This document shows positions 1-64,000 of a stretch of 64,000 nt of DNA, in pieces; the first letter of the stretch is position 1, and each line of letters starts with the position of its first letter. Made by a program: the position numbers and the translations under genes. The stretch is from Strongyloides papillosus (lineage: Eukaryota > Nematoda > Chromadorea > Rhabditida > Strongyloididae). The stretch lies in assembly GCA_005656395.1 (NCBI GenBank), contig SRSI01000048.1, positions 1,364,001-1,428,000 of the forward strand, given 5' to 3'. The notes below the pieces were generated by a model, which saw nothing but the letters and a program-made list of their open reading frames with translations, searched no databases and was not told the DNA's origin.

Positions 1-263
1 ATAAGGATATGTCCACGAGTTCATCAACTTCTTCATCTCAACAAACAGCTAAATCTTCAACTGCAGTCTCAAAAGTATCTAATACTAAAATTGTTAATAA
101 AAAAACCGCTAATAAAAGACCTAGGAGTATGGAAAAAACTATGAGTACTGAAAATTTGAAAAGTAATAATGAAGTAACCACTTCTGAACAATCGGCAGAT
201 AGTACTGATTCAAATTTAACAAGACAGACAAAAAAAGGTAAAATTAGGATAGTGGCCAAATAA
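1..263 (+). CDS. C-terminal tail of type I membrane protein, copy 1 (partial)
   Basis: This is the 3' end of a gene cut by the window start. From base 9 it encodes an 84-residue basic, Ser/Thr-rich cytoplasmic tail that is nearly identical, base for base, to the tail of the complete gene at 1682-3556, offset by 3313 bp. It differs by a Glu for Gly near the middle and in its last residues, where it ends KGKIRIVAK while the second copy stops earlier after TKKR. The start is therefore not an initiation site; the signal peptide, ectodomain and membrane segment lie upstream of the window. Function unknown. Confidence 0.8.
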   Translation, partial: KDMSTSSSTSSSQQTAKSSTAVSKVSNTKIVNKKTANKRPRSMEKTMSTENLKSNNEVTTSEQSADSTDSNLTRQTKKGKIRIVAK

Positions 264-1681
264 TCAGATCATAATGAGTTCAAAGATTTAGGAGATAGTA
301 CTTCCAAATTACTGTGATTTGAATAGTTTATTAAATATTATAATATTTATATTTTATTTTATTCTCTTAACTTTACTAAAGTATACTTAATGAAATAAAA
401 TATGAAATGAGATTGACTTTTTGAATTTAATATGACTAGTGATCATTTTTTTAATTGACAGAGTATTTAAAGAGTGCAGTAGATCAAATCAAAAAATTGA
501 ATGAATTTTATGAAGAAATATTAAGTGTGGGTTTTCAAATAAGTTTGATTTTATTTATTCATTAAATATTCTATTTTAGGAATTAAAAGACTTTTTAATA
601 CTGTCTATGATAAAAAGAAAAAAATAATTTTCTTGTTAGCAGACATTAGTTAAAATTGATCAATGCTAATATATAATCAAAAGACGTATTGTTTTCCTTA
701 TTTCTTTTAAAAAAATCACCCCTCAATAAACTGTTGCCAAAATTAGACAAGTTATTTCTTAAGTAAATTCATATTTTAAATCTTTATTTTGTTAGTCGGT
801 TATCTTTTCTCAAAGTTTATAAATTTTTTTATAGACAGTTTGAAAGGAAAAATTTGAGTAGTAAGATAACTTGATATTATAGTGAATTATTAAAAGTTAG
901 ACAAGTTAGGGACCAAATAGTGATAGACTTTTTTTTCAAAAGAAATACGATATTTAGGGAATCATAACTTAACAAATAGTTATCGATATTAAATGACATA
1001 ACGTTAACATATAGATTTCTACTGTCTTAAAAATATGAATATAACGAAATTTAATTGTTAAAAATAAATTGAGTTCCGTTTTGAAGTGAATACATTTTTT
1101 TGTGAATATAAGTTTCAATATATTAAAAAGTTATTAATTATTTTACGCAAATCAATAGTAAATAAACATGTTTACTTCTAATTAAGAAGAATAAAAAACA
1201 ATCATATCTTTTGCCGCATAAAACAAGGTTTCATGAAAATAGACTTCTTTTAAAACATTATTAAATTTTTTTAAAATGATATATAAATTTAGATTTTTTC
1301 ATAAATTTTTTTGAAAAGAATAACAATGATTTGATAATCATTTAAAAATTCTTTTTAAACAAAAAAAATTCTAAACTGAATAAGTTAAAGGGGTTAAAAA
1401 TACCGGGCGAAGTCAGATTAATTTATTTAAATGTTTTTAAAATAATGAACACTCTGCAATATAATAATGAAATATGAATATAAGTATTCAATAATATCTA
1501 ATTAATTTAAATGTATGCTTTTAAATTTCCGCTTTTTATATAATGTTCATCACACAAGCCTTTTTTCAAATTTGAGCAAAAATATGCATTTTATGGGAAA
1601 AAATATTCAAATAAACGTCGCATAATATATTATATAACAAAATAAAAATTTTATATTGTCCAAGCTTTTTTTAATAAGATA
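264..1681. other. intergenic, copy-1 3' flank
   Basis: AT-rich sequence with no credible gene. The first ~650 bp (to about 900) is a diverged copy of the flank after the second gene (about 3557-4210). Shared blocks include a stretch around GTGATTTGAATAGTTTATTA and another around CTGTCTATGATAA. The duplication therefore included 3' flanking DNA, which has diverged more than the coding tail. The remainder up to the next start codon shows nothing recognisable. Confidence 0.6.
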
Positions 1682-3556
1682 ATGCTGTCTATTAAACACC
1701 TAGAATTTATCATATGTATATGCATGTTGTTTGTATTGGTAATATCTGAAGAATATTTGAATGTAGGAAACTGGAACTTAGAATGTTATCGTTATTCAGG
1801 TAATCGTTCGCACTATGAGTATCATGCTACTAAGGCTGAAAGATACGTAAATAAAACGTTCAAAATTCATGGTTCCGATGTAAAAAAAAATACATTTGTA
1901 TTTAGACTGTCTATGACAAAAAAGGTTTTAACTTCTTCAGAAAATGACGGTGAAATGAGATTACGTTTATTTAATACTCATTATAATCTCTATTATACGT
2001 CTTCTCTCCTACCCAGAGAACCTATTATGGAAAATAGGAAAGATACAACAGAGAAAGATTATCTTGTGTGCAATTTATATAGATGTCAAATTGGATTTTT
2101 TTATTATTGCAATAATAAAGAATATCACTGTCTCCACCATACTAAAGGTCAATATTTTATTTATATTACGCTTACAAAATCGTATGAATATGATAATTTT
2201 GTTTTAAAACTGATTCCAAAGAGTAGTGAAAATAAGAACATATTAAGCGTCGTTGTTTGTCCCGGTTCAACCTGGTTAAGAGAATTTTCAAATTCTCAAT
2301 ACATTGAAACTGCTGATAATTATCTAATGAAATCAACATTTGGAACAAATTCAAACAATTACACCTTAAAATATATGTATTGTCACGATATTGGAGTTAA
2401 AACATTTGTTAAATGTGGTTATCTTAAACAAATGTTCAGACCTTCAGTTAATATTGGCTATGAATGTGAAAAATACAATGATGAGGAGGCTAACCGGATT
2501 CATAACAAGGATGAAAAACCTAATGAGATTTCACTTTTAAATAACGAAATAATGTGCAAGGATATTGTTATGAATAAACCGTCTTCGCTAGTTATCGCTT
2601 TTCTGCCACAAGGAAATAATCATGATAATGCTTCTACATTTAAATTGAATCTCTTTGACAAAAATACAAAACTTTATTCTGGACACAGATTACATTTTGT
2701 CAATGATAAGGATTTTTCTAATAAAACCTGGGATATTGAAAGGTCCATTGGGTATACAATTAATTATGAACCCAAATGTAAAGTACCAAATTTAAATGCA
2801 ACATTGAGTTTAAGAATTAATGATGTTGTTCAAGAATTTAAAAATCACTCAGACAAAAATTCCGGAGGATTGGGCACTTACACATTTCTCAGTAGAGAAA
2901 TAAAAAATGCTTCAATCGGGTGCCATATAGTTCTTGATGTAATGAAACATTCGGCATTTAATAATTTTTATGAACTTCTCTATTCAACATCATTGTCAAT
3001 ATTTGATGAAACAACAAAACAATATAAGGAAGTGCAAAATATTCAAGAATTGGTATCAAATAAAAAATATAAATGTATCTTAAATATTAAGGGCAACAAT
3101 TCCAGAACTGAAAAACCACAATTTATTAAGGAAACTGAATTTATTATCAATTTAATCTATGAAAACTCTAACAATTCTAGTAAATCAATTAAATCAAATG
3201 ACTCTGATAGTTCTAAAATTTGGATTATTTTTGGAGTTTCAATAATTATTATTTTACTCTCAGTAATTGTTCTTATAATCATAAAAAAATTGAAAGCAAA
3301 AAGAAAAAAATCTAATAAGGATATGTCCACGAGTTCATCAACTTCTTCATCTCAACAAACAGCTAAATCTTCAACTGCAGTCTCAAAAGTATCTAATACT
3401 AAAATTGTTAATAAAAAAACCGCTAATAAAAGACCTAGGAGTATGGAAAAAACTATGAGTACTGGAAATTTGAAAAGTAATAATGAAGTAACCACTTCTG
3501 AACAATCGGCAGATAGTACTGATTCAAATTTAACAAACCAGACAAAAAAAAGATAG
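1682..3556 (+). CDS. type I membrane protein, Cys-rich glycosylated ectodomain, copy 2
   Basis: Single-exon 624-residue protein. An N-terminal hydrophobic signal peptide (about residues 1-22) is followed by a ~490-residue ectodomain with many cysteines and numerous N-x-S/T sequons. One membrane segment (about 512-537, rich in Ile/Leu/Val) is followed by a run of Lys/Arg and a ~75-residue Ser/Thr/Lys-rich tail. I recognise no domain. The architecture suggests a cell-surface receptor or adhesion protein; that is inference. It is the second member of a tandem pair (see 1-263); lack of introns and tandem duplication fit a young, lineage-restricted family. The cytoplasmic tail is almost unchanged between copies. 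Confidence 0.8.
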   Translation: MLSIKHLEFIICICMLFVLVISEEYLNVGNWNLECYRYSGNRSHYEYHATKAERYVNKTFKIHGSDVKKNTFVFRLSMTKKVLTSSENDGEMRLRLFNTHYNLYYTSSLLPREPIMENRKDTTEKDYLVCNLYRCQIGFFYYCNNKEYHCLHHTKGQYFIYITLTKSYEYDNFVLKLIPKSSENKNILSVVVCPGSTWLREFSNSQYIETADNYLMKSTFGTNSNNYTLKYMYCHDIGVKTFVKCGYLKQMFRPSVNIGYECEKYNDEEANRIHNKDEKPNEISLLNNEIMCKDIVMNKPSSLVIAFLPQGNNHDNASTFKLNLFDKNTKLYSGHRLHFVNDKDFSNKTWDIERSIGYTINYEPKCKVPNLNATLSLRINDVVQEFKNHSDKNSGGLGTYTFLSREIKNASIGCHIVLDVMKHSAFNNFYELLYSTSLSIFDETTKQYKEVQNIQELVSNKKYKCILNIKGNNSRTEKPQFIKETEFIINLIYENSNNSSKSIKSNDSDSSKIWIIFGVSIIIILLSVIVLIIIKKLKAKRKKSNKDMSTSSSTSSSQQTAKSSTAVSKVSNTKIVNKKTANKRPRSMEKTMSTGNLKSNNEVTTSEQSADSTDSNLTNQTKKR

Positions 3557-5227
3557 TGGTCCAGAAATCAAATCATAGTAAAGTTAATAATGTAGGAGAT
3601 AGTGCTTCCAAATTACAGTGATTTGAATAGTTTATTAAAATATTTGTATTTTATTTTATTCACTTAACTTTTCTAAGGTATACTTAATAAAATAAAATAT
3701 GAAATAAAATTAATTTTTTCAATATGATGTAACTAATAGTCATTTTTTTACTTGAAAAAATATTTAAAAGAGTGTAAGAGGTAGAATCCAAAAATTGAAT
3801 GAATTTTGTGAAGAAATATTAAATATGCATTTTGAAGTAAGTTTGATTTTATTTATTAATTGAATACTATATTTCAGAAATTAAAAAATCTTTTAATGCT
3901 GTCTATGATAAGAAAAATAAAAATTATGATTTGTCGTTAGCAGATTTCAGTCTTAGTTAATTAATTCAAAAGAATAAATATTCAATAGACACGTCCATAT
4001 TCAATTTAAGTAAGAAAATTACATTCAATTGAGTGTTGCGAAATTAGACGAGATATTTCTGAAATAAACCGTTTTTAAAACTCCTTATTTTGGTATTTGA
4101 GTAACTTTTTTCAAAATGATTTAAAATAAAGTGCTTTTTAAATTGTTTGAAAGGTAAAATCTCAATATCAAGGAAACACAATAATATATATAATAAATTC
4201 AAAAACCTAGTTTTTGTTACATTTTTATATTTCTACATAAACATCTTAAATTTTGCGAACACGAAATAGAGAAAATAAACTTTGATTATTATATTATCAC
4301 TTCATCTGCTGTAAAAGTAGCGTTATCTTTGACATTTAAACATTTATCGGTTTCATTTTAATTATGTTTGCAGCAAATGTTTTTGTTTTAAATTATTTGC
4401 GTTTTGTTTTTATTTGTTAGAAATTAAAATTTTAATGCTAAAAAAAGTACCTTAATTTAGTAAATTTATGCATTTATTAAGTTACTAAATTATTTGAATG
4501 ATAATTTGAAGTCAATATTACATATGAATTTGTATAAATGTATTTTAAAGTATATACTTTTTTACAATAAACAATTCCACTACTAAATTGACGAATTAAA
4601 TAGAATTTACACTTTTTTTAATGAGAAAAGCTTGTGTTACTTAATATGCACTGATAACTTCTTGTAGTTTCCGCTAAATATCTAAATGCCCAAGACGACG
4701 CTACTTTTACAACGATAGCTAAGAGTGGCAATATATCAATCAAAATTTTTTCCTTTCTTTCGAATTCATGAAATCTAAAATGTCATTATAAAAGTACATC
4801 GGATATAAAAAAAATAGATTTTTGAACCTGCTGCTACATTTATAGTTTAACTTAACATTAACGGTACTTTATAAAACTTTTATTAGTCACTTAATTTAAA
4901 AAAAAAAATCATATCATTAGAAGAATTAATGTTTCCAAATTTATTTTCCTTTTATTCCATAATTCGATAAATGGTAATCAGATTAAAAAATATATTAAAC
5001 TATAATCGATAGAATATCAGAAGTTACATTCATATCATAGTCATAGCAATTTTTCTTGTAAATTTGTTTACATATAAAATAATATGTATATAAAAGAATT
5101 GAAAAAAGAATCTTTTCTTCTTTAAAAACATTTACTTATATTACAAGGACAACTACCCATCATAGAACCAGTAAAATTTGTGTTTAAAAAATTGAAATAG
5201 TTAATTATAGGATAATAAGTTATGATC
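3557..5227. other. intergenic
   Basis: Gene-free AT-rich DNA. The first ~650 bp is homologous to the flank of copy 1 at 264-900. The rest (about 4210-5227) shows no coding or repeat signal that I can support; it lies between the convergent 3' ends of the membrane-protein gene (+) and the Frizzled gene (-). Confidence 0.5.
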
Positions 5228-7034
5228 TTATCCATAGACCAATCTTGAGTATGCATTCGTGTAACTTTTTATTGTCTTTGCTGATGACACCCAAATAGCA
5301 CAGATGACACCAATCAAAAGTTGACTTGAATATTTTGCATAAAACAATAGTGGATCTGGCGCTGAGACAAACAAATCTGACGGACAATTATGTCGAGAGG
5401 TTGAAAAACCAAATATATGACGATCTCCATGATTACAACGTAAAGAGTACCATTCTGTTAACCATCTGTCAAAATACTTTGATTGATAAAATATTGATGC
5501 CAGAAAGATAATTGTAGGAATGGTATATAAAGTAGCGAATGTAGAGATACGAATCATTAAAAGTTGAACTTTAGAGGAAGTTGTATCGATATCTGACTGT
5601 TTGCATTTTAAATACCTTCTAATTCGTAGAAGAGAAATAATTCCTAATATTAGGTACATTAAACCAATAACTAGAAAAATAGGTTAACAAACACTTCTTA
5701 AAGATAAAAATTAACTTACCCAAAGTTACCAATAATGGAATAAAAACAAAATAAAACAAAACATTGGTATTTAAATTACCCATGGAACAAATTCCAGTAA
5801 ACATATCCCCGTCAACAGATGGGAAAATTAACAAAAGAACAGTTAGTAAAAACGGGACTCCCCATGCTATAAGATGGAAATACGATGAAATAGCTTCAAT
5901 TGCTTCTGTTCCCCATTGGAGATTTGACGTCAAGTACCAAACATAACATAATATCAACCACCAGAAACCTCCCGCTATCTGACAATAGTAATAAACTACA
6001 GCCATTACAGAACACCATAGATTATCCAATCCTTGAGTTGTCAGGGGAGTACCTTTAGCAGAGATACTTGAACAAGCATATGTACCCTCTGACGTCATAC
6101 CAATTATGTAGATTGATGAGATGCCAACAAAACAGATACTAATGTAAAGAATTGGTCTTATTGGATAACGAAAACGACGAAGATCAATAAGGAATGTTAA
6201 GGTAGTAAAGGCAGATGCACACAATGATATAGTGGCCCATGTACTTGTCCATAGTCTTATAAATCCCCTAATATTTTCATCGAAAAACATTGGAAATATT
6301 TTATCTGCTTTACAGGGAACAGAACATTGATCCAAAGTTCTGTTTGAAATATAGAGCTGATAGGTATTCATACTTCTAGACTTCATTGCTTTTGGACACT
6401 CCAAATCAATAAAATCAATTAGATTAGTTTCAGTTTTCTTATCATGGCCATACTTTGAGACACTAGGATTTGAACTAGATGTGCGATTCTCACCAACACA
6501 CAGTCCATCAACTGGAAAGTTGTTACAATCTAACGGTGTAGGCCAATTAAAACCAAATTTATTCATTAAATTTTCGCATCCATTCCTTGCACTCATACAT
6601 AAATGTCTACATGGTGGTAATGGTTTTGGGAGTACATTACAAAAAGGTGCATAAACTGTGCACAAAAAAAATTTTAAATCTTCACTACATTTAACTTGGA
6701 CGAGTGGTAAAAAATTATTAATTTCAATTTCAGCTTCCTCCTGTTTTTGATGTTGTAAAAGATTTGGAAACATTGTCATGTTGTAAGCAATATCGCTACA
6801 CATCTTAATACGAATAGGTACGCATTTGTTAGTATTTGACTGGAAAGAAAAGAAATTAAAAAGTATGAAATATAATATTATAAAGATAAAAATAGATACC
6901 ACTCTTTATCATAATAAACTTACACTATAATCATCATTAAATGGCACAGTAAAGACAGTTACAATACATAAAGATGTAGTAAATAATATTAAAAAATATA
7001 TCCCTATTCCCAGGTTCTTTTTAAGGAAGAACAT
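5228..7034 (-). CDS. Frizzled-family Wnt receptor
   Basis: Three exons, 7034-6924, 6839-5720 and 5670-5228 (introns of 84 and 49 bp, phases 0 and 1), give 557 residues. Exon 1 supplies the start and a hydrophobic signal peptide. Residues ~42-155 form a Frizzled cysteine-rich domain with all ten cysteines, which binds Wnt ligands. Seven membrane segments follow (~245-540) with typical Frizzled sequence such as [20 protein letters not shown] and the FR(Y/F)P stretch after TM1. The Dishevelled-binding motif after TM7, normally KTxxxW, reads KTIKSY here, and the tail ends ten residues later with no evident PDZ ligand. Nematodes have several Frizzleds (lin-17, mig-1, mom-5, cfz-2); I cannot say which this is. 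Expected at the plasma membrane. Confidence 0.92.
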
Positions 7035-10000
7035 TTCTAAAATAATAAAATATGATGATAAGAAAAACCATTAAATTTGATAACAAAATGATATATGTAT
7101 TATTTCCCTCGTGCACATTATAGAAAAAGAATATAAATTTATTGGGAAGTGATAATGATAACAACAGATAAATAATAATAAACTACCTTTAAATAAACAT
7201 TAAAGATCATTAATTTAAAAAAATATTAACCCTAACGAGAACCGGCACAGTTAGAGGGAAAATATAAATTATAATTGCGCAGAGATAATATGAGACTATT
7301 AAAATGTTTTTCCATTATTATACTTTACAATATAGTGTCAGTAAGATATACGCATTTATAACTTAACTATGTATTAATAGGGAGTGACCAGGCAAAAGGG
7401 CATTATATTGTTAGGGCAAAATGCAAGGAAAGAAATGACAAAATAAATGCAATCAAATTGACAAGAAACGCTTGGAATTGAATGATGTATAGGGAAGCTT
7501 TGTAATAATATAATAATTTAAGTATTGTGAAAAATATATCTACTGGTTTTAAATATTTTTATACTGTTTATGTTATTTGGAGTCGTACTCTTTTGTTTGC
7601 TGGTATGGTTACCGCCACAACTAGGAGTGGATGAAGCCACAGTTAATTGTTAAAACATTATTACTGATTCAAGATTATATTAGTAAAGTTTGTTGTTTTT
7701 ATTCAGTTATGTTTATATACGGTTTAAATGTCGCAGTTAATATCAAAGTAGTATGTTTTAGAAAATGTTTTTGGTGGATCATAAAATGGTATTAAATAAA
7801 AGAGATAAATGACAACATCCTGGAATCTTGTATCAGTAATAATAATATAGTATTTCAAATTGTTTTAAGGGAAAAAACCTTATTCATTTTTTGGTATTTG
7901 TATATTATAAAACTAAGAAAGTGAAAATGTCAATAGAAAAATGAAAATATTTATCTAAAATGCTCTTCTTAAAATACTTTTTGATACATCTTTCTGACAA
8001 TAGGCAATACTCTTAGATGATTGATCACCTTTTTGAGAAATGAGATATGTCAAAAAAGACAATCATTTTTTTTCCTATTTTGTTTTATATTTGAGTACAT
8101 GTATAGGAAAAAAAAGGACAAAAGGGAGAAGAGCATGAAATGTTGAAGAATTAAAAAATGTATTGGTTTTTGTGATGTGTAGTATTGGTTTAAGTTGGTA
8201 CCAATAAGTAGGGGTATAATATTATTAATTGAAAGAAAATACTTCGATGATTGATGAATAGAAGTCACTCATAGAAGATCTATCAAATACTTCTAATTTC
8301 TCTCCTTGTATTTGTGAAATGGTAATTTATCAAAAAATGTTACTCTACATTAAAAATATAAGGAAATGGAAGATTGAAGAAGATATATGCTATGAGGTGA
8401 AATTCAAGATATGAGTAATATGTCACTGGGTATTAGATATAAAGAAACATATGATCAAAACCAAACATTTGGAAGAGGAAAACAGACAGTTTTATTGTTT
8501 TAGTGTCCATCTTTTTTTGAGTAATTTTAGTTAATGAAGTATGATGTTTGTTAAATTAAATGTAATAATAGTTGCGCAACTAAATAGTTGCTACTTAACT
8601 TGTTTATTTTATTTATTTAATAAGAATGGTTATTAAAACGATTTTCTTTATCAAAAAAAAATGGGTAGGAATTTTCATTGTTGGAGGAGGATGAATATAT
8701 ATTATTTTAATTAACTATCATATATATAATGTTAAATAATTAAATTTTCAAATCGGATATGCTTATTTATGTTATTTAATAAATTTTTTTCACCTAAATA
8801 ACTATATTGACAGCTTTCATAGTATATTTCCAGATGTTTGAAAAGAAAAATGATGACTTAAGATGTGTTTGTTACAAAAATAAATAAATAATATAATTTT
8901 TCCAAGTTAAAATATTAAAAATAATCTTTATTGATCATTTGTGCAAATTATTTTTTTTCTAATCAAAATATCGAATTATTCGGTTTTATAGCATATTATT
9001 AAGAATGTTTGTTTTATATTTAAAGCACAATTAAAAACAATTTCTTGTGAAAATGTCAATGGTAATTGAAGATAAATGATAATGAGGATGACTATAAAAT
9101 TTTCCAAATTATAGCAAAAGATGCATTATTTTTAAAGTTAAAATATACAAATTTAATTGTGTTTCTCTTTATTTTTATATGAATTATAGTTACTATAATT
9201 TTATAATTGCCTAACTAGCTACTTATTTTTATACTTATTAGTTAAAGTGTGTTGTTAAAATTTTTGATAGTAATAGTAAAATATATTTATATATACACTG
9301 GAAAATTATAATGGAATTAGTGATGGCATTGTATCCTATTATTTTTTCTACATCTTAAAGTATTTTGCCTTTGAATGTTTTAAAAATTTTTTTCTCAAAA
9401 AAAGGATTAGTAAGATAATATATAAAAATTTTTTTGTTTGTATGGTAAAGATTAAAAATCGTTATATAGTTAATCAGAATGTTTTCATTTATAAGTATTA
9501 TTCTTAAGAAAGTATTAGTTACATGAGATAGAAGATATAAATATTTATATTTTAAGTAGTCATTCTATCTTTTGTTGTTTTTTAAAGCTAAACAAAAAAA
9601 TAAGTATAATTTATTATTAAAATTTGAATAGATTTGTATGGCAGAAAAGTACATAACATCTTAGTTGATTAGGAAGAAAATTATTTTTTTCAATTCACAA
9701 TTCCCCAAAGTTTCTTTTCTTTTATCCACTTATATTTGTAAATTGGCTTTCTTAAGAATGAAAATTTTTATCCTTTTTAGCATTTTCATATTTCAATGAA
9801 ATATTATTAAATTTGTAAGCCATATACTTAAATTTAACATCTAAGATTAGATGGATATTATATTATTTCTAATGATAAGAATAATTTTATTTTAAACTAT
9901 TGTTTTCATTTAAAAATTTATTTTAAGTACATACATATATTCCTATTATTTTCTTATAAAATTAAATGATAAAGTTTTAAAAATAATCTTTATATATCAA

Positions 10001-10908
10001 TTTCTTCCTAATGCCCATCTATAAATATAATAGCAGTAGCTATATCTTTTAAAAATACTTAAATTAAAGATTACATTTATTATCAATTGTTCCTAGATTG
10101 GCTCAATAATATTTAGTGATAAAAAAGATTAATCAATAGATATTTGATAAAAGATTAAAATCACTCTACTCACCTTATATTATGAGTATTAAACTTTTCT
10201 TAACATTGTTTTTACAACAATTTAAATAATAACTAGAGTGGCAAAGTTTTGAAATCATTAAAATTTATTAGTACCTTTCATTGTTATAATCTTTATTTCA
10301 GACATTTTCCACCCACAATTATTTTTAACTCTTATTAATTATCAGCACGTATATTTTAGCATAATTTTTAAGATACTTTTATATGTTTATAGTATAAAAA
10401 AGAAAGTTAAATTAAACCTTATTTTAGCATAGATTAGAACAAGAATTCTTAAAAAGACTTATATATTTTGTTATTTTAAATTGATAAAAGTTTATATTTA
10501 ATTTAACATTCTTTATAATTATTTTATACCAAATTTAAATTTCATTGTATCATGAGTTTCTTTGATATCTCTTACTATTTTACAAATAAGTCAAAATTTT
10601 TTTATAACATTTCTGATATACTTATCAATGTTTTATTCAACCATTTATGATAAATAAAAAAATAACAAAACGATAATTAATTATAATTTCTATTTTTACT
10701 TTTTATTCATTTTTAAATATATATATATTTACTTTCATTGTATTTAAAAAAACTATTATTTTTTTAGTTATATAACATAGTTATATTATCAACATCGAAT
10801 GCTTTGTATATGCTATATATCTCTATTCGAATATTCTTATAAAAGCATTTTTAAATCCTGATTTATTATTATTATTTATTTACTATTTATTTTGGAAGCT
10901 TTATTTTA
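7035..10908. other. long intergenic region between Frizzled and lev-10
   Basis: About 3.9 kb without a supportable gene, between divergent genes, so it holds both promoters. A possible 72-codon stretch on the minus strand at 8050-8268 starts from GTG and resembles low-complexity hydrophobic translation; I do not accept it. Many poly-A/T runs; no clear repeat unit. Confidence 0.5.
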
Positions 10909-13900
10909 ATGTTCCTAAATTTTAATGATAAAAAAATTCTTTACTACATATTCTATTTTACTGTAATTATTGGACTAATAAAATGTCAAAAACATGATAT
11001 ATTAACGCGTAAGTTTAAAACATTCTTTTGTCAATGAAAAAAGATTGGAAATTCTTTCTTTAATAAACAAATATACATTAGACTTTTTTTAAGAATAAAA
11101 AATTTTTTAATTTATTTATAATTTCTTATTCCTACTCTTAGCCTTAAATCTTGTTATCAAATTTAAAATTAAACTCTTTACCACAAGCTATTTGTTAAAA
11201 ATTGTTAAAACTAGATAAGTTAGTCAAAAAGTACTTCATATTTAAAATAAATTACAATGGGAAGATAAATGTTGTTATACAAGAAATTAAAGATCTTAGC
11301 AAATATATTAAGTGATAAAGAAATGATGAACAATTTTAATTTACCTTTCTAATAATTACCTCATCACAAAACTGTATTATCATTTTTAAATGTGCGCAAT
11401 GTATATATAATATAAAAGTTGATGATGAATGTAATTTGATAAAAAGAGAACTAAGTTTATTAGTATTGTCTACATCTTTATAAAATTTCTTATCTGTCAA
11501 AAATTTATAATATCTAATTCATTGGGAACATTTTCATTATTTTAAAATGGTTACTGAATATCAAGCACGAACATTAGAAAATGTTGTTGATGCCAGAATT
11601 GGAATTTTACAATTTGAGAAAGAGGAGGATGATGAAATGGAAGAAGATTGTTCATTTTGTAGATCACTTGATTGTGATATATTATTTGCTTTGTCATTTA
11701 CACTTATAATCATAGGACTTTTAATATTAATTGTTATATTTTGGCTTAAGGGTGTAATGCAATATCAAGAGTAAGTTTTTTTTTATGTTGAATAAGCTTT
11801 GTTATAATTTAAAATTACTTTTTTTTCTACCTCTATTTTTTCATTGACAAAAGATAATTTATTTTTTATTATTACCTTAACTTTTTATTTATTTATATAG
11901 AATGTGATTATCTTTTTGATTCAACAAAACCAAAAGGAACCTTTAATTTTCCTATTCTTACTACTAATCCATCTTTATATAATAATAAACATTCTTCTAA
12001 CGGTGAGGTATTTTCAACTTCATTAACTGATGAGCTTAACACTAATTCCGATTTAATTGAATCACAAATTGCTGATAACATTCAGGTTTTTTTTATAATA
12101 AATTAAATTCTAATAAAAATATCTAATTATTTTTTAGTGTATATACACGTTTGTCGCCAGAAAAGGACAACGCGTCAAATTAGAATTTACTGATTTTCAA
12201 CTGGCAGGTACAGTAGATAATTGTGAAGTTGAATATGTAGATATTTATTCTGAATTAAAAGATCCAAATGAAGATCTCTTATCTGTTGAAGTTGGAGGAA
12301 GATATTGTGGGACAGTTGCTCCAACTATACGTATATCATTATACAATATTATTGTTTTAGTATTTCATTCCCGAGTTGGTAAAAGAAGAAATGAAAATTT
12401 AGTTATTAAAGGAAAATATTCATTTATAAGTGATGAAAAGTATATTGCCGGTTTACCACTTCCTAAAATATCAATGTGTTCATTTTTAATAGAGCATAAT
12501 GGAAGAAAAAGTAAAGGTGTTATTTTATCACCAACATATCCTGGTGTCTATCCGAATAATATAATTTGTGTATATTTATTAAAAGGTAAACCAAATGAAA
12601 GAATAAGGATATTTTTGAAAGATTTTGATATATATTTTGGTGGTGAACATTGTCCATATGATGTATTGACAATATATGATGGCAATGATAATACATCACC
12701 TATTATTAAAAAAGTTTGTGGCTTACAACAAAAAATGGAAATATTTTCATCATCAAATAATTTATATATTGAATTTTTGACATCTGATCCATTTAAAAAT
12801 GATCAAAGAGGATTTTTGATAGAATATGAATTTTCATCACGTTTTGTACATATACCCAAATTGATACAGAATTCAAAGGGCGTCACACATATTAGGGGAA
12901 CTGAATGTGATGTACGTGTCCAGAGTAGTAAAGAATCAACACATTTCATATATTCACCAAATTTTCCTGATATGTATCCAAGTAACATCTCATGTACATA
13001 TATATTAGATGGCTTACAAGGTGATCAAAATTTAGAAAAAGTTTTACTTACTTTTGAGCAATTAGCTGTATTCTCTGAAAATTATAATAATGTTGGAGTG
13101 ATAAATAATGGAATAAACAATAATGATATTGAATGCCCATCAGCTTATGTTGGTATTGCTTATGATATAAATAATATAAAAGCTGTATTATCAAATTCTG
13201 AAGGAAGTGCTTTTGATAAAATATTATGTGAAAGGTTGGTTAGTGGTAATGAATTAATGGGACCATATGAATCAAAAAGTAGTAGAATGGTAGTAGATTT
13301 TGAGTCAGCTGACAATCCAAGAAATGATGGAAATGTTAATTTAGGATATGGTTTTAAAGCAAGAGTAGATTTTAGAACTGATTTTGGTGTACCAGGTGAA
13401 GCAGTTGGTGATTCAAATAAATGCCTTTTTAGATTTAAAGATAAGAAAGGTTCATTTAATAGTCCACGTTTCCCTAGTAATGTAAGTTATATATTAATTT
13501 TAATATTTATATATTTTATTTATTTAAAGTATCCTCTCGATACAACGTGTACCTATTTAATTGAAGGAAATCCTGGTGATCAAATTATAATTAATTTTGA
13601 TGCTTTTGAATTGTTTGAAGATTTATCAACAGATATTTGTAATGATTACATAGAATTATATAATGTTTTTACTGATAAAAGGGGTCAGGAAACATTTCAA
13701 TTACAGGAAAAATATTGTTGGAATATGAAACCTGGTCCTAGTATTTCAGCATATAATGCTTATAAAATGAAATTGATATTTGTTAGTAGTCATGAAGGAT
13801 CGAGTAATGGTTTCAAGGCAACATATAAAATAAAAAAAAGATTTAAAGAAGAAATTCCTTCCGTTGAAGGAAAAGATGATGATCATTGTGGTGTTTCTAT

Positions 13901-15164
13901 AGTTGCAAGTGATGGATTTACATCTGGTACATTTAAATCACCAAACTATGGTACTAAATATGCCAAAAATACTTATTGTGATTGGGAAATAGTAGCAAGA
14001 GAAGATCATCAAATTCATTTGAAAATTGGTAAATTAGATGTTGAAGGAACATTAGATAGTGATAGATTCTCTTGTTTATCAGCTGTCATAAGAGTTCTTC
14101 CAGATGTTACAGATCCAACATCAGTTATACAAGTTTGTGGAGATGTTGCAACAAATGTTAAACCTGTTACCTCTAAAGGTAATAAATTACGAATAAGTTT
14201 TTACACATCAATGGATAAAGTTAATGGTTTGAAAGGATTTCTCTATGAATGGACAGAAGTCAAAATAGTTGAAAAAGATAGTGAATGTTCTGGAGACGAT
14301 AAATACCTTTGTACTTATTCTAAAATGTGTATTGATAAGGAATTAAGATGTAATTCAATGTATAATTGTGGATTGAATGATGAAAGTGACGAAACTCATT
14401 GTAAGTTAATTTATATTTCATAACTTTCTATGTTGTTGTTTGTTTTTTGTCGTGTCTGTTAAATTATCAATTAATTATATCTAACATAGGTAATAATGAA
14501 AATGATGTTATTTCTAACACAAATGAAACATCACAAATGCTTGATGGAATGATAATACCTAAATTGTTTAAAATTATTGCAATTCCAAAAACTAACTCCT
14601 TTAATGCTTCAAAAATGTCCATTCCCATAATATTGTTATATCAACTAACATTTTCCTTGATACTAATATTAAGTTATAGGTATTTTATTTAACATTTAAA
14701 AAAAATATAATTTCTATCTATTTTTAGGTAATATAACAGAATTAGCCTCAGATCTTCGTTCAGTCATTGCTGCAGGTATCTTTTCTGGAGCAATACTTTT
14801 ATTTATCCTAGTATTCTTTGCTTTTCTTTTTAAAAAGAAAATGGAAAAAAGAAGAATTAAAAATAGCATAAGATCTTCTAATTTCCGTGGAGCTAAACCT
14901 CGTATACCATATCGACAACAACAACCAGTAGGAAGAATTATTGTTTCAAATAAAGATTTAGACTTAAGTCGTTATGAACATGGTCAAAACGGGTTGATCT
15001 CTTCCCCATTAACGTCAAGATTTATCAATCATGACGCTACTGGTATCGTTCCTCCTACTTCAACAACAACAACTGATAGTATAAAAAATTTAGACGAAAG
15101 TTGTAATGTAAATAGAAATATGTTATTGACAACTAGACTCGATGACAAAACATTTGATTGTTAA
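10909..15164 (+). CDS. lev-10: LEV-10-type acetylcholine receptor clustering protein
   Basis: Exons 10909-11008, 11901-12085, 12138-13481, 13530-14400 and 14728-15164 join in frame (phases 1, 0, 0, 1) to 978 residues. Exon 1 encodes a signal peptide ending near LIKC at residue 26. Five CUB domains follow at roughly 35-205, 209-328, 352-507, 525-644 and 663-790. An LDL-receptor class A module with Cys pairs and the DESDETHC ending is at 796-834, a membrane segment at ~847-869, and a ~110-residue cytoplasmic tail completes it. Five CUB plus one LDLa plus TM is the architecture of C. elegans LEV-10, which clusters levamisole-sensitive acetylcholine receptors at neuromuscular junctions. The 48-bp third intron is a multiple of three without stops, so it can read through. 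An EAT-18-like protein lies in intron 1, and an alternative last exon lies at 14490-14692. Confidence 0.88.
11547..11774 (+). CDS. eat-18: EAT-18-like single-pass membrane protein, nested in lev-10 intron 1
   Basis: Single-exon 75-residue protein inside the 892-bp first intron of lev-10, same strand. It has an acidic N-terminal half (EKEEDDEMEED), a cysteine cluster CSFCRSLDC, and one membrane segment at about residues 45-67, ending WLKGVMQYQE. In C. elegans EAT-18, about 70 residues with one TM, is a partner of the pharyngeal nicotinic receptor and its gene overlaps the lev-10 locus; size, topology and position all match, which is why I use the name. The stop codon overlaps a consensus donor (GA|GTAAGT at 11771), but splicing it to the lev-10 exon at 11901 gives phase 2 and an immediate in-frame TGA, so the ORF does not feed LEV-10 as read. 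I cannot align it to EAT-18 from memory. Confidence 0.65.
   Translation: MVTEYQARTLENVVDARIGILQFEKEEDDEMEEDCSFCRSLDCDILFALSFTLIIIGLLILIVIFWLKGVMQYQE
14490..14692 (+). CDS. lev-10: alternative last exon of lev-10 (hydrophobic, possibly GPI-type C terminus)
   Basis: Preceded by an acceptor (ACATAG|GT) and in the same phase as the TM-encoding exon at 14728. Both begin GTAA and both complete the last LDLa cysteine (T|GT). Joined to the exon ending at 14400 it would add 66 residues after that cysteine and then stop at 14690-14692. The end is hydrophobic (about the last 25 residues, MSIPIILLYQLTFSLILIL then SYRYFI), preceded by NASK. This could be a GPI signal or a tail-less membrane anchor. Splicing onward from this exon into 14728 would give an immediate stop, so it is best read as a mutually exclusive terminal exon. 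Predicted isoform about 900 residues. No polyadenylation site was assigned. Confidence 0.5.
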
Positions 15165-15286
15165 ATAAACGTATAAAATATTTTTTCTTACTTAAATAAA
15201 CTCTTTTTATTTAATAGTATTTAAAATTTCTATATAATATATCTAAAATGCATAAAACTCTATGAATATAAGAAATATTTAAATAA

Positions 15287-17014
15287 TTAAACAAAATTCC
15301 TTTTACTAAAATATAGAGCCAATTTATTGAACTTCTTAACGTATCCAATATTCATTCGTGTTAATCCAAGGACCACACGATGTTTTCCACTTGAAATGTA
15401 TGGTTCTATATAATTTATCAATACTCTATAAACATAAAGATAATGCATGTAATGTTTAACTGCATGCTTTCTTTGAAGGCGAAGGAATGTTGCTGCAGTG
15501 AAGACTGGATTAGACATTGAAGGTCCACGTAGTAATTGCATTAAAGAGCATTCAATTAAAATTAATGCTCCAGTACGACCAACACCATCGGCACATTGAA
15601 CAATTGTTGGGAAAGGTGACAAACGAGCACGACGTAATACACGGGTTGGCCAATTAATATCAAGAAAATCATTCCAATCATAATGCCAAAGCTCCACAAT
15701 ATGTGGTTTACTTTGTGAAGACAATTGTCTTATTTCAAGAGTTGTAATATTAAAAACAGGATCTGCTAAACAGTCAACATTTATATTTTTAACAATAATA
15801 TCTCCATACTGCTTTTCAGTGCCTTGTAATCTTGGCCAATAACAGTGTTGATATGGTGATTCATTAATCTCTCCTTCTGACATACTTTCAATACGTGATA
15901 ATAAAATTATATATTGTGATTTTTCACAAACAATCATCTTGTAAAATTGAACACACTTATCATGAGTGGGGACATTTGAAGCAATAAATGTGTTCATTAA
16001 TGGACCACCTTGCACATATGAAGCACCTTTATATTGTTCATTTTTCCTATTTTCAAATCGTGGTGTCTTAACGACAGACTTTGTTAAATCATACCATGTA
16101 GGTGCAGCTCCTCTTTTACCACTGTATGGTGTTCCAGAGCAAGTGTGAGTATTAATGATAGAAATACTTTGGTCATAGTTGACAATATTGGCACATTGTA
16201 CATTCTTTTCTTTAACTTTTTCTTCAATTACATCTAATTGCCTGAATTCTCCAATAAATTGCTTAAAAATTTAATTAAAGAATTACTATATTTTAATTTT
16301 TTAACGCTATACACTTACAAGTAAATCAGTTTTAACATTTCCCGGATCAGAAACAAAACTCCATCTTATCAACTTATGAACGCTTTCAACAAAACGACCA
16401 ATGCGAGTCATAATGTTATCAGATGATTCCAGATCTGGACTATACCAATTTAAGGTTGGATCTTGATCCCTAAGTTCATCAAAACGTTCCGTTCGTATCT
16501 CATTACCAGGAGTTTCTTCAAATAACTTAACTACTGTGTCCAGATCAATTCCACTATTTAAAGCTTCTTTGATAGCACCTGCCTTGTGGACACCATATAC
16601 ACGATCCATAGCATCACTCTCAACATTTCTTAAATTATCAATATTACTAGCATAAATAGCATCCATCATAACTCTTTGGAAATAAACATCATGTCCTATG
16701 TTTATCAATTTATAAAGCATCTCTGATTTGAATGATTTATATTCACTATTTTCTTGCTCAATCAATCTTTGTCGTATAGGGACTGTTAAAGTGAATGTTA
16801 ATTTATAAAAAATACGAGAAAAAAATCCAAGGTCACCATTTTCAATTCTCTTATGTAAAGATGTATTCTTTTTTTGATCATCGGAAGATTGCCACCATTT
16901 TTCTGTTATGTAAGCATCCTTTAAAATATTTTTATATATTTAAATTATATATTAATTACATACCTTTACATCATTATCAATTTGAATAATAACATTTTCG
17001 GTTTCATGGATCAT
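15287..17014 (-). CDS. non-receptor protein tyrosine phosphatase, nematode type
   Basis: Exons 17014-16964, 16918-16319 and 16261-15287 (introns 45 and 57 bp, phase 0) give 541 residues with no signal peptide or TM. The N-terminal ~220 residues are helical and not recognised. Residues ~240-510 form a classical PTP domain: the phosphotyrosine-loop region GASYVQGGP, a WPD-like loop WND (Asp415), and signature QCADGVGRTG with nucleophile Cys440 and Arg446. The usual His before the cysteine is Gln, and the WPD proline is Asn, so activity may be altered but is not excluded. Predicted cytosolic; substrates unknown. It converges with lev-10 (gap 122 bp) and is third in a same-strand row with presenilin and IDH3. 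Confidence 0.85.
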
Positions 17015-17301
17015 TTTCAGAAAATTTCGTGTTAATTGGTTAGTAAGTTGATGACAAATGAATAAAAAGAAAATATAACGAATGTAAAAAGTAATTTGAT
17101 GAAATGGTTGACCATCTTTTTATACTATAAAACTGCATCACTAACTATTGGCTTAAGGTATTTTAAAAGATTCATTCAATAGAGAGTGTCATAGTGATTG
17201 AAGTAACGATGGTATTATCTACCGTCAAAAAATATATCTTTATTTTTTTTATAATCGCGATAAAAATAAGATTATAATTCACATGATAAATTATTTGGTT
17301 A

Positions 17302-18607
17302 TTAAATGATAATATTATTATTGGCCATTTCTTGGTAAAAAGGTGATCCTAGATAATATGTTCCAAAAAAGAATATTATACTACTAAATATTGATATTGG
17401 AAGAGCAGGTAAAGCACGCTTAAAGTACACCAAGATAAATATTGTCATTGTCAAGCCCTGAAAAGTTATTTTTGTTATAAATGTAATGATTTCGATGACT
17501 TACAGTGAGTATTGATGTGAAACAATTAACTAATGATATTGGATCTTTATATCTATAGACGTGTAAAATAAGTAACGTATAAAAAACAAAGTCCCCCATT
17601 CCTAATTTTGCATTCTCGTTTTCTTCTTCTTCTGAATTATCCTCAATTATTTTTTTCTTGTTATTTGTTTCATTTTTTTCTTCATCTTTTTTACTATTAT
17701 CTACCTTTTTTTTGTCTTCATCTTTTTTATTATCATCAAACTTTTTTTTGTTATCATCACTTTTTACAATTTCAGTATGTGCCATACAAGAGTAAACTAA
17801 TGCACTAAATAATTCTTCATTTCTTTTTTGTGCTGTATTAACTAAAATATTTAAAGGACCTTTACTCCATAATACAGCAACTAAATCCCACGAAGAAATT
17901 GTTATAAGAATAGACCAAATGATCCATTCTGGAAACAATGAAACAAATAACAAAGCAATATTTACACCAAGAATAATATGAAAAAATTGTCTTAATTTTA
18001 GAGGACCAAATCCATTAATTGAGAATACACCTATCAGACTAAAAATAACACAAATAATTGTTAATGTCCAATCACTAACTAATATTTCAAAGTAAACAAA
18101 TGTTTTTCCTAAAATTTTTGTTTCAGTGACCATGAGTGAAAAAAATATTTGTATATAAAAGAAATATTCAAGCCATCTTTTAAATCCTTTAACGTAAAGA
18201 AACACCAATAAAGATGTCATGACAATAATAACACCAAGGAAACACAACGTAATAATTAACAACATTGATATAGAAGGAATAGAATCTAATAATCCAGTAT
18301 ATTGGGTTGATTTAGCTTTTATCATAGATTGTTTGTCATTGTAACTTTAAAAAATATAATTAAATACAAAATAATATTTAAAAAAAACTTACATCAAACT
18401 CATAGCTAAACTAAAAATTTCTGAAAATGGAGATATATATTTTTCTATGAGAAGCCCGATAACAGCACATATTGTTATTGGTATATATAGATCTATAACT
18501 GTATTTAGTCGTTTGTTTATATTGTAACGTGAATCCTTCCCATTACTTTTATGGTTTCCATTCTTCAATTGATCGCTTTCCTCGCTAGAACTAGATTCAC
18601 TGGACAT
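17302..18607 (-). CDS. presenilin (gamma-secretase catalytic subunit)
   Basis: Exons 18607-18393, 18344-17504 and 17457-17302 (introns 48 and 46 bp, phases 2 and 0) give 403 residues. It has multiple membrane segments with presenilin landmarks: the VMT stretch in TM2, the TM6 aspartate in SSWDLVAVLW (Asp225), the sequence GPLNILVNTAQKRNE after TM6, the GxGD motif as LGMGD (Asp323) in TM7 and PALP (369-372) in the last segment. Both catalytic aspartates are present, so it should be an intramembrane aspartyl protease that cleaves Notch-type substrates. The residue before the TM6 aspartate is Trp where presenilins have Tyr. The hydrophilic loop (about 260-320) is a Lys/Asp/Glu/Asn-rich low-complexity stretch. 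C. elegans has sel-12 and hop-1 as somatic presenilins; I cannot assign which. Confidence 0.92.
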
Positions 18608-18896
18608 AACTCCTCGGAAAGGGATAAAAAATTACTATCTACAATTTTTAAAGATACTCGATCTCTATATGTATTAAACTAATTAACAAAAATTTTAATT
18701 TTCCAAAAATACAATATTATAATACGGCAGACCATTTTTATTATGTAAATATTTTTACAACAACATGCTATGCATATTTTATGCTCTTATAATTTTAACA
18801 AAAATAAAGAGTTGGACTTGATACAACTATTTAATAAATAGTACTTTTTTATACATAAAGATTGGCTGCTGCACATAGTTCCACTAAAAAGGAAAC

Positions 18897-20144
18897 TTAG
18901 TATTTGCTATTATAACGTTCAGATTCATAAAGAGTTTCAATGCTATGCATAATACTATTTACAACATCACTTGTTTTGGCTGTTCCACCAATATCTTTAG
19001 TATGCATGCGTTTTGTTACAATGGTATCAAATAAAGCATCACTTATAAGATCTGCGTAATCATGTAATCCTAGGAAATTAAGCATGTCAACGCCAGCACG
19101 AATAAAAGCCGTCGGATTTGCGACATCTTGTCCGGCAATTCCACTTCCAGTGTTACGTGTTCCCTAAAATATAATAACTAAAAAAAATAATATTTATCAT
19201 ACAGTTTCAAAGACAGCATATTTGTCTCCAATGTTCATTCCAGAAACTAATCCTGGTCCACCAACAAGTCCACAGGCAATATTTGAAATAATGTTACCAT
19301 ATAGGTTTGGCATCAACATGATATCGAATTGTTGAGGTCTTGAAACTAACTGCATGGAGGCGTTATCGACAATCATACTATCAAAATTTATAGAGGAGTA
19401 TTCTTTCTCAGCTATTTCTTTAACAATTTTCAGAAACAGACCATCAGCCAATTTTTGGATATTTGCTTTGTGAACGGCTGTAATGCGTTTCCTGTTATGA
19501 GCTAAAGCATATTCAAATGCAAACCGAGAGATTCTTTCAAGTTTTTCGCGAGTACAAATCTTTAGTGATTCGACAACACCAGGTACAGTTTCGTGCTCAT
19601 GTCCTGAATATTCACCTTCTGTGTTCTCTCTAATCATAACAATATTTATACCTTTGTGTCTTGTAGGTATAGTTGGAATTGATACACAATGTATGACATT
19701 TGCATATAAATCTAAACGTCTTCTCAATTCAACATTTCTTGATTTATAAATTGGATCATTATATTTTGTTTCAATGTTTCCTTTGATAGCAATACCATTT
19801 CTTTTAATTGACGTAATTGCAGTATCTAAATCAGACTCAGGACTCGTTGGTTTTGAATCAAGTTGACACTCTTCAAAATCAACAGGAACGTTAGCGAAAG
19901 AAAAAATCTTTTGAACATATTCAAGCATTTCCGGACCAATTCCATCTCCAGGTAATGCTGTTATTGTATATCTACCTCCATATCTGGCAAACTGAATGTT
20001 GGAAGGTGATTTAATTGGTGAACGAAATTCATCACGGTCATTAACTCCCAAAACAGAGGCAGAAATCTTTAGTGTAGCCTTATTAATGGTTCCCAAAAAG
20101 TTTCTTTTAACAAGTAATTTAGTAAGACCGCTTAGATTCATCAT
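18897..20144 (-). CDS. NAD-dependent isocitrate dehydrogenase, gamma-type regulatory subunit
   Basis: Exons 20144-19203 and 19163-18897 (39-bp intron, phase 0) give 402 residues. The first ~50 residues are basic and lack acidic clusters, as expected of a mitochondrial targeting peptide. Family motifs run in order: [69 protein letters not shown] and the C-terminal [12 protein letters not shown]. The stretch [10 protein letters not shown] and the FET-GTRNTG join look more like the animal gamma subunit than beta or alpha. IDH3 makes alpha-ketoglutarate from isocitrate in the TCA cycle; gamma is regulatory. It lies 289 bp upstream of presenilin on the same strand. Confidence 0.9.
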
Positions 20145-21140
20145 TATATATTGAGGTTTTTATACTATAAATTTTTGTTTTTGAAAACTATAAAACAATA
20201 CAAGTGTCTAGAAAAGCAAAGAACCTACCGAGTGATATGAAGCAGGCAATTAAATACAAACAAAAAATAACGACACAAAAATACGAAAAATGAATGGGAA
20301 TTTATAGGAAGGCGTTCCCTGTCTTTTTTTCGTCATGAGATAAAACATAATTTTGTCCCTTTGTTACATGGTGATAACAATTTTTGGCATTACGATTACG
20401 GATCATTGGGAAAATGTACTTGTTTTGTAGTACGTACTTTTACTTTGTTATTGTAAGAACATTCTTTTTTTGAAAAATATGTGTCCATTTACCACGACAT
20501 TTACAACTGTTGAATCTTTTTGATATAAAATGCACATTCACATACCAACATGATTTTTTATCAGATTTAGTAAGAAACAGATGAAATTATTACAAATAAA
20601 TTTTTTAAATAGTCAAAATTTGTATAAAGACCATAAAATTGTAAAGTTGCACTTTTTAAATGTTACTTTTTTAATTTTATAATGACTGGCCTCAAACCTG
20701 CTTTCGGCATGTCACGGCTGGTTCGTAGAGCATGTTTTTGTATAGAAATATTTTTTCTTGTTATAGGTTACTAATCAAAATATTTGTATAAAAAATTATT
20801 TCATTGAATTACACGTTTATAAAGAAGTAAAATAACCGAAAATACGTTATTATAAAATTCTAATAAATAAATATTTCTGAATGTGAAAGTTTTTTTATAG
20901 CGTATACATTTATTGTAAACATTTAGTTAAATCAGAAATTTACCCTAACAAATTGAATTTTATTTATATCCAAAAGGTGAATAGAAATGAATACCTTAAG
21001 TGTTTCCGGTAACTATTAAAGTGACTTTCCATTACGTATTTAAAATTGGTAAACAATTTAATATCATTCATCTATTAAATACATATTTACTTTGATTTTA
21101 TAAATATATAAATGAGAACATGAAAAAAAATTAATACCTA
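20145..21140. other. intergenic
   Basis: Upstream region of the IDH3 subunit gene. It is AT-rich with no supportable gene or repeat. Confidence 0.4.
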
Positions 21141-21149
21141 AAATGGCTT

Positions 21150-22110
21150 CTTTTATTTTTAAGCTACAAACTTCGTTATAGTTCCATTTTTTAAGTTAGG
21201 ATTACATTTATTTAAAAAAAAATCATGTCTACTTAAATTTTTAAAGTTCCCATTAATCCATTAATTAATAGCTACTAAACTTTTTTAATTTTGAATGGAA
21301 AAAAGTCACCACTCTTTGGTCCATAACATAGTTGGCTTTTAGACAATTTTAATAATAATACGTCTACACCTTTTTCTTGACTTGTAACTTTCAAAAGAGT
21401 CATATAATAAAAAAATTTTATTTACATTTAAAAAAGTTATTTGAAACATAATACTATAAAAAAAAGTATCCAAAAAAAAGTCGTGTTTTTTAAACGTAAA
21501 TTGACCAATCATAGACCAAAAGTTTTGTGACCTATCTCCCTCATTAATTTGAGAAAAAAATACATCTAATGACTAATTTAATCATAAAAAATGATCAAGT
21601 TTGAAAAGAGTTATGTCTGAAACAAAATTTATTTTTGTAAAAAAATGAAAAAAAACAAAAAAAATTAACATTTAAGTTAATATAACTTCCTTTGTTAAGC
21701 TATAAACTTTTGTTAGAAGCTCATTTTTAAGTTAGACTCAGTTACAGCTATTTAACTTTGAAACTTTTTTTTTAAAATGATAATCACTCTTTGGACCATT
21801 ACTCGACCAATTTTTAATACATTTCCGTAGTATTGTGTTTCCCCTCTATTCTGGTAGTAGACCTTTCAAATGGTATATAAACCATTGTATATTATCTATT
21901 TTGAAATGGCGTTTCTCCCTGGTCAGATCCATACTAAAAAAGACCAAAAAACGGTGTTTTTAAAGAATAATTTGGCCAATTATGATTCAAAACTTTTTAG
22001 ATTCATCTTCCTTACTAAGTTAGAAAAAAACATCTTTTCGCTATTTACCCATAAAAATCGGTTGAATTTGAGGAGAATTATAAAGACAAATTTTTTTATC
22101 TTTTTATTAC
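21150..22110. repeat. degenerate tandem duplication, two units of about 0.5 kb
   Basis: Two diverged, same-orientation units, about 21150-21640 and 21660-22110. Matching blocks appear in the same order: AAGCTA(C/T)AAACTT then TTTTTAAGTTAG; TCACTCTTTGG(T/A)CCAT; a block ending in (A)CTTTCAAA; and (T/G)GACCAA then TTGACCAATCATAGACC versus TTGGCCAATTATGATTC. A 95-codon reading frame at 21870-22157 falls inside unit B and is not shared with unit A, so I treat it as chance. Confidence 0.6.
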
Positions 22111-22117
22111 AGAAAAA

Positions 22118-22590
22118 ATTATTATCTTGCTTGCAAATTTTTAATCTCCAAACATAGTAGAAATTGTAAAAATTATATGTAACATTTGAAAAAGCCTTTA
22201 AGGAATGATAATTGATAAGCTTTTAATAATTATATTAATTAAAAACAGTTGGTAATGCTCATATTCAACAAGAAAAGTTTAAATAACTCAATTACCTGAT
22301 GTATTTCTACAAGAATGCATGTACATTCTCTTGTTGACGTACATAAATACTTAAAATAAATAAAATGAGGATGGTATGGAGCCGTTTAAAATTTAGGCAG
22401 GTTGATTTATGAAACGGAATTTCAGCAACCCTAACTACTTTCTGGTTATATGAATACTTGTTAGTAGAATTTTAGGTTTAGTAGTTAATCCCAAGCTGAA
22501 ATTGGGGAACCCCGTGTGATCCAGTTATTCCGAAACGTGCTACGAAGTAGGTTTCAAAGACCAAACTTTTCCGAGTTGTTTTTATCATCA
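22118..22590 (+). repeat. dispersed repeat R2, copy 1
   Basis: Diverged direct match to 31270-31670. Shared ordered blocks include TTATCTTGCTTG(C/T), CACTTGAAAAAGTC versus CATTTGAAAAAGCC, AAGTTTAAATAA(C/T)T, ACTACCTAATGTA versus ATTACCTGATGTA, AAACGG(A/T), a GTGATCCAGTTATTC versus GTAATCCGTTTATTC block, and GAAG(T/A)AG(G)TTTCAAAGA. It sits directly after the tandem units at 21150-22110. I see no coding content. Confidence 0.55.
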
Positions 22591-23396
22591 AATCATTTAC
22601 ATACAATAACTATGAAGAAGGAATTCTTGAAAAAATCATAGTTGAAGTTAATAAATTTAAATCAGAATAATAAGATTTCACTACAAAACTTCTGAAGATA
22701 AAGAACTACTTAATGTTATTCTTTATGATATAAGATCCACTAAGAAATATTTTAGTTTTAGAAAAAAAAATTAAAGAAAAAAATGGATTTTCAAGCTATA
22801 TTTCTGATTTAGATATCTCCTTATCAAATGTTTTATATATTGGCAGGTAAAAATAAATTCGAATTGCCTTTATTTTTTTAAGATATCATAAAATTTAAGA
22901 AGAAAAATGCATCAAACACTAGTGATAAGTGAAGGTTAAAAAATTATGAAAGTTCTATGATGTTGAATAGCTTTGTTATTACGCGATAGAGGGCCAAAGG
23001 TTTTAAAATTCATTTAAAAAATTTTGAATTTACTAAATTATTTACAATTAAGAAAAGGAACAAAAAGAGAATATCATTAATTTTCATTGAAATTGTACGT
23101 TAACATTTCTTATTTGATGCTAAGGATCATTTTTTTATTGATCTTTGACCCTAAAGTAGTTCTAAATTTGATGACTTCTTTGAAAGATAGTCTTCTTTTT
23201 TGATTTAAAATGCTATATAACTCTATAAAGTATTTTGTTAACAGTTTTTTTCTTTTTATCTTTTGATAACTTATTGCCACGTCATAGAATCTGAATTTTT
23301 TCATCATTTTTGACTTTATATATTCATTATATTACGAAGTCACCTTTTCATACCTGTTTTTTTCATATAGATAGGAAAGTAATATTTCTACTGACG
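22591..23396. other. intergenic upstream of MATH-BTB gene
   Basis: No gene supported. A 65-codon minus-strand stretch (23110-23307) has no recognisable sequence and is probably chance. Confidence 0.4.
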
Positions 23397-23448
23397 GTAA
23401 GCAATTGTAAGACATCAAATTATAAATTAAAATTTGTTTCTATTTTCA
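23397..23448 (+). other. probable 5'-UTR intron of MATH-BTB gene
   Basis: A donor-like CTGACG|GTAAGC and a strong nematode acceptor CTATTTTCAG, about 50 bp apart, end just before the MATH-BTB start codon. The acceptor could equally be a spliced-leader trans-splice site. Confidence 0.4.
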
Positions 23449-23463
23449 GATATCTTGTACAAT

Positions 23464-24297
23464 ATGAATCAAACATATGTCAAAAATAGACATATTTGTA
23501 CGATTGAAAATTTTAAACTCCACATTGGAAAACCTGGAGACAAATTTATTTCTGAGCCGTTTTCTTTTGGAACAACTGAAAAATCAGATTGGTACTTCTG
23601 GTTATATCCTAATGGCGATTCTTCTAAAACGGAAGGTTATTTGTCAATTGTTTTTAAGTCATTAGATTATAGTGGATCAGCCATGAAATCTAAATTTAAA
23701 TTTTATATTATAAATAATAAAGGAGAAGAAAAGTATGTAAGTGAGAGTTGTACACTTGGAAGTTATCAATGTGTAAATTATTGGACAGTACCAAACTTTG
23801 CCCGTGTAGATACTTTATTGGATCCATCTAGTGGACTACTTCGTAATGGTAATTTGGTATTGTTATTTGAAATTTTTCTTATCGGTTCAAATAACAATAT
23901 TACAAAAAGTCACTCTACAACGCAATTTAAATTGGATGAAACTCTACCTAAGCTAGATAATTACTTGGATCAAATATTGCTGAGACAACTATCCACTGAC
24001 TGTATATTTGTCGTTGGCAAATATAACTTCTATGTTCATAAGCATAAGCTTATTAACCGTTCTCCAGTTTTTGGTGCAATGCTTAAGGACCAACTCAAAG
24101 AATCTAAAAAGAGTGTGATTGAAATTGTGGATTTCAAAGCTGATGTTGTAAAGGAGATGCTAGATTACATCTACACTGATGAAGCACCAAACTTAAAGGA
24201 GATGGCTGTTGAGATATTTATGATAGCATATAGATATGGATTAAATGGATTAATATCAATGGCTATTAAACATATAATCAACAAATTAAAAGAATAA
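23464..24297 (+). CDS. MATH-BTB protein (candidate CUL3 substrate adaptor)
   Basis: 277 residues from the first ATG; reading further upstream would need a non-ATG start inside the intron. Residues ~8-140 form a MATH (TRAF-like) domain beginning near HICTIENF and including WYFWLYPNG and YWTVPNF. Residues ~160-270 form a BTB domain with the signatures LSTDCIFVVG, YVHKHKLINRSPVFGAML, VIEIVDF and MLDYIYTD. In nematodes this pairing (bath genes, MEL-26) recruits substrates to CUL3 ubiquitin ligase. The family is expanded and fast-evolving. Broken relatives lie just downstream on the other strand (24999-26067 and about 26460-26650). The frame is intact and full-length. Confidence 0.9.
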   Translation: MNQTYVKNRHICTIENFKLHIGKPGDKFISEPFSFGTTEKSDWYFWLYPNGDSSKTEGYLSIVFKSLDYSGSAMKSKFKFYIINNKGEEKYVSESCTLGSYQCVNYWTVPNFARVDTLLDPSSGLLRNGNLVLLFEIFLIGSNNNITKSHSTTQFKLDETLPKLDNYLDQILLRQLSTDCIFVVGKYNFYVHKHKLINRSPVFGAMLKDQLKESKKSVIEIVDFKADVVKEMLDYIYTDEAPNLKEMAVEIFMIAYRYGLNGLISMAIKHIINKLKE

Positions 24298-24998
24298 TGT
24301 TTGTAAATATTTTTTACTCAGTGATTTTTTTAAGTTATAAACGGGAGAAGAAATCTATTAATTATATTGTTGCGATTTATAAAGAATTGTGTATATGAAA
24401 TATTCGGATTAATTTATATTTAAAAATCGCAAAAATTGTGAAATAAATAATAGTTATAATGATTTTAAAAGATATTGTATATTTAATTGTAATTGCTTGT
24501 ATATAATTTATTTCTTGTTAATTGTTAATAAAGTTACTTAGACGAACATTCTTTGAAAAATATCACTTATTAACAAGACAATGAAAAAGTTTTTTATTTA
24601 AACTAAAGCATAACGTTATTAAATTTCCGAAATAACTAAGGTAATAGTTGAAGCCAAGATTTCCTTGGTTTCCAGCATCAGATAGACTTCAGTTCACAAA
24701 AATCTTGATTCCTGATTTCTAACCAATTTTATGTCTTTTGTTACAATCTCATATTGTAAATATAATTCCACACAAAAAGACATAAATTGTATACTAGTTG
24801 CATATAAATTTTCAGTAATATGAATTTCATCAACGGTATTTGAATGAGTTTGTTTCCTTTTCTAGGAGAATCAACATTCACCTCCTAGACTAGCACATGT
24901 AAATCCAAAATAACAATATTTTGGAATTCTTGAAATGAAGTCAAAAATTTCCTTAATTTTTGGCGTCAAATAAACTTTATTTTGGCTTAAGAAGATCC
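24298..24998. other. intergenic
   Basis: Between the convergent intact and broken MATH-BTB genes. Two short stretches, about 24650-24705 and 24935-24990, resemble each other (GAAG(C/T)CAA then ATTTCCTT then AACTT(C/T)A), perhaps decayed fragments of the same family; too weak to call. Confidence 0.35.
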
Positions 24999-26067
24999 TC
25001 AAATCTGTAAAACATTACTCATGTAACAAATAATTAAAATATTAAAAATGTACTCTTCAAATAAAACTTTTTTAAGATTGAGAGCTTGATATTTTTCAGA
25101 AATTTCAGCTAACATATGAACATTTTCATTAGGCAACTTATCAACAAGTTCTCTTTCACACAGCAACTTCAAAGATTCTATATCGTACTTATGAGCTAAA
25201 TGTAATAGTCCTATGCTTTCATCAACACTTAGATCTTTACTAAGATTTCCACAATATATATATTCTATCATTTTCTCAACAAATTCCTGTTTTTAATCAA
25301 CAATTTTTATAACATCTTCTATTTCCTTCTTGCCAGAACTACTCTTAAAAATATCCATGAAGACAGGACTCTGAGAAGCTAGTATAAATTTATGAAAAAG
25401 AAATTCTCTATCCTCACAGATAATTTTGTAATCTGATAAATCTCCTCTCTCGTACATGTCTGAAATATGTGAAATATACTTCCTATCAACGCATTCTATT
25501 TAAATATAGAAATCAATTGGTATCTCATCACGGAATATTGGATCCTGATGTTGTATCAACTTAATATCACATCCTATAATTAAGGAATCATCACTTTGTA
25601 ATATATTCTTTACAATATTCTTATCAAATGATCCTACAAACCACTTTTTTTGCTTTTCATCGTGTGTACTCCATCACATACTATCATTTATACCATATTC
25701 TCGATCTTCAACATTATTTTTAATGAAATAAATGTCATAATTAGTGACGAAATTTAACATATCTCCAGATTTATAAGAACTTTTCATATATAAATATAAG
25801 AATATCTTTGTTTTAACGTATATTGAATTTTTACAAGGATACAAATGTAATTGAAATGTAACATTAGGAAAAATAATATCTTTTAATTCAGAACTCTTCA
25901 AACAAAATTCTCCATTTTTCAAAGTTAATAGGGATTCAAAATTTTCTATCTACAAAAGGTAATAAAGCTGATTCTAAAACGAAACTCACTTTCCTTTTAT
26001 AGTGTATAATTGAAGTTGTAATATTTGTTACACTTGAACTTTTATGTTTTCTTATTTTATCACTCAT
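24999..26067 (-). pseudogene. MATH-BTB gene with three in-frame stops
   Basis: Reads from ATG at 26067 (MSDKIRKH), through an apparent intron with donor GTGAGT and acceptor TTGTAG, into a MATH domain (IENFESLLTLKNGEF). It continues in a single frame through MATH (WFVGSFDKN) and BTB (HKFILASQSPVFMDIF, MIEYIYCGNL, LLHLAHKYDIESLKLLCERE). The frame is broken by TGA near 25676, TAA near 25500 and TAA near 25288, with homology continuing on each side and no splice sites that would remove the stops. It is therefore a recently inactivated family member, otherwise almost collinear with the intact gene at 23464. Readthrough or sequence error is possible but three stops make it unlikely. Confidence 0.8.
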
Positions 26068-26459
26068 TTTTGTACTAATAATATAAAGATTGAATAATCA
26101 TATGACAAATTTTTATCAGATAATTTAATACAAATTTATCATATCAATTTATGGACGAAAATAGTTTGAGAAGTATTTATTGTCATTCAAATTGGAGAAT
26201 AATGGAAAAATTACTTTATTAAATAAAGAAAACAGGGAAATTATATACAAAAAACATATTAATTTATTTTTTTCCCTAATTATTTATTGCGGTTTGTAGT
26301 ATGAAATAGTAAATTTAAAAATCTCATAAATGGTTAATGAAATCTGGAAATATATTATCAATTATAAAGAAAAAGAAATATAAAACGTGCCATCTTAGCA
26401 CAAGATTGCTTCAAAATATAAAAACATAAATAAATTTTTTTAACATAATCTATATACAA

Positions 26460-26650
26460 GCTTCTCCTCGTACAAACATTCCAAAGAGTTGATAGTATAT
26501 TTTTCAACCAATTGTAATGTTTTGAATTCATTATTAATATCCAAAGTTTCGGGTAATTTTCCTTAGTTTATGTACTCAATCATATCTTGAACAGTAAAAA
26601 AAATAGAATCTTCAGAAGTACGTACATTAGCCTTATTTAAGTTTTTTTAA
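26460..26650 (-). pseudogene. BTB-domain relic
   Basis: In one minus-strand frame this reads EDSIFFTVQDMIEYIN, a stop, then GKLPETLDINNEF and TLQLVEKYTINSLECLYEEK. This matches the end of a BTB domain and its following helices (compare MIEYIYCGNL and LAHKYDIESLKLLCE in the neighbour). One TAA interrupts it, another TAA lies just upstream, and no MATH part or start could be found. It is a fragment of a further MATH-BTB copy. Confidence 0.65.
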
Positions 26651-27193
26651 ATACTGCCGTTCTTTGCAATATTTACTTCTATGGGCATATAATGAAATCA
26701 CTTTATAATAAAATAAAAATTTATGTTTTATTAGAACTTCCTCCCTAGAATATAAAAAGTCATTTTGTACCTGAAATTGAATAATTAATGAACGTAATTA
26801 ATAATAATTAGTAAATTTAATAATGTATTGATCTTTGAAAGTATTAAAATATTTTTAGTAATTTATAAAACAAAATTAAAGTTTTATTACTAAAATTAAA
26901 GATCAAACCTCAATTGTTCTTAACACTATTTCACCAGAAATTTAGACATTTTCAAAATTTCAGTTAAAATCCAAAAAAATAACAAGATTATTCACATAAA
27001 AATACCATTTTTTATTTAGTACATCTTTTATAACATATTATACAAATTATCATTTTAGGCTAGTGTATCTAATAAATAACAATTCATATCAATATTATTA
27101 AAATTAATGAAACAACCTTTAAATTCAAATTATACTGAAATATTAATGATTAAATATTCATAAAAATTATCAATAAAATTATATTTGTTTTTG
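26651..27193. other. intergenic
   Basis: AT-rich; no gene, repeat or RNA recognised. It contains the promoter of the four-TM gene. Confidence 0.4.
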
Positions 27194-27919
27194 ATGTTCC
27201 ATTTAACATCTTTGTCAACAGTACTATTTATCGTTCAAGTAATAGTATCAGTTGCATCATGGATTTTTGTTGTTGTTGGACCATTCTATAAAAGTCTTAA
27301 CAAAGATTTCCGAAAAGCGGATCAAGAAGACTATTCACAATATTCATTGACTCACATAGGTACATGGACAAAGCATAAAGTTCCAGAAATGTTTGTTCCA
27401 ACATTTTTCATCCCCATAGCTACTGCTTTTCCACTTATTGGAATGTTTCTTATAAGAAATTGTATTAAGAAGAATTTGTCTGGAGTAGGAAAGATTATTC
27501 TTATTGCTATTACGATTGCTTTGTATGTTATCAATGGAATTTTAATTCATTATGGTACTAGAAATATTTCCTTGAATAAGAAGGATACTATACATATTGG
27601 ATGGTATATTGCTGCTAGCTTGAATTGGTTTTCTGTTATTATACTAATTCTTAATAGTGTTTCTATTTATTGCTCTGAAGTATTACAGAAATATGAAAAT
27701 AAAACTGAATTGGAGCCATCAAATATTTCTGGTTCATCAAAATTGTCCGGTTCACTTTCTAAAACACAAGAGAAAAGTCGATTTAGTTCAACTACGGCAA
27801 GATCAGGTTCAAATTTGGGTACGAGATCAATTGTAAATGGAAGATCGAAACCAAGAACAGTGACTTTGTCTAAATCGAGTAATAGATCATCCTTTGTCAA
27901 TGCTCCCAAAAGAAAGTAA
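27194..27919 (+). CDS. four-TM membrane protein, unknown family
   Basis: 241 residues from the first ATG. Four membrane segments lie at about residues 5-27, 68-88, 98-119 and 136-157. The first loop (~40 residues) contains YSQYSLTHIGTWTKHKVPEM, and a ~80-residue C-terminal tail is rich in Ser, Thr, Lys and Arg and probably cytoplasmic. The layout is like claudin/PMP22-type tetraspan proteins, but I see no W-GLW-C-C signature and only one Trp in the first loop, so family membership is not supported. No introns. Function unknown; the Ser-rich basic tail could be a phosphorylation target. Confidence 0.75.
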   Translation: MFHLTSLSTVLFIVQVIVSVASWIFVVVGPFYKSLNKDFRKADQEDYSQYSLTHIGTWTKHKVPEMFVPTFFIPIATAFPLIGMFLIRNCIKKNLSGVGKIILIAITIALYVINGILIHYGTRNISLNKKDTIHIGWYIAASLNWFSVIILILNSVSIYCSEVLQKYENKTELEPSNISGSSKLSGSLSKTQEKSRFSSTTARSGSNLGTRSIVNGRSKPRTVTLSKSSNRSSFVNAPKRK

Positions 27920-28139
27920 AATGAATAATAAGAAGGATCACGTATGATATTTTAATGTTGATCTTAGTAACAGGAAATATAATTTTAAATTAATAATAAA
28001 CTTAAAAAATATATAACTTTAGTGATTAAAAATTGTTCCATCTATTTAATGCAAAACCATAACACATAAATTTATAAATTATGATTAAACTATATAAAAA
28101 AAAATTTTTTTATTTAAATTAAGAAAATAAGATTAATAT

Positions 28140-29440
28140 TTACAAGGAACTTTTGCAATTTTCTACCACTACTGATCTTCTTCTAAAATTCATAGTATTT
28201 GATGCTTTTGCTTTAACATTAATAAGTTTTATTTGAGTTTTAGGAGCTATACCGAAGATGATTCTTTTAACTTCTCTTCTAATGGTTTCACTTGTTGCAA
28301 ATAACATCCAGCATTTGGAGAGCGATGTTAAATCATAAAAAACAGAAATAACCATGCAATTAATTCTGAAACTCTGCCAATTTTTTGTTTGAGCAAAATA
28401 CCTAGATAATTGCTGGAGATAAGAAGAAAATGTATTATCATTAAATAAAGTTGTTAAAAAACTTACTGAAAAAATACCAAACAAAAGTCCGAAGAAGAAA
28501 GAGAGTATAGTACATAACAACATATTTCTTTCACTTTTTGTTTTATTTATCTCATACCTCGAAAGTGCATTTTGGGAATGTTTATTCGGATTTTTAAAAA
28601 GTGCTAAAAAACCTTTCTCCTTAACAAGATATGCTAATGAAGCAAAATTAAGTACGAATGAAATGGAAGATGAACCAAATGAGAATGCACTAATAACAAC
28701 AGACTTATTATAAAAAACACATTTATTTTCTTTAGTTGTAATATTATAGCCCCCCTCTCCATTATCATCCCATAGGAGTCTATAGACAGTTAAATTACAA
28801 AGATACGGCCATGTAAAGATTAATGGAAATAAATATATTATTATAACAGCAATAGGTAATAAATATTTCCAGAACTATAAATAAATTTAATAACAATGAT
28901 AAATATCATAGTTATTAGAAAAATTAATAAATTAAACTTACTCTATCATAGTAAAAATGAAGGTAGATAGCAGTAAATCTATTTAAGGCCAAAAAAACAA
29001 CTCCAATATACTGAGAGAAGATAGTTGTATAACAAATGAAGTTTATAATCCTAATATCAACTTGATCAATGCGTAATTTCTCAAAAAATGTATTAAATAC
29101 TCCATAATTTGGTAATCTATTTGAGGCATTTGAATTTAAGTATAATATAAAATCCTGTAACATTTATAGAATATCAATAACTACCGTAGATTGATCAATG
29201 AAATATTTACAATACAGATGCACAGTGAAAAAACAACGACAATTAGACGGACACTACAAAAATCCAATGAAAGAAACATACCACAATAAGAATATAAAAC
29301 TGCAATTGATAATAGGCTGATTTTAAATCTGAATGTTTTTTAGAAAACAATATAGTATACATTACTAGTATCATTAAAATATAGGATGGTATACCATACA
29401 TATAATAAATACACACTAATATCAATTGTAAAGTGTACAT
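28140..29440 (-). CDS. serpentine receptor, Srg-like chemoreceptor
   Basis: Exons 29440-29258, 29154-28942 and 28874-28140 (introns 103 and 67 bp, all phase 0) give 376 residues with seven predicted membrane segments. The start lies directly at TM1. The layout matches nematode serpentine class gamma receptors: a TM3 region VVFLALNRFTAIYLHFYYDR, then FWKYLLPIAV before TM4, a glycosylated extracellular loop with NLT and NIT, a long TM5 loop, and YDLTSLSKCWMLF near TM7. Such receptors are usually expressed in chemosensory neurons and couple to G proteins; no ligand can be inferred. The first donor, GTAGTG, is weak, so exon 1's end is the least certain part. Confidence 0.75.
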
Positions 29441-30285
29441 TAGAGATAATTTTTAAAAAAATATGTAATTTTAACTTTTTTATGTAAGAATCTTCTCGGA
29501 AATAAATGAAATGGAGACGTTAAAGTATCTATTATATATCATATTCTCTATAAACATACCCATTAATAAACATTTCCGCCTACGTGCTGAGCAATGTTTA
29601 ATTTTTCAAATATAGTTTATATTATACATAATAATTAATAACAATACTTAATTAAGAAAATTTATATCTGTCACATTACTGATAAAAAAAATGGAAAATC
29701 AATTAATACAGTCATTCGTAGATAAAATAATTACTTAAAGATCAGAAATCTAAAAGAAAGGTATTAATTAATTGATAAAAATTAACCAAAAAAATTAAAC
29801 TTCTACTAATAATAAAAAAAACTAAATAAATGTGTATATTGAAGTGAATAATTAAAAATAATATCTTTAAAATATAATTATTTTTCTGTGTAATTCATAA
29901 TTAAAATTTTTTCACCAGTATTACGATAAAAAATATTCATTATCTTAATAATACTATGGGTCCCTCACAAATTCGGTAGGAGATTAATTTGTATTTTAAA
30001 GTAAACCGATTAATTTTTAGTGGTTTTCAGTATATGACACTACCTTTAACTTTTGATAAATTATCTTTTTTTTTCTGCTGTTGTTTAAGAATATTATATA
30101 GTTTATTATATTTCATTTTCATTGTTTAATAATCATAAAAATTGTTATAATATTCTCCATGATATGCATATTAAAATTGTTTTTTTATACTCGTTACCTT
30201 TCACTTCAAACAACGTTATCTTGTAAGTTTTCCATTATAATAAATTAAAAAGTCTAACACATGATAACCTTATTATTTTTTATAT
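29441..30285. other. intergenic
   Basis: AT-rich; no gene, RNA or repeat identified. Confidence 0.4.
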
Positions 30286-30289
30286 TTTT

Positions 30290-31060
30290 TTCCCCAGGTC
30301 CATATTATCCAGTATTTTACGGTGTTAACACCCACCAACCCTTGGGATATAAACAAAAAGAATTCATACGAGACCGTAATGATTGACGTGATACTTGTAT
30401 AAAAGAAAATAATTTTAATTGCACAGCATTCTTTTAGTCAGAATACCTGAGACATTGTTGCTTACTTGATAAGGTTAATCTACCGCCACAAATATTTAAA
30501 GATTCTGGATCTTATATTTTGTATGTTCAAAGTTGTAATAATGTAATCCTATATATAGAATATTGTGAATTCACTGTTAATCAAACTGATGTTTCATATG
30601 CCGCTGGTGTTGCACTTGAATCACCTAGTACTACAACACAAAAATCATGTTTTCAATTTTTCCCACACTCAATATTCATAATACTGAGAAAGATGACACC
30701 GAATACATGATAGATATAGTGAAGACTAATGAAAAAAGTTAGTTTGCAGCATTTACTAAAGTTAATTATGATCTGAATATCAATGTGTCTCACCAATCAA
30801 GTGTACATTCAAGAATAGTCCAGCAAATGAAGTTCTTTAAATTGTCAGTGGTGATGCAGAGGAGCAAATAATAATCTTCAGGTCTTTCTCGATTTCAAGG
30901 ACAAGGGAAAGTATGATGTAGTGGAGAAAGACAATTATGTAAACAGAAAGATTAGAGCTGTAGTTCCATTACATCTCAAATTGGTTCTTCTAATTGTTTT
31001 CTTCAAACATGGTGACATAAATAATACTTCGAAGATTTCAAATATTATATAGATAAATAT
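30290..31060 (+). pseudogene. decayed gene of unknown family
   Basis: Several coding-like segments in different plus-strand frames follow one another. The first, before a TAG, reads CIKENNFNCTAFF. The next runs from SEYLRHCCLLDKVNL through SYILYVQSCNNVILYIEYCE to about 30640. A frameshifted piece starting MFSIFPTLNIHNTEKD follows. Two further pieces are KCTFKNSPANEVL, stop, IVSGDAEEQIIIF and LDFKDKGKYDVVEKDNYVNR. Codon texture and cysteines suggest a former secreted or membrane protein broken by at least two stops and two frameshifts. I recognise no family. Low certainty that all segments belong together. Confidence 0.4.
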
Positions 31061-31269
31061 ACCATACTTTTATGATATCATTTCTATTTGTGTTTAGAAA
31101 TTTGTAGTTATTATTTTGTCAATAAAAGTTTCTTTTGTCTATTTTCGGTACTGTTATTTTATAGTATGATTATATGCCCGTGTAGACCATTCCTAAGTTT
31201 ATAAATTTTTATTTGAGAATCCTTATTATTAATAATTTGTAATGAGTAAAAGATTATTGTTGTTTATCA

Positions 31270-31670
31270 AAGAATTATTGTCTTGCTTATAATTTTTTTG
31301 TATGCAAGCATAAATAAATATCGTAAAAAATATGTATAGCACTTGAAAAAGTCTTGAGAAAAGGATAATAGGTAGGATTTTAACGATTAAATTTATTTAA
31401 AGCAATTGATAATGCTAAAATTTAACAATAAAAAGTTTAAATAATTTAACTACCTAATGTACTTTTACAAGACTGTGTGTGTATGATCAGGAATACCAAC
31501 ATAAACATTCAAAGCAAATGAAAATAGTTTAGTATAATGGTTGGTAAAAATATAAAGTGGACAAGTTACAAAACGGTGTTCCGGCAAACCCGGAGTAATC
31601 CGTTTATTCTAAAGTTTACAACAGAAGAAGTTTCAAAGATGAAACCTTTATAGGTTATACGGATACTGTT
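31270..31670 (+). repeat. dispersed repeat R2, copy 2
   Basis: Diverged direct copy of 22118-22590 (see that entry for matching blocks), about 9.1 kb away, here without the tandem units that precede copy 1. It lies just after the decayed gene at 30290-31060. No coding potential seen. Confidence 0.55.
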
Positions 31671-32050
31671 ATTGAATCAAGTTTAATTTGTCTCTCTATG
31701 CCACATTATATACAGCAACATTTTATAAAAATATTAATTCAAATAATTTTTAAAACTATAAAAATATTATTCAACATTTAAATTTACCACTAGGATTTTT
31801 GTGGGAAACCAGTAGTTTTCGATGATAATCGTAGATAGGAGAAAATTTTATTTATCTTTGTCTAATGATATCTTTCGAAGATCGAACGGTTTTTTAGATT
31901 TTTTGTTCTGTGTATAGACCTTGATATCTACCACGGTAATTCTATGACAATTCTCAAAATAAAAACAATTTCATATACAACTGTTTATTAATAAATGATT
32001 AATTATATATATACAAATTATATACATTAACTATACAATTAAAAAAAATC
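31671..32050. other. intergenic, RecQ 3' side
   Basis: Short AT-rich spacer holding the 3' end of the RecQ gene; nothing else seen. Confidence 0.4.
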
Positions 32051-35000
32051 TTAGATATCCCTTACAATAAAATTATCAACATTCGAAGCTTTCCTCTTTT
32101 TACGACCTCTGGTTGAAGAAGAAGTTGAAGAAGAAGTATCTACACTATAAGATCGAGGTGCAGCACTACGTTTTTTCCTACCTCTTCCTCCAGAACTTTT
32201 TCCTCCTCTATATGGATATTTAAAAGATCCACCGCGAGAAGTCCCTGAATTGTATGTCGTTGGTTGAAGGAAGGAGCTTTCAACTAATTGATTACTATCA
32301 TTTGATAGCATCTCCAACTCTCTCTTTATTTTTGCTTGATCATTCTTGTCAACCATCCTCCAAAATTCATTTAGTGATGACATTATCCTTCCACCATACT
32401 TCCTAATCTTAAATTGTGTCATGCCATCAATTGATAACAACTCAGTATTAGTCCTAGGTAGAAGTGCTGCAATTTGATCGACAGCTTCATCAGTTAATAT
32501 TTTCTTAGCATCCAGTATTTGTTCCTCCTTAGCAATTTGTGTCCTTAGTGATTGGATCTTAAATTTAGCACACTCATATACACCTTTGTGTTTAATTTTA
32601 AATTTCTCCTTCACAACTTCGGCTTCTTTTATGTCGACCTTAATCATAAGATGACTATCGTTTATATCATCTAATGTAAACTTTGCAGGAGGCATATGGA
32701 TATAAAACTTTGGCTTCGGGTTTGATGATAAAAACTTCTTGCCATCGTCACTTAACATTACATATCCGACAAACGTAGTATTGCCTCTACCGCATGAAAC
32801 TTCTTGAATCTGCTCAAAGGCAAAACCATCTGTTATTAGTTTAATGATTAGTCTGCATGCGTCATTATCTGTCAAGAATTTTGCTTTGTCGTACAATGGG
32901 AGTTTAATTGTTTTTTTTCCTTTAGCTCCCTCACATTTTGTTTTGCCTCTTAAGCAATCTGATAGCTGCTTGACAGTAATATTCATCGCACTGATTGATT
33001 GAAGTACGAGCGATGCAATCTCCGTCATATCATACAAATTATACTTCTTCTTCCTATCTTTACTGCAATTTTTACAAGCAGTCTCCTGGTCGGCTTTACA
33101 ATCTGCGGAATCATAGATCTCTCCAAAATGTTCTACCAAAAGTTTTCTGAGACATCCTGAGACACTTTCACAATATGCTATCATTTCGTTTATATTTCCA
33201 TGTTGCATCCTTTTAACAGCATCAGATTTCAATATTTTTGTGCCATTTTCATTTTCAATCGGATCCTCGACAAACTTTCTTAATTTAACACAATCTGTGT
33301 AGTTGTATAGGATGACGCAACGCGAGGGTAGACCATCTCTTCCAGCTCTACCACTCTCCTGGTAGTACCCTTCAATACTTTTAGACATTGTCATATGAAC
33401 GACAAATCGGACATCAGGCTTATCAATACCCATACCAAAAGCGATAGTTGCGCAGACAACTCTTTTTCTCCCCGACATCCATTCTTGCTGTGCTTCAGTC
33501 CTCTGCTTATCAGTAAGTCCAGCATGATAGATAACAGCACTCTCTCCGAGACTCTCAACGAGTTCTTTAGCATTTGAACAGTCATTCTTAGAGAAGCAAA
33601 AAAGAATTCCAGATCCAGTTGGATATTTCTTAAACAGGTCTCCTAGGAGCTTCTTGGTATTTGCAGATGACTTTTCGACAACCTCATACTTCAAATTGGG
33701 TCTAACGAATGTCGAGATAAATAGCTTAGAAGAATCTATCGCTAGCAGTCTTTTTGTGTCTGTAACAATCTTGGGAGTTGCAGTCGCCGTCAGAGCCATT
33801 ATTGGAACACGTGGATTATTAAAGGCATCTCTTAGAGTGTTAAGTTTCGTATAGTCCGGCCTGAAGTCGTGTCCCCATTGCGAAACACAATGGGCTTCAT
33901 CGATAACAAATCTGCACAGTCCACCCTGCTCTTGGAGTCGTTTTAGAGTATTAGTAAGTTGTGATGATGCGGCTATCTTTTCTGGAGTAACATATAGTAG
34001 CTTTATCCGATTGTCCACTTTACATAATTCATCGTATATCTTGTTAGCCTTTGCCATACTAACATCACTTGTTAGTTTCTCTGTTCGAATCCCAAGTTGA
34101 TTCATCTTACAACATTGGTCATCAATTAGAGCGCGTAAAGGTGATATTACGACAGTAACCCCATTTTCTATGGAAGCTGGCAGTTGATAACATAACGATT
34201 TACCAGCCCCAGTAGGCATAAGTATAAAAACATCCTTCCCAGCCAATGCTGCAGTTATGGCACACTTCTGTCTGTGTCTGAAGTCATTATGGCCAAATTT
34301 GTCCTTTAAAAATCCATACATCTTTCGAATCGTGGCCTCTGACAGATGTTTACTCTCATCCATATACTCTTCGCCATCGTCGACTAAGAATCCGCGGAAC
34401 TTTCCGTGCATGTCTTCACGATTACCAAAGTCAGAATCCATGTCTTCGTCCTCAAAATCTTCAGAAACATCCTTTGTGACGTCATTGGGCACCGAACTAT
34501 TAGTAGTTTTATTTGGGGTGCTACTTGGTAAGAATTCGGCGATATCAAAGTCTTCATAGAAGTCATCATCATAGTTATCGGCTGATGTAGACTTATTTTC
34601 CATACTAAGAGTAGACACCACTACCGGTTGAGGGACCTTAAACGGCATAGAGTTTTCTTGTTCCCGGTAGTTCGGATTTCTGGCATCTCCTTGATTGTTC
34701 TAAAATTGGAGAATAAAATAAAAATATAAACTAAACCTACACATTCCACCTTTGCACATGAACTAGTGCTATTTCTAGCAGACTTATTCTCTGAAGAAGG
34801 ACTAACCACAAAATCGTCGACATCAGAATCCACAAAAAAGTCATCCTCCATGTCACCACCTGTTGGTGGTCTAGTAGGGACATTTGTAATGTTCCCCATA
34901 CAAGGCTTTCGGAAGTCAAACGAAGTGGCTTTGAAGAGAGCAGGTACTTTTTTATTTGATGAATCCGAGGCCGATACGTAACTCGGTGCCTTCTTAACAT

Positions 35001-35369
35001 CATTATTTCCATGTAAATACGCTGCTGCAAAGTTACTTGGAGCTGGGACTGAAGTAGGAGGAACTTCCTTCTTGTTTAAATCCCTTAGAACCTTCTAGAA
35101 AAAAGAATGAGGATGAAACATGACAGAAAAATATATGCACTTACCTTTGGGTCTCCATTACCAGAATTACCCGTATTGCCGCATCCCCTGTCAATTGTAC
35201 TGAGATCGACGGGTGGTTTATAAATACCCTCCTTATGAGCACCATCGCAGCACAAAAGTCTGGACATCACAAAGTTGAAATCCGGCTTAACAAATGTGTA
35301 GGAACCAAGCCTGACACACTCCCTTGGCCATAAAAAGTCACCATCATCAGACGACGCCTCACTATCCAT
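32051..35369 (-). CDS. him-6: RecQ helicase, BLM/HIM-6 type
   Basis: Exons 35369-35145, 35094-34741 and 34699-32051 (introns 50 and 41 bp, phase 0) give 1075 residues. The N-terminal ~310 residues are acidic and disordered. The helicase core has motif 0 (FRHRQKCA), Walker A (PTGAGKS, Lys360), DEAH box (460-463) with CVSQWGHDFRPDY, and motif VI YYQESGRAGRDG. Next come the RecQ-C zinc region (CKADQETACKNC) and winged helix, an HRDC domain at about 910-985, and a basic Gly/Arg/Lys/Ser-rich C-terminus. Core, RecQ-C and HRDC with a long acidic N-terminus is the BLM architecture; C. elegans HIM-6 dissolves recombination intermediates with topoisomerase III. The exon 2 donor is either GTAGGT or GTGGAA nine bases earlier, a three-residue difference. 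Confidence 0.92.
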
Positions 35370-35503
35370 AGTTAGCAATAGTTGGTGGGAATAAGTAAGT
35401 GTTTTATTGATATAAAATACAGAATTTAAGAATGATTTACTTCACTGAAATGCGTGACATATATATGCAAAAAAACGATGACAACTGATTACCTTGGCAT
35501 TAT

Positions 35504-35761
35504 CTAGTAATAAAAAACAATGATAGTACAAAAATCACTGAATTTACAACAGTGATGATTGTTAAAATAGGAGGGCGTTACCAAAGTATACTTTGAATAT
35601 ATTGGAAACTGACTATCAGATTGAATAAAATGACCATGCGTTTCATTATTTAAAACCTCCAATTTTTCTCTTTCAAAACAGATAATATTGGTAATGTGTG
35701 TATTGGTTTTTATCCATTGATACGTTCGTTCTTGAAATCTTTGTGACTCAAGAACTATCAA
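35504..35761 (-). pseudogene. PTP-domain-like exon fragment
   Basis: An 85-codon open stretch with an acceptor-like AATTTAG just upstream. It reads LIVLESQRFQERTYQWIKTN then HITNIICFE and resembles the segment of the neighbouring receptor-PTP that reads REIFVEYLFKNNITNIIAT, the region after the phosphotyrosine loop in PTP domains. No signature loop or further exons could be placed around it, so it looks like an orphan exon left from a duplicated PTP-like gene. The similarity is short and read by eye. Confidence 0.35.
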
Positions 35762-36008
35762 GCTAAATTTTTAGTAATGTTATCAGTTGATCAACAGTCA
35801 TAATCTTGTGATATATAAACACCAATGATATGGTAATACACTTAATAGTTGATATACCTGAATTCAGTTTTAAGTATACTCGAAATAATAAGGATTTATG
35901 ACAGATTCTATTGGTATATGTTATTAAAAATATTAAAATTATAGTAAATATTAACTTAATTATAAAAATCTTCAGACGATTACTGGTAACAATAAAAATG
36001 TGGTAAAA

Positions 36009-39000
36009 TTATATATTACCGCCTTTTTTATCTATCTCTGTCCTAAAATCTATGTAAATCAAGTTATGGAGAAGTTTTAAATATCTATTGGTGGCTCCTG
36101 GATTAACCACCTCAATTGAATCCCTAAATATTTCAGAGAAAACCATTAAAATAAATAGAAATTGTTCTCTTGTTTCGACGGCTCCATATCTACAATCGCG
36201 GATATCATTTAAGTGGTCTAGTGGGTTGAATTCATTGTTCACCTCGATCATATCAATCATGTAGAGGAGTGTTGCAATGGATCCTGTTCTCCCAATACCA
36301 TCCTTTCCGTGTATTAAAATTGATTTTGTTCTTCCATAACCGTTAATAGCTTTTATAAGTTTAACTATATCGTGGTAGTTTAATGGAATTCCTAAAAAAG
36401 AAATAGAAAATAATATTGATGTTTTTCCTCAAACAAACCTCTTTGTGGCCATTCTTTGTAGTGAAATACCTTTATTTCAACTGTATTTTTTTCACCTTTT
36501 TTCTTGATAGTCATTTGATAAATATCACAATTTTCAATGAATTCCTTGGAACTAAGATTTGTTAACAAATTTTTACCAACATCAACAGTATATTCTTCCG
36601 CAATAGGTTTGTTTTTATTATCATTTTTAAAAAGGTATGGAGCAATATCGTTAAGTTTTTCATTGGATCCTGTTGTAATCACAATAGTCGCTGGTGTCTC
36701 ACTATACAGATAACCAATCATACTCATATATGTATATTGTGTTGGTGCCTAAATTAAAATACTTTATAATATACTTAAACTATAACTACTCACCTGACAC
36801 ATGATTAAACGTCTTTTTATATTTTGTAAAGAACCGTATTCTATGAAGTTACCGTTCAAGAATCCTGAATATTGGTCACTATTTTTCTGATTATCAAATA
36901 TTATACAGTCGTCCTCAAAACAACTAAATTTATTAGATCTAATTATTTGTTTGGAAATTGGCAGTTTGTATATTTCAAACCATGTTTTGCATTTACTTTC
37001 TAATTCTGTCTTATCTCCAATTATATAATTTTTCCATAATCCATATATCATATCTTGTATATTTTCTAGTGATAACATTTCATAAAATTCTTTATTGCAA
37101 CGTTTTCCAAGGAGGATTTTATACTTATTATAAGCATTATCTATACTCGTTTCATAATCAGTATGTAACATATAATTTTCAGAACAAAAATATCTAGTCA
37201 AGATTCTTATTAAATATCCATAATCAATGGCTCCAAAATTATGACTATTATGTATACTTCTAACTTTTTTTATTATTTTTAATGGATTCGTTATAGAGAA
37301 ATCGGTCATCATTCCATCAACAACGCAACAGAAATATGTTACTATCAATACACTTTTACTAATTTCACTATCACTATGAATAAGAATTTTTCTTGAGCCG
37401 CATGATTTTAATATATGCTCATAGATATATGGAATGATATTTAAATTATTAACAGCATCTTCTTTTTGTTTTTTATTATCAACTCCTTTACTAGGTGGTT
37501 TATGAATATCACTAACATCTGGAGCAAAATATACCCATAATCGTCTTCGTAATCCAGAAGAATGAGTTAATTTTAGTTTTATGAATAGAATATCTATATT
37601 TTGCAATTGATTTACCTCCATAAATTCTAAATGTACCTCTCCGTACTTTTTAGGTTTACTTGGGCAATAGAATTTCTGGAAAAATTTATACTCACTTTCA
37701 GATATCGTTGCTATTATATTTGTTATATTGTTTTTAAATAAATATTCAACGAATATTTCACGTTGTCTGCTTGATGAAGGAAACTAAATTAATGTCAAAT
37801 TTTATAAAATGAAAATAATAACTTACCTTGGCCATTATGTAATTTCGTTTCAAAGATACATTAGAAATTGTATAAGAATTTCTATGCTTTTCCTTGGTTG
37901 TAACAGTTTTTGATAAAGCCTTTACATTACTTCCTTCTTTCTTATCTATAGTTTTATTTGTGAGCTCTTTAATTTTATCTGGCATAACAAAATCTTCTAT
38001 TAATGTTGATTGGTATTCGAAATCATATACACTTTGGCAATGGATAACGAAATTTGTTGATACTAAATTATTCCACCATTCCTGTATATTTGGGTATATT
38101 TTATTTTTTTTTAGTATGGTATTATTCTCATCATCTTGTATATTATGCTTTTTTATAAAATAAGTGATACACCATCTAATGGAGACAGCAGCGCCAATAA
38201 TTACGGAGAGGATAAGAAAAATAAAAAAAAATATTTGAATAATTGTAATTTTTAGGCTCTTCTTCCCTTTCGATTTTTCATTTTCAACATTTTTACCTGT
38301 TGTCCCATTTTGTTTATTATAATCTCCATCAGGTAAATAATCATGTGGATTAGGATCATTATTTCTTGGTATATTTTTACTTGAAAGATTTGGACATTGA
38401 TCAGTTAAAACTTTAACAGGAGCAGTTATTCCATTATAAACGATTGAACCATTTGTATAAGTAACATTTCGTATTTGTTCATTTCCTTGAGGTAGATTAT
38501 CCAAGAGCATATTACATTTCATTCTAATTTTTGTTTCATTATTTATTTTATCAAATGAACTGTCATTACACTTCTTTCTTAGAAAGTATTGGTCTTGTAG
38601 TTTATGGTATACTTCTGCACATGTTTTACATTTAACATCAAAATAGTAGAATATATCATTGTGCAATGTAAAATCATTATCAAATATTGAAATATTTGGT
38701 AAATTACTACTATTTGACAATTCTGAGTGGTTGTTAATGATAAGACAATAATTTAAAGTAATATCATATTTATTGAAGAATTCTTCCTTATCTTTTTCAG
38801 AAGATATTTCCAAATCTATTCTAGTAACATTTGATAGTATCAATGTAGAGGAATTAGATATTTCATTTTTGATGGTTGTATTAAAAAATGTATCATAATC
38901 TAATACATCATAGGAAATTGGTCCATTAGTTACATAAGATATTTTACATGGATTAACTATGCTTCTATTATGTACAGTTACGTTAAAATGATAAATAATC

Positions 39001-39494
39001 AAGCCATCAAAAGAATTAATAAAAGACGGATAGCCACGTTTTAAAGAATTATTCTTATTCTTGTGAGTAATGAATAAATCTTCAGATGATTCATTCAACT
39101 TGATAGTTGTATAATCTATTTTTTCTCGGACTATATTTAATTGTGATTCATTCGTCCATCCAACCATTGTTAAATTTGTGTTTTCGTTCCATCCTTCTAA
39201 ACAATTATTATGTTCACTTATATTTAAATTGCTTTTTCTGTATTCAACAATTAAATACGGTTCTTTCTTTATCTTCACAATTGATGGAGTGCTAATTTTA
39301 CCGTCACCAGTGGAGTTAGACTCACTTATATCTGAACCATTACACTTGATAAGAATAATATCACTACCAAAAATAGAACTATTAGCCGTGGTTGAAGAAT
39401 TAGAACCTCCTTCAATAAAGCTTATTCCTAATAAAACATATAAGGATAAATAAAAAAATATTATCAATATAACGATATTACTGCATGCAACCAT
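36009..39494 (-). CDS. receptor-type PTP-like protein, both phosphatase domains lacking catalytic Cys
   Basis: Exons 39494-37827, 37783-36794, 36748-36439 and 36391-36009 (introns 43, 45 and 47 bp; phases 0, 0, 1) give 1116 residues. A signal peptide precedes a ~385-residue Asn/Ser-rich ectodomain with many N-x-S/T sites and no recognised module. The TM is at ~413-445, and two tandem PTP folds fill the cytoplasm. D1's signature reads IHSDSEISKS where active enzymes have HCxxGxxR(S/T): Ser693 replaces Cys and the Arg position is Lys. D2 reads IHGKDGIGRTG: Gly1018 replaces Cys while GxGRTG is kept, and its WPD loop is WPQ (986-988). Both domains should be catalytically dead, so a binding or sensing pseudophosphatase is inferred. 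Confidence 0.85.
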
Positions 39495-39740
39495 GGAATT
39501 CTAAGACTATACAAATCATCACAATTTATCATTTATTTCACTCTTATATAGTTTTATTAGAATATTAAAAATTTGAATATTATGTATAACATTTAAATTT
39601 TAATTGATGATAGAAATTTATTAAAGTAATAATTACATAGTTGTGTAAAATTTGATTATTTGTTGTAACATTAAGCATTCTGATAAAATTGTTAAAATAT
39701 AGTGATAATATTCTTCATTCTGTTAGAATATAAAGAAAAA

Positions 39741-40175
39741 TCACTTCAAAGTATATGAATTAACATTATTTTTTTTAGTTTTTTCTGGACAATCGAAAGC
39801 GTTATTTGGTACATCTAATAATTTGTGGAAAGTATTAGGTTTTCGATTACTGTTTTGTGTGGTGGTACCATCTCCTACATTTCCTTCTGGTGCTCCATCA
39901 CTTTTCACTGCATTATTTCCATTTTCCATCTTAGGACTTTCCTCATTGTTATTTACTCCACAATTAGAAGGCTTCTTTTTAGGGCCATCATCAGAAGATA
40001 ATTTCTTGCCATTGCCTCCAGCTCCATTTGCTTTTTTGCCCTTTTCTTTGAGACTCATTGATTTCTTCTTACTTGTTCCTGCAGTCTTCTGCTTTGTATC
40101 CGAATTCTTATTATTTTTCTTTGAGCACAACGAAGGAGTAAAATTTAATAGTAAAAAAATAAAAATCAATAGCAT
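39741..40175 (-). CDS. small secreted lysine-rich low-complexity protein
   Basis: 144 residues, single exon. An N-terminal signal peptide (LLIFIFLLLNFTPSLCS) precedes a highly charged Lys/Asn/Gly/Ser region with two cysteines (in NCGV and FDCPEK) and no fold that I recognise. It lies 246 bp upstream of the receptor-PTP-like gene on the same strand but has its own stop, so it is separate as read. It shares style (signal peptide, Lys/Asn-rich, few Cys) but not clear sequence with the product of 51819-52775. Function unknown; secretion is inferred. Confidence 0.65.
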   Translation of the reverse strand: MLLIFIFLLLNFTPSLCSKKNNKNSDTKQKTAGTSKKKSMSLKEKGKKANGAGGNGKKLSSDDGPKKKPSNCGVNNNEESPKMENGNNAVKSDGAPEGNVGDGTTTQNSNRKPNTFHKLLDVPNNAFDCPEKTKKNNVNSYTLK

Positions 40176-40330
40176 ATTAAAAAATTTTTTTTGATTATAG
40201 AATATAAAAAATTCTACATTTCAAATAATCAGATGTTTAATGATAATTTGTCTACTAAAATATGCAAATTTTAATAAGAACAATTTTGAAAAATACTAAA
40301 TAGTGTTCAATTGATTTCAGAAACAACAAC

Positions 40331-41292
40331 ACACAAAAATAAAACGGAAAAAATTTTGCTTTTCTTCTCAAAACGTAATAAAAATGTCCCACCACTTATG
40401 AAAAATCAAATTTTACTAAAAATTTTAAAAATATCAAGCGATAACAAAAATGTTTCAAATGACTAAAAATAATAGGTTTTCGCATAAATTTGGTCGTTTT
40501 CTCACAAAAATATATACTTTTAATATTTTGAAGTAATTCAACTTTTATTTAATTTTAGAAATTTTATACATATTACACTTATTTTAGAATATAATTTGTT
40601 TTTTATAATATATTATGAAGTACGTTATTAGAAGTCAATTTCATTTGAAGTTGTTAACGTTTTAGCAAAAATCATTATTTCAAACATTCTACTAACAACA
40701 ATAATTACGGAAATTTAAAAATATCATAATAATAATAAAGAAAAGCAATAATTATTTAACAGCACAAAGTGTTATTATTAATTATGTATATTTCTTTAGT
40801 ATTTGCTATTTTTCTTATTTAAATTAAAATATTTAGAAATTATTTTTATTATGAACAAAACACATAATGTTTTAAAACTTTCAATAAGTTTGACTTTTAA
40901 AAATAATCCTGAAAACAGTATAAAAAAAAGTTGAGTCATCAGATGCATATAACTTTATATAAAAATCTCTAATTTATAAAATATCAAACAATTGAAGAAT
41001 ATTCAAAAAAAATACTGCTATATGTCAATAAATACTCTTTATAAAAGCATTTACAATCTTATATGAAGTTAAATTCTAGTATTGCACTTTAAAATGTATC
41101 GTAGATAATAACTTAAGTTTTGAAATAACAACAATAAAATATAAAAATAAAAACTTATTTTAAATATTTCTTTTTTTTGTACTAAATAACTGTATTAAAA
41201 TTAGTCATAAATCAAGAAAATTCAAATTTTATGAGGTGAGACAAATTTACTAAATTTTACGCAAATATATGTCCCATTTTTTTTCTGTGTAC
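40331..41292. repeat. dispersed repeat R1, copy 1, with terminal inverted repeats
   Basis: A ~0.96-kb element. Its start (CACACAAAAATAAAACGG) is the inverse of the R1 3' end, read best in copy 2 as CCACTTTTTATTTTTGTGTG. From about 40405 to 41290 it matches 46490-47342 in direct orientation, very closely in the middle (for example ACTGCTATATGTCAATAAAT and the stretch after it). It has no coding capacity, so it looks like a MITE or other non-autonomous DNA transposon. I could not define target-site duplications. Confidence 0.6.
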
Positions 41293-41439
41293 ACCAACTT
41301 GTTTTGATAAACAGATTAATTATTACGATAAAAAATAAAGATGTTGTCCAAAAAAAATTTATTTTTCTAACGAAGTAAAAGTGATTAGTTGGATAATACA
41401 ATTTAAAAAAATCACAAAAAACATTTAATCTAATTTACT

Positions 41440-42420
41440 GACCTCCTGGTTGTTGATTGCTTAAATGCCGCTTTAGGCCAATATGTCTTACCACATAGTA
41501 AACATTATATGGTTTACATATCTTAACATTTTTTTGGGATACATGGCATTCAATGCTTGTTGAATTTATAAATTCCAAGCAGCCGTCAGACAATTTTTTC
41601 AGTTTTGCCTTACAGATTTCAATTTGTACCTCATCCAAAGGAAGTAGGTACATTAACCTTAATTGAGCTAATATACATTCTCCCTATCACAACCTGCATC
41701 GAGCTGTGCTTGAAAGTAGCCATTAGTTTTTTGTCCATACAACTTAGCGCAGGGATATTCAGATCCATCACAGAATTTTCTTTCTTTTTCACCAATTTGA
41801 ATAACTAATTCACGGGTCAGAGCGATAGTAAGAGCGAATGATAATCTTCTTTCTGATATCCATTCAATTTTTAACATTTAATCTATTATTGGTAGTAAAT
41901 ATGCCCCTGTTTTTCCAGAAGCCGCCTCAGATTGCCCAATTATATCAAAAACTTTGGCAATTATAGGACTCATACATGCTTGAATTTTCCTAGGTTTTGA
42001 ATATCCAGAATTTTTTTATTGTATTTTGTCAAATTGGGTGAAAAGTTTGCATCTTCCAAGATTTCGTAACGCTCAGGTATATTGCCTGCTCCACTTTTAC
42101 TAATCTCATCAAGACGGCTATTGTATTTAGCATTTTTCTATCTTCCTCAAAAATGACATCATAGGGATGGTCAATAGGATTATATCTTCCACCAACATTA
42201 TTATAATTTATATTTTTAAAGTTTTTTTTGAAGGTCTTTTTGGTATTCTTTCTAAACTTCTCATATTGTTTTGTGGTGTATTTGAGGAAGGTTGAGAAGA
42301 AGTTTTATAGCCATTTGAGGATTGATATTGTTTGGAAATTCAGTTGTTGGTATTCTTATACTGAAATTAACTTTATTCGTAGTCCTACAAATTATTCATG
42401 TTTCCACTGGTCTGTAAAAC
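41440..42420 (-). pseudogene. DEAD-box RNA helicase pseudogene (Vasa/PL10-like)
   Basis: Segments in shifting frames follow the order of a DEAD-box helicase. An Asn/Ser/Gln-rich N-terminus is followed by NNVGGRYNPIDHPYDVIFEE. After a frameshift come SRLDEISKSGAGNIP and EILEDANFSPNL. The Q-motif-to-motif-I region reads IQACMSPIIAKVFDIIGQSE then ASGKTGAYLLPII, and the motif Ia region LALTRELAIQI reads IALTRELVIQI; then CAKLYGQ. Stops and at least three frameshifts break it, the segment after about 41660 no longer resembles a helicase, and the DEAD box and C-terminal domain are missing. Truncated, dead copy of a germline-type (Vasa/PL10) helicase. Confidence 0.75.
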
Positions 42421-43947
42421 ATATTACCTGAAACCAATGTATGAAAAAAAGAATACTTTTTTTCAAAATTACCTCTTATAACTTTTCGATTATTAAGAAA
42501 GCTATGAATGTAACTTTTGTTTACCTTCTTTAATTATTCGTTATTGTTGGTGGGAAAATATATGTAGAATTTCTTGTTTTCATGATATCAAAAAAATAAA
42601 ATGTTGAAATAATTTTTTATAAAAATGACAATAAAAATTTGGATTTAGAAAGATATCATCAACTAGTAAGCTATGATTCCAATATGTGTTAAGTAATATG
42701 GTATCTTGGGACGGTACAAAGATTGTGACATGAAATATCAACGACATCTATAGAGTTGTGATTTGTTGTTTTCATTTCATTGGTAATGTAACATTTTATT
42801 AATGTACATTCAAAAATTTATTAAAAAAATAAGGTATTTTTTGTTTTTAATATAATGATTAAAAAATGGTTGAGATATGTCTATTTCAACTACATAGCAG
42901 GGGGATTCACATAGAGCTATGACACTGAAAAACAATTCGATTTTCGGGCAGTACCTTAAGACAAAGAGAAAGAAATTTATTCTTGTATATTTTTAACTAT
43001 CGTTTTGAAATTGTTAACATTTAGATTAACAAAATTATCTTTACCTTGTACTTTTAATATTAAATATTTATTTCAAATATGATAAAAAATATTACTTTTA
43101 ATGAAGTTCAAATTACCTAGACAAAATAAATTTCTTCCTGCACTTTTCCGGAAGTTTTTTTCTGCAAATTACAGGAATTAAAAGCTTGTTTTCAACAAGA
43201 GTGAAGGAATATATTTTTTCAATTTGCAGGAAACTTTTCCTCCGATTTCACGGTACATAAGATTTTTTGCAAATTAGAAGAAAATTTCTCCGGCAATTAT
43301 TTATGTGGTACATTTTAAATATTAAAATATAGTTAATTAAATAATAATTTACGTTCCTATTGCAATTTTTTCTGCCTAATAAGTAAAAATAAACTTTTTC
43401 CAAGAATAAAGTTACATCACGAATTTTGAACACAAATTGACATAAAAATATCAAAATTTAATTACTTGTAAATTTTATTAAATTTATTATGTATTTTCAA
43501 TACCACTATTTTAATATATCTACTTATATGATTAAAATAATTACTAATATGTTCAATTAAAAATTAAGTTGATGAATTTTGTTATAACATAATAATAACG
43601 TCTAAAAAAATAATTTTTAAATGTATAATTAAATATAAATTTATATTGTTATAAATAAAATTAAACTTTTTTTGTAATAATTATTATATTAAAAGCATTG
43701 CAATATTAAATTTTTATTAAATTATTACATTATTTAATTGGTTTTCTTATTTAATTTATTTGGTATTTTTTACCTGGGTGTGATTAAATACGATAAAGAA
43801 TTAATTTTTAAGAATGAATTTGAATGCTACAAATCGTTATGGAATAGTAATATCAACAAGTTCCAAATATTTACAAAGAGTACTATTTTTGATGATGTTA
43901 TTTTACCTTCTATATATGTAGCAATAAATTTATAAATTATATTTCTT
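42421..43947. other. intergenic with small inverted repeats
   Basis: No gene supported. At about 43130-43300 three short related segments (CCGGAAGTTTTTTTCTGCAAATT; the inverse of CAATTTGCAGGAAACTTTTCC; and the inverse of GCAAATTAGAAGAAAATTTC) form imperfect inverted repeats, possibly a small hairpin or repeat remnant. Reading frames at 43248-43454 (-) and 43738-43935 (+) lack any recognisable sequence. Confidence 0.35.
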
Positions 43948-44590
43948 ACAGTTTTATTAGAACCATTCAAAAGTTCCAAAGAAATTAAAAATATTGTTGT
44001 TTTACAGTGTTTTTCTGGTTTCCTTTTTTATTTTCATAGAATTATACAATATATTTCTTTTACATACTCTAAACATACAAATTAACAATTGTGATTATAA
44101 TATCAACATTTTTTGCACAATTTAATTTATTTCTTTATAACTTTTATTCACTGGTTCCGTTAATCATAACATATTGGAGATTTATGCTTATTGTATATAG
44201 TAGAAAGGTATCTATTTTTGAGAATATAATTGCTTCAATACTAATTGCTTCTAGAATTTTGTTTGTTTAATTTATATTCTCTTTTTTTCAAAATTGATTT
44301 TAGTACTTCATAATTTAGTTCTACCTATTCTTATGGCTCATTAGAAGATGTGTTTGCTTGGTTTGATATAATGCCTCAAATAATTGGATCTATTATAACT
44401 TTATTATTAAATGTAATAATTATCATAAAAATGAAAAATAATAGGATAAAGTCTATTTCATCAAAGAAAAATTCTACAAATGAAATATCTCTGACAATTT
44501 ATATTTTATTTCATACAGTAATGCCATTAATTTCTACCTTGTATATAGATACATATTATTATTTAAAGTTTCAAAGTATGTTCTAGATTA
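43948..44590 (+). pseudogene. serpentine receptor pseudogene
   Basis: A broken relative of the receptor at 45382-46389. It begins near LLEPFKSSKEIKNIVVLQCF (intact copy: FLEPFKRTESVKGVVIFQSF). The middle is shifted and stopped, with a recognisable TYWRF remnant. It ends with a clean stretch FAWFDIMPQIIGSIITLLLN then ISLTIYILFHTVMPLIS, matching the intact FPWFDTVPQVAGCILGIILN and LTLNTLFQTIMPFML. Several stops and frame changes lie between and no start is evident. The N-terminal third is missing. Confidence 0.7.
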
Positions 44591-45381
44591 AAAAAAAATT
44601 CCAACTTTTTTAGGAAATGTTTCTTCTTATTTTGGTAAAATTATGCTTTTACTTATTGAAAAAGGCTATGCTATATTTTGCCAATAACCTTGATATTTTT
44701 ATTAAAATGTATCGAACATAATTTAAAAAGTTTCTATGTATAAAGAATAAAATTTCAGTTAAACATTCATAATCAAAAGCCATAATTATTTAATATAATT
44801 TTAAAAATTGCGAAAACTCGCTTTTTCAAAAATTTTTGAGCTTAAAAAGTTTTATGATTATATTTGTAATTATCTTCAATTTCTTCATAAATAATTCAAA
44901 TTTAATGAGTAATCAAGCTATAATATTTTTCATATATTAATATACTATGAGATCTTTAAATTAAAAAATACCTCAAATAAATATCTTATATAATTACCAT
45001 GATAATTTTATGTATGGTAAAGATTTTAAAAATGATGCAGGTGGAAAAAATTAAAGTATAATTTTACACCATAATCATGTTAATTTAATATCAAATAAAT
45101 AAATAAAAATGTTAATATTTATTTGATGTAATTAAGTATATATTTTTTTAATTTTTATAATTTGCAGTAATTTTCTCATCAAGAATTTAAAAAAAAATTG
45201 CATAACCAATTTTATTAAATTTTTAATAAAATGTAATTTTGTAAATAATATAAATGTGAATTCTCCTTATGAATATACTCAAAATAAATAGTCATTATCA
45301 TAAATACATTAATTTTTTTAAATAAGATTGGTATTTAAGAAAGACAAAATACATAAATCTTGCATTTGATACATTTTAAAA
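44591..45381. other. intergenic
   Basis: Spacer between the receptor pseudogene and its intact paralogue. Very AT-rich; nothing else recognised. Confidence 0.4.
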
Positions 45382-46389
45382 ATGGAAAATAATAGTACTT
45401 CAAGAGACAGTATTATAGTTCAAATTAGACCTGGTATTTTGACACCATATTTTTATTTCGAACTATCTGTATATGTTATTACATTTGCTATTTGTCTAAT
45501 TTTAATTACTATTACTATTTTTTTGGAACCATTTAAAAGAACTGAAAGTGTAAAAGGTGTTGTAATATTTCAAAGTTTTTCTACACTTATTTATTCTATT
45601 GTATTAATTACTAAATATTTATCAGCATATTTTTTGCTTATAAATAATGTAACATTCAGTATTATATATACTACATTTTTATCACAGTTACTTTTTTTTG
45701 TATATAATTTTAATTATACTGTTCCATTTTTTATAACTTATTGGAGATTTTCTTTAATAATTCTTGGAAAAAAAACAAGCTTGATTGAAAAAATTTTAAT
45801 TGGATGCGTTTCAATGATATTTAATCTTATTGCATTTTTATATACTATATTTTACTCAACAAATTTAGCAAAAACGTCTTTTTATTCTGCTATTTATGAT
45901 CTAGGGTTATTTACAGATAGTGTTTTTCCATGGTTTGATACAGTTCCACAAGTTGCTGGATGTATTTTAGGAATTATTTTAAATTTAATAATTTTAAAAA
46001 AAATATGGAAACATCAAAAGAGTATGAGAAATAAATCAACAATTTCAAAAAATGATAAAGCATTAACTTTAAATACCCTATTTCAAACGATAATGCCTTT
46101 TATGTTAATTATATTGTATAACCTTTATTATTGTGTTTTGATTGACTGTGAGTTTTGAAATTTTTTTAAAGTTATTGGTTTTTTAGATGGTTTTCAATCA
46201 AATACCTTTAGACTGTTTCTTAAATACACGGAAATGGTTTATTTGCCATGTTGTCCACTAAGTTTCGTATTCTTTATAGAAGTTTATCGTATTGAATTTA
46301 TAAATTTTTTCTGTCCAAACAAGACACTCTTCAAGAAATCAACAAATTCAATATCAACCATTCGAATAACAACCCGATCAGTCCTTTAA
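45382..46389 (+). CDS. serpentine (7-TM) receptor, nematode chemoreceptor type
   Basis: Exons 45382-46147 and 46187-46389 (39-bp intron, phase 1) give 322 residues with seven predicted membrane segments. A short glycosylated N-terminus (NNSTS) precedes TM1; the loop after TM1 holds LEPFKRTE, TM3 ends TYWRFSLIILGKK, and a basic loop (KKIWKHQKSMRNKS) precedes TM6. Exon 2 supplies TM7 (YLPCCPLSFVFFIEVYR) and a Ser/Thr-rich tail. It belongs among nematode chemosensory receptors by layout; I cannot name the class with confidence. A broken tandem paralogue sits ~0.8 kb upstream, and the 3' end abuts repeat R1 copy 2. Confidence 0.75.
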
Positions 46390-46479
46390 AATGAAATAGA
46401 TTTTCTATTAAAGTACATTTGCAATTATATTTTAACTTAGTGAACTTTTAATGATTTGACAACTTTTTTCTCTATAATA

Positions 46480-47342
46480 TTGGTTTTTTTTTCAAATTTT
46501 AGAAATATCAAAAGACAAAAAAATGTTTTAAACAGCGTAGAATATTATGCTGTTCCATACATTTTGCCATTTTTAAAAAAATTATATGTGTTTTACATTT
46601 TAAATTTATGCAACTTTTATTTTATTTTGGTATTTTTTGTGGTATTATTCACATCTTAAATTCTAACTTTTTTTTATTTTATAAAATGCTTATTAAAGCC
46701 AATTTCGTGTAAAGTTACTAACGAATTAATAAAAATCACTATTCTAAACAATCGACTAGCAACAATAAGTTTAGAAATTTAAAAAATTCATAACAATTAT
46801 AATGAAAAACAATAATTATTTAACAACACAAAGTAATATTAATTAAATATATTATTTTAGTATATATTTTTTTATTTGAATTAAAGTATTTTGAAATTAT
46901 TTTTCCATGAACAAAACGAATAATATTTTAAAATTTCTAATAAATTTGACTTTTAAAAATAATCATTAAAAATATTATAAAAAAAGTTGAGTCATCAGAT
47001 GTATATAACTATATATAAAAGACTAATTTATAAAATTTCAAACAATTGAAGAATATTTAAAAAACAATACTGCTATATGTCAATAAATACTCTTTATAAA
47101 AGCATTTACAATCTTATATAAAGTTAAATTCTAATATTGCACTTTAAAATATATTGTAGAAAATAATTTAAGTTTTAAAGTAGCAACATTATAATAGATA
47201 AATATTTTAATTATTTTCTTAATTTTTTTGTACGAAATAATTACGTTAAAAAAAGTCGCAAATCAAGAAAATTTAAATTTTACCAGGTGGAACAAATTTA
47301 TTACATTTTATGTAAATCTGTGCCACTTTTTATTTTTGTGTG
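46480..47342. repeat. dispersed repeat R1, copy 2
   Basis: Direct copy of 40405-41290, offset ~6.06 kb, similar across most of its length. It ends in GTGCCACTTTTTATTTTTGTGTG, whose inverse matches the start of copy 1. The 5' terminal inverted repeat is not found; it would fall just after the receptor stop codon, so this copy may be truncated. A 67-codon frame at 46456-46659 lies within the repeat and is not conserved in copy 1. Confidence 0.6.
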
Positions 47343-47708
47343 AAATATTCTCAATATATTACATCATTTTACTGTTGAAGAATAAAAGAAAATACAAATT
47401 ATAAATTACAGTTTTAATCGGTAATCTTTATCTGTATTTGATTTGTTTACAAACACAAATTTAAAATAGTTTGATTTACATGAACCTTCTTAAACCATTC
47501 GCTTTACTCTTCTATTAAAATATATCAAAGAATTCCTTTTTAAAGTTTAAAGCTATAAAAAGCCTTTAACAAATTGCTTTTATTTTTGATAGTATTATAC
47601 AAATTGTAACAGACGCCTTTTGTTTGAAAAACTTAAGACTTCCAAAGTTATATATAATAAAGAGATATATAGGATAAAAAATTATCATTAAATTATTTTA
47701 AATACATC
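47343..47708. other. intergenic
   Basis: Upstream region of the F-box gene; no feature seen. Confidence 0.35.
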
Positions 47709-48732
47709 ATGGCCGCTGAAGATACTTTTTCAACACTTTCTATCACCTCTCTCCCTAATGAGGTTCTAAGAATCATATTTACAAAACTTGATTGGAAATC
47801 TATTTATAAAACTAGATTAACATCAAAATTCTTCAACACATTTATCACATCTAATATAAAATATCTCCCTAAACCTAGATTATTGTCATTGGATATTTCA
47901 AGTTTTGAAGAAAGTGATGGTTCCATTAAATTTTCCTATAAGTTGACTAATAGTCTAAAAACAATTGAATTTAAAAGTTTTTATTTGTCCGAAGATGAGG
48001 TTCGTTTATTTTTTGATTTAATTAGATAATATTAATATATAAATTTAGAATAAAATTGAAAAATTAAAAAATTACCTTTCAAGATTGGATCTTACAAATG
48101 GCATAAATCTTTGTATAAATACAACTGGAAAAGCAATAATTTTCGATCTTCTCAATAGTTACTTTCAAGAAAATACTAAGTTTTATTATCTAAAACTTTT
48201 TATTGATAAAAACCAAGAATTTGAAAGTTTTTCATCTTTTATACAAAAAATGAAATATATTGTATATTTTCATATTATTAAAATATGTTTTCAAGATCAA
48301 ATCATTCCTCAAGATTACACATTACCAATGGTAGACAAAATGAGAAGTTTAACAATCTCAGAATGTGATTGTACAAACTTTGTGAATCCATTAATGATTA
48401 GTAAACTATTTTCTAATAATAAAGAACTTGGAACAATTGAAATACTATCAAAATGTTACAAATTTCAAGAAAATTTATTAGAAAATATAAAAAATAGGCA
48501 AGAGATTTGTGATGGTTCTGACAATCATAGGAATTACACTCTTACGTTTTCTCATCAAAGTCTTATGGGAGCATTTGATGATGTCAGGAATTTTTTCCCT
48601 TGTGGAAGCTATCACATTGTACCTTATAGAGAAAAAGCTGGTAAATTTGTTGCTTGTAAAAGGTGTGATAAATGTAATCATGATAATTTAATTACTTTTC
48701 AATATTATAAATCTTTTTCATTTAGAAAATAA
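47709..48732 (+). CDS. F-box protein
   Basis: Residues ~10-50 form an F-box (SITSLPNEVLRIIFTKLDWK then LTSKFFNTFI), the Skp1-binding module of SCF ubiquitin ligases. The rest is a long, diverged Leu-rich region as in nematode F-box/FTH-like expansions, ending with Cys-rich CKRCDKCNHDN. The frame stops at 48028 if unspliced; removing 48000-48048 (donor GAG|GTTCGT, acceptor AATTTAG, 49 bp, phase 0) gives a 324-residue protein. The donor is weak, so the alternatives are an 106-residue truncated product or a pseudogene with one frame break. Substrate unknown. Confidence 0.7.
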
Positions 48733-50555
48733 ATAAAATGAATTAATACATTGTTTTAAATTCTTCTTATATTGCTAATATTTTTACAAATGTAACTGTA
48801 TTATTCATAGTTTTTGACTTTCATGATACTGCAATGCTTATTATAACAAACAGAAAGAAATAAGAAAAGTAAATTTCCCTTTATCGTAACATTTTCTAAT
48901 TTAAAAAAATTCTTATGAAAAGATAGTCAAAAGATGTGTTTTTCTTAGCTTGAAGGTAGGATCACTTTCAAAACATTTTATATAATAATAAAAGTGGAAG
49001 AAAAAGATCCAAAATACTTCCTACATGCTTTAAGTAAAGCATAAAACAATTATCATAAATTAATCCAAGCATATTCTAAAGCATAATCTTATAAATAACT
49101 GAAAAATGCATAAATTACTGATAAATCCCTTGACTTCAATCTAACATAAACATGGATTATATGAATATAACTTTTTGCACAACAGTGAAAAAATCTAACA
49201 TAATCTCAGAAAGAAACTAATCTTGTCTTAGTTTTGTCATAGTAGGGGATCGTAAATAACAGATAAACCTAAAAGCAATCTGAGAAACGACTACGTTACC
49301 TTTAGGACGAAATCATTACTTTGAGATCATGATTTTGTTCTGAGTGTTTAACTTGTGTCATCCACCAAATAAAAAGCGTTTATACATTAAATGCTTTTTT
49401 TTATTATATTCAGTGCTTGTTTTTGTCATAATTCCATTTTAAAATTACTTTTATGGAAGATAAATTAGTTTTACATACTGTGATGAATCTTTGTACATAA
49501 ATTCTTAAAAATTTCAAATTTATTAATATAAATTTCTATATTATTAATTTTTCATTTATGAAATATATGTAAAAACTGCTAAGAAATTACATCAAGTCAT
49601 AGTTTTTCATACCTTCTTCGAGTAAAACATATTAATATTATCATTTCAAACAAATGACAAATTATTCTTCCCTTTATAAAGAATCATTTATACAATTTGT
49701 TATTTTTAAATAAATGTTATATAGCACATTATACAATAATTCCAAGAAATACGAGGTACTTCATTGAAGATTGTTTAATTATAAACATCTCGTAAACATT
49801 TATGAAGATATACTCATAAACTTTGTGAAGAAAAAGCTCTTAAGAGCGAACTACAAAATTTTAAATTGTGTGCACCTGGATACTAAACATTATTAACGTT
49901 ATTTAATATTGAAAATTCAGCGAAATTTTTATTATCACTGTTTTCGTATAACTTTTCAATCGGATGACAAATTTTTTTAATTGTTAAAATAAAAATAAAA
50001 GTTAACTGTCAAAATTGATTTACAATGTAATATATTAACAAAATTTTTGTCCTTCAATTTTTTACTACCAAATTTCGTTGGATGCTAAAGAATATAAAAG
50101 TATTATTATGAAATGTATTACAAAATATATTTTAATAATAATTTCAATCAGTATTGTACACAAGAATTGCTTATTATTAATTAGAAGAAAAAAGTTATAT
50201 AATAACTTATGTAACTATATTTTTGTTACATTTTTCTTATCAAATAATTTTAAAAAATTGCTTCAACAAACAATTTAACTTCTATTGGTATTTTTATTAT
50301 TAATTATGTTCAATATACATCGGCTGAAGCAAAGTAAAGAAAACCAAAGTAGGGTTCCATGGAATTTTAAATACAAATTAAAAAAGCAATTAAAAATAAA
50401 AAAAATAAATAATTAATTTTATTTCTGTTATTCATTACTTACTATTAATTATTGCGATTATAAAAGGTTAAATTATTATTATTTAATATTTTACGATAAT
50501 ATTGTTGAAATCCATGATAATTAGTTGGCAATTAGGAAAAAAACTAAAGCATATA
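48733..50555. other. intergenic
   Basis: About 1.8 kb between convergent genes. AT-rich, no repeat or RNA recognised. A 66-codon stretch at 50078-50278 has no ATG-based or recognisable sequence support. Confidence 0.4.
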
Positions 50556-51610
50556 TTAATTAGAGATTCCTTTTTGAAATAATATTAAATTGATAATTCC
50601 ACACTCCTCCCAGTCTAATAATTTACCATGACTATAATAACCAAAATCTCTCATTTCATTTTCCTAAAAAATAACTTACTAATTAAAATTCAAAAAAATA
50701 AACTTACAATAGCATCATATAATTCACCATACTTAGGTTCATTATAGAATCCTGTACTTCTAAGTTGCTCGTAGAGGACTTTAAAAGAATTCGGAGGTCC
50801 AGTAGAACCATAATTTAATTCTAGCAAATTACATTCCTTCTTCATATAACCAATTTCTTCTTTATCAGCTATATTTCTCCACGGTAATGAACCAATTAAA
50901 TTTTCAACACATATAAAATATACACTCCATAAATCGTCGATTCTTCCTAAATCTCTCCTTCTATGACTATTTATACTGGTATACCTTACTGTACCCTTAA
51001 AATTTGAATAATCTTTTTTAGGTATCATTGAACCATCAGACTTCCGAAATTTTTTTGCTAACCCGAAGTCAACTAGATACATTTTCCTTCTACAGTCGTT
51101 TGTATTATATAGATCTATACAAAAATTTGCTGGCTTAACGTCTCGATGAATCCATCCATAATTATGTAAACCCTCCAAGCATGATATCATATTTTTCATT
51201 ACCCATAATGTTGTTGTAATTGAAAATTTCTCTTCAATCATTGCTTTTCTTATCTCATAAAAATTTGGACCACACAAAGGCATGACCATAAAATTAAAAT
51301 TTTTGGTTTCAAAGTAATTTATCAATTTTATGCAGTCAAATTTTTTCCCTTTTCCATGACGTTTGTATGATATTTTGTTAAGTTTAGATAATGTCTCTGC
51401 TTCAAATTTTAATAATTGATATTTTGCATCCTTTTTTTCAACCTTTATTGCAACAAATTGCCCTGTATAATTATCTGACGCCCAGTAAACTTGACCAAAA
51501 CCACCTGTTGAGATAAGTGAGTGAATGTGATATTTAAAATCCACTATATAATTTGGTTGAAACCATGATGTTTCTGTTATATAGGAAGCTGATGGTTTTA
51601 TTGCATTCAT
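50556..51610 (-). CDS. casein kinase 1 family protein kinase (nematode TTBK-like)
   Basis: Exons 51610-50708 and 50663-50556 (44-bp intron, phase 0) give 336 residues. The kinase domain runs from ~24 to ~325: glycine loop STGGFGQV, Lys56 in AIKVEKK, HRD at 155-157 within IHRDVKPANF, and DFG at 181-183 followed by LAKKFR. GTVRYTSINSH replaces the usual APE region, as in CK1-type kinases. CK1 signature features (no APE, HRRRDLGRIDDLWS) are present, so all catalytic residues are in place. C. elegans has a large, mainly male-germline expansion of such kinases; that role here is only a family-level inference. The short second exon completes the final helix and adds a C-terminal extension (DWEECGIIN). 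Confidence 0.88.
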
Positions 51611-51818
51611 TACTAATTTCCACCTAACAATATTAATATTTTATATCCTTTTTGTTATTGTTAATTAAATATTATTAATATAAAAAATAATTTAATATAT
51701 TTGTATTTTATCACAAATATAAGAAATAAAATTTTAATATAATTTGAATTATATGACTATTTATTGAATAATAAAATGGAATTTTTTTGTCATTACTCAC
51801 ATCCAATGACAAGAAGTA

Positions 51819-52775
51819 ATGGAAATATTCAATTTTTTAATTCTTGTTATAACATTTTTTTTACCTGTGACATGTGGAAAAAATGGTAATGATAGAAGAC
51901 AGAGTAGGCAATTTAATAATCCTAATTGTAATAAAGAACTTCGTGATTCAAAAAGTGGGAGTGTTATTAAAAAAAAGACTAAAACAGTTGTGAATCAAAA
52001 AAAGGTAAATAAGAATGTACCAAATATTCCCGTAAAAGAAACAATCATTAAAGTTGGAGGATATAAAAGACGTGGTAGTGAAATAGATCGTAATGATAAT
52101 AACATAGAAATTGTGTTTGATTTTGATAATCTTATGAATCATGAAGTTACATGTATTGATGACAGTGATGATGATAATGATAAAACATCTAACAATAATC
52201 CTAAAAATAAATTACAACTTTTTGAATCAAATAATGAAGTTCAAGATTATAAGAAAAAGAGAAAGAAAAAAACAGTTACATGTTCTGTTATCAGTGAAAA
52301 TGTTAAATCAAGTATGACGGCATCACCCATAACTAAAAAGGAAAGTGAGTATGAAGAAAGAAATATCATATTTACAGAGGATAAAAAACATAAAAAAAGT
52401 TCAAATAATGAGAGTTGTAATGATACGACAAGTATTATTACTATTAAATGTAATATACCATCAAATGATGGAAATAAAAAAGAAATAGAAAATAAAAAGG
52501 ATTTATTAAAACCTGGGGACAATTTTAATGAATACTCTAGCAAAGAGTTTAATAGACGTCGACAAAAAACATTCCCAACATTGGACGACGTCTTAAGTGG
52601 TGAAGGAAAATCTACGAATGAATTACCTGTTAATAAAGAACCACATAAAACTAAACATGGTAATGGGGAATGTAATAAAAATATAATTATTAAAGATCCT
52701 AAAAAGAATAGTCATCCAGAACTTGAAGATACGATGCATTTAGATTGTACTTCAGATAAATCGACTGTTACCTAA
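51819..52775 (+). CDS. secreted lysine-rich low-complexity protein
   Basis: 318 residues, single exon. A signal peptide (FNFLILVITFFLPVTCG) precedes a hydrophilic Lys/Asn/Asp/Ser-rich sequence with an acidic patch (DDSDDDND), several basic KKxRKKK-like runs (KKKRKKKTV) and six scattered cysteines. There is no domain, TM or repeat that I recognise. Basic clusters resemble nuclear-localisation or cleavage motifs, but with a signal peptide, secretion or the ER is more likely. It is transcribed divergently from the kinase gene, about 200 bp apart, so they may share a promoter. Coding status rests on length and signal peptide, not on homology. Confidence 0.65.
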   Translation: MEIFNFLILVITFFLPVTCGKNGNDRRQSRQFNNPNCNKELRDSKSGSVIKKKTKTVVNQKKVNKNVPNIPVKETIIKVGGYKRRGSEIDRNDNNIEIVFDFDNLMNHEVTCIDDSDDDNDKTSNNNPKNKLQLFESNNEVQDYKKKRKKKTVTCSVISENVKSSMTASPITKKESEYEERNIIFTEDKKHKKSSNNESCNDTTSIITIKCNIPSNDGNKKEIENKKDLLKPGDNFNEYSSKEFNRRRQKTFPTLDDVLSGEGKSTNELPVNKEPHKTKHGNGECNKNIIIKDPKKNSHPELEDTMHLDCTSDKSTVT

Positions 52776-55077
52776 GAAAAATAAGGTTACTCCTTCCTTG
52801 ATAATACAATACAAAACTTGGAAGTATTAATAATATTGTTTAATGATCAAGAAAAGAAAAATAACTCTTGAAGAATCTTCTTAATTAAAATATTGTATAA
52901 ATATATTTATAATCTTAATTTGAATAAAGCATTACACAACATCAAAAACAAACAGAACTTTTTTTCCATAATATTTTTCTTTCCTTTATTATCATTATAG
53001 AAAATCTACTATTATCTTCTTTCATATAATTTTATAGCATAAACAATAGTACATCTTCACTTCTTTTTAATATACCATCTCTATATAAATGTTAACTTTT
53101 TTTGTACTTTTAAATTTAAAAGTCTATTAATATAATACTTCTAAAAATATAAATATATGTATTTATTATATCCTTTTCATTTCGCTTTAATAGAAATGTC
53201 ATAGTTAATTATAATTAACTAAAAATATATTTTCATGCACATTTAAATATTATTTTAAATCATCTTTTCCGTTCTAAGTATGTTTATTACATAAAAGTAT
53301 ATTCAAACAAACTAATTTATTTAATTTATTTTAAAACTATTACATAAAAGAAATTGAAAAAAAGTGATAAATATAATGTTGTTTAATAATTTTTTTAATA
53401 AGTTCAAAAGTATGACGTCTTAGCATGGGCATGTTTGAAAGTTTATGATATTTATTCTAAACCCACAGGAGAAAAGTTTATTTATTATATTAAATTAAAC
53501 AGAAAACTAATAGTTTTCTCACTCTAATTATTTAATTACAAAATTATGTAAACTATCATGCTTGTTATTCTTCCCCCTCATTTTTTACCCCTCTAAACAA
53601 ATTATAAGTTTTTATTTTTCCTTAACTTTTTTAGTTTTTCAAAAATAATTTAGCACATACAAATATGGTATTATTTATCTAATGTTATTGGAGTAAAATA
53701 TTGTTTTCAACGTTTATTTTTTTAAAAAAAAGATAAATGTATCATAATATATGAGATGTAATATGTGAAAATAAAAAGTGAAAAGACACACTCTTATCAT
53801 ATAATCTATTACATAGTTAGTTTAATTTACGAAAATTTGTTTTATAAACCAAGAAGAAAAGATGCCTTTTTTGTACATAATATGAATATATAAGACCAAT
53901 TACATTTAAAAGTATAAATGTATTTATTTTTATTTTTTATATATATATATATATCATTTTCTCCTATCTCAAAAAATTTATTTTTATTTTATTTATAAAT
54001 ATATATATACTTCTTTTCTTTTAATTATTCCTTGTTAAAAGCATATGCTAACTTTATTAATGTGAATATTGGGGAAATTTTTATTGCCTACTTTTATGGG
54101 TGTGTATGTTATAATATGTATTATGTAAGACTTTTTGATGATATAACTTTATTTTTACTCCTCATTATATTTTTCCTTTTTATTCTTTCTTTTTTTTGCT
54201 TCTTAAATATTATCTCTTCCACTCTGTATTGGTTTTAAATATTCTTACTCATGACTCCAGATTTAAAACTTTTTTATAAATCTTTATAATTTTATGTAAA
54301 CTTTTATCATACCTAATTTATTGGTTATTGTCTGTTAACATTTATCTTAAAACAAGTGATTATATTTTTATATGACATAGTTAAATATCTTTATCATTAA
54401 CTATAGATATTCATGCCATTAACTCATTTCTAAATACCATAAAATAAGTACTTTTATAGAGTTATTTATTAACAATAAAAGTTAGAGTTATTTTAATGCT
54501 AAAACACTATACATAATTAAGAAAGGTACTAATTAAAATCACTCAATAACCTTTATTCATATTACATCATTAATAAAATATAATACTCTATAAATATTAT
54601 ATTCATCTAATTTTAATCTATCATTTTAAAAATTAATAGAATGAATTGCAAAAGAAGTGTATATATATTTAATAAGAGATTTTCAAAAAGATTTAGTTCT
54701 TTTTTATCTTAAAATATACTTATGTTCGTCAATTTTTATGTATTATACAATAAATAATTTTAAGATACCTTTTGTTCATTGAAAAATATTAATTTTTTTA
54801 TAGTTTACACTCATACGTATTTATATATTTTTAATAGAAATATATTTAAAAGCAATTTGATTCATAATACACATTATGAAGTATTTTTTTATATAATAAT
54901 TTAAAATACAAAACTTGTCTGATGTTATTCCTAGAATATATTATATAATATAACATTTGTATAAAGAAGGAAAATTTTCTGTAACTAATTAATTAAGGAA
55001 TTTTAATTTTTTTATTTACAGTTACATTTTTTTATTATCAAAAAAGTTTTTAGTTTATTAAATGGTAATCTTAAGAT
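52776..55077. other. intergenic with TA microsatellite
   Basis: About 2.3 kb, AT-rich. A (TA)n run of eight or so units lies at about 53938-53955 and a shorter one near 54000. A 68-codon hydrophobic frame at 54032-54238 begins from a non-ATG codon and is not accepted. Nothing else seen. Confidence 0.4.
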
Positions 55078-55901
55078 ATGGATGGGGGTAATATTAATGA
55101 GGATAATTTTTTTAAATCATTACCAACAACCATTGATGGAAGAACAAAAGTAAAGAATCCTTGTACTAATTATATTGATTTCTGTAAGTTCAAAACAATA
55201 ATTCCACCTCGGATTAATAACAATAATATCTTCTTGTTATAGCCTCATGTCCTTATAATATCAAACTTCTTCAACTAAAAAGATTTCCCACCGGTGAATG
55301 TAACAAATTATGGAATTTTCTTCTATTTCTCCTTAGTAACAAGAAGGATTATGGTAAACTTTTATATTGGTGTGGACCATGTGGATTATTTAGAATATCA
55401 AATATTAATGGTTTTCTCAATCTATGGAATCTCCTCAAAACTAAGAGGTCACACAAAAAAAATTACATCATTAATACTATTGAATTTTATAGTAAAAAAT
55501 ACAAATTTATCAAAATCATTGGTAAACATAGAAAAGGTGACTACTTCTACAAATTTGATCTTAAATACCTTATGGAGTATCTTAATAATAAAGTTTATAC
55601 ACAAATGATATTGAAAGAAAATTTCTACTCTGATCCCGAGGTTTTTATTCTCCGTAATTCAATTAATAATATAGTATTAACATATGAAAAATCACTTAAT
55701 GATTACAAAAATAATATGATAACTTTCGAAGAGTTGGAATGTAGAAGAAATTGGATGTTAGAGGAATCAAGAACTATCCTATGCCAATTTATTGCTAATA
55801 ATGAAGGAAATCAAAAAAAGATTAGCATTGGAATATCCATGTTATGTAATATTAATACTTTGGCACAATTTATTAACTCATTTAAAGGTAATCAAAAATA
55901 A
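55078..55901 (+). CDS. divergent ETS-domain protein
   Basis: Exons 55078-55183 and 55243-55901 (59-bp intron, phase 1) give 254 residues. Residues ~58-142 match the ETS winged helix-turn-helix: LWNFLLFLLSNK (family: LWQFLLELL), LLYWCGPCGLFRISN (family: I.W.G..GEF+L.DP), LWNLLKTKRSHKKNY, EFYSKKYKFIKIIG and GDYFYKFDLKYL. ETS proteins are nuclear transcription factors that bind GGAA cores. Here the recognition helix, normally NYEKLSRALRYYY, reads NYIINTIEFYSKKY, lacking the two DNA-contacting arginines. A short N-terminus and a helical, charged C-terminus (~110 residues) follow. DNA binding may be altered or lost. Complete frame, no stops. Confidence 0.7.
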
Positions 55902-57405
55902 CCTACTTTTCTTGTTTACTACTTGTCTCAATACTTTTTATTGGATTCTTAACACTATTTCTTTTAAAAACAATGGGACTTTACTAAGTTATTACTAAAT
56001 TTATATGATGAAAAATTGGAGATGAAAAGAATTATGAAAAAAAGAAAGTATACAATATTATAATGGCACTTTATTTTATAAAAAAATATATTTATAAACA
56101 AGATAAAAAAACTTCCCATTCATCAATATCAATTTAAATATATCAAATTATTTTTATTATCTATTTATAAATTCTATCACTTCTTTTTTAAGGCACATTT
56201 AATAAAATGTACTTTTTTAATATTATTATATTATACCTTATACACACACAAACAAATTAACATTGATTGGAAATTTTTAAAAAAATTAAAAAATAAATAA
56301 TATAAGAAAAATTATAATAAAAAAACAATAAAATTGTACATATTCTTATCTTCTCTTGATCCTCTTTTTTATCACTTCTTTAATCTTTTTACAAAAAAAT
56401 AAATTTTTTTTATAAAACCCGATTGATGTTTTATAAGAATTTAATAATTAATTATTAATTTTTTAAATTGTTTTGTTTTTCTTAGGTATTGTTAATTTTT
56501 ATAACTGAATATCAATATATTTATTTAAGAAACTTGAACTGATAATTTCACTCTTTTTCCTCATTTTCAGATCAATCTAAATTATGTTGTTGATAGTTGT
56601 TTGTTAAGTAAATATAATGAAAAATTATTAAGTATGCAGTTATACATATCCATAATCTTTTAAAATAAGTATTTGCCTTCTCGTCATTATAGGTCTATCA
56701 ATAATGTCACTGTTATAAAAATAACAAATCAATATAACCCCCAAATACAGAAATCATTAACTTTTTTCCTCCTCTCTATCGTATCCTTTTCCTTCTGATA
56801 AAAATCATATCATCTTCTTATCAATCTCTTCTTTGTTAATAATTAATGCTTGAATTATCAGTAGTAGTAATGTTAGATCAAATAATTTTTGTTATACCAT
56901 AATATTTGTTAGTTGAATAGTATTAGAATCTAAAAAAAAGATAAGCAAATTAATTTAATAAAAATAACCCAAAAAAACCTACCATTAAATAAAACAACAT
57001 AAATAAAAATCAGTGTTGGTTAAAAAAATTAAATACTTGTTAATAATCATGAATCATTTTTTTTATAATATTGTAGAACAAAACAAAAAAAAATTAGAAT
57101 TAAAAACAATATCTTTTCTTCTTTTAATAATTAATTAATAAAAAAAATTTACACATTTTTTTGGTTAATAATTTTGCATTAACTTTTTTTCATAATTATT
57201 ATACATAGGTTTGGCAATGTGTGTTTTGGTGTTTGTGTTTAGAAATATATATGTATGATATTAGTTGTCAAAAAAAATATAAGTATAACAAAAGTTGTCA
57301 GCAAATTAACAAACCACAAAATTAAATATATATAGTAGTACAAATAAAAAAAAAAGTTGTTTTGTTGATAAAAAAAATATCATATATTTTTTTGTTAAAT
57401 AATTT
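55902..57405. other. intergenic
   Basis: About 1.5 kb between the convergent ETS-like and STAR genes, rich in A/T runs; it includes both 3' UTRs. No feature recognised. Confidence 0.4.
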
Positions 57406-60369
57406 TTAGGTTTGTTTACCAGCAGTACCAGTTCCATGATGATGATGGTGAGATGGATGATAGTATGGATGAGTTTCAGCACGGACAGAAGACGATGGCG
57501 TAGACCCTACAGCTGTAGTAGTAGTAGATGGAATGTTATTCAATGTGTTACTACGGCGCTGTGATGATGGCAGGAGAGCGCCTATAAGAGAGGTTAGAAT
57601 TATGTTAATAAATAAAATAAATTTTTTTTAAATTATTAAATATTATTATTAATAACAAATAACAATACTTTTTCCTATCTTTTTTGTTATTTTATCTATA
57701 TATTTTTTGATAGTATAAATTAAAAAAAAATAGTAGCAAAAAATTGATTTAAACATAGTAAAACAACAAAAAAAGCTAATAAAAAAAGTCTTTTTAAAAA
57801 AAAAACTATAAATCAACTATCAAATTCTTTCTATATTTTTTTACAAAAAAATCACCTAAAAGTAATAACTTTTTGATAATAATTTACTTACCTGTTAAAT
57901 CATATTGTTGATATTCACCCAAAAGACCTTGTCCACTTTGTGCCATTAACATTGCAGCATATTGTTGCTGTTGTTGGTGGTGGATTGCTGCAGCATTTGC
58001 CACAGCAGCACCATTTAATGCATCATACCCTAATTGATTTAATAATAATTGTTGATACTCAGCAGAAACCTGTTGTCCTGCTGCGGCTAACAATTGTCCA
58101 CCTCCTAATACACCACCACTACCATTTACACTATTATTTTGGTTTATTAAATTAATTGCTGCCGCCTGTTGGGCTGCTTGAATTTGTGCTTGAGCAGCTA
58201 TTGCTGCTGCAGCTGCTGAATTTGGTGTACTCCTATGTTGAGGAGTTGCATTTTGTTGTAAAACTATTGGTGTACCAACTAATGATGGTGAACGGATCTG
58301 TGGGACTATTGAACCTAATGTTGATGCTAAGACACTTGATCCTGCTAGACTTTTTGATCCGGTATTTGTTAATGCTCCAGTTGCTAATGGTTGATTGGTT
58401 AATGGATTAACAGGTAAACCATTTGATCCTGTTCTATATGTTCCATTAATAATAGCTAGTTCCATTAGTTGTTTCTTCTTCAACTCATCTTCACCCTCAG
58501 GTGCTGGTACTAGTAATTTTCTAACCTCTTCGATAGCTCTTTGAATCTTAACATCACACCTATTTTTCGTATCTTCACATTGTATCAAAACATGTAAATC
58601 CTCCGATAAATGTTCCCAATTGGGTTTACCTCTATTCATATCCTCTTTTTTCTTATCCCTCATGGAACCTTTACCACGTACCATAATTTTACAGCCAGTC
58701 TCCTGTTCAAGTTGTTTAGCTGTCATACCCCTTGGTCCAAGGATACGACCAACAAAATTATATTCAGGATATGCTTTTACAGGTACAAAAACTTTTTCTG
58801 TTACTGTTATAACCTCACCAATTGGTGATGGTAATATAAGTTGTTCTTTGGTAAATTCAAATTGAAATAAGGCAAAACGTACTCTATTAATCTCTTCATC
58901 TAATAATCTTTCTATATGTATAAATATACCAGGAAATGCTAATAACTGTTTTCGATCTTTGACTAACTCAGCTAAATACTCCACTGTATAATTTTGTTGG
59001 ATACTTTGATGAGTTATTGTATGATTATTATTTGATATTCCTGTTGATGATGTAACTGATGGTATTGATGATGTATTATTATTATTATGAGTATCAATTG
59101 TTGGTGCTATTTTAGAATCATCCATTGTACTTAGAATTATTCCATCACTACTACTTTGGTCGGGTTCTGTTGGCCCACCTAATTTATTATTATTACTAGC
59201 ACTATCATTTATAACATTTTCTGTTATTGTATTCATATCTTTATCAAATATATTATTTGCTATAAGTAAAAAAAATAATTATATATAAGAAGTGAGAATA
59301 AAATAGGTTATAATATTTTATGGAAAAAAATTCTATTTCTTAAAAAAGTAATATTTATAAAAAAAGAAAAGATTTGTAGATATATAAAGAAAATATATAA
59401 GATTAATATATATTAGACAACTTAAGAAAGTTATATGAAAAACGGAAATGGTCTTTTTTCCTTAATAATTTCTATCTTTAATATATATACATGTCATTTA
59501 AAGTAAAAGAGATAATATTTGAAGCGTAATTAATATCCATTTTGGTATGTTGTTAAATTTTAAGAAAAATTTCAACATCCTATCTCCTATTTTGTCTTCA
59601 TTTATTATAAATGATAATAACATACAGTTTTGATTTTATTTATAATTATAAAAATTTATAAATAAATTGTGTATATGTGAATGGGTTAAAGGAATCGGAG
59701 AAATCTTGTTGTTCTTAACAAAAAGTATGATGACATGTAATTGAAATTATTTATTGTCAAATTAATTTCAATAATTATTTTCTTTGCCTTTTTTAATAAT
59801 TTTTTACTAACTAAAAAATAATTTTTAAAGTTATATAGATATTTTATAATATATACACAACAGTTAATTATTAAAATAAATTATGTCATGAAAGGCAGAA
59901 AAAAGAAAATAATTATTGAAAATATTACTAATTTATATAACTAATAGAGTTATTTATTTTTTCATTATATATTAAAACATCTTTTGTACTTGGAGGAGTA
60001 AAATAATAAATAAAAAAATTGTACATATTAAGATATGTTAATATTTAAAATTATTTATATAAACATAAACGACATAAAGAATAATTACATTTCAAAAGAA
60101 GGTATCTTAAACTTACAGGTGATAGGAGAATTTTCACAAAATACTGATGTATTAAAATAGTTAGATGGTGAGGAATAAGAATTAATATTATTATTATTAG
60201 TTGTAGTATCAATAGATGAATTGGATACCAAAGAACTAGTAGTAATAGGAGTAGAAGGAGAAGTAGTTGATTGTTGTTGTTCTTGACTTTTTGTTGGTGT
60301 TGTTAGGAATTTTGTATTATTATTATTTTCCAATAATATAGGAAGCGATGATGGAGATGAGGAACACAT
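57406..60369 (-). CDS. asd-2: STAR-family RNA-binding protein, ASD-2/Quaking type
   Basis: Exons 60369-60117, 59259-57892 and 57581-57406 (introns 857 and 310 bp, both phase 1) give 598 residues. The first exon adds 84 Ser/Thr/Asn-rich residues in frame. Starting at the next ATG (59236) would give a 506-residue form. The QUA1 dimerisation region ([19 protein letters not shown] then [11 protein letters not shown]) precedes a maxi-KH domain ([20 protein letters not shown], then [18 protein letters not shown]) and QUA2 ([20 protein letters not shown]). A Gln/Ala-rich region follows, and the last exon ends in a His/Thr-rich tail ([12 protein letters not shown]). These are Quaking/HOW/ASD-2 features: STAR proteins bind ACUAAY-type sites and control alternative splicing, here probably including muscle transcripts as ASD-2 does. 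Confidence 0.93.
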
Positions 60370-60379
60370 CTAAAAAGTG
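60370..60379 (-). other. splice acceptor directly abutting an asd-2 start codon
   Basis: Read on the minus strand, CACTTTTTAG immediately precedes ATG TGT TCC at 60369. An acceptor with no UTR between it and the ATG fits spliced-leader trans-splicing or an upstream non-coding exon. I cannot choose between them; no upstream coding exon was found. Confidence 0.45.
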
Positions 60380-63300
60380 AAAATTATATATTGGATGGTA
60401 AAATACAAAAATTGATATGTATATTAATTGTTAAAAAAAAATTCTTTTATTGTTAAGGTAGAAAAATGAAGTAAATTGAAAAGATAGGTGTGCGTACATT
60501 TGAAGAATGAAATACTATACGTTAGTAGAAATTTTTTTTATCATTTAAAATGTTAAAGAACTTTTTTTAATCAATCAGTTATACAGTATAGAATGTTAAT
60601 GGATGAAAAAGATATTATAAAGATAATAGGAAAATGAAGAATAGGTGAAAAGACATTTTAAGGAGTATATATTTAATGAAAAGCGGATAAAAGATTAAAG
60701 TGAAAAAATTTCCCAAATTTCCTCACATTAATTCTATTGTCAGGTGATTGATAAAAATTTCAAAGGTAACAATAAGTTATCTTAATGTGTATATTTTAGT
60801 ATATGAGAAGCACAAGATAAGAGAACTTTTCAAAACTTGAAAATGAATCTCATCTATTATTTTATTTTATATTATTTTTTTGATAATTTACCTTTTAACT
60901 AATAATCTATATATGTTATTTACATTTGATGTTGAGTGAGGAGCTTAAAATGTTTGGATAAGTACTTGATTTTTGTGCTTAAAACTCATCACTCTTTCCT
61001 TTTTGTGATGGTGTAGTTAGTTTATACTTATATATATAAATATATTTACATGTATGAATGGTTAAAAGGTTAAAAAGAGAAATATTATTAGTTAATAAGT
61101 AAAGTTCATTAAAGCGTTAACTTTTAAGAAGTTAGAGTTAAAAGGGAAAAAATTTTATGATCAGTTTAGGTCAACACAATTAAGTAGGATAATTTCTTCA
61201 TTAGTATTCATATGCATTTAAATACCTATGTACCATAAATAATAATATTAAATAAGTTATACCCAAAATTTACATTATCACCCCTTCCACTCCCTTACCC
61301 CTTACTTTCATTTTCACCACACTCCCTCAATCCTTTTCACATCATTTTTCCACAAATTAATGACTCAAACATGTGGAAAAATAAAAAGGTAAATAAATTA
61401 AAAGAAAAAAATGATAAAAGAAATTAGTATAATTAAAACACAAACAATATATATAATAAATGAATAGGTAAAAATACCAAATACCAAACAAAAGAACATA
61501 AAAACGTTTTTTTGTTCTTAAGTAAAAATATGTATGATTTAATAGAATAGAAAAAGTATATGTGTAATAAAATTAACTTTATTTTTAAAATTAAACTATC
61601 ATAAGAGTATACATATCTAACAACAAATCACTTTCTTCCATCATTCAACTGGTGATGAAATTTTAACATTTTTCTTATTGTCAAGTATATAAATATATAT
61701 TTAGGTAATTTGTTTAAGATAATTGATAAATTTTAATTCATTTTACTAAAACACCTGACATATGTGTATTGTTTTATGGATGAAGTGTTATCCTGCCACG
61801 GATAGGTTTTTTTTTCGTTAAAATTAACAGTTTGTTTTGTTTTTTAAGTATGTAGATAATAGTGAAAAAAAAGTATGTGAGATAGGAATGAACGAAAAAA
61901 AAGTTAATAAAAAAATAAATTATAAAAATGTGTAGGGTAAATGTATCTTAAGTAACATTATTAATTATCTTTTCCTAATTGTTGTTTGATCAATGATCCT
62001 AAAATAGATTGTGACATACATATTAAGATAAATGATAATAATAATCTCGTATATATCTCTCTCTATACCTTCTAACATATTTTGTGTACTTCAATCTAAA
62101 TAGTTATAGTTACGGCATCTTATTAAATTAATGAAACTTTTTTATACCTTACTAATGTTATTGAGATAAGAAGGCACAATTAAGTTAATATTAACCTAAT
62201 CAATTAGGCAAAAACCATCAAAATAAAATCTCTCCCAAATGAACCAGTTTCATTTTAACTTTAAAGTATATGTGTTTTATTTTTCACCTCTTTCTCTCTT
62301 TTCCCTAATTAATTGATTATTACAAAAGATATTTATTTTATAAAATATATAAGATAAATATATTCCTTCTTTTTTAATTTTATCTTACAAATATTTTACA
62401 ATAAAACGTATTTATTTTATAAATATATCTCTAAATAAATGTCAAATGAAAAATAAAGAAGATAAAATTATAGGTTATTACGTATAAAAAAAGATGGCAA
62501 TATGTGATAAAGGACATTATATATACAGTTTATATATAAATAATAATGCGGAGTTTTTTTAGCAAAGAACTTATTAATAATAAATATAAAAAAGACAGAA
62601 GATAATAAAAGTAATCTGATATTATTTATAAATATATGTTCTACTTTTATTATTATTTTTGTGAACGTCAAATTCAAGATAGTTTTATAAATAATTTAAT
62701 TAAGTACTTATATCAAAAGTAATCAGGAAATGTGAAGTGATAAAGAAAACTTTTTGTTCAATTTTAATATATCAAGATAGTGAAGTTTTAATAAAAAATA
62801 TATATGTATTTCTATTAATTAAATTTAAATATATTATAAAATTAAAGGGGCAAGTGTTAGGAAAAGAGAATAGGAAATGAATATAAAATATTCGTATATA
62901 TTTTTACATATTATATTATTTTAATGATAGTAAAAAAAGATTAATTTATTATACATATACCTTTAGTAATAAATTAATAAATAAATAAATTAAAATCAAA
63001 ATTGTTACAAAAACAATTACCTTCTAATAAAAGTATGTGATCATCATAGAAGGTGTAGAATATATTTTATTTGATCAATCTTTTAAAGAGTGTATGTATA
63101 AGAAAAATTTTTACTACAACTCTCCCCCTTCGACTTCTGTTACATTTTATCTTCTATCATTATTTTAAAAATGTTGTCTATCTCTAGTGTTAATAGTTCT
63201 CTACTACATATCATATCCAATCTTTTCATTAACTCATTTACTTAATAGTGATATGTGCATAGATACTTCTTTAAGATGACAATAAATAAATATATATATG

Positions 63301-64000
63301 AATTTATAATATTAATATATAGAAAAGTTTTTAAATCAATTATAAAAATAACTGTTAAAAATGTTTCAATGTACAAGTTGTATATAATTTTAACAAAAAT
63401 AAAATGTTATTAAAGTTATTTTGTTTTTTCTAACTTTTATTGTTAAAAACAGTTATCTTTTACATAATAAAAATTGAAAACCTAACTTTATAACTAATTT
63501 TTACTAATAAATATTAAATAAATACGTAATTAAATATGACAAAATACAGTACAATAATGGTATGTTAATACAAAAGTATAGATTTGCAAATATGTACAAT
63601 AACACTTGTAATAGTTTAACTATACAAAAAAATCTCATTAATAAGCTATATAATTAAAATATTTTGTTGCTATTATTAATTTCATTATAAGAAAATTTAT
63701 TATCAAGTTGTAAAATGGTAGAAAAAATAAATTGATAAAATTTTTGTAAATAAATATTTTTGATGTTGGAAAATAATGTTATAACTCACTTCAAATAATA
63801 CTATTATATTTAACAACAAAAAATAAAATTATCATTTTCTTTATTTTTTTAATCATCTCCTAACCAATAATAACAAGTAAATTAAAATTATATAAAAGTT
63901 TTATTGTAAAAACATATAATTACACTTTTTTTATTAGCATTTTTAGTGGTATTACATAATATAATAGAACGAAAATAATAATTTTTTTATTTAGATACTT
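60380..64000. other. long gene-free upstream region of asd-2
   Basis: About 3.6 kb with no credible coding frame; the one 69-codon stretch (62468-62677, -) looks like chance. Several TATATA runs; a pyrimidine-rich block lies near 61270-61350 (CACCCCTTCCACTCCCTTACC). It probably holds upstream exons, promoter or regulatory DNA for asd-2, none of which I can define. Confidence 0.4.

What the first reader, a model, noticed from the sequence alone, without database searches (positions are those of the whole stretch)
10909..12140. EAT-18-like gene nested inside the first intron of lev-10
The LEV-10 signal-peptide exon (10909-11008, phase 1) joins cleanly to the CUB exon at 11901. The 892-bp intron between them holds a complete 75-codon single-TM protein on the same strand. 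In C. elegans, eat-18 (pharyngeal nicotinic receptor partner) and lev-10 (levamisole-receptor clustering) are overlapping genes. Finding the same pairing here suggests a conserved nested arrangement coupling two acetylcholine-receptor accessory proteins. The EAT-18 stop overlaps a consensus donor whose use would give a premature stop in LEV-10.
Basis: partly seen in the sequence, partly recalled or inferred. Interest (0 to 1): 0.75.

Follow-up and report, generated by a model that had tools for sequence, protein, structure and literature searches.

The report
Receptor-helper gene nested in lev-10 intron
[quoted passage not shown] elegans, and it is bracketed by a matching pair of sequences that could fold it out of the way when lev-10 is spliced.

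Summary
The 75-codon ORF (11547-11774) is 54% identical over 68 residues to C. elegans EAT-18 and 99% to a S. venezuelensis protein. It is the only match found in the genome and lies on the same strand inside intron 1 of a lev-10 gene (five CUB domains, weak LDLa, one TM).

The donor overlapping its stop is best read as eat-18's own donor. Splicing 11770 to 11901 reads lev-10 exon 2 in another frame and stops after one codon (...QYQEM*). C. elegans eat-18c is printed as spliced into lev-10 exon 2 out of frame (...EEMRSTL*); the junction inferred from a published primer has the same phase. So the arrangement is known; this extends it to Strongyloides.

New here: a perfect 19-nt inverted repeat (11024-11042 / 11836-11854) brackets eat-18, 15 nt from lev-10's donor and 46 nt from the shared acceptor. 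No other exact copy exists in 58 Mb, and 0 of 600 intron shuffles reach 19. It could loop eat-18 out only in transcripts started at lev-10's promoter: a possible built-in splice switch. No RNA data and no second species were available to test it.

The parts
10909..11008 (+). lev-10 exon 1, coding part: ATG and a hydrophobic stretch that may be a signal peptide (not tested with a predictor); ends in phase 1 at donor GTAAGT 11009-11014
   Evidence: open frame joins exon 2 as Q-C-D-Y
11009..11900 (+). lev-10 intron 1 (892 bp), host of eat-18
   Evidence: GTAAGT ... TTTATATAG
11024..11042 (+). left arm of perfect 19-nt inverted repeat (TCTTTTGTCAATGAAAAAA), 15 nt after the end of lev-10 exon 1
11547..11770 (+). 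eat-18 coding exon (EAT-18 residues 1-74 plus two bases of codon 75)
11771..11776 (+). predicted eat-18 splice donor GTAAGT, phase 2
   Evidence: GAG-TRA-GT in 2 of 185 GAR-stop contexts on both window strands, this site counted among them
11772..11774 (+). TAA that ends the EAT-18 frame if the donor is not used; lies inside the donor GTAAGT
11836..11854 (+). right arm of the inverted repeat (exact reverse complement of 11024-11042), 46 nt before the shared acceptor, inside the predicted eat-18 intron
11901..12085 (+). lev-10 exon 2; predicted shared acceptor. In the EAT-18 frame A ATG TGA gives M, then stop at 11905-11907
12138..13481 (+). lev-10 exon 3, three CUB matches
13530..14400 (+). 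lev-10 exon 4, two CUB matches and weak LDLa
14728..15164 (+). lev-10 last exon: transmembrane segment and tail

Best explanation
The locus is one lev-10/eat-18 complex gene. lev-10 starts at exon 1 (10909) and makes the five-CUB receptor-clustering protein. eat-18 starts from its own start site inside lev-10 intron 1 and encodes the small single-TM auxiliary protein of the pharyngeal acetylcholine receptor. Its coding exon ends at 11770 and is most likely spliced to lev-10's own exon 2 at 11901, read in a different frame, giving ...QYQE-M-stop (76 aa). Because the donor GTAAGT contains the TAA, an unspliced message still ends properly at residue 75. Shown: sequence, orthology, position, splice-site sequences and phases. 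Inferred: separate start site, actual use of 11770-11901, role in the pharynx.
For: Orthology: 37/68 identical to C. elegans EAT-18 (P0019), E 3e-27; 99% to A0A0K0G2F9 of S. venezuelensis; one match in the genome, in this intron. Host: five CUB matches at E <= 1e-3 (3 in exon 3, 2 in exon 4), LDLa below cut-off, one TM near the C-terminus, against the description of LEV-10 as type 1, one LDLa and five CUB in PMC9083331 (passages). Splicing: PMC7173930 (passages) says the first exon of eat-18 lies in lev-10 intron 1 and eat-18c is spliced to lev-10 exon 2 in a different frame ending 16 bp on. Its 3' primer reads EEMRSTL* in one frame and CDQHF in another, against CDYLF in our LEV-10 frame, so the junction is inferred as GA|AATGCGAT there and GA|AATGTGAT here. 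Of 30 homologues, 22 end exactly at the E before the donor, while C. elegans runs on as MRSTL.
Against: No RNA evidence. A true stop kept in place after ...E would also make the ORFs end together, and I could not read the DNA behind the homologues. 8 of 30 do not end there: one partial (P0008), C. elegans itself (P0019), and P0010, P0014, P0023, P0026, P0029 and P0031. The S. venezuelensis record is a 75-aa protein, that is, the unspliced reading. The exact C. elegans splice position depends on whether '16 bp' counts the stop codon. GTAAGT is not enriched in the window (28 seen, mean 30.8 in shuffles). No separate promoter is shown.
Confidence: 0.78

Rival explanations
1. eat-18 is a simple intronless gene wholly inside lev-10 intron 1; TAA 11772-11774 is the real stop and the overlapping GTAAGT is coincidence or unused.
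For: The UniRef protein of S. venezuelensis has exactly 75 residues; 22 of 30 homologues end at that residue. GTAAGT is not enriched in the window (28 seen, mean 30.8 in shuffles).
Against: C. elegans EAT-18 runs past this residue, by splicing into lev-10 exon 2. A consensus donor at just this stop is seen in 2 of 185 comparable contexts, this one included. Phase and first bases of exon 2 agree with the junction inferred for C. elegans.
Confidence: 0.17
2. The 19-nt inverted repeat is neutral (a small inverted duplication) or a pair of protein-binding sites in DNA, with no role in splicing.
For: One more long perfect repeat pair sits in the window at 59766/59902, not placed in any known splice setting; the arms have sharp ends; the 19-mer is close to its own reverse complement (3 mismatches), as a dimer-binding site could be; the statistics were done after seeing it; the whole intron folds no better than shuffles; in the folding model eat-18's donor is not hidden by the stem.
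Against: Placement 15 nt and 46 nt from the two lev-10 splice sites, bracketing eat-18; no other exact copy in the genome; 0 of 600 intron shuffles reach 19; none of 17 nt or more in 105,873 bases of 30 other loci, which partly overlap and are centred on receptor exons, so poorer in intron.
Confidence: 0.6
3. The ORF is a chance ORF with a hydrophobic stretch, not EAT-18.
For: Pfam and NCBIfam have no match for it; but NCBIfam has none for C. elegans EAT-18 either, and the Pfam column for that protein is empty.
Against: Homology to C. elegans EAT-18 and 29 others.
Confidence: 0.01

Closest known systems
C. elegans lev-10/eat-18 locus (Y105E8A.7; PMC7173930 passages and one section read; McKay 2004 not held; Gally 2004 not seen)
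   Same: EAT-18 exon in lev-10 intron 1, same strand (strand implied by the printed splicing); out-of-frame splice into lev-10 exon 2; matching junction phase (inferred from primer and legend)
   Different: Here EAT-18 would stop one codon after the junction (M*) instead of five (MRSTL*): CGA of C. elegans is TGA here, a silent TGC/TGT difference in the LEV-10 frame. Exon 2 skipping (isoform d-like) would give ...QYQDVYTRLSPEKDNASN* here, unverified. The passages read mention no bracketing repeat.
Long-range paired complementary intronic regions in human genes (PMC8052449, abstract read)
   Same: Complementary sequences inside introns that could loop out what lies between
   Different: Known class, per abstract, suppresses intervening exons and obstructs cryptic and inactive splice sites; here a separate gene with its own donor would lie in the loop. 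Evolutionary covariation is not tested here.

Membership tests
EAT-18 | Sequence homology to C. elegans EAT-18 | tested here: met
   54% over 68 aa, E 3e-27
EAT-18 | Small single-TM protein with EDCxxCRxLDCD before the TM | tested here: met
   one hydrophobic region (overlapping 19-residue windows span 38-74); motif EDCSFCRSLDCD
EAT-18 | Gene exon in lev-10 intron 1, same strand | tested here: met
EAT-18 | Spliced out of frame into lev-10 exon 2 | tested here: inconclusive
   donor, acceptor and phase fit; no RNA
EAT-18 | Needed for EAT-2 receptor function | not testable with these tools
   needs oocytes or worms
EAT-18 | Partner eat-2 present in the same genome | not tested
   127 matches to the ligand-binding domain, not sorted into subunits
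LEV-10 | Five CUB domains, one LDLa, type 1 TM (PMC9083331) | tested here: met
   3+2 CUB; LDLa only 16.9 bits, below cut-off 24.1; one TM; signal peptide not tested with a predictor
LEV-10 | Clusters levamisole receptors | not testable with these tools
   no function test
Intron-looping complementary regions | Long perfect complementarity within one intron, beyond chance | tested here: met
   19 nt; 0 of 600 shuffles; only exact pair in genome; test made after the fact
Intron-looping complementary regions | Pairing kept by evolution / affects splicing | not testable with these tools
   no second Strongyloides genome or RNA data in reach

The most novel reading that the evidence does not exclude
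The 19-nt arms form a promoter-dependent splice switch. In transcripts begun at lev-10's promoter both arms exist and pair, so eat-18 and its donor are looped out, the 892-nt intron is shortened to 61 nt outside the stem (lev-10 introns 2 and 3 are 52 and 48 nt; the last is 327), and exon 1 joins exon 2. In transcripts begun inside the intron the left arm is missing, the stem cannot form, and eat-18's donor takes the same acceptor. One acceptor would then serve two genes in two frames, chosen by where transcription starts.
Probability: 0.3. Interest if true: 0.68.

Novelty: new member of a known kind. Interest (0 to 1): 0.42.

Why it matters
EAT-18 is described as essential for the EAT-2 pharyngeal receptor, which is proposed as a drug target (PMC7173930, passages). 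Finding the same nested, exon-sharing arrangement with the same inferred splice phase in Strongyloides suggests it is old and constrained rather than a C. elegans oddity. It may also help explain why eat-18 is hard to annotate: nGASP lists it among 18 C. elegans genes missed in all its category 1-3 gene sets and blames a very short exon (PMC2651883, passage). The bracketing repeat gives a directly testable idea of how two genes share one splice acceptor.

Tried and rejected
Looked for relatives of EAT-18 in GTDB genome contigs and IMG/VR: 24 and 96 pattern matches, none confirmed. Pfam and NCBIfam gave no match for the window protein. PDB: for the window protein ten matches at E 0.25-0.85 (myosin-Va, a Rab-related GTPase), taken as chance; for C. 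elegans EAT-18 none up to E 1. Rfam: nothing at gathering score in the window. Folding of the whole intron is not unusual (z 0.43), so the case for the repeat rests on length, uniqueness and position. Pairing probabilities support the stem in lev-10 pre-mRNA (mean 0.95), but eat-18's donor came out more open there (0.33 unpaired) than in three trial eat-18 pre-mRNAs (0.17 each), and the acceptor about the same (0.19 against 0.13-0.26): this speaks against simple masking of the donor and leaves looping/bringing together as the possible role. AATAAA at 11984, 12097 and 12112 could end eat-18 messages early; not evaluated in this AT-rich DNA. I considered sorting the nicotinic ligand-binding exons to find eat-2, but had no reference EAT-2 sequence. 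The topology printed for EAT-18 (N inside, from Phobius) sits oddly with the acidic N flank (-5 against 0); left open.

Full report
What is there. The window lies on a 2.39-Mb contig of a 58.2-Mb genome in 79 contigs. The small protein is 99% identical to a Strongyloides venezuelensis record (A0A0K0G2F9), so the animal is a Strongyloides or very close kin (inference). The lev-10 model 10909-11008, 11901-12085, 12138-13481, 13530-14400, 14728-15164 is open for 978 aa with GT-AG introns. It has five CUB matches (three in exon 3, two in exon 4), an LDLa match below the curated cut-off (16.9 against 24.1 bits) and one hydrophobic segment at 842-873. The same scan does not flag the N-terminal stretch of exon 1, and I ran no signal-peptide predictor. 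A review describes LEV-10 as a type 1 membrane protein with one LDLa and five CUB domains (PMC9083331, passages).

EAT-18. The ORF 11547-11774 encodes 75 aa. One search found 2 proteins, a search with the alignment of these and the window protein 13, and a third, with 14 aligned sequences, 31, one of them named CELE_EAT-18 of C. elegans. I dropped one row (P0032, E 0.042, partial match) before counting, leaving 30. Direct comparison with C. elegans EAT-18: 37 of 68 identical, E 3e-27. The genome search gave one match, here; a random fall into this one intron would have odds of about 892 in 58 million (own arithmetic).

The donor that overlaps the stop. PMC7173930 (passages and one section read) states that the first exon of both C. 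[quoted passage not shown] Its 3' cloning primer reads EEMRSTL* in the EAT-18 frame and RKCDQHF in another. The protein record ends EEMRSTL. In the window, splicing 11770 to 11901 gives ...QYQE-M-stop in the EAT-18 frame, while lev-10 exon 1 joined to the same acceptor gives Q-CDYLF. So CDQHF and CDYLF are probably corresponding starts of exon 2 (I had no C. elegans LEV-10 sequence to confirm it), and the junction is GA|AATGCGAT in C. elegans (if the 16 bp are counted without the stop; counted with it the junction would move three bases) and GA|AATGTGAT here. The one-base difference is silent for LEV-10 (TGC/TGT, Cys) but turns Arg CGA into stop TGA for EAT-18.

Support from other species is indirect. 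22 of 30 homologues end exactly at the glutamate before the donor; they are apparently ORFs called on contigs, though the listing does not say whether DNA or RNA. C. elegans runs on through splicing; P0008 is one residue short (partial); P0010, P0014, P0023, P0026, P0029 and P0031 end otherwise (sequences). A donor GTRAGT after GA always reads E-stop, so the common end is what a conserved phase-2 donor predicts, but a conserved true stop predicts it too. P0023 and P0026 read on as QG-L-V and QG-S-V, compatible with a donor GTNAGT (inference from amino acids only). In the window, 2 of 185 GAR-stop contexts on both strands look like GAG-TRA-GT, this site among them; GTAAGT itself is not enriched (28 seen, mean 30.8 in shuffles).

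The bracketing repeat. A repeat search of 10400-12200 showed a perfect 19-nt inverted repeat, 11024-11042 and 11836-11854. It lies 15 nt after lev-10 exon 1 and 46 nt before the shared acceptor; the right arm is downstream of eat-18's donor. The longest perfect inverted repeat in 600 dinucleotide shuffles of the intron was 17 (mean of the longest 11.4). The genome contains the exact 19-mer once on each strand, both here; the reversed control has none. In the whole window there are three perfect repeats of 15 nt or more within 1 kb, two of them of 19 or more (this one and 59766/59902), against means of 1.1 and 0 in 60 shuffles. In 105,873 bases of 30 other loci of the genome there were four of 15 nt and none of 17 or more; these loci were picked by a receptor domain, partly overlap and are richer in exons than this intron, so they are an imperfect background. 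The duplex is predicted at -22 kcal/mol against -4.8 and -1.6 for local folds around the arms, and the pairs have mean probability 0.95 in lev-10 pre-mRNA. Against: the intron as a whole folds no better than shuffles (z 0.43); the second repeat in the window shows such pairs occur elsewhere; the statistics are after the fact; and eat-18's donor is, in the model, more open in lev-10 pre-mRNA (0.33) than in eat-18 pre-mRNA (0.17), the opposite of masking.

How it most likely works. lev-10 and eat-18 behave as one complex locus with two starts and one shared acceptor read in two frames. Which 5' partner reaches the acceptor may simply follow from where transcription starts; the repeat may help lev-10 skip over the nested gene by bringing its two splice sites together. 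A related role, suppression of intervening exons and of cryptic splice sites, is described for complementary intronic regions of human genes (PMC8052449, abstract). The switch is inference.

Novelty. The nested, exon-sharing arrangement is known in C. elegans. Searches of the open library for eat-18 with Strongyloides (none), lev-10 with Strongyloides (one paper, listing seen only), eat-18 with lev-10 (two papers, passages of both seen, the same two), Y105E8A.7 (three papers: passages of two, one listing), eat-18 with intron and ortholog (four papers: passages of three, one listing) and Strongyloides with eat-2 or acr-16 (16 papers, ten listed) showed no report of the arrangement in Strongyloides or of the repeat in what I saw. 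Subscription papers were not searchable, and McKay 2004 was not held.

Noticed in passing
window 14490-14692 (+): A possible alternative last exon of lev-10 after exon 4 (acceptor 14488-14489) ends ...KTNSFNASKMSIPIILLYQLTFSLILILSYRYFI*, or ...SYR* if a donor at 14680 is used. To the eye it looks like a GPI-anchor signal (small residues, short spacer, hydrophobic end) in place of the transmembrane exon 14728-15164; no predictor was run.
   Followed up: partly
window 59766-59785 and 59902-59921: A second perfect inverted repeat (20 nt, loop 116) in AT-rich DNA; the 20-mer occurs once more in the genome on contig C59.
   Followed up: partly
window 15287-16015 (-) and 17420-18325 (-): Neighbouring genes on the other strand: a protein-tyrosine phosphatase domain and a presenilin.
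   Followed up: no
window 11903-11905 against the published C. elegans primer: A silent difference in LEV-10's cysteine codon (TGC there, TGT here) decides whether EAT-18 keeps a four-residue RSTL tail.
   Followed up: partly
genome G000: 127 matches to the ligand-binding domain of Cys-loop channels (PF02931, a lower bound), with two places, C6:9100-9706 and C17:1149128-1149734, giving identical scores and spacing, perhaps a recent duplication or an assembly copy.
   Followed up: no
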